NCBI RefSeq assembly: GCF_034313965.1
Contig: NZ_JAVIWQ010000002.1
Location: 3,286,001 to 3,350,000 of the forward strand
DNA: 64,000 nt
Source: Herbaspirillum sp. RTI4
GTDB lineage: Bacteria; Pseudomonadota; Gammaproteobacteria; Burkholderiales; Burkholderiaceae_D
Direction of reading: 5' to 3'
Each line of letters begins with the position of its first letter. The stretch's first letter is position 1. The notes beneath the pieces are model-generated. The model saw only the letters and a list, made by a program, of their open reading frames with translations, had not been told where the DNA came from and made no database searches. This document shows positions 1 to 64,000 of the stretch, piece by piece. Both the position numbers and the translations under genes were made by a program.

Positions 1-179
1 GGCCAGATGTGCAACAGCAAGGCATACGCCAATGCCGTTAAACCGCCTACCAGGATGCCGACTATCGGAAAATACGCCAGCGAAGGACTACGCCAGGCAG
101 GATCGAAACCGACCCAGCGCGGAACAGGCAGACGGGTAAAGAATTGCAGCGCCGTAAAAAACAGCCTTAGCTGATACAT
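1..179 (-). CDS. cobS: Adenosylcobinamide-GDP ribazoletransferase (cobalamin synthase), N-terminal fragment
   Basis: The first 59 codons of a gene that runs off the left edge. The translation begins MYQLRLFFTALQFFTRLPVP, the characteristic start of CobS, and continues into a hydrophobic segment (IVGILVGGLTALAYALLLH) that would be the first membrane helix. CobS joins adenosylcobinamide-GDP to alpha-ribazole in the inner membrane, the last assembly step of cobalamin. It lies 23 bp downstream of cobT on the same strand, so the two are very probably co-transcribed. The start is the ATG at 177-179. Only the N-terminus is visible, so integrity of the rest cannot be judged. Confidence 0.85.
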   Translation of the reverse strand, partial: MYQLRLFFTALQFFTRLPVPRWVGFDPAWRSPSLAYFPIVGILVGGLTALAYALLLHIW

Positions 180-202
180 GACGGTGGATGTCGCGATCTT
201 GA

Positions 203-1252
203 TCACTGCGCGGGACTATCGACCAGTTTTCCACTGACCTGCGCCGACGAAAACGTCGCCATTTGCGTCAGGAAGTTGACCGCCGAGTGCAGCAGCGGCA
301 TCGCCAGCGCGCAACCGCTGCCCTCGCCCAGCCGCAAGTCGAGATGCAACAGCGGCCGCGCGTGCAGATACTCCAGCAGGAGCCGGTGTCCCTGCTCTTG
401 GGAGCAATGTGAAAACACGCAGTAATCGAGTATTGCCGGTTGCATCCTTGCCGCTACCAGCAAGGCGGCGGAGACGATGAAACCATCGATCAGCAACACC
501 ATGCGACGTTCGGCGGCGCGCAGCATGGCACCGACCATCATGGCGATTTCAAAACCGCCGTAGGTGGCCAGCACGGCCAGCGGTTCGGTCACTTCAGCGT
601 GAAGTCGGTGCGCGGCCTCAATCGCCTGCTGTTTGCGCTGCACGCCGTCGGCATCCAGACCGGTGCCGGTGCCGACGCACTGAGCCGCTGCCAAGCCGGT
701 CAGCACATGCATCAAGGCGGCGGCAGAGGTGGTATTGCCGATGCCCATTTCACCGAAACCGACGACATTGCCGTTCAGTTCATCGACCAGCGACGCACCA
801 TGTTGTAAAGCGAGCTCGCATTCGGCCGCACTCATGGCTGGTTCGCGCACAAAATTGCGTGTGCCGGGAGCGACTTTACGGTCGACTAAACCGGGGCGGG
901 TGCCGAATTCATGATTGACGCCGGCGTCGATAATTTTCAGCGCGCAGCCGTTTTGTCGCGCAAATACATTAATTGCCGCGCCTCCCTGCAAAAAATTTTC
1001 CATCATTTGCCAGGTGACACTTTGCGGAAACGCGGAAATATTTTCCGCAGTGACACCATGATCGCCGGCAAATATCAGAATGACCGGTTCGATTAATTGT
1101 GGCGCGCAACTTTTCTGGATCAGACCGATGCGGGCGGCAAGCCCTTCCAGCAGCCCCAAACTGCCGCGTGGTTTGGTTTTATTGTCTATGGCGAGGTGCA
1201 GAGAAGTGGCCAGGGCGGCGTCTGCGGTCGGAACGATGGTGGGTGCGAACAT
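203..1252 (-). CDS. cobT: Nicotinate-nucleotide--dimethylbenzimidazole phosphoribosyltransferase
   Basis: A 349-residue protein of normal family length. CobT transfers phosphoribose from nicotinate mononucleotide to dimethylbenzimidazole, giving alpha-ribazole phosphate, the lower-ligand precursor used by CobS. Visible family motifs are NKTKPRGSLGLLE near the N-terminus, the AGDHGV motif, GFGEMGIGNTTSAAAL in the middle and LGEGSGCALAMPLL near the C-terminus, whose Glu (about residue 310) is the catalytic base. I chose the ATG at 1252 (MFAPTIVP); an in-frame extension upstream is Cys/Phe-rich and unlike the family. The Shine-Dalgarno is weak. It precedes cobS by 23 bp, so these are the nucleotide-loop assembly genes. 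Confidence 0.93.
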   Translation of the reverse strand: MFAPTIVPTADAALATSLHLAIDNKTKPRGSLGLLEGLAARIGLIQKSCAPQLIEPVILIFAGDHGVTAENISAFPQSVTWQMMENFLQGGAAINVFARQNGCALKIIDAGVNHEFGTRPGLVDRKVAPGTRNFVREPAMSAAECELALQHGASLVDELNGNVVGFGEMGIGNTTSAAALMHVLTGLAAAQCVGTGTGLDADGVQRKQQAIEAAHRLHAEVTEPLAVLATYGGFEIAMMVGAMLRAAERRMVLLIDGFIVSAALLVAARMQPAILDYCVFSHCSQEQGHRLLLEYLHARPLLHLDLRLGEGSGCALAMPLLHSAVNFLTQMATFSSAQVSGKLVDSPAQ

Positions 1253-1674
1253 TACCGGAAAGAACCTTATCAGGAAGTGAAAATAAATGCCCCGGCAGAA
1301 ACTGAATACCTTCGAGCAAAACGCGCCATTGTACGAGCCGCCACGTTGAATCACAATGCGGGTGCAGATTCACCGCACTGTCCTAATTTAGACTGCTATG
1401 ATACGGATCAAGGAAGGAAATGCGCCTTATAATTAATCAATTCCAAGCGTATTGAACGTAAGCACTGGGGGTGCTTACAAAAACAAAGATGAAAACGACG
1501 AGGGCGTAACTGCATAAAGATACTGTTTTAACAGATATGCGCTTTACATTGCTCATCGCAGTCATCTTATTCATCCGCGGCACCTGACGTAAAAACAGGC
1601 AAGAAAAAAAAGGAGCGCCGCTACAAGGCCGGCGCGCCGAAACTGAAATTATCAAAGCAAAGAGAGGCCAGATT
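1253..1674. other. Intergenic region between divergent cobT and cheZ
   Basis: A 422-bp gap between divergently transcribed genes, so it must carry both promoters. I see an imperfect hairpin (TGCGGGTG...CACCGCA, near 1357-1377) but no convincing cobalamin riboswitch. The cheZ side is A/T-rich and ends with an AGAGG ribosome-binding sequence about 9 nt before the ATG at 1675. No small gene with good coding character is visible. Confidence 0.5.
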
Positions 1675-2481
1675 ATGAGTGATGCAGATGTTGATTTAGA
1701 GGCCTTGTTCGATGAAATTTCCTCGCAAGGCGCTGCAGAATCTGCCGCGACAAGCAACGCTCCAGACGCCGCAGCAGAAACCACCGCAGACCCCGTCCCG
1801 GAAGTTGCAGAACACACCGCCTCTGCCCACGACACTTCTGACGCGCCGCCAGATACAGGCGAAACCGAAGCTGGCGCCGACGCCGGCAACATGTTCGGGC
1901 GACTGGGCGGTATCGTTCGACTGCTGCATGACTCCATGCGCGAACTCGGCTATGACCGCTCACTGACAGATGCCGCCTCGCAGATAGGCGATGCGCAAAG
2001 CCGCCTCGAATACATTGCCACGCTGACCGAGCAAGCCGCCAACAAAGTACTCAACGCCATTGATGAAGGCATGCCTGCGCAAGACAAACTCGCTGCGCAC
2101 GCCAAGGACATCGACACCCGTTGGAGTGAATTGTTTGCCGGCCAGATGGATATGGAACAGTTCAAAACTCTGGCTAACGACTCCCGCACTTTCTCCTCCG
2201 CTGTGACACTATCGACCGAACTTGAAAAAGCACGGATGATGGAAATCATGATGGCGCAGGACTTTCAGGACATCACCGGCCAGCTGATCAAGAAAATCGT
2301 CAACATCACCGTTCTGGTTGAACAGCAACTAGCCATGCTGTTGCGCGACAATGCACCGCCGTCCGTGATCGCCGCCATCGATGCAGACAAGCCGGAAACA
2401 CTGGCAAATGGACCCTCCCTTGCCGGATCGGGCCTGGAACAAGACGATGTAGATAACTTACTTGACAGCCTGGGGTTCTGA
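1675..2481 (+). CDS. cheZ: Chemotaxis protein phosphatase CheZ
   Basis: A 268-residue CheZ. CheZ forms a four-helix-bundle dimer that speeds dephosphorylation of CheY-P. The diagnostic QDFQDITGQLIKK motif lies at 195-207; D199 and Q203 correspond to the acidic residue and the catalytic Gln of enterobacterial CheZ. The C-terminus QDDVDNLLDSLGF is the CheY-binding amphipathic helix, tethered by a flexible stretch. Residues 20-70 form an Ala/Thr/Glu/Pro-rich acidic linker that makes this protein longer than the roughly 214-residue E. coli form. The stop overlaps the cheA start (TGATG), so the two are translationally coupled. No cheY, cheW, cheR or cheB is present nearby. Confidence 0.93.
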   Translation: MSDADVDLEALFDEISSQGAAESAATSNAPDAAAETTADPVPEVAEHTASAHDTSDAPPDTGETEAGADAGNMFGRLGGIVRLLHDSMRELGYDRSLTDAASQIGDAQSRLEYIATLTEQAANKVLNAIDEGMPAQDKLAAHAKDIDTRWSELFAGQMDMEQFKTLANDSRTFSSAVTLSTELEKARMMEIMMAQDFQDITGQLIKKIVNITVLVEQQLAMLLRDNAPPSVIAAIDADKPETLANGPSLAGSGLEQDDVDNLLDSLGF

Positions 2482-4406
2482 TGGATGATGACATGCTCAA
2501 GGATTTTGTTGTCGAAGCTCTGGAGCTGGCAACAAGCGTCGAGTCACATTTACTGACGCTGGAGCGCCAACCGGAAGACAAAGAAGTCATCAATGCCGTG
2601 TTCCGAGCGTTCCACACAATCAAGGGCGGCGCAGGCTTCGTCAATTTGCCTGCGATGGTTTCCGCATGTCATCTGACTGAAAACCTGTTTGATGCACTGC
2701 GCACCGGCAAAGCCAAAGTCACCCCGCTGGCCATCGAAGCCGCACTGCAAGCCAGCGGCTTTGTTGCCGATCAGCTGGAACAATTATCGAACGGTGAAAA
2801 TCCGGCCAGCCTGGCTCCCATGCCACAAGAGCTGGAAGATATCCTGACCCACGCCATCGAAGGCGAATCCGAAGTCGCCCCGGTCAGCGCGCCAATGAGC
2901 GCACCGGCGGCAGCCACACCAGTCGCCAGCGAGCAGAACACCGATGCAGACGCAAGCTCCGACGAAGATCTCAGCGGCGTCAGTACCGTCGACGCCAATG
3001 GCGAACTCAACTGGGCAGCCATGCATCAGGCGGTGTCGGGTAAAGGCGGTTCGGCAGAAGCATCTGCCGACGCCGAAAGCAGCGAAGCGGCAGCAGTCAG
3101 TCTGCATCCGAAATCACTGCCCTCTGCAACACCGAAGCCCGTAGCAGATGCCGTTGCTGCGCCCGCTACTGCCGCACCGGATGCCGTTCGCGCGAACCGC
3201 CGCGCCAGTGACGGTCCGGCCAAGGAAGAAAGTATCCGCATCGACGCTGGCAAGCTCGACGCCTTGCTGGAAGTCGCCGGCGAATCGGTGCAGGCGGCCA
3301 ATCAGGCCACCGTCCTGCTGGAAAAACTCCAGCAATTCAAGTTCGAAGGTTCCGCTGCGGCACTCATGAGCACCCTGGCAGAAACGCTCAGCCGCGCTTC
3401 ACGCTACTCCAGCGAACTGCAAAGAGCCACGCTGTCGACACGCATGCAACCGGTCGGTCGTCTGTTTCAGAAATTCCCTCGCCTGATCCGCGAACTTGCA
3501 AAAGACTTGGGCAAAGACGTTGACCTGGCCATTTCCGGTGCCGAAACCGAAGTCGACCGCGTGGTCGTTGACAGTCTCTACGATCCGCTGGTGCACATGC
3601 TGCGCAACTCGCTCGATCACGGCATCGAAAGCGCAGCCGATCGCGCCAAGAGCGGCAAACCAGCACGCGCCACGATTTCCCTCAACGCCTGGCAGGAAGC
3701 CAGCAGCGTGATGATAGAAATTTTCGACGATGGCAAGGGCATGGACCCTGACTTTCTGCGGCAGAAAGCACGCAGCAAGGGCCTGATCGGTGAAAACGAT
3801 GCCCAAAGCGTGAATGAAGCGCTGCAACTGGTGTTCCTGCCAGGGTTTTCGACTAAGGAAGTCGCCTCCAGCGTATCGGGCCGCGGCGTCGGCATGGACG
3901 TGGTCAAAACTGCCGTAGAAAAACACCGCGGCAGCATCCACATCGACTCCACCATGGGCGTAGGCACACGATTCTCAATCCGCCTGCCGATTGAACTGTC
4001 GATCATCCCCACCATGCTGGTCCGCACTTCGGCTGCCGCGCTCGCGCTGCCGATGTCGTCGGTCCAGCGTGTGGTCGAGTTGCCGGCTGAATTTGAAAAA
4101 GTCGGCGGTGCGCCAGTCATGCGCGATCAGGGTCGGCCATTGCCGGTGCATTCCCTGGCCGGTGTGCTCGGTTATGAACCCGGCAGTGAACGGGTCGGAA
4201 TCGTCATGGCTGTGCCACAGCCCTACATCTTGAGTGTGGAAGCGGTAGAAGGAACAGCCGATCTGGTGATCAAGCCACTGACTGCCATCCGCACCAACGG
4301 CGTGACCGGCACTGCCCGTTCTGCCGAAGGCGAACTGGTACTGGTGGTGGGACTTTCCTTCCTGCTGGACGGTTGCCGTACAGGTCTGGCCAAAATAGCG
4401 GCCTGA
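2481..4406 (+). CDS. cheA: Chemotaxis histidine kinase CheA
   Basis: A 641-residue CheA-type kinase. Residues 1-105 are an HPt domain with the phospho-acceptor His45 in AFHTIKGGAGF. Residues of about 110-250 are an Ala/Pro/Ser-rich linker in which I do not recognise a P2 CheY-binding domain. A dimerisation helix pair follows from about 255 (IRIDAGKLDALLEVAGE). The ATPase domain carries the N box (MLRNSLDHGIE, about 373), G1 (DDGKGMD) and G2 (GRGVGMDVV, about 468). The last 130 residues are a CheW-like receptor-coupling domain. It overlaps cheZ by one base. The lack of other che genes suggests a dedicated or accessory array that borrows CheY and CheW from elsewhere. Confidence 0.92.
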   Translation: MDDDMLKDFVVEALELATSVESHLLTLERQPEDKEVINAVFRAFHTIKGGAGFVNLPAMVSACHLTENLFDALRTGKAKVTPLAIEAALQASGFVADQLEQLSNGENPASLAPMPQELEDILTHAIEGESEVAPVSAPMSAPAAATPVASEQNTDADASSDEDLSGVSTVDANGELNWAAMHQAVSGKGGSAEASADAESSEAAAVSLHPKSLPSATPKPVADAVAAPATAAPDAVRANRRASDGPAKEESIRIDAGKLDALLEVAGESVQAANQATVLLEKLQQFKFEGSAAALMSTLAETLSRASRYSSELQRATLSTRMQPVGRLFQKFPRLIRELAKDLGKDVDLAISGAETEVDRVVVDSLYDPLVHMLRNSLDHGIESAADRAKSGKPARATISLNAWQEASSVMIEIFDDGKGMDPDFLRQKARSKGLIGENDAQSVNEALQLVFLPGFSTKEVASSVSGRGVGMDVVKTAVEKHRGSIHIDSTMGVGTRFSIRLPIELSIIPTMLVRTSAAALALPMSSVQRVVELPAEFEKVGGAPVMRDQGRPLPVHSLAGVLGYEPGSERVGIVMAVPQPYILSVEAVEGTADLVIKPLTAIRTNGVTGTARSAEGELVLVVGLSFLLDGCRTGLAKIAA

Positions 4407-4412
4407 TAAGGA

Positions 4413-4439
4413 AGAGGCCGGCGCACGCTACCGGCCTCT
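4413..4439. terminator. Stem-loop between convergent cheA and clc gene
   Basis: Nine-base-pair stem AGAGGCCGG/CCGGCCTCT with a 9-nt loop, just after the cheA stop. There is no clear U tract, so it may only be a transcript-stabilising or weak bidirectional terminator. Confidence 0.5.
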
Positions 4440-4519
4440 CCCGTTCGCCTTCCCTGCTAATGCAAGTCTGCACAAGCAACTCACTTCAATTCCCTCTCAA
4501 ACCGCAACACAATATTCGT

Positions 4520-5824
4520 CTACGCCTGCGCGCGCCGATAACGCTCGGCCAGGGCGTCGTACAAAGGCGGGGCAAACAGACGCGATATCTGGCTGGCAAT
4601 GAGCGCCGTCGCCATCAATGAAATCACCAGCGCGTGGCCATCGATCATTTCCATCACGATGACGAAAGCGGTAATCGGCGATTGCGTCACCGCGGCCAGA
4701 TAACCGACCATCGCCAGCGCAATCAGCAAAGGCAGCGAGATATCGCCGCTCAGCATGTGCAGTAAATTGCCCAGCCCCGCGCCAATCGACAGAGACGGGG
4801 CGAAAATCCCACCCGGAATACCCGGCAGATACGAGCCCACCATCGAAGCCATTTTGAGCAGCGGATACCAGCCCGACAATTGCGCTGTTCCGCTCAGCAA
4901 GCCATTCGCTTCGGCATAGCCGCTGCCGAAGGTAACGCCGCCGGCAATCACGCCGATCACCGCCACCAACAAACCGCACAGCGCTGCGAACACCACAGGC
5001 CGGTTGGCGCGCAGATGCCGCAGCGGCGCGGGAATCCAGCGGTGGGTATTGAGCAGCAACCAGCAAAAAATGCCGCCGGCGATACCGCTCACAACTCCTG
5101 CCGCCAGCACTGCAATGACGATGCTGCGGCTGATGTCGCCGCTCATCCGCAAGATGCCGAAATAGGTGTAGTTGCCATTCATGCCCAGCGCCACCACCCC
5201 GGCGAACACAATGGTGGTAATGACCACGCCGCTGGCGCGCTGCTCAAAGCTGCGTGACAGCTCCTCGATGGCAAAGACAATCCCGGCCAACGGTGTATTG
5301 AACGCCGCCGCCAGACCCGCTGCCGCCCCGGCCAGAATCAGGCGTTTTTCCATCATCACGCTGGGTCGGGGAAACCAGCGGCGCATGTAATACATCAACA
5401 CCGCGCCGATCTGCACCGTCGGCCCTTCGCGTCCGATAGTCAGACCGCCAACCACGCCCAGCGTCGACAGCACAATCTTGCCCACCATCACCCGCAGTGA
5501 CAGCAACTGCGGCGCACGCCCGGCCGTTTCGTCTTCCAGAACCGCGATCACTTGCGGGATGCCGCTGCCTTCCGCGCCAGGGAAAAAACGCCGCGTCAGA
5601 TAGACCGCCAGCGCACTGAGCGTCGGCGTCAACAGCAAGGGCAACCAGAAATAGCTGCTCTGCATCCAGCGAAACAAGTGAAAACCGGCGTCAATCAAGC
5701 GCGCATACAGCACCGCGATCAGCCCGGTCACGATGGCCCCCACCCAAAGAATCCCGTAGTGCAACCAGAATCGTCGTATGTGTCGCAGATTTTTGTGGAT
5801 TAGCCGGGAAAACAGTGCTGTCAT
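4520..5824 (-). CDS. CLC-family chloride/proton antiporter
   Basis: A 434-residue polytopic membrane protein of the CLC family. The three ion-pathway motifs are present: GSGIP, GREGPTVQIGA (containing the external gating Glu) and GGIFAPSLSIGAGLG. The internal proton-pathway glutamate appears conserved in AFNTPLAGIVFAIEELSRSF, and the pore Tyr in APPLYDALAERY near the C-terminus. Retention of both glutamates points to a 2Cl-/H+ exchanger of the ClcA kind rather than a channel; F-specific CLCs lack this pattern. No C-terminal CBS domains are present. Known roles of the family include acid resistance; here the physiological role is inferred only. It is convergent with cheA and 63 bp upstream of a separate gene end (cysB). 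Confidence 0.9.
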   Translation of the reverse strand: MTALFSRLIHKNLRHIRRFWLHYGILWVGAIVTGLIAVLYARLIDAGFHLFRWMQSSYFWLPLLLTPTLSALAVYLTRRFFPGAEGSGIPQVIAVLEDETAGRAPQLLSLRVMVGKIVLSTLGVVGGLTIGREGPTVQIGAVLMYYMRRWFPRPSVMMEKRLILAGAAAGLAAAFNTPLAGIVFAIEELSRSFEQRASGVVITTIVFAGVVALGMNGNYTYFGILRMSGDISRSIVIAVLAAGVVSGIAGGIFCWLLLNTHRWIPAPLRHLRANRPVVFAALCGLLVAVIGVIAGGVTFGSGYAEANGLLSGTAQLSGWYPLLKMASMVGSYLPGIPGGIFAPSLSIGAGLGNLLHMLSGDISLPLLIALAMVGYLAAVTQSPITAFVIVMEMIDGHALVISLMATALIASQISRLFAPPLYDALAERYRRAQA

Positions 5825-5887
5825 CTTGATCGTTCATCCATTCTCAGGGTATGGACGGCGGGCAGGATGCGCCACCGCTTTGTTGCA

Positions 5888-6829
5888 CTACAACTCGTAA
5901 AGGTCTTTCTCACCATCCATCACTTGCCCGATCAGTTTCCGGTTCAGCGTCGGCGCCATCAATTCGATGAAGGTATACACGTAGCTGCGCAGATACGCGC
6001 CCTGTTTGAGCGCCAGCCTTGAGACATTGGTGCCGAACAGATGACCGGCCGGCAGCGACCGCAAACCCTTGTCCCGTTCGGCATCGAAGGCCATGCCGGC
6101 AATAATCCCTATTCCCATGCCCAGTTCGACATAGGTCTTGATGACATCGGCATCGATCGCTTCCAGCACGATATCCGGCTTCAGATCGCGCAGCGCGAAG
6201 GCATGATCGATCCGGGTACGGCCGGCAAAAGCGGCGTCGTAAGTAATGAGCGGATAAGTCGCAATTTCTTCCAGCGACAGGTTTTTGGAGCGCAGCAAGG
6301 GATGGTCGGGCGGCGTCACGACCACATGCTCCCACTGATAACAAGGCAGCGAAATCAAGCCGTCCACCTCACCCAGCGATTCGGTGGCAATCGCCAGATC
6401 GGCCTGATCGTTACGTACCATCTCCATGATTTGCTTGGGATTGCCTTGCAGCAAGGACAGGCGCACCTTAGGAAATTTCTGGGTAAATGCCTGCACGACC
6501 TTGGGCAGGGAATAGCGCGCCTGGGTGTGCGTGGTGGCAATGGTCAGGCTACCGCTGTCGTGCGCGGCGAACTCCATGCCGATGCGCTTGAGGCCTTCGA
6601 CTTCCAGCAAAATCGCTTCCACCGAATGCAACACCGCCCGCCCCGGCTCGGTCAGGCCGCGTATGCGTTTGCCGTGACGGGTGAAAATGTCCACGCCTAG
6701 CTCTTCTTCCAGTTCAATAATCGCCTTGGAAACACCAGGTTGCGAGGTGTACAGCGCTTTGGCGGCTTCGGTCAGGTTGAAATTTTGCCTGACAGCTTCC
6801 CTGACAAAGCGGAATTGATGGAGGTTCAT
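5888..6829 (-). CDS. cysB: LysR-type sulfur regulator CysB
   Basis: A 313-residue LysR regulator of the CysB/Cbl branch. The N-terminal helix-turn-helix reads AAKALYTSQPGVSKAI, followed by the CysB-typical ELGVDIFTRHGKR and a periplasmic-binding-like effector domain (SGSLTIATTHTQARYSLP). CysB with N-acetylserine activates sulfate assimilation genes. Its position, divergent from a TauE-type exporter and next to the cysI-cysH-cysD-cysN genes, supports that role. The start ATG at 6827-6829 gives the canonical MNLHQFRFVREAVRQNFNLT. Cbl is the main alternative; the single-copy context favours CysB. Confidence 0.92.
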   Translation of the reverse strand: MNLHQFRFVREAVRQNFNLTEAAKALYTSQPGVSKAIIELEEELGVDIFTRHGKRIRGLTEPGRAVLHSVEAILLEVEGLKRIGMEFAAHDSGSLTIATTHTQARYSLPKVVQAFTQKFPKVRLSLLQGNPKQIMEMVRNDQADLAIATESLGEVDGLISLPCYQWEHVVVTPPDHPLLRSKNLSLEEIATYPLITYDAAFAGRTRIDHAFALRDLKPDIVLEAIDADVIKTYVELGMGIGIIAGMAFDAERDKGLRSLPAGHLFGTNVSRLALKQGAYLRSYVYTFIELMAPTLNRKLIGQVMDGEKDLYEL

Positions 6830-6852
6830 CGAGGCACCCTTGAGAATGAAAA

Positions 6853-6939
6853 ATGAGAGAACTCATTTGCATATATCAAATACGTATATAAGCAAATAAA
6901 TACTCTGTAGTTTGGAATATAGACGAAGTTTATTACGAT
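6853..6939. promoter_or_regulatory. Divergent cysB/tauE control region with two dyads
   Basis: Two inverted repeats lie in the 134-bp gap: ATGAG-AGAA-CTCAT at 6853-6866, and a longer dyad at 6866-6896 whose outer arms are TTTGC and GCAAA with inner ATATA and TATAT. Such A/T-rich dyads are plausible LysR-type (CysB) sites. A candidate promoter for the plus-strand gene is TTGGAA (6912-6917), 16 nt, TACGAT (6934-6939). Assignment to CysB is inferred from context. Confidence 0.4.
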
Positions 6940-6963
6940 TCTGTCTATCTTGTTGGGAGTCTT

Positions 6964-7737
6964 ATGACCGTTTCGTATGTAATTAGTGGATTTGCCGTCG
7001 GCTTATTGGTCGGATTGACCGGCGTAGGCGGCGGCTCACTGATGACGCCGCTGTTGACCTTGATGTTCGGCATCCACCCCAGTGTGGCCGTCGGGACCGA
7101 CCTCGCCTTCGCTTCGCTGACCAAAACCGCCGGTACGATCGCACACCGCTCACGCGGCACGGTGCGCTGGGATATTGTGCGTCGACTATCGCTGGGGGCA
7201 CTGCCGGCGGCCATCATCACGACGCTGCTGCTCAAGCATTTCGGCGCGGTGAGTCCGCAACTCAGCAGCATTATTCGCTATAGCATTGCCGGCTCGGTGA
7301 TGCTGACCGTGATCGCTTTGCTATTCAAGAGTAAACTACAGGGCTGGCTGAACGCACATCCAGAACGGCATCTGCAAGGCCGGTCACTGGCGGGTGCCAC
7401 GATCGCCTCCGGCGTCTTGCTTGGCACGCTGGTCACTATTTCTTCCATCGGCGCGGGTGCAGTGGGTGCAACTTTGCTGGTTGTCCTCTATCCTCGCCTG
7501 TCACCGGCTGAAATCGCCGGTACCGACATTGCCTATGCCGTACCCCTGACCGCCATCGCCGCATTCGGCCACTGGTGGCTGGGATCAATAGACTGGGCTT
7601 TGCTGGGTGCGCTGCTGTTGGGTTCCATCCCCGGCATCACGCTAGGCTCGCTGGCAGCCAAAGGCGTATCGGAAAAATTGCTGCGCGGTTTGTTAGCCGT
7701 CACGCTGACAACCGTGGCGCTGAAGCTGGTGTGGTAA
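6964..7737 (+). CDS. TauE/SafE-family sulfite exporter-like membrane protein
   Basis: A 257-residue, strongly hydrophobic protein of the TauE/SafE (formerly DUF81) family, with seven to eight predicted helices. The family signature GLTGVGGGSLMTPLL is at about 18-32, and the second repeat carries SSIGAGAVGATLLV. Members export sulfite, sulfoacetate or related organosulfonates. Between cysB and cysI, removal of excess sulfite or uptake of a sulfur compound is a reasonable inference, but the substrate cannot be read from sequence. A GGGAG ribosome-binding sequence precedes the ATG. The adjacent dyads suggest co-regulation with cysB. Confidence 0.85.
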   Translation: MTVSYVISGFAVGLLVGLTGVGGGSLMTPLLTLMFGIHPSVAVGTDLAFASLTKTAGTIAHRSRGTVRWDIVRRLSLGALPAAIITTLLLKHFGAVSPQLSSIIRYSIAGSVMLTVIALLFKSKLQGWLNAHPERHLQGRSLAGATIASGVLLGTLVTISSIGAGAVGATLLVVLYPRLSPAEIAGTDIAYAVPLTAIAAFGHWWLGSIDWALLGALLLGSIPGITLGSLAAKGVSEKLLRGLLAVTLTTVALKLVW

Positions 7738-7790
7738 GTTCATGCCCCTGTCAATGACAGCGGCATGAAAATCGTAGACGAATTTTATAA

Positions 7791-7837
7791 GGGAAGCTCT
7801 GATCAAGCACTGTGCAGTCGCTTAATCAGAGGCTCCC
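7791..7837. repeat. Hairpin-forming dispersed repeat upstream of cysI
   Basis: A 17-bp imperfect inverted repeat (left arm GGGAAGCTCTGATCAAG, right arm CTTAATCAGAGGCTCCC) with a 13-nt loop, in the leader between the tauE-like gene and cysI. The right part (GCAGT.GC.TAATCAGAG..TCC) recurs at 43911-43933, and a half copy occurs at 45275-45290. It is therefore a repeated element of the genome and not a cysI-specific terminator; there is no U tract. Confidence 0.75.
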
Positions 7838-7862
7838 AATACCTTTTTAAAGGACACGAGAG

Positions 7863-9554
7863 ATGTACCGCTACGATCAATACGATCATCAGATCGTCAA
7901 AGAACGCATTACCCAATACCGCGACCAGGTCCGCCGCCGCCTGAGCGACGAATTGGCAGAAGACGAATTCCGCATCCTGCGCCTGCAAAACGGCCTGTAC
8001 ATGCAGCGCCATGCCTACATGCTGCGCGTTGCTGTCCCCTATGGCTTGCTGGCAGCGCAACAGGTGCGCATGTTTGCCCATATCGCCCGCAAATATGACC
8101 GCGGCTATGGCCACTTCACTACCCGTCAAAATATCCAGTTCAACTGGATCAAGCTGGAAGAGTCGCCGGACATTCTGGCCGATCTGGCGACCGTCGAAAT
8201 GCACGCCATCCAGACTTCCGGCAATTGCATCCGCAACACCACCTCGGACGAGCTGGCCGGTGTGGCGCAGGATGAAATCATCGATCCGCGTCCCTACGCC
8301 GAGCTGATCCGGGAATGGAGCACTTTCCATCCTGAATTTGCCTATCTGCCGCGCAAATTCAAGATCGCTATTACCGGTGCCGAACAAGATCGCGCCGCAA
8401 CAGCCGTGCATGATGTCGGCCTGCATGTGATCCGTAATGCCGAAGGCGAAATCGGTTTCCGTGTGCTGGTCGGCGGCGGCATGGGTCGCACCCCGATTCT
8501 GGGCAGCGTCATCCGCGATTTCCTGCCGTGGCAGCACACCATGTCCTATCTGGAAGCAGTGCTGCGCGTCTATAACCAGTACGGTCGGCGCGACAACATT
8601 TACAAGGCCCGCATCAAAATTCTGGTCAAAGCGATTGGTCCCGAGGAATTCGCCCGTCAGGTCGAACTGGAATGGCAGTCGATCAAGGACGGCCCTTCCA
8701 CCCTGACGGTCGAGGAACTGGAACGCGTCGCGCAGTTTTTCACTGCGCCCGCCTATGCCACGCTGCCCGCAGTCGATGCCGAATTCGAGCGTCTGAAAGC
8801 GGAAGAAAAAGGCTTTGCCAACTGGCTCAAGCGCAATGTCAAACCGCACAAAGTGCCCGGTTACGCCGCCGTCATCCTGTCGCTGAAGAAAACCGGCGTA
8901 CCGCCGGGCGACATCACCGCCGACCAGATGGACTTCGTCGCCGATCTGTCGGATCGCTACAGCTTTTCCGAATTGCGCGTCACGCATGAGCAAAATCTGG
9001 TGCTGGCCGATGTCGAACAGTCGAAACTCCATGCCCTGTGGCTGGAAGCCAAGTCGCAAGGTCTGGCGACGCCGAATATCGGTCTGCTGACCGATATCAT
9101 TTGCTGCCCCGGCGGCGATTTCTGCTCGCTGGCCAATGCCAAGTCGATTCCGATTGCGCAAGCGATTGCCGAAAAATTCGACAATATCGATTACCAGCAT
9201 GACATCGGTGAAATCGAACTCAATATCTCGGGCTGTATCAACGCCTGCGGCCACCACCATGTCGGCAACATCGGCATTCTGGGCGTCGATAAGGATGGTG
9301 CCGAGTGGTATCAGGTCTCCATCGGCGGCGCGCAGGGCAATGAATCGAGCATAGGCAAAATCATCGGGCCTTCGTTCTCCGCGCATCAGATGCCAACCGT
9401 GGTCGATCGTCTGCTGCAGGTCTACGTCAAGCAACGCAACGGGGAAGAGTTGTTTATCGATACCGTGCGCCGCCTGGGTGTTGCCCCCTTCAAGGAGCAT
9501 GTGTACGCCACACCGATCAAAACCAGCGCCACACGCGGAGAAGACAATGCCTAA
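7863..9554 (+). CDS. cysI: Siroheme sulfite/nitrite reductase, hemoprotein subunit
   Basis: A 563-residue NirA/CysI-type reductase carrying siroheme and a [4Fe-4S] cluster. Cluster ligands are visible as C415-x5-C421 (CPGGDFC) and C458-x3-C462 (CINAC). It reduces sulfite to sulfide, taking six electrons. The gene lies in a cys operon beside cysH, cysD, cysN and the siroheme methyltransferase, so sulfite is the expected substrate, although this subfamily is often labelled nitrite/sulfite reductase. No cysJ flavoprotein gene is present, so ferredoxin or another donor probably supplies electrons. Its last 8 bp overlap the DUF934 gene. The start follows AAAGGA and GAGAG sequences. Confidence 0.92.
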   Translation: MYRYDQYDHQIVKERITQYRDQVRRRLSDELAEDEFRILRLQNGLYMQRHAYMLRVAVPYGLLAAQQVRMFAHIARKYDRGYGHFTTRQNIQFNWIKLEESPDILADLATVEMHAIQTSGNCIRNTTSDELAGVAQDEIIDPRPYAELIREWSTFHPEFAYLPRKFKIAITGAEQDRAATAVHDVGLHVIRNAEGEIGFRVLVGGGMGRTPILGSVIRDFLPWQHTMSYLEAVLRVYNQYGRRDNIYKARIKILVKAIGPEEFARQVELEWQSIKDGPSTLTVEELERVAQFFTAPAYATLPAVDAEFERLKAEEKGFANWLKRNVKPHKVPGYAAVILSLKKTGVPPGDITADQMDFVADLSDRYSFSELRVTHEQNLVLADVEQSKLHALWLEAKSQGLATPNIGLLTDIICCPGGDFCSLANAKSIPIAQAIAEKFDNIDYQHDIGEIELNISGCINACGHHHVGNIGILGVDKDGAEWYQVSIGGAQGNESSIGKIIGPSFSAHQMPTVVDRLLQVYVKQRNGEELFIDTVRRLGVAPFKEHVYATPIKTSATRGEDNA

Positions 9555-10098
9555 TAAAATCATCAAAGACCGGCTCGTCGTCAGCGATGACTGGACTGTT
9601 CTGCGCCTGAGCGAAGGCGAAACCGCCGCCGACATCGTCGTCCCCGAAGGCAAGGTCATCGTGCCGCTGACCGTCTGGCAGGCGCAAACCGAGAAACTGA
9701 AACTACGCCCGCAACTGGGCGTGTGGCTGGCCAGCAATGAGCGGCCGGAAGAGCTGGCGGATCAATTAGCCTCGTTTCAGGTCATTGCCGTGGACTTCCC
9801 CAAGTTCGTCGATGGCCGTGGCTATTCAAGCGCCTACAACCTGCGCGCGCGACTGGGTTACACCGGCGAACTGCGCGCCATTGGCGATGTGCTGCGCGAC
9901 CAGTTGTTTTATCTGCAGCGGGTTGGCTTCAACGCCTTCGCGGTGCGGGCCGACAAGAATATCGACGATGCGCTCAAGGGCCTGACCGACTTCTCTGAAA
10001 AATACCAGACCTCCTGGGATGAGAAAAATCCCTTGTTCCGCCGTGGCCGCAGTGCTGCTGCGGCGGGTAATGCTGGCACTGCAGCGACTAAGGAGTAA
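9547..10098 (+). CDS. DUF934 family protein of sulfate assimilation operon
   Basis: A 183-residue soluble protein of the DUF934 family, recognised by IVPLTVWQAQTEKL, the VDFPKFVDGRGYSSAYNLR segment and the GELRAIGDVLRDQLFYLQR segment. The biochemical function is not established. In betaproteobacteria it regularly sits between cysI and cysH, so an accessory role in sulfite reduction (for example electron delivery or cofactor handling) is the usual suggestion; that is inference. I chose the ATG at 9547, which overlaps the end of cysI by 8 bp. The C-terminus is an Ala/Gly-rich tail of about 20 residues. Confidence 0.88.
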   Translation: MPNKIIKDRLVVSDDWTVLRLSEGETAADIVVPEGKVIVPLTVWQAQTEKLKLRPQLGVWLASNERPEELADQLASFQVIAVDFPKFVDGRGYSSAYNLRARLGYTGELRAIGDVLRDQLFYLQRVGFNAFAVRADKNIDDALKGLTDFSEKYQTSWDEKNPLFRRGRSAAAAGNAGTAATKE

Positions 10099-10105
10099 TC
10101 CAGCC

Positions 10106-10840
10106 ATGACGACTGACCTCAACACCCTGATCGCCGAGACCCTGACGACCCTGCGCAAAATCGCCAGCGACTTCTCGCCGGCGGTGATGGCCTCCAGTCT
10201 GGCAGCCGAAGACATGGTGCTGACCGACATGATCCTGCGCGACGGTCTGCCTATCGGCATCTTTACGCTGGAAACCGGACGTCTGCATTCCGAGACCCTG
10301 GGCATGCTCGACCGTATTCGTGAAACTTACGCTTACGACGTCACGCCCTACCGCCCGGAACCGGCGGCAATCGACACGTTTGTGGCCGATCATGGCCTCA
10401 ACGGTTTTTACGACAGCATCGACCTGCGCAAGGAATGCTGCCGTATCCGCAAGATGGAACCGCTGAACCGCGCTCTGGCTGGCAATGCCGCCTGGGTCAC
10501 CGGTCAACGCCGTGCGCAATCGGTCACCCGTACTGCGCTCGATGTGCAGGAGCAGGATGCCGCGCACAACATGGTCAAGTTCAATCCGCTGGCCGACTGG
10601 TCGGAAGAACAGGTCTGGCAATATCTGCGCGAGCGTCAGGTGCCGTACAACCCGCTGCATGACAAGGGCTATCCCTCCATCGGTTGCGCGCCCTGCACCC
10701 GTGCGATCCAGCCCGGCGAAGACGTGCGCGCCGGTCGCTGGTGGTGGGAAAACCCCGACTCCAAGGAATGCGGCCTGCATGTGGTCGACGGCAAACTGGT
10801 GCGCATGAAGCCGGTTCAGGCCACGGTCACCGGCAGTTAA
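10106..10840 (+). CDS. cysH: Phosphoadenylyl-/adenylyl-sulfate reductase (APS reductase type)
   Basis: A 244-residue thioredoxin- or glutathione-dependent reductase that converts activated sulfate to sulfite. It has the cysteine pairs CC at 111-112 and C194-x2-C197 (GCAPC) that bind a [4Fe-4S] cluster, plus the catalytic Cys222 in ECGLH. This cluster-bearing set marks the APS-using type and fits the absence of an APS kinase domain on CysN and of any cysC here. The start at 10106 (MTTDLNTL) has AAGGAG 11 nt upstream and begins 7 bp after the DUF934 stop. Confidence 0.92.
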   Translation: MTTDLNTLIAETLTTLRKIASDFSPAVMASSLAAEDMVLTDMILRDGLPIGIFTLETGRLHSETLGMLDRIRETYAYDVTPYRPEPAAIDTFVADHGLNGFYDSIDLRKECCRIRKMEPLNRALAGNAAWVTGQRRAQSVTRTALDVQEQDAAHNMVKFNPLADWSEEQVWQYLRERQVPYNPLHDKGYPSIGCAPCTRAIQPGEDVRAGRWWWENPDSKECGLHVVDGKLVRMKPVQATVTGS

Positions 10841-10858
10841 GCACTGCGCTTGGCGCGT

Positions 10859-10910
10859 ACTTATCAGCACTTATCAGCACTTATCAGCACTTATTAGCAC
10901 TTATTAGCAC
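10859..10910. repeat. Five tandem copies of a 10-bp unit between cysH and cysD
   Basis: Three exact copies of ACTTATCAGC followed by two of ACTTATTAGC, at exactly 10-bp spacing (10859-10908) plus two more matching bases. The array starts 19 bp after the cysH stop in an otherwise unremarkable 196-bp spacer. The period is close to one helical turn. Confidence 0.95.
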
Positions 10911-11036
10911 GATTTGATCTCGCTTCGCCCTTATTGATTATTCGCCGCCTATTCACTATCTATTCACCGCCGTTTTGCGCTGCTTTCTCCTTACAGAGCA
11001 AGCTCGCCCAACCGCAGACCTCCACAGGACTACCGA

Positions 11037-11972
11037 ATGAACACCGCCGTACAGAACTCCCTCCCTGAGCGCGCCAGCAACCGCCATCTGGACTGGCTGG
11101 AATCCGAAGCCATCCACATCATGCGTGAAGTCGCCGCCGAATGCGGCAATCCGGCCCTGCTGTTTTCCGGCGGCAAAGATTCCGTCGTGCTGCTGCGTCT
11201 GGCCGAAAAAGCCTTCCGTCCGGGCAAATTCCCGTTTCCACTGGTGCATATCGATACCGGCCATAATTTTGCCGAAGTCATCACCTTCCGCGACCAGCGC
11301 GCGGCTGAACTGGGCGAAAGACTGATCGTCGGTTCGGTGGAAGACTCCATCGCCCGCGGCACGGTGCGGCTGCGCAATCCCCTGACCGATTCCCGCAACG
11401 CGGCGCAAGCCGTGACGCTGCTGGAAACGATTGCCCAATACAAATTCGACGCCTGCATAGGCGGCGCTCGTCGCGATGAAGAAAAAGCACGCGCCAAGGA
11501 ACGTATTTTTTCTTTCCGCGATGAATTCGGTCAGTGGAACCCGAAGGCGCAACGGCCTGAGCTGTGGGATTTGTATAACACCCGCGTCCATCCCGGCGAA
11601 AACATGCGCGTATTCCCGATTTCCAACTGGACTGAGCTGGACGTCTGGCAGTACATCGAGCGCGAACAGCTGGCTTTGCCGCCGATTTATTTCGCCCATC
11701 AGCGCCAGGTGATCCCGCGCAACGGCCTGCTGGTGCCGCTGACCGATCTGACCCCTGCCCTCGAAGGCGAAAAGGTGGAAACGATGTCGGTGCGCTTCCG
11801 TACGGTCGGTGATATTTCCTGCACCTGCCCGGTAGCATCCGACGCCAGCGATCTGGCCGCGATCATCGCCGAAACGGCCGTAACGCAAATTACCGAACGC
11901 GGCGCGACCCGGATGGATGATCAAACCTCCGAAGCCTCGATGGAAAAACGTAAAAAAGAAGGATATTTCTGA
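11037..11972 (+). CDS. cysD: Sulfate adenylyltransferase subunit 2
   Basis: A 311-residue ATP-sulfurylase catalytic subunit, which with the CysN GTPase makes APS from sulfate and ATP. The PP-loop LLFSGGKDS ends at residue 49, followed by HIDTGHNF, GARRDEEKARAKER and the conserved MRVFPISNWTELDVWQYI; the C-terminus MEKRKKEGYF is typical. The start ATG has AGGA about 9 nt upstream. Its stop overlaps the cysN start (TGATG), so CysD and CysN are translationally coupled, as expected for a heterodimer. Confidence 0.95.
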   Translation: MNTAVQNSLPERASNRHLDWLESEAIHIMREVAAECGNPALLFSGGKDSVVLLRLAEKAFRPGKFPFPLVHIDTGHNFAEVITFRDQRAAELGERLIVGSVEDSIARGTVRLRNPLTDSRNAAQAVTLLETIAQYKFDACIGGARRDEEKARAKERIFSFRDEFGQWNPKAQRPELWDLYNTRVHPGENMRVFPISNWTELDVWQYIEREQLALPPIYFAHQRQVIPRNGLLVPLTDLTPALEGEKVETMSVRFRTVGDISCTCPVASDASDLAAIIAETAVTQITERGATRMDDQTSEASMEKRKKEGYF

Positions 11973-13318
11973 TGACCGCCGCACTGAGCACCGCACCGAC
12001 CACCCACCGCGCCGACACGGCTGACCACGACTCGCAGGAACGCGGCATGCTGCGCTTCATTACGGCCGGTTCGGTGGACGATGGCAAAAGCACGCTGATC
12101 GGCCGCCTGCTGTTCGACAGCAAGGGCATTTTCGCCGACCAGCTCGACGCCATGTCACGCGCCAAACACAAGCGCACCGTGGGCGATACCATCGACCTGT
12201 CGCTGCTGACCGATGGACTGGAAGCCGAGCGCGAACAAGGCATCACCATCGACGTCGCCTACCGCTACTTCGCCACGCCGAAACGCAAGTTCATCATTGC
12301 CGATACGCCGGGCCATGAGCAGTACACCCGCAACATGGTCACTGGCGCATCGACGGCCGATGCGGTCATCATTCTGATCGATGTGTCCAAGGTCAAGCTG
12401 GGCGATGACGGCAGCGTTGAGTTGCTGACGCAAACCAAGCGCCATTCGATCATCGCGCATCTGCTGCAAATCGAGCATGTGGTGGTAGCAGTCAACAAGA
12501 TGGATCTGGTCAACTACGACCAATCGGTATACGACCGCATCGTTGCTGCCTACGGCGAGTTTGCCGCCCAGCTCGGATTGAAGGACGTGCATCCGCTGCC
12601 GCTGTCCGCACTGGCGGGCGACAACGTGGTTGTGGCCGGCGACCGCATGCCGTGGTATCAGGGCCCGACGCTGATCGAGCTGCTGGAATCGCTCAAGGTC
12701 TACGACAATGCGCATACCGCGCCGCTGCGCTTTCCGGTGCAACTGGTGGCGCGTCACAACGGTCACGCGGCGGAAGATTTCCGCGGCTACATGGGTCGCA
12801 TCGAAGCAGGCCGTGTCAGCAAGGGCGACAAACTGGTGGTGCAACCGGGTGGCCAGAGCGCAACGGTCAAAGATATCCGGGTGATCGACACCTCGCTGGA
12901 ATCGGCCGGTGCCGGGCAATCGGTGACCTTGCTGCTGGAAGAGTATCTCGATATTTCTCGCGGCGACATGCTGGCATCTGCCTCGCAGCCGCCGACGCTG
13001 CTGAAAACGCTGAAGGCCGATCTGTGCTGGCTGTCGGAAGATGCGCTCGATCTGCGCCGCAAATACTGGCTCAAGCACACCACGCGCCAGGTCACTGCAC
13101 GCATGAGCAGCATTGAAAGCCTGCTCGACATCAATACTCAGGAGCGCCGTCCTTCGGCGCTGCCCTTGCAGCTCAATGACATTGCCCGTGTCACGCTGAA
13201 CCTGCAACAACCGGTCGCTGCCGATAGCTACGATGACAGCCGGACTACAGGTTCTTTCATTCTGATCGATGAAGTGACGCACCAGACGGTGGCGGCCGGT
13301 ATGATACGGCTGGATTAA
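11972..13318 (+). CDS. cysN: Sulfate adenylyltransferase subunit 1 (GTPase)
   Basis: A 448-residue EF-Tu-like GTPase that couples GTP hydrolysis to APS synthesis by CysD. The G1 motif GSVDDGKSTLIGRLL, the G3 motif DTPGHEQYTRNM and the G4 motif NKMD are all present, followed by beta-barrel domains. The length matches stand-alone CysN; there is no C-terminal APS kinase domain of the CysNC kind, in keeping with the APS-type CysH. The last codons fall in a perfect 14-bp tandem duplication (13305-13332) which repeats the stop codon and adds no residues. Confidence 0.94.
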   Translation: MTAALSTAPTTHRADTADHDSQERGMLRFITAGSVDDGKSTLIGRLLFDSKGIFADQLDAMSRAKHKRTVGDTIDLSLLTDGLEAEREQGITIDVAYRYFATPKRKFIIADTPGHEQYTRNMVTGASTADAVIILIDVSKVKLGDDGSVELLTQTKRHSIIAHLLQIEHVVVAVNKMDLVNYDQSVYDRIVAAYGEFAAQLGLKDVHPLPLSALAGDNVVVAGDRMPWYQGPTLIELLESLKVYDNAHTAPLRFPVQLVARHNGHAAEDFRGYMGRIEAGRVSKGDKLVVQPGGQSATVKDIRVIDTSLESAGAGQSVTLLLEEYLDISRGDMLASASQPPTLLKTLKADLCWLSEDALDLRRKYWLKHTTRQVTARMSSIESLLDINTQERRPSALPLQLNDIARVTLNLQQPVAADSYDDSRTTGSFILIDEVTHQTVAAGMIRLD

Positions 13319-13332
13319 TACGGCTGGATTAA
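13305..13332. repeat. 14-bp tandem duplication at the cysN stop codon
   Basis: TACGGCTGGATTAA occurs twice in direct tandem, the first copy containing the last codons and stop of cysN. It looks like a recent slippage duplication that left the reading frame unaffected. Confidence 0.9.
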
Positions 13333-13354
13333 GACTCACCCACAAGGCATGGCA

Positions 13355-14194
13355 ATGACAACAGCGTCCTCAGCGGCAGCGGCAGCTTCAGCAGTAGCTT
13401 CAATGGCAGCTTCAGTGGCTACCGCCGCTCCGGTATTCGGCAAAGTCTATCTGGTAGGGGCCGGCCCCGGCGCAGCGGATCTGATTACGCTGCGCGGCGC
13501 ACGCATTCTGGCGCTGGCCGATGTGGTGTTGCACGATGCCCTGTCCGGCGCCGACATGTTGGCGCTCTGCCCGCAGGCGCGTCTGATTCCGGTGGGCAAA
13601 CGCAGTGGTCAGCGTTCGACCGCGCAAGTCGATATCAATGAGCGTCTGGTTGAATGCGCCCGTCAGTATCAGCATGTCGTGCGACTCAAAGGCGGTGACC
13701 CTATGCTGTTCGGTCGCGCCGATGAAGAATTGCGGATGCTGGAAAGCCACGGTATTGCCTATGAAATCGTGCCCGGCATTACTGCCGCGCTGGCCGCCGC
13801 AGCGGCCGCTCATCAGCCTTTGACCAAGCGCGGCGTGGCACGCAGCGTGTCGCTATTCACTTCCAGTACCGGCGCCGATGAGCCGCACGATGTCAGCATG
13901 CCGAATGGCGATACGCTGGTTCAGTACATGGGTGGCCGGGAGGCCGCAGCTACCGCGCTTCGTTTGCTGGAGGCGGGACATGCTGCCGATACGCCGGTCG
14001 TAGTGGTCGAAAACTGCAGCCGCAGCGATCAGCGCATCCTGCGCTTGCCGCTGGCCGCCCTGGAGCAGGGCCTGACGTCTTGTCTGGGGCCGGTGCTGGT
14101 CATGATAGGCGAGGCGCTGAGGCGGCGGGAGAATGGCTTGGCGGGGGATGGGGAGGAGGCACATCCAGCGTCTATGACGGCACAGGCACGCTGA
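13355..14194 (+). CDS. cobA: Uroporphyrinogen-III C-methyltransferase
   Basis: A SUMT that methylates uroporphyrinogen III twice to precorrin-2, the siroheme precursor needed by CysI. Motifs are VYLVGAGPGAADLITLRG, the RLKGGDPMLFGRADEE segment and EIVPGITAALAAAA. It lacks the N-terminal dehydrogenase/ferrochelatase domain of CysG, so siroheme completion must be encoded elsewhere. The first 25 residues are an unusual Ala/Ser/Thr tract encoded by an imperfect repeat (GCAGCTTCAG-like) and probably disordered. Two in-frame ATGs exist at 13349 and 13355; the AAGG sequence ends 7 nt before the second and only 1 nt before the first, so I prefer 13355. It is 36 bp after cysN, probably the last gene of the operon. 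Confidence 0.9.
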   Translation: MTTASSAAAAASAVASMAASVATAAPVFGKVYLVGAGPGAADLITLRGARILALADVVLHDALSGADMLALCPQARLIPVGKRSGQRSTAQVDINERLVECARQYQHVVRLKGGDPMLFGRADEELRMLESHGIAYEIVPGITAALAAAAAAHQPLTKRGVARSVSLFTSSTGADEPHDVSMPNGDTLVQYMGGREAAATALRLLEAGHAADTPVVVVENCSRSDQRILRLPLAALEQGLTSCLGPVLVMIGEALRRRENGLAGDGEEAHPASMTAQAR

Positions 14195-14316
14195 GCAACA
14201 CCACAGCACTTGCCGGGATTTCCTCCGCGCTATCCGGCTTGCTCAGTACCAACCCCACTCTTGCATCGGTCGCTGTGAGCGATTCGATCAATCAAGGCAT
14301 TGTCAGCAACTTGTAA
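14161..14316 (+). pseudogene. Possible C-terminal remnant of an unidentified coding sequence
   Basis: In a frame different from cobA, and running past its stop, the translation reads SSVYDGTGTLSNTTALAGIS and then a Ser/Ala/Leu-rich stretch ending in NQGIVSNL and a TAA at 14316. The composition is protein-like (low in the rare residues typical of noncoding frames) but there is no start or upstream domain; the frame runs into the 3' end of cobA. I read it as the possible tail of a deleted gene; I do not recognise the parent. Chance is a real alternative. Confidence 0.3.
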
Positions 14317-14341
14317 ACGGCGGCGAATCGCACCGCCCCAA

Positions 14342-14488
14342 TGATCGTTGATCGTTGATCGTTGATCGTTGATCGTTGATCGCTGATCGTTGATCGTTGA
14401 TCGTTGATCGTTGATCGTTGATCGCTGATCGTTGATCGTTGATCGTTGATCGTTGATCGTTGATCGCTGATCGTTGATCGTTGATCGA
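14342..14488. repeat. 7-bp satellite, 21 units, with 42-bp higher-order period
   Basis: Twenty-one head-to-tail heptamers TGATCGY. Units 6, 12 and 18 are TGATCGC and the others TGATCGT (the last TGATCGA), so a six-unit, 42-bp block has itself been duplicated. Every unit contains a GATC. The array is noncoding and lies between cobA and the clpA terminator. Confidence 0.97.
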
Positions 14489-14500
14489 TCAGGCGGCGAT

Positions 14501-14538
14501 AAAAAAACCAGAACTGCTTGCGCGGTTCCGGTTTTTTT
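14501..14538. terminator. Bidirectional intrinsic terminator between cobA and clpA
   Basis: An A7-CC-AGAAC arm and a GTTCC-GG-T7 arm form a hairpin with A and T runs on its two sides, so it can stop transcripts from both the cobA side (plus) and the clpA side (minus). Confidence 0.8.
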
Positions 14539-14622
14539 ATGCAGAGGGAAATGGCATTGCGCATTTCCCTCGGTTACTGCATTTGCTGCATTTGCCTCAT
14601 TTACTCGACTACTACTCGACTA

Positions 14623-16929
14623 TTACTCAACTTCCACCTTTTCCAGCGGCTCGGCCGGTGGACGTGTCAGATCGACGATGGCGGGGAATTCCAGTACGAC
14701 CTGATCCTTGTCATCCAGATCCACATTCACCCGTCCGCCACTGACCAGTTTGCCGAACAGCAGCTCGTCGGCCAGCGCCTTGCGGATCATGTCTTGTATC
14801 AGACGTGCCATCGGCCGTGCGCCCATGAGTGGATCGAAGCCCTTCTTGCCGAGGAATTGACGGAGCTTGTCGCTGAAGACGGCTTCCACTTTTTTCTCGT
14901 GCAATTGCTCTTCCAGCTCCATCAGGAACTTGTCCACCACGCGCAGGATGATTTCTTCGTCCAGTGCGCGGAAGCTGATGATCGAATCCAGACGGTTGCG
15001 GAACTCGGGAGTGAACATCCGCTTGATGTCGATCATTTCGTCGCCGGCTTCTTTCTTTTCAGTAAAGCCGATGGTGCGTTTTTGCAGGCTTTCCGCGCCG
15101 GCATTGGTCGTCATGATGATGATCACATTGCGGAAATCCGCTTTGCGGCCGTTGTTGTCGGTCAGCGTGCCGTGGTCCATGACCTGCAACAGGATGTTGA
15201 AGATGTCCGGATGGGCTTTTTCGATTTCATCGAGCAGCAGTACGGAATGCGGCTTCTTGGTAATCGCCTCCGTCAGCAATCCGCCCTGTTCGAAACCGAC
15301 ATAGCCCGGCGGTGCGCCTATCAGACGGCTCACTGCATGACGTTCCATGTACTCGGACATGTCGAAACGGATTACTTCGATGCCGAGAATGAAGGCAAGC
15401 TGCTTCGCCACTTCGGTCTTGCCGACGCCGGTCGGGCCGGAGAACAGGAAGGAGCCGATAGGTTTGTCGGTCTTGCCCAAACCTGCGCGCGCCATTTTGA
15501 TGGCCGATGCCAGCGCTTCAATGGCCGGCTCTTGTCCGAACACGACATTTTTGAGGTCGCGTTCAATGGTTTGCAGCTTGGAGCGATCATCCTGATTGAC
15601 CGATTGCGTCGGGATGCGCGCAATACGGGCGATGATCTCTTCGATTTCGTTCTTGCCGATGGTCTTCTTCTGCTTCGATTTTGGCAGGATACGTTGTGCT
15701 GCACCCGCTTCGTCGATCACGTCGATGGCCTTGTCGGGCAGATGACGATCATTAATGAAACGCGCTGCCAGCTCGGCGGCAGAGGTCAGTGCAGAGGCAG
15801 AATACTTGACGCCATGATGCTCTTCGAAGCGCGACTTGAGTCCGCGCAAAATCTGCACGGTTTGTTCGACGGTCGGTTCGATAACATCGATCTTCTGGAA
15901 GCGCCTTGCCAGTGCCTGGTCTTTTTCAAACACGCCGCGGTATTCAGCGTACGTGGTCGCACCGATGCACTTGAGCTGACCGCTGGACAGTGCCGGCTTG
16001 AGCAGGTTGGAGGCATCCAAGGTGCCGCCGGAGGCAGAACCGGCACCGATGATGGTATGGATTTCATCAATGAACAGGATGCCGTTCGGGCTGTCCTTCA
16101 ATTGCTTGAGCACTGCTTTCAGACGTTGCTCGAAGTCGCCGCGGTATTTGGTGCCGGCCAGCAGCGCGCCCATATCGAGCGAGTAGACGATGCCGTTGCG
16201 CAGGATTTCAGGCACATCGTTTTGCGTGATGCGCCAGGCCAGCCCCTCGGCGATGGCGGTCTTGCCAACACCTGCTTCGCCTACCAGCAAGGGGTTGTTT
16301 TTCCGACGGCGGCACAAGGTCTGAATGACGCGCTCGACTTCGAAATCGCGTCCGATCAAGGGGTCGATCTTGCCTTCGAGAGCGGCCTTGTTCAGGTTTT
16401 GCGTGAACTGATCGAGAGGACTTTCTTTTTGCTGGCCTTCTGCTTGCACGTCTTCCACTCCTTCCGGGGCTTTTTGCGGATCGGCCTGCTGGTCCTTGCG
16501 TACGCCATGGGAAATGAAATTGACGACATCCAGACGTGTGACGCCCTGCTGATGCAGGTAGTACACGGCGTGAGAATCTTTTTCGCCAAAGATCGCTACC
16601 AGCACGTTGGCACCGGTGACTTCTTTTTTACCGTTCGAGGCCGACTGTACGTGCATGATCGCACGCTGGATCACGCGCTGGAAACCCAGCGTCGGCTGTG
16701 TATCGACTTCGCTGGTGCCGGGCACCATGGGCGTGTTGTCGTTGATGAAATTGGTCAGCGTCTTCCGCAGATCATCAATGTTGACCGCGCAGGCGCGCAT
16801 TACTTCGGCTGCAGACGGATTGTCCAGCAGCGCCAGCAACAGGTGCTCCACGGTGATGAATTCATGACGCGATTGTCGGGCTTCGACAAAGGCCATGTGC
16901 AAACTGACTTCTAATTCCTGCGCAATCAT
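14623..16929 (-). CDS. clpA: ATP-dependent Clp protease ATP-binding subunit ClpA
   Basis: A 768-residue class 1 Clp/Hsp100 unfoldase that feeds substrates to ClpP. It has the N-terminal repeat domain, two AAA modules with Walker A motifs GEAGVGKT (218-225) and GPTGVGKT (about 497), Walker B motifs ([19 protein letters not shown]) and the ClpP-docking loop TIGF in the second module. The start at 16929 is set by a GGAGGA sequence 5 nt upstream; a longer frame adds only six residues inside clpS. The stop of clpS overlaps this start by four bases (ATGA), so expression is coupled. Lack of a ClpB/C middle coiled coil supports ClpA. Confidence 0.96.
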
Positions 16930-17240
16930 ACTTCCTCCATCACACACTGCAGGGGATGTCCTGCTTTTCGAGCGTGGCTCAACACGAGTTCAACTTTTGT
17001 GGAGGCGACATCTTTCGAATACACCCCGCACATCCCTTTTCCATCTCGGTGAACTTTGAGCATAATCTGCATCGCCGTTTCACGATCCTTGCTGAAATAC
17101 TCCTGGATGATCGCCACGACGAATTCCATGGGCGTGTAATCATCATTGAGTAAGAATACCTGGTACATCGATGGCGGCTTGAGCTTTTGCTCCTGCCGGG
17201 TCAGAACCGTACCATCATCGTAATCGCGCTTAGTGGCCAT
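16926..17240 (-). CDS. clpS: ClpS adaptor for N-end rule degradation
   Basis: A 104-residue adaptor that binds N-degron substrates and delivers them to ClpAP. The folded core starts at [20 protein letters not shown] and includes the binding-pocket residues of that [10 protein letters not shown] segment and [12 protein letters not shown]; the first 20 residues are a flexible tail. It overlaps clpA by four bases and is the first gene of the pair. It is divergent from the cold-shock gene across a 336-bp gap. Confidence 0.96.
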
Positions 17241-17427
17241 GCGTTTAATCTACAACTTTCAGATGCGTAGGCATTGCACAAATATTGTGAGGTAAACCCA
17301 TTACTGGATATTACGCGTTTTCAGAATAATTCGCAGATGGCGTTGATTCACGCCAAAACAAGGCTTTGCTGGATTTGAATAAAATTTAGCTATGGAAATA
17401 AAATAAAATAGCCTCAAAAAATACGCC

Positions 17428-17456
17428 TTGACTTTCCTTTTTTTTGCGAGAAGAAT
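17428..17456 (+). promoter_or_regulatory. Candidate promoter of the cold-shock gene
   Basis: TTGACT (17428-17433), a 17-nt T-rich spacer and AAGAAT (17451-17456) precede the cold-shock gene, giving a leader of about 115 nt, a length consistent with the structured leaders of cspA-type mRNAs. The rest of the 336-bp gap (17241-17576) is A/T-rich and shows no gene. Confidence 0.45.
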
Positions 17457-17576
17457 GGAATTCGTTGATTGGCGTCACCGCTTTTCAATAAGAAGGGGCC
17501 GGAGTTTCAGGGGGGCTGCGATGCGTTTTATTTGCTTGCATGCTCATACGATTGGTTTTTATTGAAAGATGCATTT

Positions 17577-17780
17577 ATGTCTACAGGTACAGTCAAGTGG
17601 TTCAACGATTCTAAAGGCTTCGGCTTTATCACTCCCGATGATGGCGGTGAAGATTTGTTTGCACACTTCTCAGCAATCCAGATGAACGGCTTCAAAACAT
17701 TGAAAGAAGGTCAAAAGGTCCAGTTTGAAGTGACGCAAGGCCCCAAAGGCAAGCAAGCTTCCAACATCCAAGCTCCGTAA
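17577..17780 (+). CDS. Cold-shock domain protein (CspA family)
   Basis: A 67-residue cold-shock protein made of a single OB-fold. RNP1 (SKGFGFITP) and RNP2 (DLFAHFSAI) are intact, with the aromatic face that binds single-stranded RNA/DNA. The length and the ending [13 protein letters not shown] match the betaproteobacterial CspA/CspD-type family. Start at 17577 ([12 protein letters not shown]) is the family start; the longer open frame has no coding character. Whether it is cold-induced cannot be read directly; the long leader suggests mRNA-level control. It lies next to clpS-clpA, a common arrangement. Confidence 0.95.
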
Positions 17781-17883
17781 CCCCTTCTGCGTTCAACCCT
17801 CCTGGTAAACAATCCGGCAATCGGGTATTTTCACCCCGACATCACTTCTGAAGTGGCAAGGTAACATTTCCAGGTTTAACTTG

Positions 17884-17920
17884 ACGGCCCGCAAGCATCT
17901 GCCTACGGGCCGTTTTGTTT
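17884..17920 (+). terminator. Intrinsic terminator downstream of cold-shock gene
   Basis: Stem ACGGCCCG/CGGGCCGT with a 14-nt loop followed by TTTGTTTT, about 100 bp after the stop codon. Confidence 0.8.
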
Positions 17921-17997
17921 TACCAAGCGCTCGCGTTTCCCCGTATCCCCCATCCCTAGCGTCATCAATTCTGACTTGGTAATTCTGGCTTAGTAAA

Positions 17998-18031
17998 CGA
18001 ACAAGCCCCGGCATAGGCCGAGGCTTGTTCG
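17998..18031 (-). terminator. Stem-loop downstream of icd
   Basis: Ten-base-pair stem CGAACAAGCC/GGCTTGTTCG with an additional inner CGG/CCG pairing. It lies 56 bp past the icd stop on the minus strand; the U tract is short. Confidence 0.6.
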
Positions 18032-18086
18032 CAACAAAGCAGAAGGATCAGCGTTAACCGATACCCTCCTATTTTGCCTGCATCAT

Positions 18087-19340
18087 TTACATATTTTCTA
18101 CCATCACATCACCGAAGCCGGAGCATGACACTTGCGTAGCGCCTTCCATCAATCGGGCAAAATCGTAGGTGACTTTTTTCGATGAAATCGATTTTTGCAT
18201 GGACCCGATGATTAAATCTGCCGCCTCTGTCCAACCCATGTGGCGCAACATCATTTCAGCGGACAAGATCAAGGAACCCGGATTCACATAGTCCTTACCT
18301 GCGTATTTCGGTGCTGTCCCGTGAGTGGCCTCGAACATCGCGATCGAATCCGACAAATTAGCCCCCGGTGCAATACCGATACCGCCGACTTGCGCGGCGA
18401 GCGCATCGGAAATGTAATCACCGTTCAGATTCAGCGTAGCAATCACGCTGTACTCAGCGGGACGCAGCAGGATCTGTTGCAAGAACGCATCGGCAATAGA
18501 ATCCTTGACGATGATGTCTTTACCTGTCTTAGGATTCTTGAATTTGGCCCATGGCCCACCATCGATCAGCTCTGCACCGAATTCTTTTTCCGCCAGTGCA
18601 TAGGACCAGTCGCGGAATCCACCTTCGGTGAATTTCATGATGTTGCCCTTGTGTACGATGGTCACGGACGGCTTGTCATTGTCGATGGCATACTGAATCG
18701 CCTTGCGGACCAGACGTTCGGTGCCTTCGCGCGAAACAGGCTTGATGCCGATACCAGAGGATTCTGGGAAACGGATTTTAGTGACGCCCATTTCCTTGAT
18801 CAGGAAATTGATCAGTTTTTTGGCGTCGTCGCTACCCTCTTGCCATTCGATACCGGCATAGATGTCTTCCGAGTTTTCACGGAAAATCACCATGTCCGTC
18901 TTTTCCGGCGCACGCACCGGCGAAGGCACGCCAGTAAAATACCGCACAGGGCGCAGGCACACGTACAAATCAAGCTGCTGGCGCATCGCCACGTTCAGCG
19001 AGCGGATACCGCCACCGACCGGCGTTGTGAGCGGGCCCTTGATCGACACCACATAATCTTTCACTGCAGCCAGCGTTTCTTCTGGCAGCCATACGTCGGG
19101 ACCATAGACCTTGGTCGATTTCTCACCCGCAAATACTTCCATCCAGCTGATTTTGCGTTTGCCGGCATAAGCCTTGGCAACCGCCGCATCCACCACCTTC
19201 ATCATCACCGGAGTGATATCGACGCCAGTACCATCACCTTCGATGAAGGGAATGATGGGATTGACCGGAACATTCAGTGAAAAATCGCTATTGACGGTAA
19301 TTTGCTTACCTTCTGCTGGTACTTTGATATGTTGATACAT
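18087..19340 (-). CDS. icd: Isocitrate dehydrogenase (NADP-dependent)
   Basis: A 417-residue dimeric isocitrate dehydrogenase of the bacterial NADP type, making 2-oxoglutarate in the TCA cycle. Substrate-binding segment [20 protein letters not shown] (with the Ser that AceK phosphorylates in enterics) and the nucleotide/substrate segment [19 protein letters not shown] are clear, with [13 protein letters not shown] near the C-terminus. The start ATG is preceded by GGAGA. It is transcribed alone and divergent from rluE. A palindrome upstream (19442-19455) is a likely operator. Confidence 0.95.
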
Positions 19341-19441
19341 AGTAGTCTCCGAATTGTGCGGAAAAAAGGAAAGACGATCGTGCTGCGTTTAGCCTGCGTC
19401 AAACCGCGGCAGTAAGCTCTCGCACTTAGTCTTTCAGACAA

Positions 19442-19455
19442 GTCTTATATAAGAC
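19442..19455. promoter_or_regulatory. Perfect 14-bp palindrome upstream of icd
   Basis: GTCTTATATAAGAC, perfectly palindromic, followed by a further half-site ATAAGAC. It lies about 100 bp upstream of the icd start, between icd and rluE. Size and symmetry suit a GntR- or TetR-type regulator; the regulator is not identified here. Confidence 0.55.
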
Positions 19456-19619
19456 ATAAGACAATTGCGTTCCATTATGCACTACTATTTTGCAGCACGC
19501 TATGTTTGTGCGATAACGTCAGTACTTGCATAAACGAAGTCAATTGGCGCAACATACGACACCTTAATGAAACCGGCAAGACACCATCGCAGCGCCCGAC
19601 TCTGAAAACACCTCTGTCC

Positions 19620-20186
19620 ATGCCCCTGATTTTATTTAACAAACCATTCCAGACCATGTGTCAGTTCTCCCCCCAGGAAGGGCGGGAAACACTGGCAGAC
19701 TATCTGGACATTCCCGACATCTACCCTGCGGGACGCCTGGACGCCGATAGCGAAGGACTGCTACTGCTGACCGATGACGGCAAGCTCCAGCACAGAATCA
19801 GCCACCCCCGTCGCAAGCAGCCCAAAACCTATCTGGTACAGGTCGAAGGGATTCCCGATGAGCAGCAGTTGCAGCGCTTGCGGCAGCCGCTGCAACTCAA
19901 CGATTTCCTGACTCAGCCCTGTCAGGCGAAGCAAGTGCAAACACCGGATTGGCTTTGGCCAAGAGAGCCGCCGGTACGGATACGACTTGAAATTCCCACC
20001 AGTTGGCTGGCACTGACGATCAGCGAAGGAAAAAACCGACAGGTCAGACGAATGACAGCGGCGGTCGGCTTGCCGACACTACGCCTGATCAGAACCGCAA
20101 TCGGTCCTTTTTCACTGCAAACTCATCCCTTATGGCCCGGACAATGGCAAACAGTTGATCCCGGCGCGATGGACGGCTCGGTATAA
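19620..20186 (+). CDS. rluE: 23S rRNA pseudouridine synthase RluE-type
   Basis: A 188-residue pseudouridine synthase of the RsuA/RluE branch. It begins MPLILFNKPFQTMCQF, has the catalytic Asp in YPAGRLDADSEGLLLLT, and ends with the KNRQVRRMTAAVGLPTLRLI signature. The segment PCQAKQVQTPDWLWPREPPV and the lack of an N-terminal S4 domain favour RluE (U2457 of 23S rRNA in E. coli numbering) over RluB/F. I start at 19620, where family similarity begins; no strong ribosome-binding site is visible and an earlier in-frame start at 19506 would add an unsupported 38-residue leader. It stops 37 bp before the next gene. Confidence 0.88.
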   Translation: MPLILFNKPFQTMCQFSPQEGRETLADYLDIPDIYPAGRLDADSEGLLLLTDDGKLQHRISHPRRKQPKTYLVQVEGIPDEQQLQRLRQPLQLNDFLTQPCQAKQVQTPDWLWPREPPVRIRLEIPTSWLALTISEGKNRQVRRMTAAVGLPTLRLIRTAIGPFSLQTHPLWPGQWQTVDPGAMDGSV

Positions 20187-20223
20187 TCATTCACTTATTT
20201 TTCTTTTCACCGGATACCCAACA

Positions 20224-20676
20224 ATGCGCCAACTGCCTGCCGTTCTGATTGCTTTTGCCTCCTGCATTTTCTTAGCAGCTTCGCCAGTGGCACTATCGCA
20301 AACGCTGGCAAAATTTCCGGTAGCTTCGCTCAATGCAGGCATTCACCTGATCAAGGCGGAAGTCGCGGCAAACGAAGCGCAAAGAGAACAAGGTCTGATG
20401 TTCCGCAAACAACTCGGCCCGAATGAAGGAATGGTTTTTTTGTTTGGCGAGCCGGCCGGGATTTGCATGTGGATGAAAAATACGCTGATTCCCTTGTCGG
20501 TGGCCTTTCTCGACAGCAGCGGCAAGATCATCAACATCGAAGACATGGAGGCGCAGACCACGAATTCGCACTGTGCGACCAAGCCGGCCTTTTATGCGCT
20601 GGAAATGAGTCTGGGATGGTTCCGGCAAAAAAATATCAAACCCGGCATGATGATAGAAGGAATCCCCCACCGATAA
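20224..20676 (+). CDS. Secreted DUF192 family protein
   Basis: A 150-residue exported protein. Residues 1-25 (LPAVLIAFASCIFLAASPVALSQ) form a signal peptide, and the rest is a DUF192 domain with GLMFRKQLGPNEGMVFLF, the MWMKNTLIPLSVAFLD segment and a conserved His/Cys-containing segment near NSHCATKPAFYALE. The function of this family is not known. The start ATG at 20224 is chosen for the signal peptide. It follows rluE closely, probably in one transcript. Confidence 0.87.
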   Translation: MRQLPAVLIAFASCIFLAASPVALSQTLAKFPVASLNAGIHLIKAEVAANEAQREQGLMFRKQLGPNEGMVFLFGEPAGICMWMKNTLIPLSVAFLDSSGKIINIEDMEAQTTNSHCATKPAFYALEMSLGWFRQKNIKPGMMIEGIPHR

Positions 20677-21114
20677 GACTGAAGCCGACACGGCGGGTAA
20701 AAGGGCAAGTGAGATGCCCTCTTGCCACTACGCTTTAACCAAATTGTGCGCCGCTAGGGCCTTGTTGACGTCTGATATGGGAGCGGGAGCGGGCCATTGC
20801 GATGACCGGGGAAGCCGCGCTGGCCCAGGGCTTAGTCAAGAATTAAACAAACAACTAAGCAACAACTAAGCAGCAATTCAGCAGCAATTCAGCAATCCAC
20901 AGCACCAACAAATAAAACCCGCCTGACTGAGTCAGGCGGGTTTTATTTGATTTGCAACTGTCCCGCAAAATTAACTTAATTTAATTTTGCTTAACTGATT
21001 CCACAAGCTATGCCCTAAAGCCACACCTGTAAATTAGTATCGGCACCGGAAAGATTCTCTCCGGAAAACAAGGCGCTTACTATCGCTTAATATTATCTAC
21101 TGCTTAATATTATA
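20677..21114. other. Intergenic region with short repeats and a strong terminator
   Basis: A 438-bp gap between the convergent DUF192 gene and rpsT. It contains a small hairpin (GGCAAG/CTTGCC, 20705-20727), two pairs of 11-bp repeats at 20850-20893 (AACAACTAAGC twice, then AGCAATTCAGC twice) and a strong terminator at 20910-20948. A short open stretch near 20780-20840 ends in LAQGLVKN and weakly recalls a crotonase, but I do not call it a gene. Confidence 0.6.
20910..20948. terminator. Strong bidirectional intrinsic terminator
   Basis: A perfect 18-bp stem (arms of A/T-rich outer part plus ACCCGCCTGAC) with a 3-nt loop. A and T runs on both sides let it serve both the DUF192 gene (plus) and rpsT (minus). 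Confidence 0.9.
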
Positions 21115-21381
21115 TTAAGCAGCCAATGCCTTCAGCGCAGCAGACAGACGGCTCTTATGGCGCGCTGCTTTATTCTTGTGAATGATTTTCTTGTCAGCGA
21201 TGCAGTCGATAGTAGAAATCGACGATTGGAACACAGCAGTCGCTTTCTCTTTATCGCCGGCTTCGATCGCCTTACGAACAGCCTTGATGGCGGTACGCAG
21301 AGTCGAGCGTTGGCTCGAGTTATGCAAGTTTTGTTTGACTGCTTGACGAGCACGCTTGCGCGCTTGTGCTGTATTTGCCAT
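21115..21381 (-). CDS. rpsT: 30S ribosomal protein S20
   Basis: An 88-residue S20, which binds 16S rRNA early in 30S assembly. It starts [20 protein letters not shown] and continues with the conserved [19 protein letters not shown] segment and [12 protein letters not shown]. The in-frame ATG eight codons upstream is not used by the family. An AGGA lies about 13 nt upstream of the chosen start. It is monocistronic, divergent from murJ, the usual neighbour in many proteobacteria. Confidence 0.97.
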
Positions 21382-21649
21382 GAATATATATCCTAGATCG
21401 GTCAAAGCCTCATCGTGTACGGCATATAAACCTGCCTAGCGATGCGGAATTCTGTAAAGCCTAAGATTATAGCCGCTTTTCTACAAACTAGCAATCCGCA
21501 CGCAGCATTACTCGAAGTTACCCTAAAAACACTGGCGCCTGTTGATAATTCGCTTACGGCTGCGAAGGGCTACACCCCCAGCAAGTACCTTGGCAAACGT
21601 TCAAGGAAGGGGCCAGCTCAGGCGAGCATAGCAGTTATAATCCACCCCC

Positions 21650-23200
21650 ATGAATCTGCACAAAACGCTTGCCACCATCTCTGGCATGACGATGTTGTCC
21701 CGCATTACAGGACTCGTTCGAGAGATATTGTTCGCCCGTGCATTCGGCGCATCGGCTTTTACCGATGCCTTTAATGTCGCATTCCGCATCCCCAACCTGT
21801 TGCGTCGCCTGTTCGCGGAAGGTGCCTTTTCCCAGGCCTTCGTCCCCATCCTCGCTGAATACAAAAACCAGAAGGGTACGGAAGCGACCAAGGAACTGAT
21901 CGACCATGTCGCCACTGTCCTCACCTGGACCATGCTGCTGACCTGCGTAATCGGCATCCTGTGCACTCCCCTGCTTGTGTTTTTCATAGCCACTGGCCTG
22001 AAATACAACCCGCAGGCATTCGATGCCTCGGTGCTGATGACGCGCATCATGTTCCCTTACATCGGATTCATGTCCTTCGTCGCCCTGTCGGGCGGCATTC
22101 TGAACACCTGGAGCGAATTCAAAGTACCCGCATTCACCTCGGTGCTATTAAATGTGGCCTTTATCATCGCCTCCCTGTTCGTCGCTCCCTACATGGCGCA
22201 ACCGATCTATGCCATGGCCGGCGCTGTATTTGTCGGCGGCATATTGCAAGTCGCCTTCCAGATCCCGGCGCTGCTCAAAATCGGCATGTTGCCGCATCTT
22301 TACCTCAATCCTGCATTCGGATTACGCGACCCCGGCGTCAAGCGCGTACTGAAAAAAATGGGCCCGGCGGTGTTCGCCGTCTCTGCCGCGCAAATCAGCC
22401 TGATGATTAATACCAATATCGCCTCGCGCCTGCCGCATGGCAGCGTGTCCTGGCTCTCGTATGCCGACCGTCTGATGGAATTCCCGACAGCCCTACTCGG
22501 CGTGGCGCTGGGCACCATCTTGCTCCCCAGCCTGGCCAGCGCCCACACTCGTGGCGACCATAAAGAGTATTCCGCCTTGCTCGACTGGGGTCTGCGTCTC
22601 ACGTTTCTGCTGGCCTTGCCCTGCGCCGTCTGTCTGGCGACGATGTCGCAAGCGTTGACGGCCACCCTGTTCCACTACGGAAAATTCGATGCACTGGCAG
22701 TAGCCATGACCAGCCGCGCGCTGGTCGCTTACGGCGTCGGACTTATTGGACTGATTCTGGTCAAGATACTGGCGCCGGGCTTTTACGCCAAGCAAGATAT
22801 CCGCACTCCGGTGCGCATCGCGATAGGCGTGCTGATTGCTACACAGTTGATGAATTATCTGTTTGTACCCTGGATTGCCCATGCCGGACTGGCCTTATCG
22901 ATAGGTATCGGTGCCAGCCTGAATGCCGCGTTTCTGTTCACCGGTTTGCGCAAACGCAATATTTATGTCCCCTTGCCCGGATGGGGCTGGTTTTTCCTCA
23001 AACAAGCGACCGCTCTGCTCTTGCTGGCAGGCGTCAGTTTCTACGCAGCACGCCAGGTCGATTGGATAGGTTTGCACAGCCAGCCGCTCGTGCGCGTAGG
23101 AGCCCTGTTTGTCGTCATTCTGTTGTCAGGGGGCGTCTATTTTTCAGCACTGTTCCTGATGGGATTCCGGCTCAGCCAATTCAAACGTAGCGCAAGGTAA
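21650..23200 (+). CDS. murJ: Lipid II flippase MurJ
   Basis: A 516-residue polytopic MOP-superfamily transporter with about 14 membrane helices. It flips lipid II across the inner membrane for peptidoglycan synthesis. It begins MNLHKTLATISGMTMLSRIT followed by GLVREILFARAFGAS and DAFNVAFRIPNLLRRLFAEG, the strongly conserved MurJ N-terminus containing functional Arg residues. Length is normal. It is divergent from rpsT and followed 90 bp later by the sirB1 gene. Confidence 0.95.
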   Translation: MNLHKTLATISGMTMLSRITGLVREILFARAFGASAFTDAFNVAFRIPNLLRRLFAEGAFSQAFVPILAEYKNQKGTEATKELIDHVATVLTWTMLLTCVIGILCTPLLVFFIATGLKYNPQAFDASVLMTRIMFPYIGFMSFVALSGGILNTWSEFKVPAFTSVLLNVAFIIASLFVAPYMAQPIYAMAGAVFVGGILQVAFQIPALLKIGMLPHLYLNPAFGLRDPGVKRVLKKMGPAVFAVSAAQISLMINTNIASRLPHGSVSWLSYADRLMEFPTALLGVALGTILLPSLASAHTRGDHKEYSALLDWGLRLTFLLALPCAVCLATMSQALTATLFHYGKFDALAVAMTSRALVAYGVGLIGLILVKILAPGFYAKQDIRTPVRIAIGVLIATQLMNYLFVPWIAHAGLALSIGIGASLNAAFLFTGLRKRNIYVPLPGWGWFFLKQATALLLLAGVSFYAARQVDWIGLHSQPLVRVGALFVVILLSGGVYFSALFLMGFRLSQFKRSAR

Positions 23201-23290
23201 TGTGTAATAAGCAATATGTCTTCCGGCATGAGGCCGCCAATTGCATCCGTCGTTTCGTTTAACAAAATAGTTTGGTAGGATGGCTGACAT

Positions 23291-24124
23291 ATGCCGCTAA
23301 AATCCCTCGAATATTTTGAATCACTGGTTAAACAAGACGACTCCATTCCCTTGTTTGAAACCGCGCTGGCGATCGCACAGGATGTTTATCCTCAGCTCGA
23401 TCTGGAAGCGTGCGAACTCGAAATCGATACCCTGGCGCTCAAATTGCAACAACGGCTACCGGCAGATGCCTCGCATATCCAGAAATTGCGCACGCTGAAC
23501 CATTTCTTCTTCAAGGAAATGGCCTTCGCCGGCAACGTCAATAATTACTACGATCCCGACAACAGCTATCTGCACCGCGTACTGGCAACCCGGCGCGGCA
23601 TCCCGATTTCGCTGGCCATCGTCTATATGGAACTGGGGTTGCAAATCGGCCTGAGCATGAAAGGGGTGTCCTTCCCCGGCCATTTCCTGATGAAACTGAC
23701 GGTGCAATCGGGCGATATCGTGCTTGACCCTATGGACGGAGCCAGTCTGTCGCGCGAGGAGCTGGAAGAACGCCTGGAACCCTACCTGGAGCAACAGGAT
23801 TACGGCGACGAATTACCGCTAGGCGCTTACCTGAGAGCCGCCCATCCGCGTGAAATTCTGGCGCGCATGCTGCGCAATCTGAAGGCGATTTTTCTCGATG
23901 CACAACGCTGGCAGCGTGTGCTGGACGTACAGGAAAGACTGGTGATTTTATTGCCGGATGAAATTACTGAACGGCGCGACCGCGGACTGGCCTATGCCAA
24001 TCTGGCCTACCCACAGGAAGCGCTGGACGACCTGGAGGCCTATCTGAATCTGCGTCCCGACGCCGAGGATGCCCCCGAGCTGGAACGACGGCTACCGCGC
24101 CTGCGGGCAGACAGCGGCCGATAA
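23291..24124 (+). CDS. sirB1: SirB1 family protein (transglutaminase-like and TPR)
   Basis: A 277-residue protein with an N-terminal transglutaminase-like fold and C-terminal TPR helices. The core contains LNHFFFKEMAFAGN, the RRGIPISLAIVYMELG segment and GVSFPGHFLMKL; the C-terminus (RDRGLAYANLAYPQEALDDL) is a TPR pair. The usual transglutaminase Cys is replaced by Ser in this family (PISLA), so it is probably not an active protease; function is unknown. It lies downstream of murJ, a common betaproteobacterial order. Convergent with uup. Confidence 0.87.
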   Translation: MPLKSLEYFESLVKQDDSIPLFETALAIAQDVYPQLDLEACELEIDTLALKLQQRLPADASHIQKLRTLNHFFFKEMAFAGNVNNYYDPDNSYLHRVLATRRGIPISLAIVYMELGLQIGLSMKGVSFPGHFLMKLTVQSGDIVLDPMDGASLSREELEERLEPYLEQQDYGDELPLGAYLRAAHPREILARMLRNLKAIFLDAQRWQRVLDVQERLVILLPDEITERRDRGLAYANLAYPQEALDDLEAYLNLRPDAEDAPELERRLPRLRADSGR

Positions 24125-24165
24125 AAAACAAGGCTGGCTTCCTATGCAGATAAGCCAGCCTTCTT
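24122..24165. terminator. Bidirectional terminator between sirB1 and uup
   Basis: Eleven-base-pair stem AAGGCTGGCTT/AAGCCAGCCTT with an 11-nt loop. An A6 run on its left gives a good U tract for uup transcripts on the minus strand; the plus-strand tail (CTTC) is weaker. Confidence 0.8.
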
Positions 24166-24190
24166 CCCGCTCTTTGGAATTACCCGAGTA

Positions 24191-26089
24191 TTACCCGCGC
24201 GCCTCGATCTGCTCCCACTTCTCAAGACTGATCAGTAATTGCGCATCGATTTCGGCAAAACGTGCATTGAGACGCACGGCTTCGTCGGGTTGACGCTGAT
24301 AGACGCTGCCATCGGCCAGTTTCTCAGTGATCGCTTTTTGCTCCGCTTCGAGCTGCGCAATCAATACCGGCAACTCATCCAGTTCGCGCTGTTCCTTGTA
24401 GCTGAGTTTTTTCTGCTTGGCAGCAGGTGCTACGGCCGCTGTAACTGACTTCACATCAGAAACAGTGTCTGCCTTGGCCCGGGCCGTTGCTGCCACCGGA
24501 CGCACACGCTCCCAGTCGCTATAACCGCCGACGTATTCGCGCCACAAACCATCACCTTCGGCGGCGATCACTTGCGTGACTACATTGTCGAGGAAAGTCC
24601 GGTCATGGCTGACCAGGAACACGGTGCCGGTATATTCTTCCAGCAATTCTTCCAACAATTCCAGCGTATCGATATCCAGATCGTTGGTCGGCTCATCCAG
24701 CACCAGCACATTGGCCGGCTTGGCAAACAAACGCGCCAGCAACAGCCGGTTGCGTTCGCCACCGGACAGCGACTTGACCGGCGATCTGGCGCGCTCAGGC
24801 GCAAACAGGAAGTCTGCCAGATACGTCATCACATGCTTGCGCTGGCCGTTGACTTCCACCCAGTCGCTACCCGGCGCAATGGTATCGGCCAGACTGGCTT
24901 CATCATCGAGCTGACCGCGCATCTGATCGAAATACGCCACCTGCAACTTGGTGCCCTGCTTCACAGTACCGCTATCCGGCTGAATTTCACCCAGAATCAG
25001 CTTGAGCAGCGTAGTTTTACCTGCGCCGTTATGACCGATCAGACCGACCTTATCGCCGCGCAGAATCGTGCCTGTAAAGTCGTTGACGATACGTCTGTCG
25101 CCATACGATTTATTCACATTGGTCAGTTCCGCGACGATCTTGCCGGAGCGTTCGCCGGAAGAGACTTCCAGCTTGACCTGACCTTGACGGTCACGACGCG
25201 CAACGCGTTCGCCGCGCAAAGATTCGAGACGCCGCACACGACCTTCGTCGCGGGTACGACGCGCCTGCACGCCCTTGCGGATCCAGATTTCTTCCTGCGC
25301 CAGAAATTTATCGAACTTGGCATTTTCCACTTCTTCATTGGCGAGCAAGTCGGCCTTGCGCGTCTGATAGGTGGTGAAATTACCGGGAAACGACAGCAAC
25401 TTGCCGCGATCGAGTTCGATAATCCGGGTCGCCACATTGTCCAGAAAACTCCGGTCATGGGTGATGAACAGCACGCTGCCCTTGTAGTCGCGCAGCAGAC
25501 CTTCGAGCCAGAGGATGGAGCTGAAATCCAGATGGTTGGTCGGCTCATCGAGCAGCAGCACATCGGGTGCGCCCACCAGTCCGCGCGCCAGCGCCACGCG
25601 CTTTTGCATACCGCCTGACAAAGCGCCCATCAGCGAACTGCGATCCAGGTTGAGGCGATCCAGAGTCGTTTCGACCTTGTTGCCCAGATTCCAGGCATCC
25701 GCCGCATCCAGCTTGACCTGAATGACGTGCATGCGCTCCATGATGGCATCGTCGTCGCCGTTGCCGAATTGTCCGGTCAGCGCATCGTATTCCGCCAGCA
25801 GACCGGGCATTTCACCCAATCCCAGCGCTACCGCATCGAACACGGTCATTTCAGGCTCAAAGTGCGGTTCCTGATCGACATACGCGATCTTGATGCCTTG
25901 CTGCATCACCAGCAAGCCATCGTCCAGACGCGATGCGCCGGCGATCGTCTTGAGCAAGGAAGATTTGCCCGTACCGTTACGGCCGATCAGGCCGACCCGT
26001 TCGCCGGCTTCCAGCGAAAATTCTGCACGATCGAGCAATGCGACGTGACCGAACGCCAGTTGGGCGTTGGAGAGAGAGATGACTGCCAT
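24191..26089 (-). CDS. uup: ABC-F family ATPase Uup
   Basis: A 632-residue cytosolic ABC-F protein with two ATPase modules and no membrane domain. Module 1 has GRNGTGKSS, LSGGMQKRVALARGL and LLLDEPTNHLD; module 2 has GHNGAGKTT, LSGGERNRLLLARLF and LVLDEPTNDLD. After an Ala/Lys linker, the last 75 residues are a coiled-coil (KLSYKEQRELDELP onward), the DNA-binding C-terminal domain of Uup. Uup is linked to ribosome function and to suppressing transposon precise excision. The start at 26089 (MAVISLSNAQLAFG) is where similarity begins; the longer frame would run upstream towards the tRNA gene. Confidence 0.93.
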   Translation of the reverse strand: MAVISLSNAQLAFGHVALLDRAEFSLEAGERVGLIGRNGTGKSSLLKTIAGASRLDDGLLVMQQGIKIAYVDQEPHFEPEMTVFDAVALGLGEMPGLLAEYDALTGQFGNGDDDAIMERMHVIQVKLDAADAWNLGNKVETTLDRLNLDRSSLMGALSGGMQKRVALARGLVGAPDVLLLDEPTNHLDFSSILWLEGLLRDYKGSVLFITHDRSFLDNVATRIIELDRGKLLSFPGNFTTYQTRKADLLANEEVENAKFDKFLAQEEIWIRKGVQARRTRDEGRVRRLESLRGERVARRDRQGQVKLEVSSGERSGKIVAELTNVNKSYGDRRIVNDFTGTILRGDKVGLIGHNGAGKTTLLKLILGEIQPDSGTVKQGTKLQVAYFDQMRGQLDDEASLADTIAPGSDWVEVNGQRKHVMTYLADFLFAPERARSPVKSLSGGERNRLLLARLFAKPANVLVLDEPTNDLDIDTLELLEELLEEYTGTVFLVSHDRTFLDNVVTQVIAAEGDGLWREYVGGYSDWERVRPVAATARAKADTVSDVKSVTAAVAPAAKQKKLSYKEQRELDELPVLIAQLEAEQKAITEKLADGSVYQRQPDEAVRLNARFAEIDAQLLISLEKWEQIEARG

Positions 26090-26278
26090 AAATGAGTAGG
26101 TAATGCCGGGCGATGCCGCTCGGCGTAATAAGGAAATCAGGAAACCGGATTGCACCACCTGGCGCAGAACGGAAGAAAACGATCGCATGTCGCAGCATGG
26201 AGCTGCGAGCAACAGGTCATCAAGGCAAACAGGGAATACATTGCACTGGCTGGCCCGCACAATCGCGGTAAAAGTGGT

Positions 26279-26595
26279 TGGTGCCCCCGACACGGATCGA
26301 ACGTGTGACCTATCCCTTCGTACCACTATGGCTTTCGCCACCGAAGCGTTTGTGGTCTGGACTATACCTTGACCATGAACCGCAGTTATCAAGAAACCTG
26401 CGGCCTGTAGGCCGGAGCCGTCTAGTCTCTACACCTTCCCGCCGACATCGTGGCGGGCTTGGCTCGGTATTGCCATCAGCATCCGGTAAGAGATTCTGGA
26501 AGGGTTCACCGACTTTGACTCCATTCACGCGGCGCCTTTCGAGGCCGGTGCCCAAATTTAGGAGGGGATCGCTCTATCCACTGAGCTACGGGGGC
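26279..26595 (-). tRNA. tRNA-Arg(CCU), split by a group I intron
   Basis: Exon 1 is 26560-26595 (36 nt) and exon 2 is 26279-26318 (40 nt); joined they give a 76-nt tRNA. The acceptor stem GCCCCCG/CGGGGGC, D-arm with loop AGTGGATA, anticodon stem ATCCC/GGGAT around loop CTCCTAA, T-arm ACACG-TTCGATC-CGTGT, discriminator A and encoded CCA all fold. The anticodon CCT decodes AGG. The gene is interrupted immediately 3' of the anticodon (after position 36) by 241 nt, so standard tRNA searches that do not allow large introns may miss it. It lies between uup and a cytochrome gene, on the minus strand. Confidence 0.95.
26319..26559 (-). ncRNA. Self-splicing group I intron (IC3-like) in tRNA-Arg(CCU)
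   Basis: A 241-nt insert directly after the anticodon. The exon ends in U36 and the intron ends in G, as group I introns require. The internal guide GGG (intron positions 7-9) pairs with the anticodon CCU to form a 3-bp P1 with a U-G splice-site pair and loop AAAUUU. Conserved core elements are readable: GGCAATACCGAGCCAAGC (P/Q region), GTGTAGAGACTAGACGGC (R, 26417-26434) and GGTATAGTCCAG (S, 26357-26368), where ACTA and TAGT can form P7. From memory of the Azoarcus tRNA-Ile intron, the R element and the GTGGCGAAAG near the 3' end are almost identical. No endonuclease gene is inside. Confidence 0.93.
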
Positions 26596-26839
26596 TCCAA
26601 GGGCGCTATTGTAACGGCTGGGGCCTGAGATGGAAAGCAAGATACAGACGCCGCACTGCCTCGCCCGGGCTCCTTTGCCGTTTCTTTTCAGGTTGTTGCG
26701 TCTTTGGCCTGCGGTCATGTCCGAAAAACAACGACTTGCGCCCTATAATGGGTCTCTGCTGAAATTCCCTCCCGTTCGCACTCCGGGTTCTCTCCCGAAT
26801 CCAGCTCCCCCTCATTCCGTTTGCGACTGCGAATTCATT

Positions 26840-27625
26840 ATGCTTTTTATCACCAGGCAATCGAAAGCCAGTACGGCAGTGCTACGCGCCGCCACTGCCA
26901 CGCTACGGAAACCCCTGCGTCTGCTCATACTGCTGAGCGCCATCCTTGCCAGTGCCGCGCAGCCCGTCCGCGCCGACGACGCCTTACCCGACACCATGCA
27001 GCAGCGCATGGCCGCCTGTACCGCGTGCCATGGCAAACAAGGCAGTGCCGGCACCGATGGCTACTATCCGCGTATCGCCGGCAAGCCGGCCGGCTATCTG
27101 TACAACCAGTTACGCAATTTCCGCGATGGACGCCGGCAATACCCTTTGATGACCTACATGCTGGACCATATGTCGGATGCGTATTTGCATGAAATCGCGC
27201 AATACTTTTCCGAGCAGCATCCGCCCTACCCGCCGCCACAACCGATCACCGACTCCCCCGCTCTGCTGGAGCGCGGACGGACACTGGTGTTCAACGGCGA
27301 CCCTGCCAAAAAAGTCCCCGCCTGTATCGCCTGCCACGGCCAGACATTGACCGGCGTCGCGCCCTTTATCCCGGGCCTGCTCGGCTTGCCGCGTGATTAC
27401 GTGAATGCCCAATTCGGCGCATGGCGTAACGGCATCCGTCGGGCCAGCGCGCCCGATTGCATGGCGTTCATTACCGGTCGCCTGTCACTGGAAGACATCG
27501 GTGCCGTGAGCGCCTGGCTCGCCGCCCAGCCGGTCGCCGCCAATCCCTTGCCCCTACCCTCGGTGGCATCGCTACCCTCGCCCCCACCCGTGACTTGCGG
27601 CAGTCTGGCCCAGGAAAATAAATGA
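26840..27625 (+). CDS. Periplasmic di-heme cytochrome c (c4-like)
   Basis: A 261-residue exported electron-transfer protein. The signal peptide spans about residues 1-38 (hydrophobic LLILLSAILASAAQPVRA). Two heme c sites are present, CTACH and CIACH, each followed by a c4-type domain (GYYPRIAGKPAGYLYNQL; PFIPGLLGLPRDYVNAQ), with Met ligands expected downstream of each. The start at 26840 gives a clean signal peptide; a longer frame would begin almost inside the tRNA gene. A TATAAT sequence occurs near 26746. It overlaps the triheme cytochrome gene by four bases, so the two probably act as one electron-transfer unit. Confidence 0.88.
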   Translation: MLFITRQSKASTAVLRAATATLRKPLRLLILLSAILASAAQPVRADDALPDTMQQRMAACTACHGKQGSAGTDGYYPRIAGKPAGYLYNQLRNFRDGRRQYPLMTYMLDHMSDAYLHEIAQYFSEQHPPYPPPQPITDSPALLERGRTLVFNGDPAKKVPACIACHGQTLTGVAPFIPGLLGLPRDYVNAQFGAWRNGIRRASAPDCMAFITGRLSLEDIGAVSAWLAAQPVAANPLPLPSVASLPSPPPVTCGSLAQENK

Positions 27626-28929
27626 AACGCCTCTTAATCACTCTCCTTGCTCTGATCGTCCTGATACCCGCCGCCATCATAGTCTGGCAATTAAAGGATG
27701 CCGATGATGACACCTCGACCACGACCGTTCCGGCAGCAACAAGCTCTCCGGCAGATGCCGCCCGCCTGCTAGAAACCGGGCGCTATCTGGCCCGGGCCGG
27801 CGATTGCATGGCTTGCCACACCGCACGCAGCGGCAAAGAGTACGCTGGCGGACGCGCCGTCCCGACCCCATTCGGTACGATCTACACGCCCAACATCACC
27901 TCCGATGAGCAGACCGGCATCGGCAAGTGGAACGCCGGAGACTTCTGGCGCGCCCTGCATCACGGCAAATCCAAAGATGGCAGCTTCCTGTACCCGGCCT
28001 TTCCTTTTACCGAATACACCAAAATCAGCCGCGGCGATTCCGATGCACTATTCGCTTATATGAAAACCGTGGCCCCTGTGGCACAGGCCAACCGCGAAAA
28101 TGCCTTGCGCTTTCCTTATAACCAGCGGATTTTGCTGGCGTTCTGGCGCGCGCTGTATTTCCGGCCCGGCGTGTTTCAGCCAGATACCAAGCAATCGATG
28201 GACTGGAACCGCGGGGCCTATCTGGTGCAGGGTCTGGGACATTGCGCAGCCTGCCACACGACGCGCAACGCACTCGGTGCCACGTCCAGTTACGCCCCAC
28301 TGGCGGGTGGACTGATCCCGGTGCTGAACTGGTACGCTCCATCACTCACCTCCGACGCCGAAGCCGGCCTCGGCAATTGGGAGCTGCAATCGATTCATGA
28401 TTTATTGCGCACCGGCGTTTCGACACGCAGCACAGTGTTCGGCCCGATGGCGGAAGTAGTCGGTGCCAGTCTGCAATATTTGAGCGACAGTGACATCAAG
28501 GCGATGGCGCTTTACCTCAAATCCCTGCCGCAGAATGAACGCGCACCGGTCATCGAAACGCCGCAACCCTCAGAGCGTGAAGCGGAACGGATAATGGCTT
28601 CCGGCGCAATCCTCTACAAAAACAATTGTGCTGAATGCCATAAAGCCTCAGGAGCAGGTATCCCACTGGCCTATCCGCCGCTGTCGGGCAACCGGGCTAT
28701 CACCATGGGCTCTGCGATCAATCCCATCCGCATCGTCCTCAATGGCGGCTTCCCGCCCACCACGACCGGCAATCCCCGTCCGTACGGCATGCCGCCGTTC
28801 AGTCAGTTACTGAGCGATCAGGAAATTGCCGATGTGGTGTCGTATATTCGGAATAGCTGGGAAAACAAGGCGGGTTACGTCAGCCCGGCGGAAGTGAACC
28901 GTTCAAGGGCGGTACCGCTGGACGATTGA
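27622..28929 (+). CDS. Membrane-anchored triheme cytochrome c (alcohol-dehydrogenase cytochrome subunit type)
   Basis: A 435-residue protein with an N-terminal membrane segment (LLITLLALIVLIPAAIIVW) that may be an uncleaved anchor or signal peptide. Three heme c motifs, CMACH, CAACH and CAECH, are spaced as in cytochrome subunits of membrane alcohol, gluconate or aldehyde dehydrogenases. Family landmarks are FGTIYTPNITSDEQTGIGKW, the FWRALHHGKSKDG segment and YPAFPFTEYTKIS. No dehydrogenase subunit is next to it, so its electron source is unknown; with the di-heme protein upstream it could pass electrons to a terminal oxidase. Function is inferred. Confidence 0.88.
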   Translation: MKRLLITLLALIVLIPAAIIVWQLKDADDDTSTTTVPAATSSPADAARLLETGRYLARAGDCMACHTARSGKEYAGGRAVPTPFGTIYTPNITSDEQTGIGKWNAGDFWRALHHGKSKDGSFLYPAFPFTEYTKISRGDSDALFAYMKTVAPVAQANRENALRFPYNQRILLAFWRALYFRPGVFQPDTKQSMDWNRGAYLVQGLGHCAACHTTRNALGATSSYAPLAGGLIPVLNWYAPSLTSDAEAGLGNWELQSIHDLLRTGVSTRSTVFGPMAEVVGASLQYLSDSDIKAMALYLKSLPQNERAPVIETPQPSEREAERIMASGAILYKNNCAECHKASGAGIPLAYPPLSGNRAITMGSAINPIRIVLNGGFPPTTTGNPRPYGMPPFSQLLSDQEIADVVSYIRNSWENKAGYVSPAEVNRSRAVPLDD

Positions 28930-28935
28930 TCGGGT

Positions 28936-28957
28936 GGGCGAGGAGTTCTCCTGCCCG
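28936..28957. terminator. Weak stem-loop between cytochrome operon and phoB-like gene
   Basis: GGGC(G)AGGAG-TT-CTCCTGCCC with one bulged base, in the 51-bp gap between convergent genes. No clear U tract. Confidence 0.4.
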
Positions 28958-28980
28958 AGAGCCTCTTTAAGAGACGTGCT

Positions 28981-29688
28981 TCATGCGGGGACAGACCGGC
29001 TAAGGCTGCTGAGCTGGTACCCCACTCCGCGCACCGTCTTGATGTAGTCGTGCGCAGGGCCGAGCGATTTACGCAAGCGCATGATGTGCACGTCGACGGT
29101 CCGCTCTTCTATGAAGGCATGGTCGCCCCATACTTTGTCGAGCAATTGCGCACGCGAGTACACCCGTTCCGGGTGTGCCACCAGATAGCGCAGCAATTTG
29201 AATTCGGCCTGATCCAGCATCACCGGCATGTCCCCGACAGTCACTTCCAACCGCTCGAGATCGATTTTAATCAATCCATAAATCTGAATTTGTTGGCCGA
29301 TTTCAGGCATTTTCCGGCGTAACAAAGCCAGAATTCGGGCAACCAGTTCCTTCGGAGAAAATGGTTTGGTGACATAGTCATCCGCGCCCTCGTTCAAACC
29401 TTTGACCTTGTCTTCTTCCATCCCTTTTGCGGTCAGCATGATGACCGGCAAAATGGCAGTGCGGGGATTCCTGCGCCATTCTTTCAACAAACTCAGACCA
29501 GGCATATCCGGCAACATCCAGTCCAGCAACACCAGATGCGGCAAGCTCTGCGCCACCGCTTCGCGCGCTTGCGCTGCGCTAGGAACAATGACGACGGAAA
29601 AACCGGCATTTTCCAAGGAAAATTTCAATAATTCGGCAATACTCGGTTCGTCTTCCACTACCAGAAGATCGGTCTGTGGCTTTTGCAT
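28981..29688 (-). CDS. PhoB-type (OmpR family) response regulator, orphan
   Basis: A 235-residue regulator: receiver domain with phosphorylation site D56 (LLDWMLPD), Lys in YVTKPFSPKELVARI, and a winged-helix DNA-binding domain (EERTVDVHIMRLRKSLGP). It closely resembles the second regulator at 45580-46257, which sits with phoR and pst and is the better PhoB. Here no kinase gene is adjacent; the gene lies 38 bp downstream of glmM as the last gene of that cluster. I chose the ATG at 29688, preceded by GAGAGG; an upstream TTG would overlap that site. Whether PhoR or another kinase activates it is unknown. Confidence 0.88.
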   Translation of the reverse strand: MQKPQTDLLVVEDEPSIAELLKFSLENAGFSVVIVPSAAQAREAVAQSLPHLVLLDWMLPDMPGLSLLKEWRRNPRTAILPVIMLTAKGMEEDKVKGLNEGADDYVTKPFSPKELVARILALLRRKMPEIGQQIQIYGLIKIDLERLEVTVGDMPVMLDQAEFKLLRYLVAHPERVYSRAQLLDKVWGDHAFIEERTVDVHIMRLRKSLGPAHDYIKTVRGVGYQLSSLSRSVPA

Positions 29689-29726
29689 GCTATGCCTCTC
29701 AGACAAAGAACGTGAAATGATCGTAA

Positions 29727-31067
29727 TCAGGCGGCAACGACAGTCGCGGCAATGCGCTGGGCAAGTGACTGCGCCACCTCGGCATCTTCCGCTTCTACCA
29801 TGACACGAATCAGCGGCTCAGTGCCGGAGGGCCGGATCAGGACGCGTCCACGCTCGCCCAGCAGTTCTTCGACTGCCGCTTTTTCAGCCTGCATGGCAGG
29901 ATTTTTTTGCCAGTCAAAGCCGGGAGCGATCCTGACGTTGATCAAGGATTGCGGATACATTCGAATATCGGCGGTGCTTTGTTCCAGTGTCAGGCCGCTT
30001 TGCTTCAATGCCGACAAGACTTGCAAGGCCGAGACGATGCCATCGCCGGTCGTATGCTTATCCAGGCATAGCAAGTGACCAGAACCTTCACCACCGAGAA
30101 TCCAGCCGCGCTGTTGCAGCGTTTCCAGCACATAGCGGTCGCCGACTCTGGCGCGGGCGAAGCCAATACCGAGCTTCTTGAAAGCGACTTCCAGCGCCAT
30201 ATTCGTCATCAGCGTGCCGACTGCGCCAGCGACCGGGCCCAAAGCGAGACGATCCTTGACAATGACATACAACAATTCGTCGCCATTGTAGATGCGCCCG
30301 GCGGCATCGACCATCACCAGACGGTCGGCATCCCCATCGAGCGCAATACCGATATCGGCATGATTGGCGCGCACGGCCATGGCCAGCGCTTCCGGGGCTG
30401 TCGCACCAAAACCGGCATTGATGTTCAGGCCATTAGGCTGATTGCCGATTGTGATGACCTCCGCACCCAGTTCGTGCAGCACATCCGGCGCGATATGGTA
30501 AGCCGCACCATTGGCGCAATCGACCACGATGGTCATGCCCTTCAGGTCGAGCGCATTAGGGAAAGTGCTTTTGCAAAATTCGATATAACGGCCTCGGGCA
30601 TCGTCGAGCCGTCGGGCTTTGCCCAATTTATCCGATGCCACACATTGCATCGGTTGTTCCAGCGCCGCTTCGATTTCGGCCTCTACCGAATCCGGCAGTT
30701 TATTGCCGGAACCGGAGAAAAATTTAATGCCGTTATCGTGATAAGGATTGTGTGAGGCTGAAATGACCACCCCGGCGGCCAGCCGCAAAGTCCGCGTCAG
30801 GTAGGCGACGGCCGGCGTGGGAATCGGCCCAGCCAGCATCACATCGACGCCGGCTGCCGCAAAACCGGCTTCCAATGCGGCTTCCAGCATATAACCAGAA
30901 ATGCGCGTGTCCTTGCCAATGAGCACAGTCGGCTTCCCGGTTTTTGCCGCCGCACTGGTCAGCACCACTCCCGCCGCGTAGCCCAGCCGCATGACGAAAT
31001 CAGGCGTAATCGGCGCTTTGCCGACCAGACCGCGCACTCCATCGGTACCGAAATATTTAGATGCCAT
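29727..31067 (-). CDS. glmM: Phosphoglucosamine mutase
   Basis: A 446-residue phosphohexomutase that makes glucosamine-1-phosphate for UDP-GlcNAc, peptidoglycan and LPS. The start [13 protein letters not shown] is invariant in the family, the phosphoserine loop [13 protein letters not shown] is at about 101-113 (Ser105), and the metal loop DGDADR follows; [12 protein letters not shown] closes the protein. The ATG at 31067 is preceded by GGGA; a GTG three codons upstream is less likely. It follows folP by 90 bp in the conserved rlmE-ftsH-folP-glmM order. Confidence 0.96.
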
Positions 31068-31157
31068 AGTTCCCACTTTTTTAATTTTCTATTTGTTTAT
31101 ACGTTGTTTGGCTGCCATACCTTGGGCTTAATGCAGAAGTGCCTCGATACCCGTCCC

Positions 31158-32000
31158 TCAGCTCATGCCAGCCTGCCACACCCGCAAGGCATCCACAGTC
31201 GCCGCGACATCATGCACGCGCACGATTGCCGCACCTTGCGCAGCGGCAACCAGCGCTGCACCCACACTACCGGCAAGACGGTTTTCAATACCTCTGCCGG
31301 TCAGATCGCCAATCATTCTTTTGCGGGACATGCCTGCCAATAAAGGCAGATCAAGTGTCCTGGCAATATGCCCTATATTTTTTAACAGGGTCCGATTGTG
31401 TTCGCTGTTTTTGCCGAAGCCGAAGCCGGGATCGATGCTCAAGCGCGGGCGTTCGATGCCAGCTTCCAGCAATACATCGACACGCTGGCGAAGGAAGTCG
31501 CTGACTTCCTGAACGACATCGGCATACTGCGGTTCCTCCTGCATAGTTTGCGGCACACCTTGCATGTGCATGATGCACAAACCGCAATCACTGTCGCGAA
31601 CGACGTCGATTGCGCCATCGCTCCGAAAACCGAAAATGTCATTGATCATATCGGCACCGGCCGCCAGCGTTTCCCGCATGACGGCGGGTTTGTAGGTATC
31701 GATGGACAGGGGTTTGCCGCAATCGCGCAAAGCGTAGACCACCGGCATCAGGCGACGCAATTCTTCTTCCAGTGCCAGCGGAGGGGAACCGGGCCGTGTC
31801 GATTCGCCACCGATATCGATGATATCGACGCCATCCGCAATCATCTGCTCCGCATGGGACAGTGCCAGATCCAGCGAATGAAAACTCCCACCGTCGGAAA
31901 ATGAGTCAGGCGTGATGTTCAATATGCCCATCACCAGCGGACGGGGTCCGCGATCAAGCGGAAATCGGTAACGTCCACAGTGAAAATAATGTTGCTTCAT
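31158..32000 (-). CDS. folP: Dihydropteroate synthase
   Basis: A 280-residue TIM-barrel enzyme joining dihydropterin pyrophosphate and p-aminobenzoate in folate synthesis; the sulfonamide target. Motifs are MGILNITPDSFSDGG (pterin-side loop), DIGGESTRPGS and SIDTYKP, with DPGFGFGK in the second half. The start at 32000 (MKQHYFHCG) matches the family; upstream sequence has the ftsH terminator, so translation initiation is on a separate or read-through message. No strong ribosome-binding site is visible. Confidence 0.95.
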   Translation of the reverse strand: MKQHYFHCGRYRFPLDRGPRPLVMGILNITPDSFSDGGSFHSLDLALSHAEQMIADGVDIIDIGGESTRPGSPPLALEEELRRLMPVVYALRDCGKPLSIDTYKPAVMRETLAAGADMINDIFGFRSDGAIDVVRDSDCGLCIMHMQGVPQTMQEEPQYADVVQEVSDFLRQRVDVLLEAGIERPRLSIDPGFGFGKNSEHNRTLLKNIGHIARTLDLPLLAGMSRKRMIGDLTGRGIENRLAGSVGAALVAAAQGAAIVRVHDVAATVDALRVWQAGMS

Positions 32001-32056
32001 GGGTTTTTGGAATACTGAAGTACCGGGACAAGTCAAAAATAACAATCGCCCCAAAT

Positions 32057-32083
32057 GAAAAAAGGTGAGGATTTCTCCTCACC
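32057..32083 (-). terminator. Intrinsic terminator between ftsH and folP
   Basis: Read on the minus strand: perfect 8-bp stem GGTGAGGA/TCCTCACC, GAAA tetraloop, then T6. It would cut folP-glmM expression relative to ftsH. Confidence 0.88.
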
Positions 32084-32107
32084 CCTAGGCCTGGATACTA
32101 CCTTCGC

Positions 32108-33994
32108 TTAGGCCGGAGCCGTTGCGCTTGGTGAGACATCGCTTGGCGGATTATCTGGCGGTGGCGTTTTCTTAGTCTGCGGATACTTAGGCTGACGTGG
32201 CTCGTTGCCGCTCATGATGTCGTTGACCTGATCTGCATCGATGGTTTCCCATTCCAGCAGCGTCTTGGCCATCAATTCCACTTTTTCACGATTTTCCTCC
32301 AGCAGTTTGCGCGAGAGAGCATATTGCGCATCCAGTATCCGGCGGATTTCAGCGTCGACCTTTTGTTGCGTCGCTTCAGACACCGTCTTGGAAGACATGC
32401 GGCCAAAATAAGCATCCTGCTCGGTATCTTCATAGACCATGGTGCCGAGGCTTTCCGACATACCGTAGCGCGTGACCATCGCCCGAGCCAGTTTAGTAGC
32501 GCGCTCGAAGTCGTTGGAAGCGCCGGTCGACATCTGATGCATGAAAATTTCTTCTGAAATACGACCGCCAAAAAGGATGGCGATTTCTTCCAGCATCTTG
32601 TCTTTGTACATATTGACGCGGTCATGCTCAGGCAATTGCCATGTCAGACCCAGCGCGAAACCGCGAGGCATGATGGTGACTTTGTGAACCGGATCGGCCT
32701 TGGGCAACAATTTTGCAACGACTGCATGGCCAGATTCATGGAAAGCCGTATTGCGACGTTCTTCTTCGCGCATGACGGCGGATTTGCGTTCCGGCCCCAT
32801 GACGATTTTGTCCTTGGCATCTTCGAAATCCTGCATTTCGACGACGCGCTTGCTGCGGCGTGCAGCAAACAACGCCGCTTCATTCACTAAGTTGGCCAGA
32901 TCAGCACCGGAAAAACCTGGAGTACCACGCGCCAGGATATCTGCCTTAACGTCTGTCGCGATAGGCACCTTGCGCATGTGAACATACAAGATCTGTTCGC
33001 GGCCACGGATATCGGGCAGGCCCACCGACACTTGACGATCGAAACGACCTGGACGCAGCAGCGCCTTGTCGAGTACGTCGGCACGGTTAGTTGCGGCAAT
33101 CACGATGACGCCGGAATTTGCTTCAAAGCCGTCCATTTCAACCAGCATCTGGTTGAGCGTTTGTTCCCGTTCGTCGTTCCCGCCGCCCATGCCTGCGCCG
33201 CGATGACGACCGACCGCATCAATTTCATCGATGAAAATAATGCAGGGCGCGTGTTTCTTGGCGTTTTCAAACATGTCGCGCACACGGGATGCGCCGACAC
33301 CGACAAACATTTCAACGAAATCAGAACCGGAAATAGTGAAAAACGGGACCTTCGCTTCGCCGGCAATCGCTCTCGCCAGCAGCGTTTTACCGGTACCAGG
33401 AGGGCCGACCATCAGCACGCCGTGAGGAATGCGTCCGCCGAGTTTCTGGAATTTAGTAGGATCGCGCAGAAATTCGACCAGCTCCTGCACTTCTTCTTTG
33501 GCTTCGTCGCAACCGGCGACGTCGGCAAAGGTGATGGTATTGCTGTTTTCATCCATCATGCGCGCTTTGGACTTGCCGAATGAAAAGGCACCGCCCTTGC
33601 CGCCACCTTGCATCTGGCGCATGAAGAACACCCAGACGCCGATCAGCAACAGCATCGGGAACCAGGAAATGAATATCTGAGACAGGAAAGATGGCTCTTC
33701 AGGCTGTTTGACGTCGAATTTGACACCATTGGCCAGCAAGTCGCCGACTAAGCCGCGATCCAGGAAAGTAGCTGCCGTCTTGAGTTTCTTACCATCTTGC
33801 GTGGTCGCAAGAATAGTCCGGTCCTCAATCGTCGCGTCCTTGATGTGCCCCGCCTTGACCTCGCTGATGAAATCCGAATAGGCGATTGGCGCCGCTACCG
33901 CAGCTTGGCCGCGATTGTCGAACTGTTTGAATACCATAAACAGTACCAGGGCGATAACTACCCATATGGCGGCTTTGGAAAACATATTATTCAC
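32108..33994 (-). CDS. ftsH: ATP-dependent zinc metalloprotease FtsH
   Basis: A 628-residue inner-membrane AAA protease that degrades membrane proteins and regulators such as LpxC. Two membrane helices flank a periplasmic domain (first about 5-23, second about 98-118). Walker A GPPGTGKT is near 198-205, the second region of homology follows, and the zinc site HESGH is at about 418-422. The C-terminus is Pro/Thr-rich ([14 protein letters not shown]). The start is a GTG at 33992-33994 with AGGAG 6 nt upstream, giving the canonical [11 protein letters not shown]. It lies downstream of rlmE after a 323-bp gap that probably holds its own promoter. Confidence 0.96.
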
Positions 33995-34317
33995 AAGAAC
34001 TCCTCAGGCGCGAGCGCCCCACTTTACGGATATAGATTTTTCGATTTTACTCGGAATACCCGGCTCTTACTAGGAAACAGCAGTTTGTTATGCTGCGCCC
34101 AACGTCAGCATTCGCGGACAACCGGGAAAGACAATCAGGATTGCATCTGACAAGGTCAACGTAGTTGCTTCGTTGGCAATGTTTGATAGCGTTAGTGACG
34201 AACAATTGAACCCTGCCTACACAACTTCTTCCGCTTCATATTGTGACCGCAGCAGTAATAACAAGAAAAACTTTTATAATTTCTTATTCGTTCTTAGGCA
34301 TGGACGATGAATGAGGT
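33995..34317. promoter_or_regulatory. Leader region of ftsH
   Basis: A 323-bp gap between rlmE and ftsH on the same strand. It is too long for simple read-through and probably holds a promoter. I see A/T-rich stretches but no confident sigma-70 or sigma-32 pair, and no small gene. Confidence 0.35.
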
Positions 34318-34965
34318 TCATTGCAGAGGGTTTTTCAGTATTTTCCCGAGTAAAAATATTTCCGACGACTTATCGCGACTGGCTTTTGGCTTTTTCGCCA
34401 CAACCGTCTGAAATTCGGCGCGGAACTTCATGAGTATTTCGTTATAGCCTGTTCCATTGAAGCATTTGACCAGAAGTGCCCCGCTTGGCTTCATGTGCGC
34501 TTTAGCAAATTCAACTGCCAAATCGATCAGATACTCCACCCGCGCCGCATCCGAGATCGCAATCCCGGACAAATTCGGCGCCATATCCGACAACACCAGA
34601 TCAACCTGACGCCCGGCCAGTAGCGTTTGCAGCTGCTGCAAGGATTCATCCTCGCGGAAATCGCCCTGAATGAAATGCACGTCAGCGATCGGATCCATCG
34701 GCAACATGTCGAGACCGATGATGATCCCTCGGATGCCGCCGCCCTCCTGCCCTGCCAGCTTGTTGCGCGCGTATTGCGACCAGCTTCCAGGCGTACTACC
34801 CAGATCGACAATGATCTGCCCGGGTTTGATCAGATGTTCGCTTTCATCGATCTCCTTGAGCTTGTAGGCAGCGCGTGCGCGGTAGCCTTCTTTCTGTGCC
34901 AACTTGACGTAGGGATCGTTGATATGATCGTGCAGCCAGTTTTTGTTTAATTTGTTCTTTGCCAT
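34318..34965 (-). CDS. rlmE: 23S rRNA 2'-O-methyltransferase RlmE (FtsJ)
   Basis: A 215-residue heat-shock methyltransferase that modifies U2552 of 23S rRNA in E. coli numbering. SAM-binding motif [14 protein letters not shown], the [11 protein letters not shown] segment and the K-D-K-E catalytic residues (K in RARAAYKL, D in [13 protein letters not shown] in [11 protein letters not shown] in SSEIFLLGK) are visible. The N-terminus [20 protein letters not shown] is typical. It is divergent from yhbY, the classical FtsH/RlmE/YhbY arrangement. Confidence 0.95.
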
Positions 34966-35041
34966 TCGCGTAGAATACCGGTTTTACCTAATGCACAGCA
35001 GGGCCGGGATCGGCACTGCCTGTCAGAAAATCTTAAAGTCC

Positions 35042-35509
35042 ATGTTCACACTCTCTTCCGCCGAGCGCAGCGAATTACGCGCCGAAGCCCATGCATTGAA
35101 TCCTGTCGTCATCATCGGCGAGGCGGGATTGACACCGCCCGTCCTCAAGGAAATCAGCGCCGGGCTCAATATCCACGGTTTAATCAAAATCCGTGTCTTC
35201 GGCGACGACCGCGCAGCGCGCGTTGCCATGTACGAAGCTATCTGCGAACAAATGCAGGCGGCACCAGTACAACACATCGGCAAACTGCTCATCATCTATC
35301 GGCCGAAAAAAGAAACCGAGAAAGAGCGTACCGAATCACGCGGCAAGGGCATGCGTGAAGTCACTATCGTCAAGCCTAGCCCCAGCGGTACCAAGCGACC
35401 TACAGTGACCAAGGTCATGGTCAAGGGTAATGAACGGGTGACTGCGGGCGGCTCTATCAAGCGCGCCAAACCTCGCCAGAAAAGCACGAAGAAAACCCGT
35501 CTCGGCTAA
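35042..35509 (+). CDS. yhbY: YhbY-type CRM RNA-binding protein
   Basis: A 155-residue protein. Residues 1-95 are a CRM (YhbY) domain, with LSSAERSELRAEAHALNPVV, GEAGLTPPVLKEI and GKLLIIYRPKK; family members bind 50S precursor particles. The remaining 60 residues are a very basic Lys/Arg-rich tail ending KPRQKSTKKTRLG, absent from the roughly 97-residue E. coli form and probably an RNA-contacting extension. Start at 35042 is set by domain similarity; the upstream frame runs back across the rlmE start. Divergent from rlmE. Confidence 0.9.
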   Translation: MFTLSSAERSELRAEAHALNPVVIIGEAGLTPPVLKEISAGLNIHGLIKIRVFGDDRAARVAMYEAICEQMQAAPVQHIGKLLIIYRPKKETEKERTESRGKGMREVTIVKPSPSGTKRPTVTKVMVKGNERVTAGGSIKRAKPRQKSTKKTRLG

Positions 35510-35570
35510 TATTTCTGCAGGAAGCCGTCCTTAAAGGAGGGCTCCCGCTACGGAAATTCCGGGAATAAAC

Positions 35571-35601
35571 CGCCGCATTGAAAAGTGCGGCGTGTTTTTT
35601 T
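35571..35601 (+). terminator. Intrinsic terminator of yhbY
   Basis: Stem CGCCGCA/TGCGGCG with an 8-nt loop, followed by TG and T7. Confidence 0.85.
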
Positions 35602-35620
35602 GCGTCGATGACTAAGTAAC

Positions 35621-36073
35621 TCAGCGCAGCTTCAGAATCAGCGCTGCGCCCAATAAGCTTTGAATCAGATAGATGCCACTCGCGATCCCGTGCAGAGCGC
35701 CAAACTGCATCTTGGCTGCCGACTCCATTACCCCGCCAGGTCCGGCAGCGGCACGCAATCCGGCCATCCAGGGCTGCACCGCAAAATAACCAATCAGAGT
35801 ACAAACCAGCATCGTACCAATCAGTCGCAGGCAACTGCGGCGGCGTATAGGATCAGCCTCCCGCATCAACAAGCACGCCAACAGCACTGCCGATACCACC
35901 GACAACCAAGCCACAATACGAAACAGGCTACCGGCAATCGTTCCTGCCAGCACCCTGTCGGCCAGCGTGGCAAACAGGGTCGGCGCAACAACATAGCCAA
36001 TCGCCCACAAGCTCCCGACCCACAGCGTGGCAATCAGGATCCTGACAGAGGCAAGCGGCATGGACATCTTCAT
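35621..36073 (-). CDS. DUF4149 membrane protein
   Basis: A 150-residue protein with four predicted membrane helices, of the DUF4149 (TMEM205-like) type: IATLWVGSLWAIGYVVAPTLF in helix 1, then LFRIVAWLSVVSAVLLACLL, a third helix (LIGTMLVCTLIGYFAVQ) and a last helix (ALHGIASGIYLIQSLLGAAL). Function is unknown. The start at 36073 overlaps the greA stop by four bases (ATGA), so it is coupled to greA; a longer frame inside greA is not supported. Confidence 0.8.
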   Translation of the reverse strand: MKMSMPLASVRILIATLWVGSLWAIGYVVAPTLFATLADRVLAGTIAGSLFRIVAWLSVVSAVLLACLLMREADPIRRRSCLRLIGTMLVCTLIGYFAVQPWMAGLRAAAGPGGVMESAAKMQFGALHGIASGIYLIQSLLGAALILKLR

Positions 36074-36546
36074 ACGTAACGCACATCCAGAATTTCGTAT
36101 TCGCACAAGCCGGACGGTGCCTCTACAACCACCACATCGCCGGCACTTTTGCCAATCATGGCGCGGGCGATCGGTGAAGTGATAGAAACCTTCGCCGCCT
36201 TGACATCAGCTTCGTCCAAACCGACGATCTGATACGTGACTTTTTCGCCGGTTTCCAGATTTTCCAGATCGACAGTCGACGCGAAGACCACGCGGCCCTC
36301 TGCGTTCAGCGTGGCGGGATCGACGATCAGCGACGAGCCCAGCTTGCCTTCCAGATCGGCAATACGGCCTTCAATAAACGACTGCTTTTCCTTCGCTGCA
36401 TCGTATTCGGCGTTTTCCGACAGGTCTCCGTGGGCGCGCGCTTCTGCGATTGCGTTGATGACGGCAGGCCGTTCCTTGGTCTTCAGGCGCACCAATTCCT
36501 GCTTCAGCATCTCGGCGCCCAACTTGGTAATAGGTACAGTACTCAT
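36070..36546 (-). CDS. greA: Transcription elongation factor GreA
   Basis: A 158-residue factor that stimulates RNA cleavage by backtracked RNA polymerase. The N-terminal coiled-coil hairpin carries the acidic tip around HGDLSENAEYDAAKEKQSF, and the C-terminal FKBP-like domain ends with ISITSPIARAMIGKSAGD-type sequence (here VSITSPIARAMIGKSAGDVV). It is downstream of carB, separated by a terminator at 36561-36604, so it is either attenuated or has its own start within that gap. Confidence 0.95.
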   Translation of the reverse strand: MSTVPITKLGAEMLKQELVRLKTKERPAVINAIAEARAHGDLSENAEYDAAKEKQSFIEGRIADLEGKLGSSLIVDPATLNAEGRVVFASTVDLENLETGEKVTYQIVGLDEADVKAAKVSITSPIARAMIGKSAGDVVVVEAPSGLCEYEILDVRYV

Positions 36547-36560
36547 AATATCGTTCAGAT

Positions 36561-36604
36561 TTAAAAAACCACAGAGGGCATCGAATACTCAGATGCCCTC
36601 TGTG
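36561..36604 (-). terminator. Intrinsic terminator after carB
   Basis: A perfect 13-bp stem CACAGAGGGCATC/GATGCCCTCTGTG with a 9-nt loop, followed on the minus strand by GTTTTTT. Confidence 0.92.
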
Positions 36605-36694
36605 ATTGAGGCGTTTGCAAAACATATCCAGCAAGAAAAATACGCAATGCCGACAGGCCCGGCAAACGCCGTTCAAGGATGAAAAAGTGTGAGG

Positions 36695-39600
36695 TCAGTG
36701 TATAGCTTTATGCAAGCCTTGTAAATCATACACATCCAGCGCATCCAGATGCCGCATCCCCTCAACGGCGGCTTCTGCACCGGCAATCGTGGTAAACGTG
36801 GTGACCCGCGCCATCAACGACGAAGTACGAATCGCACCGGAATCCGCAATGGCCGTCCGTTTTTCTTCCACGGTATTGACCACCAGCGTCAGCTCATTAT
36901 TCTTGATCATGTCGACAATATGAGGACGGCCTTCGACCACCTTATTGACGATAGTCACCGGAATACCGGCTGCGCTGATTGCCGCTGCCGTACCGCGCGT
37001 GGCGACAATGCTAAAGCCCAGAGCGACCAGATCTTTTGCCACCTGCACCGCGCGCGGCTTATCGCTGGCCTTGACGCTGATAAAGACTTTGCCGCTCGTC
37101 GGCAATTTAACGCCCGCGCCCAGTTGCGATTTGACAAATGCCTCACCGAAAGTTTTGCCCACGCCCATCACTTCACCGGTCGATTTCATTTCCGGTCCGA
37201 GGATGGTGTCGACGCCAGGGAATTTAACAAACGGGAAGACCGCTTCCTTGACACTAAAATACGGCGGCACAACTTCGTTGTGGATACTCTGACTATCAAG
37301 CGACTGGCCAACCATGCAGCGCGCCGCAATTTTCGCCAGTTGCAAGCCGGTTGCCTTCGACACAAACGGCACTGTGCGCGAAGCGCGTGGATTGACTTCC
37401 AGCACAAACACCACGTCCTCCATCTTGCCGTCGACTTCTTTTTGCTGAATGGCAAACTGCACATTCATCAGACCGACCACATTCAACCCCTTGGCCATCA
37501 TGGAAGTCTGACGCTTCAGTTCATCGATGGTTTCTTTCGACAAGGAGTAAGGCGGCAGCGAACAGGCGGAATCACCCGAGTGCACGCCGGCCTGCTCAAT
37601 ATGCTCCATCACACCGCCGATGAAAGTGCGCTCACCGTCGGAAAGGCAATCCACATCGACTTCAATCGCATCATTGAGAAAGCGATCCAGCAATACCGGC
37701 GAATCGTGCGACACCTTGACCGCTTCGCGCATGTAGCGCTCCAGATCACGCTGCTCGTGCACAATTTCCATCGCCCGGCCGCCCAGCACATACGAAGGAC
37801 GCACCACCAGCGGGTAACCGATTTCCTGCGCCAGACGCAAAGCATCCACTTCCGTGCGCGCAGTGCGATTGGGCGGTTGACGCAAGCCCAGATCCTGCAA
37901 CAGCTTCTGGAAACGCTCGCGGTCTTCCGCCGCATCGATCATGTCCGGCGAAGTGCCGACGATGGGTACGCCGTTGGCTTCCAGATCCAGCGCCAGCTTT
38001 AGCGGAGTCTGACCGCCGTACTGCACGATCACGCCGTAAGGCTTTTCCTTGTCGACGATTTCCAGCACGTCTTCCAGCGTCAGGGATTCAAAATACAGAC
38101 GATCGGAAGTGTCGTAATCGGTGGACACGGTTTCGGGATTGCAATTGACCATGATGGTTTCATAGCCATCCTGACGCATCGCCAGCGCCGCATGCACGCA
38201 GCAATAATCGAATTCGATACCCTGACCGATACGGTTAGGACCGCCGCCCAGCACCATGATTTTCTTATTGTTGGTCGGATGCGATTCGCACTCGCCATCG
38301 CCGTCGCCATTACCTTCGTAAGTCGAATACATGTACGCGGTGCTGGTGGAAAATTCGCCGGCGCAGGTATCGACGCGCTTGTAGACCGGGCGCACGTTCA
38401 GCGCCAGGCGCCGTTGCCGCACGGCCGTATCGGTCGTGTGCAGCAGCTTGGCCAGACGACGATCGGCAAATCCTTTTTGCTTGAGCTGGAACAGCGTAGC
38501 GCGATCCAGCGCATCGAGCGTCTGGCTGCTTTCCAGCCACAGTTCGATGTCGATGAGTTCCTTGATCTGCGACAGGAACCACGGATCGATATGCGTCAAC
38601 TGATGCACTTCTTCCAGCGAAAAACCCTGGGCAAACGCATCGCCGACATACCAGATACGATCCGGCCCCGGCTCGCCCAGTTCTTCCTTGATGGTTTCGT
38701 GGTCGGTGGTCTTTTCGTTCATGCCGTCGACGCCGACTTCCAGTCCGCGCAAGGCTTTCTGGAAGGATTCCTGGAAAGTACGGCCGATTGCCATCACTTC
38801 GCCGACCGACTTCATTTGCGTCGTCAGGTGATGATCGGCCTGCGGGAATTTTTCAAAGGCAAAACGCGGAATCTTGGTAACGACGTAATCGATCGAAGGC
38901 TCAAACGATGCCGGGGTTGCGCCGCCGGTAATTTCATTGCGCAGTTCATCTAGAGTGAAACCCACTGCCAGCTTGGCCGCGATCTTGGCGATCGGGAAAC
39001 CGGTAGCCTTCGACGCCAGCGCGGACGAACGCGATACGCGCGGATTCATTTCGATAACGATCATGCGGCCATCCGCCGGATTGACCGAAAACTGTACGTT
39101 GGAACCGCCTGTATCGACGCCGATTTCACGCAGTACCGCCAATGAGGCGTTACGCATGATCTGATATTCCTTGTCGGTCAGCGTTTGCGCCGGCGCCACA
39201 GTGATCGAGTCGCCGGTATGCACGCCCATCGGGTCCAGATTTTCGATAGAGCAAACGATGATGCAGTTGTCGGCTTTATCGCGCACGACTTCCATTTCAT
39301 ACTCTTTCCAGCCGATCAGCGATTCTTCGATCAGCAGTTCGGAGGTAGGCGACGCTTCCAGGCCGCGCTTGCAGATGGTTTCGAATTCTTCCGAGTTATA
39401 GGCAATCCCGCCGCCCGTGCCACCCATGGTGAAGGAAGGCCGGATAATAACCGGAAAGCCGAGGCCCTTTTGCACTGTCCACGCTTCTTCGAGCGTGTGC
39501 GCCACGCCGGAGCGTGCAGAAGCCAGACCGATCTTGGTCATGGCATCCTTGAATTTGGAACGGTCCTCGGCCTTGTCGATTGCTTCCGGGGAAGCGCCGA

Positions 39601-39946
39601 TCAGTTCGCAGCCGTATTTCTCCAGCACGCCGTGACGATGCAGATCCAGTGCGCAGTTCAGCGCGGTCTGGCCGCCCATGGTCGGCAGAATCGCATCCGG
39701 TTTTTCCTTGGCGATGATGCGCTCAACGATTTGCCAGGTAATCGGCTCGATATAAGTGACATCGGCCATTTCGGGGTCGGTCATGATCGTGGCCGGATTG
39801 CTGTTGACCAGGATGACTTTGTAACCCTCTTCGCGCAGGGCTTTGCAGGCTTGCGCGCCGGAATAGTCGAATTCGCAGGCCTGACCGATGATGATAGGGC
39901 CAGCGCCGATAATCAGAATACTTTTAATGTCGTTACGCTTAGGCAT
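36695..39946 (-). CDS. carB: Carbamoyl-phosphate synthase large subunit
   Basis: A 1083-residue subunit that makes carbamoyl phosphate for pyrimidines and arginine. Two homologous ATP-grasp halves are clear: [20 protein letters not shown] with [11 protein letters not shown], and [22 protein letters not shown]-terminal MGS-like allosteric domain (about 940-1083) binds UMP/ornithine in known enzymes. A short Gly/Asp-rich insert ([11 protein letters not shown], about 555) between the two halves is a small departure from the E. coli sequence. It overlaps the end of carA by 8 bp. Confidence 0.97.
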
Positions 39947-41135
39947 GTTTCTTTTTCTCCATCATCGCCACAAATTTATCGAACAACGGGGCGATGTCGT
40001 GCGGACCGGGGGACGCTTCGGGGTGACCCTGGAAGCAAAAGGCAGGCTGATCGGTGCGCTCGAAACCTTGCAGCGAACCGTCGAACAGCGATATGTGGGT
40101 AATGCGGCAATTGGCCGGCAGCGTCTCCGCATCGACAGCGAAACCATGATTCTGGGAAGTGATCATCACTTTTTTGCTGTCCAGATCCTGTACCGGATGA
40201 TTGGCGCCGTGGTGGCCGAACTTCATCTTCAGTGTCTGCGCGCCAGACGCCAGCGCCATGATCTGATGACCGAGGCAAATACCAAAAGTCGGAATGCCGC
40301 GCTCGATCAATTCTTTGCTGGCGGCAATCGCGTAATCGCAAGGCTCAGGATCACCGGGGCCGTTCGACAGGAAAATACCGTCAGGATTGAACGCCAGGGC
40401 GTCGGCCGCAGTGGCTTGCGCCGGCAGCACAGTCACCTTGCAGCCGCGCTCGGCCAGCATGCGCAAAATATTGAATTTCACGCCATAGTCGAAAGCGACG
40501 ACATGGTGCTTAGGCGCGATTTGCTGGCCGTATCCACGCCCCAGCTTCCATTCGGTTTCGGTCCAGTTGTAGGCCTTGGCCGTCGTCACTACCTTGGCCA
40601 GATCCATTCCGGCCAAGCCGGGGAAGCCGCGCGCCAGTTCCAGTGCCTTTGCCTTGGCGGCGTCAACATCGGCAAAACCGGCAATGATCGCCCCGCCTTG
40701 TGCGCCTTTTTCGCGCAGGATGCGGGTCAGTTTGCGCGTGTCGATACCGGCGATAGCAACAATATTGCCCTCAACCAGGTAATCGGACAGCGATTGGCGA
40801 CTGCGGAAGTTCGAGACCAGACGCGGCAGATCTTTGATGATCAGTCCGGCGACATGAATTTTTGTCGATTCGACATCTTCACGGTTGACACCGGTGTTGC
40901 CGATATGGGGATAAGTCAGCGTTACGATCTGACGGGTATAACTGGGGTCGGTCAGAATTTCCTGATAGCCGGACATGGCGGTATTGAATACCACTTCACC
41001 GGTCGTATTGCCGGTGGCACCGATCGAAAAACCCTGAAAGACAGTTCCGTCTGCTAGCGCGAGGATGGCTGGGACAGGGACCGCACCCGGTGAATCACCG
41101 TTAGCGATCGCGGAGCCGGAAAAAGAAGGCAGCAA
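39939..41135 (-). CDS. carA: Carbamoyl-phosphate synthase small subunit
   Basis: A 398-residue glutaminase subunit. The N-terminal CPSase_sm domain contains [25 protein letters not shown] sequence and [21 protein letters not shown]; the class I amidotransferase domain has the catalytic Cys in [13 protein letters not shown] and His/Glu in [15 protein letters not shown]. The start appears to be a TTG at 41133-41135, because AGGAGT ends 5 nt upstream of it and there is no better ATG before the conserved ALADGTVF; the N-terminal 22 residues differ from relatives. It is translationally coupled to carB by overlap. Confidence 0.94.
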
Positions 41136-41316
41136 GGGTAACTCCTGAGATGGTTACCGCCGCTAGGCCCAGACATCTCATCCTCCATAATCAAGCCGAT
41201 TTACAGCACCCCTGCGCTTGGTGCGGGCGGGGCCGATGCAACGGTCAATACGAGTGATGTGACGATGAAAAGAGGGTGTATGCGCTAGGGCGGAATAAAA
41301 TAAGCTAAACCGCACG

Positions 41317-41345
41317 ATTATAGCGCAAAACGACCCTCCCGACAA
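41317..41345 (-). promoter_or_regulatory. Sigma-70-like promoter of the car operon
   Basis: On the minus strand TTGTCG (41340-41345), exactly 17 nt, and a consensus TATAAT (41317-41322). It lies about 180 bp upstream of the carA start, leaving a long leader; no clear riboswitch or attenuator is seen in it. Confidence 0.6.
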
Positions 41346-41425
41346 ACCGGAAGTTGCCCGGGAAGACAGTTTGCGGCACCTGAAGGGGCAAATTGCCCCG
41401 TAATTTCCAGGTTAGCCGCAGCGTA

Positions 41426-41830
41426 TCAAAGTCCTAGCGCTGCAATCCCGGCTTTAGCGATTTGCACATCTTCCGCAGATTTGACACCGGAAACACCTAC
41501 CGCGCCGACAAACACGCCATCGACCACAATTGGCACGCCGCCTTCGAGTGCGCCGTCGATCGGAGCAGTCAGGAACGCATAGCGACCGTTATTGATCATG
41601 TCTTCGTAAATTTTGGTTTCGCGCTGACCGAGAGCGGAGGTTCTGGCCTTGGCCGGGGCGATATGGGCGCTCAAAGGAGCGGCGCCATCGAGCCGCTGCA
41701 ACCACAGCAAATGACCGCCGTCGTCAACGATGGAAATAGAGACTGCCCATTTGTTGGCAATGGCCTCGGCTTCGGCTGCCGCAGCGATTTTTTTGATGTC
41801 TTGCAGTTCCAGGATAGGCTTGGTCTTCAT
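41426..41830 (-). CDS. GlcG/HbpS-family protein
   Basis: A 134-residue protein of the DUF336 (GlcG/HbpS) family. Typical segments are AAAEAEAIANKWAVSISIVD, GGHLLWLQRLDGA and the C-terminal GGVPIVVDGVFVGAVGVSG and SAEDVQIAKAG. Some family members bind heme or cobalamin, and others accompany glycolate or diol metabolism; the ligand here is not known. I chose the ATG at 41830 (MKTKPILEL); the longer frame has no domain similarity. It appears to be a single gene, convergent with nothing, upstream of the car operon on the same strand. Confidence 0.82.
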   Translation of the reverse strand: MKTKPILELQDIKKIAAAAEAEAIANKWAVSISIVDDGGHLLWLQRLDGAAPLSAHIAPAKARTSALGQRETKIYEDMINNGRYAFLTAPIDGALEGGVPIVVDGVFVGAVGVSGVKSAEDVQIAKAGIAALGL

Positions 41831-42012
41831 AGAATTCCTTGTAGGGATGGGTTCGAAAAAACACGATTGTAAGGCTAGTGCAGGTATTTGGCATTCTTTG
41901 ACTTGAAATGACCTGCATCCTCCACTTGTACTATATGGAGCGAAGCATTGACTCCTTGTCACAATTCGCTTACATTCTGAAACATTCAACGCCCAACAGG
42001 ACTTTTCTCCCG

Positions 42013-42594
42013 ATGCAGCTAACCCGACCGCCCCGACTCCGACGATACATAGCGCAAACCTGTATTCTGGCAGCTGGCCTCTGGATTTCTAGCACCGCCT
42101 GGAGCATCGACTCCCTTCCGCAAGACCCCGCCGCAAGCAAAAGCAACAGCGCCCTTTCGCGACTGCACGACATCACCTCCCAGGTCACCTCCCGCGTTAC
42201 TACTCGCGCCTCAGAACTGGCGATGCAGGCATTCAGCATGCTCGGCATTAATTATCGCTACGGCGGCACCTCCCCGGAAAGCGGTCTGGATTGCAGCGGT
42301 CTGGTGCGCTACGTATTTAAAGAAGCGTGGGGCAAGGATTTGCCACGCACATCAGCAGAAATCAGCCGGGTTGGCGAAAAAGTAGAAAAACCGGATCTGC
42401 AACCAGGTGACCTGGTGTTTTACAACACACTGAAACGCGGCTTTTCGCATGTAGGGATTTATCTGGGTGACCAGAAATTTATCCACTCCCCTTCCGCTGG
42501 CGGTCAGGTTCGAATTGAAAGTATGGACGTGGCCTACTGGAAGCAGCGCTTCAACGGGGCGCGTCGAATCAATGACAACGAAGGCGGTAATTAA
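42013..42594 (+). CDS. Exported NlpC/P60 cell-wall hydrolase
   Basis: A 193-residue secreted peptidase. Residues 1-31 form a signal peptide (hydrophobic IAQTCILAAGLWISSTAWS). The NlpC/P60 domain starts at about 68. The catalytic triad is visible as C94 (GLDCSGLV), H146 (GFSHVGIYLG) and H158 (KFIHSP). These enzymes cut D-gamma-glutamyl-meso-DAP bonds in peptidoglycan. The start at 42013 gives a basic n-region (TRPPRLRR) followed by the hydrophobic core. It is divergent from the GlcG-like gene. Confidence 0.9.
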   Translation: MQLTRPPRLRRYIAQTCILAAGLWISSTAWSIDSLPQDPAASKSNSALSRLHDITSQVTSRVTTRASELAMQAFSMLGINYRYGGTSPESGLDCSGLVRYVFKEAWGKDLPRTSAEISRVGEKVEKPDLQPGDLVFYNTLKRGFSHVGIYLGDQKFIHSPSAGGQVRIESMDVAYWKQRFNGARRINDNEGGN

Positions 42595-42643
42595 AGAATT
42601 AACTAAAGCCGCAACCAAAGCCACTACCGTATCTCATGAGTCT

Positions 42644-42677
42644 AAAAAAAACCACGCCTCCGTAGCGTGGTTTTTTT
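42644..42677. terminator. Bidirectional intrinsic terminator
   Basis: A7-ACCACGC arm and GCGTGG-T7 arm with a 7-nt loop, between the convergent NlpC/P60 and patatin genes. Confidence 0.9.
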
Positions 42678-42721
42678 ATACCTCGACCTTATTCCGTCGC
42701 AAAACTACTGATCGCAACAAA

Positions 42722-43660
42722 TTACGGCACACGCCGTAGTTTCAACTTGCGCAGAATTTCCGGCATCATCGCCGTGGCAGCCTGCTCACCGGCAAGAATC
42801 GCCGTATTGCGCGCTGCGAAATCGCTGCCACTCATCTTTCCCAAAGCCGGCTGAATCACGACATCGGCATTTTTAAGCTCATACGCATTGATGCTCTGCC
42901 CCATAATCGCAAAAGTTTGTAGCAACGCATCCAGCGAGCTGGTGGATATCTGAGATTGTGGTTGCGCCGAGATATTCACGGCAATCACAAACTCCGCCCC
43001 CATCTCGCGCGCGAAGCGTACCGGCACCGGCGACACCAGCCCGCCATCGACATAATTACGATCTCCTATCCTGACCGACTGAAAAACTCCCGGCACCGCC
43101 GATGAAGCCCGTACTGCAAGACCGGCATTACCGCGCTGAAACAGAACCGGAGCACCGCTGCCCAAATCGGTGGCCACTGCTCCGAAGGGAATTTTGAATT
43201 TTTCTATCGGCACATTGTTCACGGCCCGGTTCACAAAACTCTGCAAGCCCTCCCCCTTGAGCACGCCGCTGACCTTGGCAAACAGAGGCACCGACCAGTC
43301 TGAAATAGCCGCCTCATCCATATCCAGCGCCATCTTCTGCAGAGCAAAACCGGTATTGCCGGCCGCGTACAGCGCCCCCACCAGACTGCCGGCACTGGTA
43401 CCGACAACGATATCCGGCACGATGCCTTGCGCTTCCAATACCTTAATCACGCCAATATGCGCAAACCCGCGCGCAGCACCACCGCCCAGCGCCAGTCCGA
43501 TCCGTATCCGAGGGCGGGAAGGATTATCCGGTACCGCCAACACACCGACCAGTGGTGCCGGCGTCCGCGCTGCAGGCGTCACACAGCCCGCGAGCAAAAA
43601 AGCCGCAACGAGAGGCAAAAGCGCAAAGCGCCGGCCCAAAGAGGGAAAAGAGAGGGTCAT
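42722..43660 (-). CDS. Patatin-like phospholipase, predicted lipoprotein
   Basis: A 312-residue RssA-type patatin. Motifs are the oxyanion loop ALGGGAARGFAHIGV (58-72), nucleophile Ser89 in GTSAG and catalytic Asp205 in DGG. The N-terminus has a lipobox LLAGC with Cys26, so unlike most RssA proteins it is probably lipid-anchored in the envelope. Patatins cleave acyl chains from phospholipids; the substrate here is not known. The ATG at 43660, with AGAGGG just upstream, is chosen for the signal peptide; a longer frame of about 75 codons has no signal or domain. Confidence 0.9.
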   Translation of the reverse strand: MTLSFPSLGRRFALLPLVAAFLLAGCVTPAARTPAPLVGVLAVPDNPSRPRIRIGLALGGGAARGFAHIGVIKVLEAQGIVPDIVVGTSAGSLVGALYAAGNTGFALQKMALDMDEAAISDWSVPLFAKVSGVLKGEGLQSFVNRAVNNVPIEKFKIPFGAVATDLGSGAPVLFQRGNAGLAVRASSAVPGVFQSVRIGDRNYVDGGLVSPVPVRFAREMGAEFVIAVNISAQPQSQISTSSLDALLQTFAIMGQSINAYELKNADVVIQPALGKMSGSDFAARNTAILAGEQAATAMMPEILRKLKLRRVP

Positions 43661-43896
43661 GAGATCAGCAGTACGCCGCGGCAAAGCGACAAGAAGGGAA
43701 GAGGCGTCCGGCACACACCGGCTGGCCTGAATTGTAGCCCAAGCCGCGTTCAGGGCAGGGAGGGAGCGAGCGAGACAAGCAAACCAGCCAACCCGATAGG
43801 AAGACGACGTAAGAAGCCTATGAGTAAGCGTAGCGAGCGGCGCAAATTCAGGATAAGAAGCGCAATCGTACTTACTTACGATGAGCATCGCAGTCC

Positions 43897-43933
43897 GGAG
43901 ATTACGTCGCGCAGTAGCGTAATCAGAGCTTCC
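43897..43933. repeat. Dispersed hairpin repeat abutting phoR
   Basis: GGAG-ATTACG ... CGTAAT-CAGAGCTTCC, a hairpin with stem ATTACG/CGTAAT extended by partial outer pairing. The right half GCAGTAGCGTAATCAGAG matches 7816-7832 with few changes. The element ends at the base before the phoR stop codon. Confidence 0.65.
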
Positions 43934-45253
43934 TTAATCCAATTCCGGCAAAGGGGTGAATTCATTCGCTATAGCGCTGACCGGAAAAGTGACCGTAAAC
44001 ACGCTGCCCTGCTCCGGTACGGATTCGATGCTCATCGTCCCCTTATGACGCAGCAGGACGTGGCGCACGATAGCCAGCCCGAGACCGGTTCCCTGCGTTT
44101 CGCGGGAGCGGCTTTTGTCGACCCGATAAAAGCGTTCAGTCAACCGTGAAATATGCTCAGGGCCAATACCAATGCCGGTATCGCTGACCACAAAACGCGG
44201 GCCCGCAGAGTGTGCTTCCCAGCGCATGCCAATCGAACCGCCGGTCGGCGTATACCGGATGGCATTCGTGACCAGATTACTGAAAGCGCTGCGCAATTCA
44301 TCGATGCTACCGCTCAGATCAGGACCATCGACCTCCAGCGTGAAGTGATGCTGTCCCGCCGACAAGGCCTGCGCCTCCTCCAGAATTCCCTCCAACAGCT
44401 CCGGCATCCTGACCCGCTCGGCGCGCATCGGATAATCAACCGACTCCAAGCGCGTCAGAGTCAGCATATCGCCGATCAGATTTTGCATCCGATGGCCTTG
44501 CTCGGTCATCAGTTTCAAATGCGCGGTGCGGGTAACGGCATCCAGTTGTGGCTGCGCCAGCGCAATTTCCAGAAATCCATTGATCACGGTCAGCGGCGTG
44601 CGCAGCTCATGCGAAGCATTGGCAATAAAATCGCGCCGCATCATCTCTATGCGCGCCGCATCGGTGGCATCGTGCGTCACCAGAATCTGACGCCGGTTTT
44701 CAAAAGGAATAATCTGCATCACCAGCTTGCGGTCCTTGAACGTCAACGTCAGCGGCTGATCGTAACGACCCAGAATGATGTAGTCGATAAAGGCAGGATT
44801 GCGCACCAGATTCGTCACGCGCATGCCCTTGTCGCGCTCCAGCTGCAAGCCAAGATGCTGCTGTGCCGCCGGATTGCACCACTCAAGGAACAGGACATCG
44901 TCCATGATCACCACCCCGTCCGGCAGCAGACTCATCGCCTGTCGGAAGCGCGCCAGCCACTCGCTTAATTCGAGCTGATTCTTTTCATCGTCGCGGCGCA
45001 TGCGGTACAAGCGGGCGAAAATATCGGTCCAGGCACCCCAGCCGTCCGGCAGGCGGATATCGCCCGGATTATCGAGCCAGTTACTGAGACGAAACAGATT
45101 GCGCAACTGAATAAACACCATCCAGCTCATCCCAATCAGCGCAGCTGCCAGCGCCTCGGTCGAGCCGAAAAAAAACCATACCACCCCGATGACGGCCATA
45201 AACAACAGGAACCGCAGCGCGGCCGGAATCCAGAAAAGCAATTGCGGGGTCAT
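43934..45253 (-). CDS. phoR: Phosphate-sensing histidine kinase PhoR
   Basis: A 439-residue inner-membrane kinase that phosphorylates PhoB when phosphate is low. N-terminal membrane helices (about 5-30 and 35-50), a PAS-like domain (about 105-195), the H box with His215 in NASHELRTPLTVIN, and an ATPase domain with N, G1 (DTGIGI) and G2 (GTGLGLAIV) boxes. No large periplasmic domain, as in other PhoR proteins. The start at 45253 (MTPQLLFWIP) gives the normal length. It follows phoB after an unusual 326-bp gap; a repeat half-element lies just upstream. Confidence 0.94.
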   Translation of the reverse strand: MTPQLLFWIPAALRFLLFMAVIGVVWFFFGSTEALAAALIGMSWMVFIQLRNLFRLSNWLDNPGDIRLPDGWGAWTDIFARLYRMRRDDEKNQLELSEWLARFRQAMSLLPDGVVIMDDVLFLEWCNPAAQQHLGLQLERDKGMRVTNLVRNPAFIDYIILGRYDQPLTLTFKDRKLVMQIIPFENRRQILVTHDATDAARIEMMRRDFIANASHELRTPLTVINGFLEIALAQPQLDAVTRTAHLKLMTEQGHRMQNLIGDMLTLTRLESVDYPMRAERVRMPELLEGILEEAQALSAGQHHFTLEVDGPDLSGSIDELRSAFSNLVTNAIRYTPTGGSIGMRWEAHSAGPRFVVSDTGIGIGPEHISRLTERFYRVDKSRSRETQGTGLGLAIVRHVLLRHKGTMSIESVPEQGSVFTVTFPVSAIANEFTPLPELD

Positions 45254-45579
45254 TGATAGAAACTCATTTCTTATGGAACCTCTGATAAAGCATGGCGGGC
45301 AAAACAAGCGGCGGATAAAAACCACAACCGGACATGCGCACGGTGTTTATGTACCGTTTTGGGATATCGTGTTTGCGTGCCGTTTTTGCGTGCCGATTTT
45401 GCGTACCGTGTTGCGCACAAAAGGCATCACACCCTAAAGATGGCAGCGCACATTAACTTGATCAGTGACGCCCTTATTATTTCAACCGCAACGGGATCAA
45501 CCCGAAGCAGCGGCGGCAAATACGGCCAGACGATGATGGAGAGAGTGATACTCTCCGGCGGGGTTGTGAGCGAGCAGAA
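45254..45579. other. Spacer between phoB and phoR with repeats
   Basis: A 326-bp gap within an otherwise tight regulon (phoB and phoR usually almost touch). It holds the half-element GGAACCTCTGATAAAG (45275-45290), three copies of TTTGCGTGCCG or TTTGCGTACCG (45372-45382, 45385-45395, 45398-45408) and a hairpin GGAGAGT/ACTCTC near 45540-45556 that could end phoB transcripts. No convincing gene. Confidence 0.6.
45275..45290. repeat. Half copy of the dispersed hairpin repeat in the phoR leader
   Basis: GGAACCTCTGATAAAG, closely related to the left arm of the element at 7791 (GGGAAGCTCTGATCAAG) and to the reverse complement of 43919-43933. No second arm is present. It lies about 20 bp upstream of the phoR start. 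Confidence 0.5.
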
Positions 45580-46257
45580 TTATTTTTCCGACAACATATA
45601 CCCTACGCTGCGCACCGTTTTAATCAGTGTCTCCGCCTCGCGTAAAGCCTTGCGCAGACGCAGCACATGCACATCCACTGTCCGCTCCTCAATCACCACA
45701 TGGTCGCCCCAAACTTTGTCGAGCAACTGGCTTCTTGAGAATACACGATCAGGATGCGCCAGAAAAAATTTCAGCAACTTATATTCAGCATGGCCGATCT
45801 CAATGCGCACGCCATCAATTGCCACTGAGCAACTGACCGGATCAAGGGAAACAGCACCGGCGCTCAGTGTCTCTTGCGCATGCTCCGGACTTTTCCTGCG
45901 CAGCAAGGCCTTGATGCGCGCAGTCAGTTCACGCGGAGAAAACGGCTTGGTGATGTAATCATCCGCGCCATTATCCAGTCCGACGATTTTGTCTTCTTCC
46001 ATGCTCCTGGCAGTCAGCATGATCACCGGCATTTGCTGCACCTGACGGTCGCCGCGAATCTTCGACAACAAATGCAAACCGCTGCGGTCAGGCAACATCC
46101 AGTCCAGCAAGGCCAGTTGTGGAGTGCGGCGCTGAACAAATTCCCAGGCAGAAGCGGTATCGCCAGCAACGAAGCTATCCCATCCAGCACCTTTTACCGT
46201 GTAAGCAATTAACTCGGCAATCGCGGGCTCATCTTCAACGATCAGGATAGTAGTCAT
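45580..46257 (-). CDS. phoB: Phosphate regulon response regulator PhoB
   Basis: A 225-residue OmpR-family regulator. Receiver domain with phosphorylation site D52 (LLDWMLPDRSGLHLL) and YITKPFSPRELTARI; winged helix with EERTVDVHVLRLRKALRE. Location between phoU and phoR marks it as PhoB. The second PhoB-like gene at 28981 is similar through the receiver and DNA-binding helix, so the two could recognise related sites. ATG at 46257 gives MTTILIVEDEPAIAELIAY; no strong ribosome-binding site is seen. Confidence 0.95.
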   Translation of the reverse strand: MTTILIVEDEPAIAELIAYTVKGAGWDSFVAGDTASAWEFVQRRTPQLALLDWMLPDRSGLHLLSKIRGDRQVQQMPVIMLTARSMEEDKIVGLDNGADDYITKPFSPRELTARIKALLRRKSPEHAQETLSAGAVSLDPVSCSVAIDGVRIEIGHAEYKLLKFFLAHPDRVFSRSQLLDKVWGDHVVIEERTVDVHVLRLRKALREAETLIKTVRSVGYMLSEK

Positions 46258-46280
46258 TTAATGCCATTTCAAAGTCTCGA

Positions 46281-46313
46281 AAATAAAACGGCTGCCACAA
46301 ACCATGGCAGCCG
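46281..46313 (-). terminator. Terminator or attenuator between phoU and phoB
   Basis: On the minus strand a 9-bp stem CGGCTGCCA/TGGCAGCCG followed by TTTTATTTT. It lies 15 bp after the phoU stop, so the pst-phoU message may end here and phoBR be partly independent. Confidence 0.85.
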
Positions 46314-46328
46314 CTTGTCGCACCTTAC

Positions 46329-47066
46329 TTATTTGTGGTCTGGTGCATTTTTTAATTCGCCGTCGCTGACACTTGCGCTCAGGTTGGCAAAAGCGCTCGG
46401 GTGGCGGATATCTTTGCCGCCCACAACGTAGATGACATATTCCGCCACGTTTTTAGCGTGGTCACCGATGCGCTCGATGGCCTTGGCCACCCACATCGTG
46501 TCAATCGCCGTCGAAATCGTGCGCGGATCTTCCATCATGAAAGTAATCAGATTGCGCGTAATGCCCCGAAAGCCATTGTCGATATTGACGTCTTGCGCAA
46601 TCAGTTTGCGCGCCTGTGTGTCATCGAGCCGGGCAAAGGCGTCCAGCGCACTGTGCAACATACCGGTCGCATCTTCAGCAATTTCACGCACGGTTTCATA
46701 GTGATCAATCAAGCCGATGCCGCGCTTGTGCAAGTGCATCGCATAACGTGCGATTTTGCTCGCCTCATCGCCCACCCGTTCAAGATCGGTCACGATCTTG
46801 ATGGTCGCCATGACAGTGCGCAAATCGTTGGCGGTCGGCTGACGTCGCACGATCAGATGACTGCAGGCTTCGTCGAGATCGACCTCAAACCGGTTAACCC
46901 TGTCGTCTGCGGCAATGACTTGTTCCGCGAGATTGACATTGCCGTTGCGGAAGGCCGCAATCGCATCCTGGAACTGCCGTTCGACGATACCGCCCATGGC
47001 CAGTACCTCGGAGCGTATCTGTTCCAGATCGGCATCGTATTGCTTGGAGGAGTGTTCGCCCATCAT
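46329..47066 (-). CDS. phoU: Phosphate-uptake regulator PhoU
   Basis: A 245-residue all-helical protein made of two three-helix repeats. It keeps PhoR inactive when phosphate is plentiful, by linking it to the PstSCAB transporter. Metal-binding motif segments are DLERVGDEASKIA in repeat 1 and AIERIGDHAKNVAEYV in repeat 2. Start MMGEHSSKQYD with AGGA upstream. It follows pstB by 28 bp and precedes phoB. Confidence 0.95.
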   Translation of the reverse strand: MMGEHSSKQYDADLEQIRSEVLAMGGIVERQFQDAIAAFRNGNVNLAEQVIAADDRVNRFEVDLDEACSHLIVRRQPTANDLRTVMATIKIVTDLERVGDEASKIARYAMHLHKRGIGLIDHYETVREIAEDATGMLHSALDAFARLDDTQARKLIAQDVNIDNGFRGITRNLITFMMEDPRTISTAIDTMWVAKAIERIGDHAKNVAEYVIYVVGGKDIRHPSAFANLSASVSDGELKNAPDHK

Positions 47067-47094
47067 AAAATATTTTCCTTAGCTGAAATGATGA

Positions 47095-47898
47095 TCAACC
47101 GAAACGGCCGGTAATGTAATCTTGTGTTTCCTTGCGGCCCGGATTCATGAAAATCTGATCGGTCTTGCCAAACTCCATCAACTCACCCAAATACATGTAC
47201 GCCGTGTAGTCAGAGCAGCGTGCTGCCTGCTGCATGTTGTGCGTGACGATGGCGATGGTGTAATCATTTTTCAATTCGCCGATCAGTTCCTCGACCTTGG
47301 CCGTCGATATCGGATCGAGCGCCGAAGTCGGCTCATCGAGCAACAACACTTCCGGTTTGACTGCCACGCCGCGCGCAATACAGAGCCGCTGCTGCTGGCC
47401 GCCGGACAAGGACAGACCGCTCTTGTTGAGCTTGTCCTTGACTTCGCCCCACAGCGCCGCCTTGTTCAGAGCCCATTCAACGCGCTCGTCCATTTCGCCT
47501 TTCGACAAATTTTCATACAAACGGATACCGAAGGCAATGTTGTCATAGACCGACATCGGGAACGGTGTCGGCTTCTGAAACACCATGCCGACTTTGGCGC
47601 GCAGCATGTTCAGATCCTGACCGGCATCGAGAATATTGCTGCCGGCATACATGATCTTGCCCTCTGCGCGCTGACCGGGATACAAGTCATACATGCGGTT
47701 AAAGGTGCGCAGCAAAGTCGACTTGCCGCAACCTGAAGGGCCGATAAACGCCGTGACCTTACCCTCATAGATATTGAGGTCGATATTTTTCAGGCCATGG
47801 AATGCGCCATAAAAGAAATTCAATCCGGAAACAGCGATCGTCGATTTCTTCTCGGCAACGGCGTTCGCTGCGGGTGTTGCGAATGCTTGAGTATTCAT
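47095..47898 (-). CDS. pstB: Phosphate ABC transporter ATP-binding protein
   Basis: A 267-residue ATPase that energises phosphate import. Walker [10 protein letters not shown], signature [14 protein letters not shown], and Walker [13 protein letters not shown] are intact, with [18 protein letters not shown] typical of PstB. The start at 47898 (MNTQAFATP) is an ATG; a GTG three codons upstream is possible. It lies 15 bp after pstA in the pst operon. Confidence 0.96.
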
Positions 47899-47913
47899 AG
47901 GGATCACTTGAAA

Positions 47914-48798
47914 TTAACTGGAGACTTTTTGGCTGAACAAGGTACGCGACAGGATATTGAGCAGCAGCACACTGAAGGTAATCAGCAATGCGCCGCCCCA
48001 TGCCAGCGACACCCAGTTATCGTAAGGACTCATCGCAAACTGATTGATCACCACCGGCAGATTGGCCAGAGGCCGGTTCATGTTGGCGCTGAAAAACTGG
48101 TTATTCAATGCGGTAAACAACAAAGGGGCGGTTTCGCCGGAGATACGCGCAACGGCCAGCAAGACGCCCGTCACCACACCAGCCCTGACCGCACGCAAAC
48201 GCACGTTCATGGCCACTTTCCAGCGCGGCGCGCCGAGCGAAAATGCCGCTTCGCGCAGACTGGCCGGAACCAGTCGCAGCATATTGTCCGTCGTACGCAC
48301 CACCACCGGTATGGCGATCAGCGAAATGGCAAAGGTACCAGCCCAGCCGGAAAAGTGACCGACACGCGCCACATAGATCGCATACACAAACAGACCAATG
48401 ACAATCGACGGTGCCGACAACATAATGTCTGTAACGAAGCGAGTGACTTTTGCCAGCGTGCTTTGCTCACCGTATTCCGCCAGATAAATACCGGCCAGAA
48501 TCCCGATCGGCGTACTGATCAGCGTCGCAATCCCCACCATCAACAGACTACCAACGATAGGGTTGAGCAAGCCGCCGCCATCGTCGCCGGGAGAAGGCGT
48601 CATGTGCGTCAGCATTTCCAGATCGAGCGCGCCAAAACCCTTGATGATCAAGGTGAACAAAATCCACATCAGCACGCACAAGCCGAAACCCATCGCCAGA
48701 AATGAGAACACCATGCCGATCCGGTGCTGCCGCAAACGCTTGCGATAAACCGGGTTGGCACCGGACTTCAATTGATCCAAATCCTGATGCTTGCTCAT
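47914..48798 (-). CDS. pstA: Phosphate ABC transporter permease PstA
   Basis: A 294-residue permease with six predicted helices. It has the EAA-type loop ([22 protein letters not shown] region) that contacts PstB and the helix with [14 protein letters not shown]. With PstC it forms the membrane channel. The start overlaps the end of pstC by four bases (ATGA). Confidence 0.95.
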
Positions 48799-49838
48799 TT
48801 TTCGCCTTCCTTGCGTTCCATTCCCATCAACATCAGTTTTGCTATCGACAAGACAATGAAGGTGATCACGAACAGGATCAAACCGAGTGCGAACAGCGTT
48901 GACACATGCAACTCCGTCGACGCTTCTGCAATTTCGTTGGCCAGAGTGGACGCGATACTGTTACCGGCCGCAAACAAGGACCACGACAAGCGGTGCGAAT
49001 TACCGATCACAAACGTAACCGCCATCGTTTCGCCCAAGGCCCGACCCAAGCCCAGCATCACCCCCCCCACCACACCGTTCTTGGTGTACGGCAGCACAAC
49101 CTTGCGCACCACTTCCCAGCGCGTGCAGCCGAGGCCGTAAGCGGATTCTTTCAGCACCGCCGGCACGACTTCAAACACATCGCGCATGACCGAAGCAATA
49201 AAAGGAATGATCATGACCGACAGGATCAGACCTGCAGTCAGAATACCGATACCCATTGTCGGGCCGGCAAACAGCTCACCGATCACCGGCACCTGACCGA
49301 GCGTTGCTTTGAGCGCCGGCTGTACATATTCAGCAAACAGCGGTGCAAAAATGAACAGGCCCCACATACCGTAAATGATGCTCGGCACACCTGCGAGCAA
49401 CTCAACGGCGATTCCCAGAGACTGACGCAGTCTGGCCGGGCAAATTTCAGTGAGGAACAAGGCGATACCGAAGCTAATCGGAAAGGCGATCAACAAAGCA
49501 ATGAACGACGTCACCAGCGTCCCTACGATAGGGACCAGCGCACCGTATTGCTCCGTCATCGGATTCCATTCGCTACTGGTGATAAAACCCGGCCCGAAGG
49601 CGTGGAATGCAGGCCACGCGCCGATGAACAGTGAAACAATAATCCCGCCCAGCATTAACAGAACTGTCAGTGCAAAAGTCAGCGTGATTTTATGAAACAG
49701 GAAATCCTGCACGCGTTGCTTGCGCATCGTGCTCAGCAGCGCTTTATGCGACTGCGATTGCTGTTGATTATTTATATTTAAGGGCATATTACTCAGGCCG
49801 ACGTGCGGCAGATCTGTGACTAAAATATTCGTACTCAT
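48795..49838 (-). CDS. pstC: Phosphate ABC transporter permease PstC
   Basis: A 347-residue permease with six helices and an N-terminal cytosolic extension of about 45 residues (Gln/Ser-rich [14 protein letters not shown]). The core has [20 protein letters not shown] and [17 protein letters not shown], both PstC hallmarks. AGGGGG lies upstream of the ATG at 49838. It starts 69 bp after pstS, beyond a stable stem-loop. Confidence 0.95.
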
Positions 49839-49856
49839 AGTGCGCCCCCTACAAAG

Positions 49857-49881
49857 CGGGCCAGCGCAATGCGCCGGCCCG
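49857..49881 (-). promoter_or_regulatory. Stem-loop between pstS and pstC
   Basis: Stem CGGGCC/GGCCCG continued by GCGC/GCGC around an AAT loop. No U tract. Such hairpins after a binding-protein gene often stabilise its mRNA end so that pstS is expressed above the permease genes. Confidence 0.6.
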
Positions 49882-49907
49882 GTTATCCCCTTAATTACTC
49901 GCGTGTA

Positions 49908-50951
49908 TTACCAGACTTCTTTGCCGTTGGCGGCTTTGATGCCTTTCCACGATTCTTCAACCAGCGCCACTACGCTGGCTGGCAGGGCAACATAGTCCAG
50001 CTCGCCAGCAGATTTGCCACCGTTCTTGTATGCCCATGCGAAAAACTTCAACACTTCTTTTACTTTAGCGCCGTCATCGGCCAAAGTTTTATGCACCAGC
50101 ACGAAAGTCGCGCTGCTGATAGGCCAGCTGGCTTTACCGGCGGCATCAGTGAAGTCCACTGCAAAAGCAGGTGTCTTATCCCAGGCAGCGGCAGCAGTTG
50201 CAGCCTTGAATGCAGCCTGGTCTGGCTTGACAAATGCACCGTCACGGTTTTTCAACTGGGTGTACAGCAGGTTGTTTTTCTTGACGTAAGCGTATTCGAC
50301 AAAACCAATTGAACCCTTGATTTTGGCGACGTTGGCTGCAACGCCTTCGTTACCCTTGCCGCCCACACCTGCAGGCCAGCTGACTGCCGTGCTTGCGCCG
50401 ACTTTAGCCTTGAATGTTTCGCTGACTTTCGACAGATAGCTGGTGAACACATACGATGTGCCCGACGCATCGGAACGATAGACCGGTGTGATGTCATCGG
50501 CAGGCAGTTTCACACCTGGGTTCAGAGCCGCGATATCAGCTGCATCCCATTTAGTGATCTTGCCCAGGTAAATGTCAGCAATCACAGCGCCGGACAATTT
50601 CAGTTGACCCGGTGTGATACCTGCCAGATTCACCACTGGAACAACACCGCCGACGACTGCCGGGAATTGTGTCAGGTTGCTCGCTTGCAATTCTTGCGGG
50701 CTCAAAGGCATGTCGGAAGCACCGAAATCGACAGTGTTTGCCTTGATTTGCTTGATACCGCCGCCGGAACCGATCGATTGATAGTTCAGACTGTTGTTTG
50801 TAGCAGCCTTGTACGATTCAGCCCATTTTGCATAGATCGGATACGGGAAAGAAGCGCCCGCACCAGTGATGTCTGCCGCGTGAACCGCAGTAAATGCAGC
50901 TGCGCCACAGATCGCCACTGCGACCGATTTAAACAATTGATTCAATACCAT
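49908..50951 (-). CDS. pstS: Periplasmic phosphate-binding protein PstS
   Basis: A 347-residue exported binding protein. Signal peptide residues 1-25 (VAVAICGAAAFTAVHA, cleavage before ADITGAGASF). Phosphate-binding segments are GAGASFPYPIYAKW, IGSGGGIKQI, DFGASDMPLS and YRSDASGTSYVFTSYLS. A GGAG sequence precedes the ATG at 50951. First gene of the pst operon; a Pho box lies about 180 bp upstream. Confidence 0.97.
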   Translation of the reverse strand: MVLNQLFKSVAVAICGAAAFTAVHAADITGAGASFPYPIYAKWAESYKAATNNSLNYQSIGSGGGIKQIKANTVDFGASDMPLSPQELQASNLTQFPAVVGGVVPVVNLAGITPGQLKLSGAVIADIYLGKITKWDAADIAALNPGVKLPADDITPVYRSDASGTSYVFTSYLSKVSETFKAKVGASTAVSWPAGVGGKGNEGVAANVAKIKGSIGFVEYAYVKKNNLLYTQLKNRDGAFVKPDQAAFKAATAAAAWDKTPAFAVDFTDAAGKASWPISSATFVLVHKTLADDGAKVKEVLKFFAWAYKNGGKSAGELDYVALPASVVALVEESWKGIKAANGKEVW

Positions 50952-51130
50952 GTCTTGCTCCTATGATTGGCAAAATAATTTGTCTTTGAACGGCTGGTAC
51001 ATTGTTTGTTGCACAACCTTCGCAGGTCGGGAAAGCTTCCCTCGAAGCGGATGACGATCCACAGACCCCGGCAGTGCAGCAAAAATTGATGAAACGTTCT
51101 TACAGACGGATGAAACTGTAACCAGCTAAT

Positions 51131-51148
51131 GTGACGAGTTTATGACCA
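51131..51148 (-). promoter_or_regulatory. Pho box upstream of pstS
   Basis: Read on the minus strand: TGGTCAT AAAC TCGTCAC, two 7-bp repeats 11 bp apart as in the PhoB consensus (CTGTCAT-N4-CTGTCAC). A TACAGT -10-like sequence lies about 11 bp downstream. Confidence 0.75.
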
Positions 51149-51259
51149 TTGCTAGAAAGAATTAAACGAAAATATAAAAATCCGACTATACAAAATCAAA
51201 ATATTTCCTTAATACAATACTTTGGCTATTGGATTACTCTGTCAAAAATCATCGATTTC

Positions 51260-51293
51260 TCGTCACCCCTTTGTCACATCCAACTCATATAAT
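51260..51293 (+). promoter_or_regulatory. Pho box and -10 element of ppk
   Basis: TCGTCAC CCCT TTGTCAC ATCC AACTCAT (51260-51288): three repeats at 11-bp spacing, ending at a consensus TATAAT (51288-51293). The repeats take the place of a -35 element, as in PhoB-activated promoters. The implied start near 51300 supports translation of ppk from 51325. Confidence 0.75.
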
Positions 51294-51324
51294 GAAGTTA
51301 CTTTTGCGTACTACTGGGCCCAGG

Positions 51325-53439
51325 ATGATCAAAAAAATAAAACCGGAGGAAAATAGCACCCCCGGCGAAGCTCCATCAAGCGCGATTTATCTGAATCGTG
51401 AAATTTCCCAACTAGCGTTCAACCGACGCGTTCTGGCGCAAGCGGAAGACACCAGTCTGCCCCTGCTCGAGCGTCTGCGCTATTTGTGCATCTGCAGCAG
51501 CAATCTGGATGAGTTTTTCGAAGTCAGAATCGCCAGCCTGCTGGCCAACCGCATCGGCGGCGAGCAAATCGACCCGCCCGACCTGACCGAAGCACTGGAA
51601 CGCACCAGCGTCGAATGCCACGAAATCGTTGCCCGCCAGTACCAGCTGCTTAACCACGACATCCTGCCGCAACTCGCCGCCAAAGGCGTGTATTTACTGC
51701 GCCATGAAGATCGCAACGAAGCACAGCGCGCCTGGGTCAAGGGTTACTTCGATGCCAATGTGCGTCCACTGCTGACACCGATCGGCCTCGATCCGGCACA
51801 TCCCTTCCCACAGGTACTGAACAAGAGTCTCAACTTCATCATTGAATTGTCCGGCAAGGATGCCTTCGGTCGCGGCACTGCCATCGCCATCGTCAAGGCC
51901 CCGCGCGTATTGCCGCGCGTGATTGAACTGCCGCCTGAGCTGTCGGGCAAAAAAGGGGTGTCGTTTTGTCTGCTCTCCTCAATCATTCACGCCCATATCG
52001 GAGAAATGTTTTCCGGGCGCGAAATCATCGCCTATTCGCAGTTCCGGGTTACCCGCAACAGCGACCTGTGGGTGGATGAAGAAGAAGTCAAAAACCTGCG
52101 TCAGGCCTTGCAAACCGAACTGCACAGCCGTCAGTTCGGCGTTGCGGTGCGTCTGGAAGTGGCCAGCAATTGCCCGGAAAATTTATCCAATTTCCTGCTA
52201 GAGCAATTCGGCATCGATCACAACCGCCTGTACCCGGTCGATGGACTGGTCAATCTGGTGCGACTCTCAGAAATGGTCGATCAGGTCAAACAGCCGACGA
52301 TGCGCTTCCCGCCATTTTCAGCGTCGCTGCCAGCGGCCCTGAGTAACGAAAATATTTTCTCGATATTGCAAAAAAAAGATGTGCTGCTGCATCACCCCTT
52401 CCAGTCATTCCAGCCGGTCGTCGATTTCATCCGCACTGCGGCGCACGACCCGGCGGTGGTAGCGATCAAGCAAACGATTTACCGCACCGGCATGAATTCC
52501 GAACTGATGGAAGCGCTGATCTATGCCGCCCAGCGCGGCAAGGAAGTCACCGTCATCGTGGAACTGATGGCGCGCTTCGATGAAGAAGCCAATATCAACT
52601 GGGCAGTGCGGCTTGAACAGGCGGGGGCGCAGGTGGTGTATGGTGTCGTCGGCTTAAAAACCCATGCCAAACTGGCGCTGGTGATCCGCCGCGAAGATAA
52701 TGCGCTGCGGTTTTACGCCCATCTGGGAACCGGCAATTACCATCCGACCACCACCAAGTTTTATACCGACTTCGGCCTTCTGACGGCACATCCGAAGCTG
52801 ACCGTCGACGTCAACGAAGTTTTCATCCATCTGACCAGCCTGACCAAACCAACCAACCTCAACTATCTGTGGCTGGCCCCGTTTGCGCTGCAAAAAGAAA
52901 TTATCCGCGCCATCCGCAACGAAGGGCTGATCGCCAGCCAGGGCCGTCCGGGACGCATCATCGCCAAGATGAATGCCCTGCTCGACGAATCGGTCATTCG
53001 TGCGCTGTACGCGGCCTCCGCGCAAGGCGTGAAAATTGACCTGATCGTACGCGGTGCCTGCGCCTTGCGGCCGGGCGTGCCGGGCTTGTCGGAAAATATC
53101 AAGGTACGCTCCATCATCGGTCGTTTCCTGGAACACTCCCGCATCTATTATTTCCGCAACGATCTGGCGCACGATGTCTACCTCGGCAGCGCCGACTGGA
53201 TGAATCGCAACCTGTTCCGCCGCATCGAAGTGGCCTTCCCCATCCTCGATCCTGCGCTCAAGAAACGCGTTATCAACGAAGGCTTGAACCCCTATCTGAA
53301 AGACAATACCAACAGCTGGATACTCGACGGTGACGGCATTTACACCAAGAAAAAATCACGCAACAAACAACTGGCCTACGGTGCGCAACAAGAACTGGTG
53401 AAGCTATTCACCACCCCGGTGATCAGTCCCACCATATAG
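51325..53439 (+). CDS. ppk: Polyphosphate kinase 1
   Basis: A 704-residue PPK1 that polymerises the gamma-phosphate of ATP into polyphosphate. It has the N, head and two PLD-like C domains. The autophosphorylated histidine is H447 in VVGLKTHAKLALV, the second active-site region is IKQTIYRTG and GTGNYHP, and RIYYFRNDL lies in C2. The ATG at 51325 (MIKKIKPEE) is chosen because the predicted transcript begins near 51300; an earlier ATG at 51292 sits inside the -10 element. A GGG lies 8-10 nt upstream. sixA follows 21 bp later. Confidence 0.94.
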   Translation: MIKKIKPEENSTPGEAPSSAIYLNREISQLAFNRRVLAQAEDTSLPLLERLRYLCICSSNLDEFFEVRIASLLANRIGGEQIDPPDLTEALERTSVECHEIVARQYQLLNHDILPQLAAKGVYLLRHEDRNEAQRAWVKGYFDANVRPLLTPIGLDPAHPFPQVLNKSLNFIIELSGKDAFGRGTAIAIVKAPRVLPRVIELPPELSGKKGVSFCLLSSIIHAHIGEMFSGREIIAYSQFRVTRNSDLWVDEEEVKNLRQALQTELHSRQFGVAVRLEVASNCPENLSNFLLEQFGIDHNRLYPVDGLVNLVRLSEMVDQVKQPTMRFPPFSASLPAALSNENIFSILQKKDVLLHHPFQSFQPVVDFIRTAAHDPAVVAIKQTIYRTGMNSELMEALIYAAQRGKEVTVIVELMARFDEEANINWAVRLEQAGAQVVYGVVGLKTHAKLALVIRREDNALRFYAHLGTGNYHPTTTKFYTDFGLLTAHPKLTVDVNEVFIHLTSLTKPTNLNYLWLAPFALQKEIIRAIRNEGLIASQGRPGRIIAKMNALLDESVIRALYAASAQGVKIDLIVRGACALRPGVPGLSENIKVRSIIGRFLEHSRIYYFRNDLAHDVYLGSADWMNRNLFRRIEVAFPILDPALKKRVINEGLNPYLKDNTNSWILDGDGIYTKKKSRNKQLAYGAQQELVKLFTTPVISPTI

Positions 53440-53460
53440 CGTCAGACAAAGGAGTGCGGC

Positions 53461-53925
53461 ATGGATTTGATTTTATGGCGACACGCGGAAGCGGAAATTG
53501 GCGACCCACATCATGATCTCGATCGCGCACTCACAGCAAAGGGGCTGAAGCAGGCCGCAAAAATGGCGGACTGGCTCGACCGCAACCTGCCGGAAAGCTG
53601 CCGGATTCTGACCAGTCCCGCCAAACGCACGCTGCAAACGGTCACGGCACTGCAACGCAAATTCAAGATCGTGCCGGAGCTGGCACCGAACGCCACGGCG
53701 GAGCAAGTGCTGGCCGCCGCCAACTGGCCCGACAGCAAAGAACCGGTATTGATCGTGGGGCATCAGCCAACGCTGGGGCAGATCGCCGCCCTGCTGCTCG
53801 GAGGTAATCGGCAGGATTGGACCATCCGAAAAGGAAACGTCTGGTGGCTAGCGCATCGCGAACGCGACGATGTTGAAAGCATCTACCTGCGGGTTGCGAT
53901 AGCGCCGGATTTCCTCACTAAATAG
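53461..53925 (+). CDS. sixA: SixA-type phosphohistidine phosphatase
   Basis: A 154-residue histidine phosphatase of the RHG superfamily. Catalytic His8 in LWRHAEAE, the second histidine in LIVGHQPTLG, and TSPAKRTLQT typical of SixA. SixA dephosphorylates phosphohistidine in HPt domains, or in phosphotransferase NPr. It lies 21 bp after ppk with GGAG upstream of the ATG and is probably co-expressed with it in the phosphate response. Confidence 0.9.
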   Translation: MDLILWRHAEAEIGDPHHDLDRALTAKGLKQAAKMADWLDRNLPESCRILTSPAKRTLQTVTALQRKFKIVPELAPNATAEQVLAAANWPDSKEPVLIVGHQPTLGQIAALLLGGNRQDWTIRKGNVWWLAHRERDDVESIYLRVAIAPDFLTK

Positions 53926-53963
53926 CTAAGTAACTAAGTAACTAACTAACTAACTAAGTAATA
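53926..53963. repeat. TAAC/TAAG tetranucleotide array after sixA
   Basis: About nine successive 4-bp units of TAAC or TAAG directly after the sixA stop codon. A stem AGCAGGGC/GCCCTGCT follows at 53971-54006 and may act as a terminator. Confidence 0.85.
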
Positions 53964-54064
53964 AGGCAGCAGCAGGGCCGCTTAAGTTACGCTGCCGCGC
54001 CCTGCTCCCGCGCTGTTCCTGCCCCGTTCCCGCCCCATCGCCACCCTTTCACAACAAAGGTCTG

Positions 54065-55642
54065 TCAGACCACACCCGAATACGTCAGGGCATGCCCCTG
54101 TAATTTGAATATGCCGATGGAGCGCGCCAGCAATTGCGACTGCTCTTGCAAACTTTCCGCAGCGGCAGCGGCTTCTTCTACCAGTGCCGCATTCTGCTGG
54201 GTAATCTCATCGATCTGACCCACGGCATTATTGACTTCGGCAATGCCGGCACTCTGAACCTGGCTGGCCGCAGTAATCTGACTCATGATGGACGCCACAT
54301 GCTGCACTGAGCTGACAATGTCGCCCATGGTCTTGCCCGCCTCATCGACCAGCTGACCGCCGGCATCGACCTTATCGACCGAATCGCCAATCAGAATCTT
54401 GATTTCCTTGGCCGCGCTGGCAGATCGTTGCGCCAGACTGCGCACTTCACTGGCAACCACCGCAAAGCCCCTGCCCTGCTCACCGGCACGCGCTGCTTCC
54501 ACTGCGGCATTGAGCGCCAGAATATTCGTCTGGAAAGCGATGCCGTCGATAACGCCAATGATGTCAACGATCTTGCGCGAACTTTCCTTGATCGAGCCCA
54601 TGGTATGCACCACATCATCCACCACCTTGCCGCCTTTGACGGCATGCTCGGATGCCCGCACTACCAACTCATTGGCCTGACGCGCATTGTCGGCATTTTC
54701 CTTCACCGTCTTCGTCAGCTGCTCCATCGAGCTGGCAGTTTCTTCCAGATTCGACGCCTGCATTTCCGTGCGATGCGACAAATCCAGATTGCCGCTGGCG
54801 ATTTCTTTCGACGCCACCGCAATCACGCTCGCGCTTTCCTTGATTTCACTGACGGTAATGAGCAGATTCCCCTGCATTTTTTTCAGTGTATTGAGCAATT
54901 GCCCGGCTTCATCGTGTGAGCCGGGAGGAATCGAGGCGGAAAGATCGCCGCTGGCAATGGTATCGGCAATCGCGCCGGCACTACGCAAGGGAACGATAAT
55001 GCTGCGCGTAATGACCCAGGTAAAAAACACGCCGATCAATATCGTGAAAAGGCCGATGCCAAGCATGCCCGCCCGCGCATTTTTATAATTCGCCACGGAT
55101 GTGGTCTCCGCCGCCATCATTTCCTCTTGCTGAAAAGAAGCAAGCGCGCTGAGATTTTTCATCCATTTGTCATGCAAGGGCATGAAATCGTTTTTTAACA
55201 ATTGCGCCGCATCGAAATAATTATTGGTGCCGATCTGCTCACGTATTTTTTCAAGCTGAGGAAAGATGCCTTTGGCCTGCGCACTTACCCGATCTGCCAG
55301 CGCAGTACCTTCGGCATTAGTGGCCAGAGAGGCAATGTTTTTCTCATTGGCGGCATACGATTTCATAATCTGGACGATGTGCTGGCCTTCGGCAGTCCCT
55401 TCGGCAGTATCGGTCGGCGCCACTACTTTACGCAGCGCCAGCGCCAGCGCAGCACCCTCTTCGCGCATGGTCATGGCGGAAGTCAGACTGGCTACTTTTT
55501 TAGTGATGATGTAATCGCTGTTGGCTTGCAATTCGCTCATGCGCCATAAACCAATCAGCAAAATGGCTAGCGCACAAAGCAGCACCAAGCAAAATCCCAA
55601 CGTGAGCCGCGCACCAATTTTCATGTTGGTAATAAAAGACAT
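54065..55642 (-). CDS. Methyl-accepting chemotaxis protein
   Basis: A 525-residue chemoreceptor with two membrane helices (about 12-32 and 192-212). The periplasmic domain of about 155 residues is a four-helix-bundle type, followed by HAMP and a cytoplasmic signalling domain with the conserved hairpin [20 protein letters not shown] and [20 protein letters not shown]. The C-terminus lacks the NWETF-like pentapeptide that tethers CheR. Ligand unknown. It is a single gene near a lipid-remodelling operon; whether it couples to the cheZ-cheA pair at 1.7 kb is speculative. Confidence 0.92.
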
Positions 55643-55824
55643 TGCCTATCTCCGGATATATTGCTGCTGTTAAGTTTTAGTTCCTTAAGACAACATACAG
55701 CAATATCCATACCCTGAATGGAATAATCATTAATTCCACTCGACGGCTAAATGAGGGGGAAAGAGAATGCGCGCGCCCCACCTGCAGCCATGCACCAGCT
55801 GGGTGCGGGACACAGCTTGGTGTA

Positions 55825-56862
55825 TCAGCGAGGTGCGGGAAGCATGCCCGCGTCGGCCATCATGGGCCGCGCCGGATGCAGATGTTCCAGAAATTGCTGG
55901 GTTGCGGCTTCCCAGGAAAAAGTCAACGCGTGTTCACGGGTGCGCTCACGGTCAAGCTTCAGGGCTTCATGGCATGCCTTCCCGAGATCTTCATCGAGAA
56001 TGCCGGAAACCCCGTTGGCCACCACATCCAATGGACCAGGCACCGGGTAAGCAGCAACCGGCACACCGCAGGCCATTGCCTCGACCAGCACCAGACCGAA
56101 GGTATCGGTGCGGCTAGGGAAGACGAAAACATCGGCGCAGTTGTAATACACACTCAACTGATCGTGCGACTTCGCGCCCAGAAAACGTACTTGCGGATAA
56201 CGCGACTCCAGTTCCGCTCGCATCGGACCATCTCCGATCACCCACTTGTTTCCCGGCAAATCCAGTTTTAAAAAAGCCTCGATATTTTTTTCACGCGCCA
56301 CCCGCCCGACATACAGGAATAAGGGGCGCTCAATGCAGGCGCGATCTTCCACATCCGGTTTGAAGCAATCCGCATCGACGCCGCGGCTCCAGAGCGCAAC
56401 ATTGCGGAAACCTTGCGCTTCCAGCGCCGTCTTGATCGCAGGCGACGGCGCCATGACGGCTTTTGATCGTCCATGAAACCAGCGCAGCAAGCGATAAGTC
56501 AGCGCCTGCGGCAACAGCTTGCGCGCGCTCAGATACTCAGGAAAGCGGGTGTGGTAAGCGGTTGTGAAATCGAGTCCGTGACGCAGACAGTAACGGCGCG
56601 CCGCCAAACCCAATGGGCCTTCGGTGGCGATATGAATGCAGTCCGGCTGGAAGGCGGTGAGCAGTGCCGAGATCTTGCGGTAAGGCTGGTAAGCCAGCCG
56701 GATTTCAGGATAAGTGGGGCAAGCAAACGTATGAAAATCGCGCGGCTCGACCATCAGTACATTGTGCCCTGCTTCGCGCAGACAGCGCTGCGTGGCACTC
56801 AGGGTATGAACGACACCGTTGACCTGCGGCGCACCGGCGTCACTTATTATGGCAATACGCAT
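55825..56862 (-). CDS. GT4 glycosyltransferase, candidate glycolipid synthase
   Basis: A 345-residue GT-B fold glycosyltransferase, family 4. The N-terminus MRIAIISDAGAPQVNGVVHT and the TYPEIRLAYQPYRKI segment resemble the sulfoquinovosyl/Agt/MgtA group that glycosylates diacylglycerol or mannosylates lipids. The C-terminal donor-binding segment PSRTDTFGLVLVEAMACGVP is intact. Its start overlaps the phosphoesterase gene by 16 bp, so the three genes are co-expressed. In Agrobacterium-type systems Agt builds phosphorus-free glycolipids from diacylglycerol made by PlcP; I infer the same role here. A role in polysaccharide synthesis is the alternative. Confidence 0.85.
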   Translation of the reverse strand: MRIAIISDAGAPQVNGVVHTLSATQRCLREAGHNVLMVEPRDFHTFACPTYPEIRLAYQPYRKISALLTAFQPDCIHIATEGPLGLAARRYCLRHGLDFTTAYHTRFPEYLSARKLLPQALTYRLLRWFHGRSKAVMAPSPAIKTALEAQGFRNVALWSRGVDADCFKPDVEDRACIERPLFLYVGRVAREKNIEAFLKLDLPGNKWVIGDGPMRAELESRYPQVRFLGAKSHDQLSVYYNCADVFVFPSRTDTFGLVLVEAMACGVPVAAYPVPGPLDVVANGVSGILDEDLGKACHEALKLDRERTREHALTFSWEAATQQFLEHLHPARPMMADAGMLPAPR

Positions 56863-57704
56863 GAAAGCTCGGTTTCTGTGATTTTGAATCTGTTTTTAAT
56901 CTGCATGATTTCCTGCCAGGTCACCAGCCGTAACTCACCGCTGGCATCTTCTACCAGCGCCGAGAGACTTTCTACCCAGTCGCCATCGTTACAGTATTTG
57001 ATACCGCCGATGTCACGAATTTCCGGTTTATGGATATGGCCGCAGATCACGCCATCCAGTCCCTTTTTTTCTGCCTCTGCCGCCAATGCATCCTCGAACG
57101 AAGAAATGTAATTGACCGCATTCTTGACCTTCAGCTTCAGATATTGCGACAGCGACCAATACGGCAAACCCGCTCTTGCACGGGCGCGATTGAGCCACTG
57201 ATTGAACTTGAGAATCATGCTGTAGAGGTTGTCGCCAACATAGGCCAGCCATTTGGCGCAGGCGATCACACCGTCGAAACGATCGCCATGCAGCACCAGC
57301 ATGCGCTTGCCGTTAGCCGTCGTATGTACCAGTTCATCGCGGATTTTGATGCCGCCGAAATCGAGTCCGTGAAACTGGCGAATCGACTCATCGTGATTGC
57401 CAGGCACGAAGATCACTTCAGTACCTTTTTTGGCCTTCTTCAATACCAGTTGCACCACGTTGTTATGCGTTTGCTCCCAGTACCAGCGGCGCTTCAGTTG
57501 CCAGCCATCAATAATGTCGCCGACCAGGTACAGCGTTTCCGATTCCGTGGCGCGCAAAAATTCCAGCAAACGCCCTGCCTGACAGCCGGGCGTGCCCAGA
57601 TGAACATCGGAAATCCAGATAGTGCGAAAGCGTATCGGATCGTGCTTGGTGCCCATGCCGGCAGCAAAATCATCTGAATCGAATAACGCATCGCGTGACT
57701 TCAT
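56847..57704 (-). CDS. Calcineurin-like phosphoesterase, PlcP/LpxH type
   Basis: A 285-residue metallophosphoesterase (COG2908 type). Metal motifs are IWISDVHLGTPGCQ, LVGDIIDGW, PGNHDE and HGDRFDG, then GVICGHIHKPEI near the C-terminus. The family includes UDP-2,3-diacylglucosamine hydrolase LpxH and the phosphate-starvation phospholipase C PlcP. Length and the adjacent glycosyltransferase and OlsB-like genes favour PlcP, which hydrolyses phospholipids to diacylglycerol. LpxH in lipid A synthesis cannot be excluded from sequence alone. It overlaps the next gene and its neighbour upstream by four bases. Confidence 0.87.
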   Translation of the reverse strand: MKSRDALFDSDDFAAGMGTKHDPIRFRTIWISDVHLGTPGCQAGRLLEFLRATESETLYLVGDIIDGWQLKRRWYWEQTHNNVVQLVLKKAKKGTEVIFVPGNHDESIRQFHGLDFGGIKIRDELVHTTANGKRMLVLHGDRFDGVIACAKWLAYVGDNLYSMILKFNQWLNRARARAGLPYWSLSQYLKLKVKNAVNYISSFEDALAAEAEKKGLDGVICGHIHKPEIRDIGGIKYCNDGDWVESLSALVEDASGELRLVTWQEIMQIKNRFKITETELSCVLP

Positions 57705-58477
57705 GCTGGGCTCGCTTCCTTCGGCTCTTTCAGATAATGGCGGGCGTAGCGCGCGTCCAGTTTGGACAAGGGCAACAGCAAAAAGAAATCAGCGCTATGG
57801 AAATCAGGGTCCCAGGCCGGTTCGCCGCAGACCCATGCTCCGCTGCGCAGATAGCCCTTCAGTAAGGGTGGCGTGTTGGCGGTATGGCCAGGTTCGCGTT
57901 CCTCGATGGGAAATGGCAAGAGCGGCGTGACACGGTAATCAGGAGGCGCAAGATTGTCGCGACTCATTGCGTGATACAAGGCAGCGGCATTGTGTCCACC
58001 ATCATTAAGACTGACGCTCGCACAGCCCATCAGATAATCGCAGCGTTCCTTGCGCATGAACGAGGCCAGTCCGGCCCACAGCAGCATGATGACGGCACCG
58101 CTGCGGTAGTCGGGATGAATGCAGGCGCGGCCCGCTTCGGCAATCGAATTGCGCAGGTGCGCCAGGCGGCTCAGATCGAATTCTTGCTCCGAATAAAACT
58201 GCCCTTTGCGACGCGCTGCATCCGGCCCCATCACGCGATAGGTACCGACCACTTTCAGGGTCTGGGAATCGCGTACGATCAGATGGTCGCAATAATCGTC
58301 GAAGTCGTCTTTGTCGAGTTCTTCCGAATTGGCCAGCGCCGACAGATTCATGGTTTCAATAAACACTTTGTAACGCAAGCGCTGCACTTCGCGCACTTCT
58401 TTTTTCGTGCTGGCAAGACTCAAGGTCAACTTCGAAGTACTTGGATTTGCATCTGCAGAATTGGATAGCAGTCTCAT
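57701..58477 (-). CDS. olsB: OlsB-like acyltransferase (GNAT-type, ornithine lipid synthesis)
   Basis: A 258-residue N-acyltransferase of the OlsB/hemolysin-like family (Acetyltransf_5). Conserved segments are VREVQRLRYKVFIETMN, the DFDDYCDHLIVRD segment, VGTYRVM and AEAGRACIHPDYRSGAVIMLLWAGL. OlsB puts a 3-hydroxyacyl chain on ornithine, giving lyso-ornithine lipid; OlsA, which completes the lipid, is not in this window. The start is preceded by AAGGA with 8-nt spacing, and it is the first gene of a three-gene overlapping operon. Divergent from bdhA; a possible degenerate Pho box lies at 58527-58544. Confidence 0.83.
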   Translation of the reverse strand: MRLLSNSADANPSTSKLTLSLASTKKEVREVQRLRYKVFIETMNLSALANSEELDKDDFDDYCDHLIVRDSQTLKVVGTYRVMGPDAARRKGQFYSEQEFDLSRLAHLRNSIAEAGRACIHPDYRSGAVIMLLWAGLASFMRKERCDYLMGCASVSLNDGGHNAAALYHAMSRDNLAPPDYRVTPLLPFPIEEREPGHTANTPPLLKGYLRSGAWVCGEPAWDPDFHSADFFLLLPLSKLDARYARHYLKEPKEASPA

Positions 58478-58652
58478 TGCATTGTCCTTTTTTGATTATC
58501 GAATGTGCAGATCGTAGCGGCCGATTATTTCAAGGACGTGACCTTGCGCAGTGTGTGTTGTCGGCAAGCTGCATGTCTTAGCGCTACAATCAAGGGCTGC
58601 GCCGTCCCTTCCCTGCGGCACTCCTTCCCCTCATCGTTACCGAAAGAAAACT

Positions 58653-59435
58653 ATGCTGCTCAAAAACAAAGTTGCTCTGATTACCGGCGCTGCCAGCGGC
58701 ATCGGCAAGGAAATTGCCATGGAGTACGCACGCCAGGGTGCCAGTATCGTGATTGCCGATCTGGCGCTGGATGCGGCCAAAGCGACTGCCGATGAAATTA
58801 TCAGCAAGGGCGGCAAGGCACTGGCAGTGTCCATGAACGTGGTTGATGAAGCTGCAGTGGACAAGGGCATCGCCGATGCAGTCGCGACCTTTGGCGGCAT
58901 CGACATCCTCATCAGCAATGCCGGCATTCAAATCATCAGCTCCATCGTTGACAGCACGCTGGAGAACTGGCGCAAGATGCTGGCGATCCATCTCGACGGC
59001 GCCTTCCTCACTACCCGCGCGTCCATGCGTGCAATGATCAAGTCAGGCAAAGGCGGCAGCATTATTTACATGGGGTCGGTGCATTCACACGAAGCCTCGC
59101 CGCTGAAAGCGCCTTACGTGACAGCGAAGCACGGCCTGATCGGTCTGGCCAAGGTAGTGGCGAAAGAAGGCGCGGCGCATGGCATCCGCTCGAATGTGAT
59201 CTGTCCTGGCTTTGTGCGCACGCCGCTGGTCGAAAGACAGATTCCTGAACAGGCCAAGGAATTCGGCATCAGCGAAGAAGACGTTATAAAGAAAATCATG
59301 CTCAAGGATACGGTCGATGGAGAATTCACCACCACCGGCGATGTGGCGCAGACAGCGGTATTTTTGGCGTCGTTCCCTAGCAATGCACTGACGGGTCAGT
59401 CCATCGTGGTCAGCCACGGCTGGTTCATGCAGTAA
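58653..59435 (+). CDS. bdhA: 3-Hydroxybutyrate dehydrogenase
   Basis: A 260-residue short-chain dehydrogenase. Cofactor motif [13 protein letters not shown] motif (NAGIQ), catalytic Ser in [11 protein letters not shown] and the YVTAKHG motif are present; the C-terminal [20 protein letters not shown] segment and VVSHGWFMQ are typical of D-3-hydroxybutyrate dehydrogenases. The enzyme links polyhydroxybutyrate breakdown to acetoacetate. Start at 58653 ([12 protein letters not shown]) follows GAAAGA. Monocistronic, divergent from the olsB operon. Confidence 0.92.
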
Positions 59436-59445
59436 GAGTTTGTGA

Positions 59446-59473
59446 GACGACCCGGCGCGCTGCCGGGTCCGTC
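59446..59473. terminator. Stem-loop between bdhA and the CNNM gene
   Basis: ACCCGGC/GCCGGGT with a 5-nt loop, extended by GACG/CGTC with one bulge. No U tract; a weak terminator between convergent genes. Confidence 0.5.
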
Positions 59474-59505
59474 AATAGCGTATGCGTCAGCTTGCTCAGG
59501 CGCAC

Positions 59506-60822
59506 TCAATCCAGCTCCAGCGCCGCCTGTTTCGGGTAAACCTTGACCAACAGAATGCGCGGCCCCTTCATGCGCTTGACCACGATATCAAAACTATCGA
59601 ACTCCACGCGCTGTCCTTCTTTCGGCAAATCGCCCAGTTTTTCCATCACCAGACCACCGACCGATTCAACGCTTTCATCGCCGGTCACGTCGATTCCCAA
59701 CATGCGTTCCAGCGAGAAAATCGACAAGCTGCCTTTGCCCAGAAAAGTGCCGTCGTCCTGCCGCATCCATTCATTTTCGGTGTGCAGAAATTCGTCGCGG
59801 ATTTCGCCTACCAGCGCGCCGAGCATATTGTCGAACGTGATGAATCCCAGTGCCGGCTGGTCTGCTTTGCCGATGATCGCAAAATGCGGCGAGCCGCTGC
59901 GGAAGCGGCGAAACAACTCAAGTGCGGATAAACCGGGGGCAATGATTTGTACCGGGCGCAGGTATTTCTCCAGCCCGGCAAGTTCTTTGCCCTCCTGTTG
60001 CGCGATGAATAAATCTTTCAGATGAATCATGCCCAACACCACTCCGGTGGACTGGGAAATATACGGATAACGACTGAAACGGTAACGGGAAATTTTTTGC
60101 AGATTTTCCTTCAGGTCGGCGGCATCGCTCAGGGCGATCAATTCATTGGCCGGTCGCATCAGTTCGGCCACGCTCAAATCACCGAAGTCCAGACTTTGCG
60201 CAAAGACTCTCCACTCATCGTCGGTGAAGTTACCGCCTTGATGTCCGGTGCGCAAAATCAATTTCAGCTCATCGGCGGAATAATTCATTTCGTGTCCGTG
60301 CGTGGCGCTCAGCCCTGCTCTGCGCAATACCCAGTTGGCGCTGGAATTCAATACCCAAATCAGCGGATAGGTGCCCCAGTAAAAGCAATACAGGGGCAAG
60401 GCGCTCCACAGGCCGATGGCTTCGGGATGACGAATTGCCACCGATTTTGGTGCCAGTTCGCCAATCACGATATGCAGAAAAGAAATCACCAAAAAGGCAA
60501 AGGCAAAGGAAATGCCGTGTACCAGCTCCGGCGAGGCAATGCCCAGCATCGCCAGTAAGGGTTGCAGCAGGCTGGCAAAGGCCGGCTCGCCAATCCAGCC
60601 CAGACCCAGCGAAGCCAGCGTAATGCCGAGCTGACAAGCGGAAAGATAAGCATCCAGTTGGTGATGCACACGCAAAAGAATACGGCCGCGCAGGCCCTGG
60701 GTTTTGGCAATGGCCTGGATGCGTGTCTGACGCAGTTTGACCAGGCCAAATTCGGCGGCGACGAAAAAACCGTTCAATGCTACCAACAACAAGGCAATGA
60801 CGATCAGTAGCAGGTTTTCCAA
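59506..60822 (-). CDS. CNNM/CorC (UPF0053) family membrane protein
   Basis: A 438-residue protein of the DUF21-CBS-CorC family. Residues 1-200 are the CNNM (DUF21) membrane domain with about four helices (LNGFFVAAEFGLVKLRQTR, GELAPKSVAIRHPEAIGL). A pair of CBS domains follows (about 210-330), then a CorC_HlyC domain at the C-terminus (LSIFSLERMLGIDV; GGLVMEKLGDLPKEGQRVEF). Family members act in magnesium or other divalent-cation efflux, and were historically labelled hemolysins. No neighbours suggest a specific ion. Confidence 0.9.
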   Translation of the reverse strand: MENLLLIVIALLLVALNGFFVAAEFGLVKLRQTRIQAIAKTQGLRGRILLRVHHQLDAYLSACQLGITLASLGLGWIGEPAFASLLQPLLAMLGIASPELVHGISFAFAFLVISFLHIVIGELAPKSVAIRHPEAIGLWSALPLYCFYWGTYPLIWVLNSSANWVLRRAGLSATHGHEMNYSADELKLILRTGHQGGNFTDDEWRVFAQSLDFGDLSVAELMRPANELIALSDAADLKENLQKISRYRFSRYPYISQSTGVVLGMIHLKDLFIAQQEGKELAGLEKYLRPVQIIAPGLSALELFRRFRSGSPHFAIIGKADQPALGFITFDNMLGALVGEIRDEFLHTENEWMRQDDGTFLGKGSLSIFSLERMLGIDVTGDESVESVGGLVMEKLGDLPKEGQRVEFDSFDIVVKRMKGPRILLVKVYPKQAALELD

Positions 60823-60891
60823 CGGCGAGATCCTATCAAATCGAGAATAAAAGCGCGGGTTCCGTCTGAATCAGGAATCGCTGCAAACAAT

Positions 60892-61482
60892 TTAACATGA
60901 GACGCCATTTTGCTTAACGGCAATGCCGGTTCTGAAGAAGGCAAGCGCTTGCGGCAAGGAGGCAATCCTATGCGTTGCCGAGGCCGACATCGGCTCCTGA
61001 TCCCGGTCGGGCAGGAAGTGGCACCGGGTGCTCACGCCCGCATTGACGGCGGCTTGCATGTCCGAGTCTTTGTCGCCAATCATGATGGAATTAACCAGAT
61101 CGAGATCAAATTGCTCTGCTGCGCGGAGCAACATGCCGGGATGCGGTTTGCGGTCGAACGAGTCTTTACGGTAGATGCCGACGCCGTGTTCGGGATGGAA
61201 GGGACAATGGAAAACACCGCTGATCGGCGCACCTTCTTTGACGAACACCTCACCCATCCAGCGCGTCAGCGCAGCGAAATCTTCCTCGGAATAATAGCCG
61301 CGTCCTATTCCTGCCTGATTGGTAATGACGATCAGCAGATAGCCGGATCGGCTGGCGGCGCGGCACAGTTCAAAGATGCCGTCGATAAAATGGAAATTGT
61401 CTGCGCTCGAGGTGTAGCCGGCATCGTGATTGATGACGCCGTCCCGATCAAGCAATAGCGCCCGGTGACGACCCACGCTCAC
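60892..61482 (-). CDS. gmhB: D-glycero-D-manno-heptose 1,7-bisphosphate phosphatase
   Basis: A 196-residue HAD phosphatase. The DxDGV motif LLDRDGVINHDAGYT, ITNQAGIGRGYYSE, the metal-binding loop HCPFHPEHG, and MIGDKDSDMQAA mark GmhB. It removes the 7-phosphate to give heptose-1-phosphate for HddC. The start is a GTG (61480-61482) overlapping the hddC stop by four bases (GTGA), so it is translationally coupled. Last gene of the heptose operon. Confidence 0.9.
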   Translation of the reverse strand: MSVGRHRALLLDRDGVINHDAGYTSSADNFHFIDGIFELCRAASRSGYLLIVITNQAGIGRGYYSEEDFAALTRWMGEVFVKEGAPISGVFHCPFHPEHGVGIYRKDSFDRKPHPGMLLRAAEQFDLDLVNSIMIGDKDSDMQAAVNAGVSTRCHFLPDRDQEPMSASATHRIASLPQALAFFRTGIAVKQNGVSC

Positions 61483-62165
61483 AGTGCAGCCAGCAGGGTC
61501 TGTGCGAGCGCATAGTCGTGCGGCACGCCGATGTCGATAAACAGGCCGCGTGTGATGAATCCATTCAAGTGAACGTCTTTCAAGCGCAGCGCGAAGTAAT
61601 CGCTTTCCATGGAAAAAGCCTGCCCCGGAGGGAAATCATCCAAGGCATTTTTGGGCAGCACATAGCAACCGGCATTGATCAGGCCCGGGCCGGCACTGTC
61701 TTTGTCAGCGAAGCCAACGACTCTTCCGTCTTGCAGCGTCACCCGACCGAAACGGGCGGTATCCGGCACTTCACGCACCACCATCACGGGATGATGTTCC
61801 GCTTGCCACAGATGCTCCAGAGCATCGGCTTCAATATCCAGATAGGTGTCGCCATTGAAGACGAAGGCGTGGTCGTGCGTGCAACGGGCCAGAGCAGCGC
61901 GAATCGCACCGCCAGTGCCCAATGGTTGCGCTTCGACTTCGTAGACCAGTTCCATGCCTTGATAACTGGCACCGAAATGGCCGCTGATTTTTTCCGACAG
62001 AAATCCCAGCGAAAGAATCACGCGCGTGAAACCGCGCCGGGCCAGTGAGGCGAGCAGTATGTCGAGGAAAGGACGGCCGGCCACCGGGGCCATCGGCTTT
62101 GGCAGGTCAGGAACCAGCGCGCGTAGTCGTGTGCCGAATCCTCCAGCCAGAACGATTGCTTCCAT
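61479..62165 (-). CDS. hddC: D-glycero-alpha-D-manno-heptose 1-phosphate guanylyltransferase
   Basis: A 228-residue nucleotidyltransferase. Nucleotide-binding signature MEAIVLAGGFGTRLR with PKPMAPVAGRPFL, the EAQPLGTGGAIR segment and FVFNGDTYLDI. Together with HddA it makes GDP-D-glycero-alpha-D-manno-heptose, the activated sugar used for S-layer glycans, capsules or O-antigens in some bacteria. The pair with HddA (1-kinase of the GDP branch) rather than HldE supports HddC. The start overlaps gmhA by one base and the stop overlaps gmhB. Confidence 0.85.
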   Translation of the reverse strand: MEAIVLAGGFGTRLRALVPDLPKPMAPVAGRPFLDILLASLARRGFTRVILSLGFLSEKISGHFGASYQGMELVYEVEAQPLGTGGAIRAALARCTHDHAFVFNGDTYLDIEADALEHLWQAEHHPVMVVREVPDTARFGRVTLQDGRVVGFADKDSAGPGLINAGCYVLPKNALDDFPPGQAFSMESDYFALRLKDVHLNGFITRGLFIDIGVPHDYALAQTLLAAL

Positions 62166-62764
62166 CAGACGGGTGCCTTGAATAGTTCGCGCTCAATCAG
62201 ACCGCACAGGATATGTCCCAGCACCAGATGTCCTTCCTGGATTTTAGGGGTGTCGGCCGAAGGCACTTGCAGGATGTGGTCGCACAATTCCGGCATGGCA
62301 CTGTCGCGGTTTCCGGTCAGGCCAATAGTGATCAGACCGCGCTGGTGCGCCTCTTCCAATGCGCCCACAATGTTGGGCGATTTGCCGGAAGTCGAGTAAG
62401 CAATAAAGACGTCACCCTTGTTGCCGTGCGCCTGAATCTGGCGGGTAAACAGTTTTTCATATCCGTAATCGTTGCCGATGGCGGTGAGGACGGAGGAATC
62501 GACGGTCAGGGCAATCGCTGGCAAGCCGGGCCTATCAAACGCAAAACGGCTCACCAGTTCGCCTGCAATGTGCTGCGCATCGGCTGCGCTGCCGCCGTTT
62601 CCGGCCAGCAAAATTTTCCCGCCGTTTTGCAGACAGGTAATGCAGGCGCGCGCAGCCGCTTCGGTGGCGGCCAGCAAGGCAGGGGCGGACAATATGGCAT
62701 CCATCACCTGTCGCGTTTCGCTCACTTTTTCAGTGACATACAAGGACATCCAATTCGTTTGCAT
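62165..62764 (-). CDS. gmhA: Phosphoheptose isomerase (SIS domain)
   Basis: A 199-residue SIS-domain enzyme converting sedoheptulose-7-phosphate to heptose-7-phosphate. Motifs LLAGNGGSAADAQHIAGEL, FAFDRPGLPAIALTVDSS and YSTSGKSPNIVGAL are diagnostic. The start at 62764 overlaps the hddA stop by one base (TGATG) and has GGAGA 6 nt upstream; the longer frame lies inside hddA and is noncoding. Second gene of the heptose operon. Confidence 0.93.
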   Translation of the reverse strand: MQTNWMSLYVTEKVSETRQVMDAILSAPALLAATEAAARACITCLQNGGKILLAGNGGSAADAQHIAGELVSRFAFDRPGLPAIALTVDSSVLTAIGNDYGYEKLFTRQIQAHGNKGDVFIAYSTSGKSPNIVGALEEAHQRGLITIGLTGNRDSAMPELCDHILQVPSADTPKIQEGHLVLGHILCGLIERELFKAPV

Positions 62765-63795
62765 CAAAGTCTCCAGGCTTCCGTGCCATGTTTGGTGAAA
62801 TGGCAATTGCTGACCTGCCCGTGAAAATTGCCCAATGCGCGAATCACGTCCATGCGTTTTTCCGGCGGCACAAAAAACATCATGAATCCCCCTCCACCAG
62901 CGCCAGAGGCCTTGCCGGCTAATGCCCCTGCGGCAATGGCGGCGTCGTAAATCTGATCGATCTGCGGATTGGAAACCGTTTTTGCCGAGCGCTTTTTGTT
63001 CTCCCAGCCTTGTCGCATCGATTCGACGATGCCGCTGAAATCGCCGCGTAACAGGCATTCTTTCATGACCAGCGCTTCATGCTTCATGCCGTGCATTGCC
63101 TCCAGCGACTCGGCTTTCCCGGCCTGGATATTGTTGCTCTGATCGGCAATAATTTTTGCCGATTCGCGCGATACGCCGGTGTAAAACAGCACCAGCGAGG
63201 CTTCCAGTTCGCAAATGATCCAGTTCTTGATGCGCAAGGAGTTGATGACTGCGCGTTCGTCTGCGTAAAACTCCATGAAATTGAAACCGCCGAAGGTCGC
63301 GGAATACTGATCCTGACGTCCGCCTTGCAAGCCGCAGTCGATGCGTTCGATCTGATAGGCCAGGGAGGCCATGGAGTAATCGTCCATCGGCAAATTGAGC
63401 AGTTCGGCAAAGGCGCGGATCATGGCCACGACCAGCGTCGATGAAGAACCCAGACCGGAGCCGACAGGCGCGTCGCAATAAGTGCTCAACTCCAGCGCGA
63501 TTCGCTTGCCGCCGTTGTAATGCGTGATCATGTGGTGATAGACGGCCTTGTGCAGATCAAGTTTGCCGTCGAGAGCCAATGTATCGGAAAGGGTCTTGAC
63601 CTCGGTGGTTTGCTGATCGGTGGCGACGAAGCGCAGAACCGGCTCTTCCAGCGTGGTGATGACGGCGTAGGCATAGCGGTCGATGGAGGCATTCAAGACA
63701 TAGCCGCCATGCAAATCGCAGAAAGGGGAAACATCGGTGCCGCCACCGGCGAGGCCCAGGCGCAACGGGGCGCGGGCGCGAACGATCATGGTCAT
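62764..63795 (-). CDS. hddA: D-glycero-alpha-D-manno-heptose 7-phosphate kinase (GHMP family)
   Basis: A 343-residue GHMP kinase. N-terminal RARAPLRLGLAGGGTDVSPF, the ATP loop PVGSGLGSSSTLV and the C-terminal GKASGAGGGGFMMFF are clear. It phosphorylates heptose-7-phosphate at C1 to the alpha anomer, the first committed step of the GDP-heptose branch. First gene of the operon; start options MTM (63795) and M at 63789 cannot be decided, as no strong ribosome-binding site is visible. Confidence 0.9.
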   Translation of the reverse strand: MTMIVRARAPLRLGLAGGGTDVSPFCDLHGGYVLNASIDRYAYAVITTLEEPVLRFVATDQQTTEVKTLSDTLALDGKLDLHKAVYHHMITHYNGGKRIALELSTYCDAPVGSGLGSSSTLVVAMIRAFAELLNLPMDDYSMASLAYQIERIDCGLQGGRQDQYSATFGGFNFMEFYADERAVINSLRIKNWIICELEASLVLFYTGVSRESAKIIADQSNNIQAGKAESLEAMHGMKHEALVMKECLLRGDFSGIVESMRQGWENKKRSAKTVSNPQIDQIYDAAIAAGALAGKASGAGGGGFMMFFVPPEKRMDVIRALGNFHGQVSNCHFTKHGTEAWRL

Positions 63796-63807
63796 GCTGT
63801 GAGGCGC

Positions 63808-63839
63808 AATTCTGTCAGGCCTAATTCTGTCAGGCCTGA
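63808..63839. repeat. 15-bp tandem duplication and palindrome in the hddA leader
   Basis: AATTCTGTCAGGCCT twice in direct tandem (63808-63837); the second copy extends into the perfect 10-bp palindrome TCAGGCCTGA (63830-63839). The two TCAGGCC/GGCCTGA arms can also form a hairpin in the leader RNA. Confidence 0.9.
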
Positions 63840-63953
63840 TACAGCGTAAAAGGGGTCACGCAAGATGCGACGGGGGCGAGGACAATCCGATTTTTTAAAC
63901 ATGTAGTGTGATTTCCACTGTGGCGTTCTCTGTTTCATCCGCCATCAGCAAGA

Positions 63954-63982
63954 TTTATAGCGTTGGGAAACGTCTGGGTCAG
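63954..63982 (-). promoter_or_regulatory. Candidate promoter of the heptose operon
   Basis: Minus strand: CTGACC (63977-63982), exactly 17 nt, TATAAA (63954-63959), about 160 bp upstream of hddA. The remainder of 63840-64000 shows no gene I can support; short open stretches reach the right edge in several frames. Confidence 0.45.
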
Positions 63983-64000
63983 TGACTGCGCGAGGCAATC

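Follow-up and report, generated by a model that had tools for sequence, protein, structure and literature searches.

A group I intron in the anticodon loop of the tRNA-Arg(CCU) gene of Herbaspirillum, probably ancestral in the genus and mostly inherited vertically

A tRNA gene that reads as such only once a stretch has been removed from its anticodon loop raises the questions of whether the gene is functional, what interrupts it, and whether the interruption is passed on by descent or by transfer. The gene considered here lies in the window, a stretch of 64,000 nucleotides of Herbaspirillum sp. RTI4 that was analysed as a whole. The original prediction held that two halves would join into a 76-nt tRNA-Arg(CCU) on removal of a 241-nt insert after U36, and ARAGORN agrees to the base: with introns allowed, it places a tRNA-Arg(cct) at c[26279,26595] of the 64-kb window with a 241-nt intron after nucleotide 36, and the joined exons that it draws are a standard 76-nt tRNA-Arg(CCU), encoded CCA included (Table 1). 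Without introns the program finds 0 tRNAs in the window, so that the warning that annotation software may miss the gene was apt; tRNAscan-SE, too, can miss intron-interrupted tRNAs of this kind, as stated in the available part of PMC8450103. As a chance control, 40 dinucleotide-shuffled windows yielded 6 intron-tolerant ARAGORN hits (0.15 per window). Such a hit is therefore no proof by itself, and proof must come from the intron core.

Table 1. Parts of the interrupted tRNA-Arg(CCU) gene, in window positions
Feature	Position	Strand	Basis
tRNA-Arg(CCU) 5' exon, 36 nt, 3' end = anticodon CCU (U36)	26560..26595	-	sequence, ARAGORN
tRNA-Arg(CCU) 3' exon, 40 nt, starts AA, encoded CCA at end	26279..26318	-	sequence, ARAGORN
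Group I intron, 241 nt, starts after U36, last base G	26319..26559	-	ARAGORN, RF00028, R2 model
Internal guide GGG, can pair with exon CCU (P1, U.G at 5' splice site)	26551..26553	-	ARAGORN boundaries, sequence
UUU immediately 5' of guide, can pair with first 3' exon bases (P10)	26554..26556	-	predicted pairing
P2 hairpin, GAAA loop 26537-26540	26526..26550	-	sequence
P3 5' strand GGAGUC	26517..26522, 3' strand 26414-26419	-	paired 15/15; two-sided changes in 4/6 pairs
P4 5' strand	26507..26512, 3' strand 26464-26469	-	98.9% of cells paired
P7 5' strand (guanosine-site helix)	26423..26427, 3' strand 26360-26364	-	paired 15/15; two-sided changes in 3/5 pairs
P9 region, GAAA loop 26333-26336, close to 3' splice end	26322..26357	-	sequence

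At the boundaries drawn by ARAGORN the insert has the ends that had been read from the letters: a U precedes its 5' splice site and faces a G of the guide, the guide as a whole faces the anticodon CCU, and the terminal base is a G. The preceding CCU, a TTGGGCA near the 5' end and the terminal G recur in 22/22 listed introns of the genus and its near relatives (again at ARAGORN's own boundaries), whereas the bases ahead of the guide differ in number and identity. A guide-type site was located in 33/33 introns by a script that allowed such sites only, so that this count shows just that each intron offers such a site.

Rfam's group I model RF00028 matches the insert with 28.6 bits (E 2.2e-5 for 551 bases searched), below its gathering score of 50, so that a default Rfam scan lists no match in the 64-kb window. 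The gathering score is a curation threshold and not a structural feature, and 15 of the 25 RF00028 matches in a scan of genomes of the host's family also fall below it. Because of the empty default scan, we used a lower threshold and purpose-built covariance models. One of them, R1, was built from 15 of the 18 cores recovered by a motif search; these include the window's own intron (L033), which makes R1 scores for the window circular, and R2 was therefore made from 10 non-Arg introns (of tRNA-Leu, Thr and Ile2). R2 has a single match in the window at E up to 10, a full-length one with 100 bits and an E-value, under a rough calibration, of 1.9e-24. The Infernal check that had been proposed thus returned a sub-threshold match with the Rfam model and a strong one with R2, and the latter, obtained with a model that contains no Arg intron, settles the identity of the insert through its group I core.

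The helices of this core covary. In an alignment of 15 tRNA-intron cores from the host genome and its family, five of them from Arg(CCU) genes, 97.3% of the 520 pair cells are standard pairs, and two-sided changes occur in 21 of the 35 pairs, a level reached by 0/500 shuffles. Sliding the partners by 1-3 columns lowers the pairing to 28-43%, a comparison biased in favour of the real pairing, as the structure itself came from an RNAalifold prediction on these 15 sequences (with P7 added by hand); the two-sided changes are independent of this bias. The Arg rows have GGAG/CUCC as P3, where the Ile2 rows have GGUG/CACC and most Leu rows CCCG/CGGG; P7 also varies on both sides. Given these two-sided changes, the P3/P7 pseudoknotted group I core is real, and the conserved P3-P8 core that contains it is present in the window's intron. 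GAAA loops closing P2 and P9 are expected of the IC3 subgroup. Of the predicted core of IC3-type introns, then, the core itself is borne out, and the IC3 label rests on closeness to other tRNA introns: this is a small anticodon-loop intron with a core like those of Ile2, Leu(UAA) and Thr introns, matched over its full length by R2.

With this anatomy the insert very probably cuts itself out of the tRNA. The pre-tRNA would be transcribed whole, and the guide GGG would dock the exon CCU in P1, leaving a U.G pair at the 5' splice site. P7 is the helix of group I introns that holds the guanosine; a guanosine bound there would attack the 5' splice site, the freed exon U would attack behind the terminal G with the assistance of P10, and ligation of the exons would give the mature tRNA-Arg(CCU). 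The tRNA-Arg(CCU) intron of Bartonella splices both in vivo and in vitro, according to the available part of PMC7717549.

A second intact tRNA-Arg(CCU) gene, beside which the interrupted copy could go unused, would have spoken against the prediction. The Rfam tRNA model RF00005 has 49 matches above its cut-off in the genome, along with three weak ones; all 49 anticodons were read, and no second tRNA-Arg(CCU) is among them, the Arg anticodons found being Arg(CCG), Arg(UCU) and Arg(ACG). From this single copy by inventory it does not follow that splicing is essential, since a tRNA-Arg(UCU) is present and could read AGG through wobble. It could even be imagined that the interrupted gene is a dead, unspliced pseudogene with a decaying intron and that AGG is left to tRNA-Arg(UCU), a reading to which the rarity of AGG (6/224 Arg codons in 8 window genes) would also lend itself. 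Yet the core helices are intact and covarying, exon 1 is the same in 30/30 listed genes of the genus and its near relatives (22 interrupted, 8 uninterrupted), and exon 2 varies among them at two positions only. Decay is not expected to preserve both core helices and exons, which makes a pseudogene very improbable. We hold instead, with a probability of about 0.94, that the intron-split gene encodes a functional tRNA-Arg(CCU), no other having been found in this genome, and carries an IC3-type group I intron after the last anticodon base. A genome's sole detected tRNA-Arg(CCU) gene thus escapes default tRNA or Rfam scans.

The predicted lack of a homing endonuclease also holds, no gene of this kind being evident in the 241 nt of the intron, which therefore does not qualify as an endonuclease-driven mobile intron carrying its gene inside. 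An 81-aa frame on the minus strand (26310-26555) spans the intron and is the only frame of at least 80 aa lying almost wholly inside it on the same strand. Intron lengths in the genus range from 220 to 282 nt, and many of the differences are not multiples of 3, which argues against a conserved reading frame.

How an intron without an endonuclease persists can be asked within the genus itself. Among 34 genomes sampled, 24 have the full gene with an intron and 9 an uninterrupted gene, and the one without a match is 63% complete. The exon junction is exact in every one of the 9 uninterrupted alleles; the allele of G312 differs from the window's gene by few bases (97% and 95% in the halves). The locus is the same almost throughout, with 3 to 8 kb between the tRNA gene and ftsH on one contig in 31/33 genomes and the two on separate contigs in G317 and G322. 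A scan of genome contigs for the exon-plus-guide pattern returned 27 records, of which 17 are from Herbaspirillum, 2 from Xylophilus and one each from Ottowia, Polaromonas, Ramlibacter, Variovorax, Duganella (MAG) and Oxalobacteraceae (MAG), the remainder being 2 MAGs labelled Burkholderiales; 26 of the 27 have the exact core motif between guide and AAGGGAT. Herbaspirillum seropedicae is absent from these 27 records, and in the available part of its genome paper (PMC3093359), where tRNAs were located by tRNAscan-SE, the word 'intron' occurs 0 times. A search of titles and the beginnings of abstracts, which covered few subscription papers, brought up no earlier report of betaproteobacterial Arg(CCU) introns among the matches listed. 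The element is of a known kind, in a bacterial genus for which we found no earlier report.

A host tree of 33 genomes, based on ftsH with flanks of 1.2 kb, has good support at 25 of its 30 inner branches; the branch of the window's genome (G000) is long, and the base composition of 9 rows is unusual. Mapped on this tree, the intron state changes 5 times by parsimony, with at least 4 changes forced by well-supported branches. Changes of this number could be repeated gains, if the intron spread laterally between species by homing or reverse splicing. In keeping with such spread, the intron alignment rejects a topology strictly that of the host (AU p 0.023), and the intron of G246 groups with that of G258 (SH-aLRT 79.3, bootstrap 91) whereas its host sisters, G225 and G174, are without intron. 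Against it, the tree of 24 introns has 9/21 splits in common with the host tree, where 2000 relabellings average 0.22 and never exceed 3; no split of the intron tree with a bootstrap of 95 conflicts with the host tree; and no endonuclease gene is evident. Lateral spread as the general explanation seems unlikely on this balance. As for reverse splicing followed by reverse transcription, movement by that route is described as being without direct experimental support in the available part of PMC3984707.

The comparison of intron and host trees, which had been proposed as informative about descent versus transfer, thus points to mostly vertical inheritance within Herbaspirillum: the intron is probably ancestral in the genus and was lost precisely and repeatedly, and we infer the direction of change to be loss rather than gain. 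As the AU test speaks against a strictly host-like intron tree, there may have been some transfer or recombination, or an error in the alignment. With one locus in one genus, 24 interrupted and 9 uninterrupted alleles and a well-supported host tree, this is a compact test case for how endonuclease-less introns persist, and the locus is useful mainly as such a clean comparative system.

Related introns occur in other tRNA genes. Group I tRNA introns are known from cyanobacteria and from alpha- and betaproteobacteria (available part of PMC4033280). In our surveys R1 had a match in 41/398 Pseudomonadota genomes (E 1e-3) and in 56/392 genomes of the host's family (E 1e-6), the latter against 25 matches with RF00028 (E 0.01) across 392 genomes of that family; surveys of more than 40 genomes were run with stricter filters, by which weak matches are lost. 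A splice-site script, which considered only sites after T and before G in a 7-base loop with U33, labelled 105 distinct introns; as it mislabelled several, 17 labels were set by hand from the sequences and ARAGORN calls. The hosts after this correction are Leu(UAA), Arg(CCU), Ile2(CAU) at two positions, Leu(CAA), Thr(UGU), Ser(UGA) and Arg(UCU), always with the insertion in the anticodon loop, and in most introns the guide fits the exon (CUU with GAG, CCU with GGG, CAU with GUG); the script detected no guide in 8 introns that follow U33 of Ile2. Such a range of hosts (Leu, Ile2, Thr, Ser and two Arg tRNAs) turns the old question of movement between tRNAs into a testable one.

Several members of this family are observations in their own right. 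The host genome has a second group I intron, of 254 nt, in tRNA-Leu(UAA) (L081:2095-2435; C2, 3050094-3050434), and no other UAA tRNA is in the inventory of 49 matches. A phage integrase gene (PF00589) starts 113 bases downstream of this interrupted gene, with a lysozyme-like gene (Glyco_hydro_108) beyond, so that the 3' end of the tRNA looks like a prophage attachment site. In tRNA-Leu(CAA), introns L102, L111, L167 and L174 are inserted after C34, so that the pair at the 5' splice site is C-G where U.G is usual; a GAG guide, as in Leu(UAA) introns, would suit both tRNAs. Exact uninterrupted GGACTCAAAATCC is absent in 4 of the 5 genomes searched, and G348 (the source of L190) has one elsewhere. 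The tRNA-Ile2(CAU) genes of the host's family carry at least 3 kinds of group I intron, two of them after U36, with insertion after U33 as well (L083-L085, L088, L096). Proteobacterial group I introns also occur in tRNA-Thr(UGU) (L095, L196), tRNA-Ser(UGA) (L189) and tRNA-Arg(UCU) (L112, L182), and G785 has them in three tRNA genes, Leu(CAA), Leu(UAA) and Ile2(CAU) (L174, L176, L179).

For the family trees, 10 of the 105 introns were left out of the alignment (L083-L085, L089, L092, L150, L155, L184, L193, L195) and 5 that the script had left unlabelled were added, giving 100, of which 95 rows remained after dropping four near-copies and L182; a reduced tree dropped 23 further rows (long branches and the Ile2 after-33 type). 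We considered whether insertion position is better kept than host tRNA, the changes numbering 6 and 12; each count is 4 above its minimum, and we therefore make no claim as to the better-kept trait.

In the core tree the 28 betaproteobacterial Arg(CCU) introns make up one clade (99/99) adjoining the Ile2 introns inserted after position 36 (90/80), and those of alphaproteobacteria a group of 10 (91/87) within a larger group (96/92) that also holds alphaproteobacterial Leu, Thr and Ile2 after-33 introns. One further alphaproteobacterial tRNA-Arg(CCU) intron, L180 (314 nt), groups with the Ile2 after-U33 introns and is possibly a separate arrival. That the alpha- and betaproteobacterial introns are nevertheless one lineage, which acquired the site once and was then spread or inherited, would account for their sharing the tRNA, the site and the guide GGG, and AU tests do not reject a single Arg(CCU) clade (p 0.172, 0.181 and 0.136). 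However, 0% of 200 bootstrap trees unite the two (in two analyses including the outlier L180 and a third without it), the best tree that does so is 16 to 25 log units worse, and the core tree places the betaproteobacterial introns with the Ile2 after-36 type and the alphaproteobacterial ones elsewhere. When P9 columns are added (core-plus-tail trees, with 8 tails missing), the betaproteobacterial Arg clade is not kept, the AU p for holding it being 0.295 and 0.316. We regard a single lineage as possible, if doubtful, and two origins as the better guess. Our tentative proposal is that introns reached position 36/37 of tRNA-Arg(CCU) on two or more occasions, one lineage giving rise to the alphaproteobacterial introns and an Ile2(CAU)-type lineage to the betaproteobacterial ones. 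Ile2 and Arg share the insertion point and the start of the 3' exon, so that replacing a single base of the guide (GUG to GGG) would suffice for the latter. If two such entries did take place, endonuclease-less introns would hop among proteobacterial anticodon loops by small guide changes, and a common position would be no proof of common descent.

Introns of this kind had been said to be known from both tRNA-Arg(CCU) and tRNA-Ile(CAU) of some proteobacteria. This is right for both, with the proviso that the Arg(CCU) cases in the available part of PMC7717549 belong to an intron family termed alphaproteobacterial; for Ile2, introns in Acidovorax and Burkholderia are reported in the available part of PMC8450103. 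The closest systems by host are the alphaproteobacterial Arg(CCU) introns (such as BbgpI of Bartonella), which interrupt the same tRNA and, in the ones sampled, are inserted after U36 with a guide GGG; the window's intron is from another bacterial class, and the two form separate groups in free trees. Paquin et al. reportedly worked on these alphaproteobacterial introns in 1999. The nearest group in the core tree is instead that of the tRNA-Ile2(CAU) introns of Azoarcus type (L088, L090-L092 and L130, which we take to match the Azoarcus intron), with insertion after U36, a 3' exon starting AA and a similar core; they differ in length (205-212 nt) and in their guide, GUG for CAU as against GGG for CCU. 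Proteobacterial tRNA-Leu(UAA) introns, including the second one of the host genome, share the core and have a similar 3' end, but are inserted after U34 and have the guide GAG; group I introns of tRNA-Leu(UAA) are also known from cyanobacteria and plastids.
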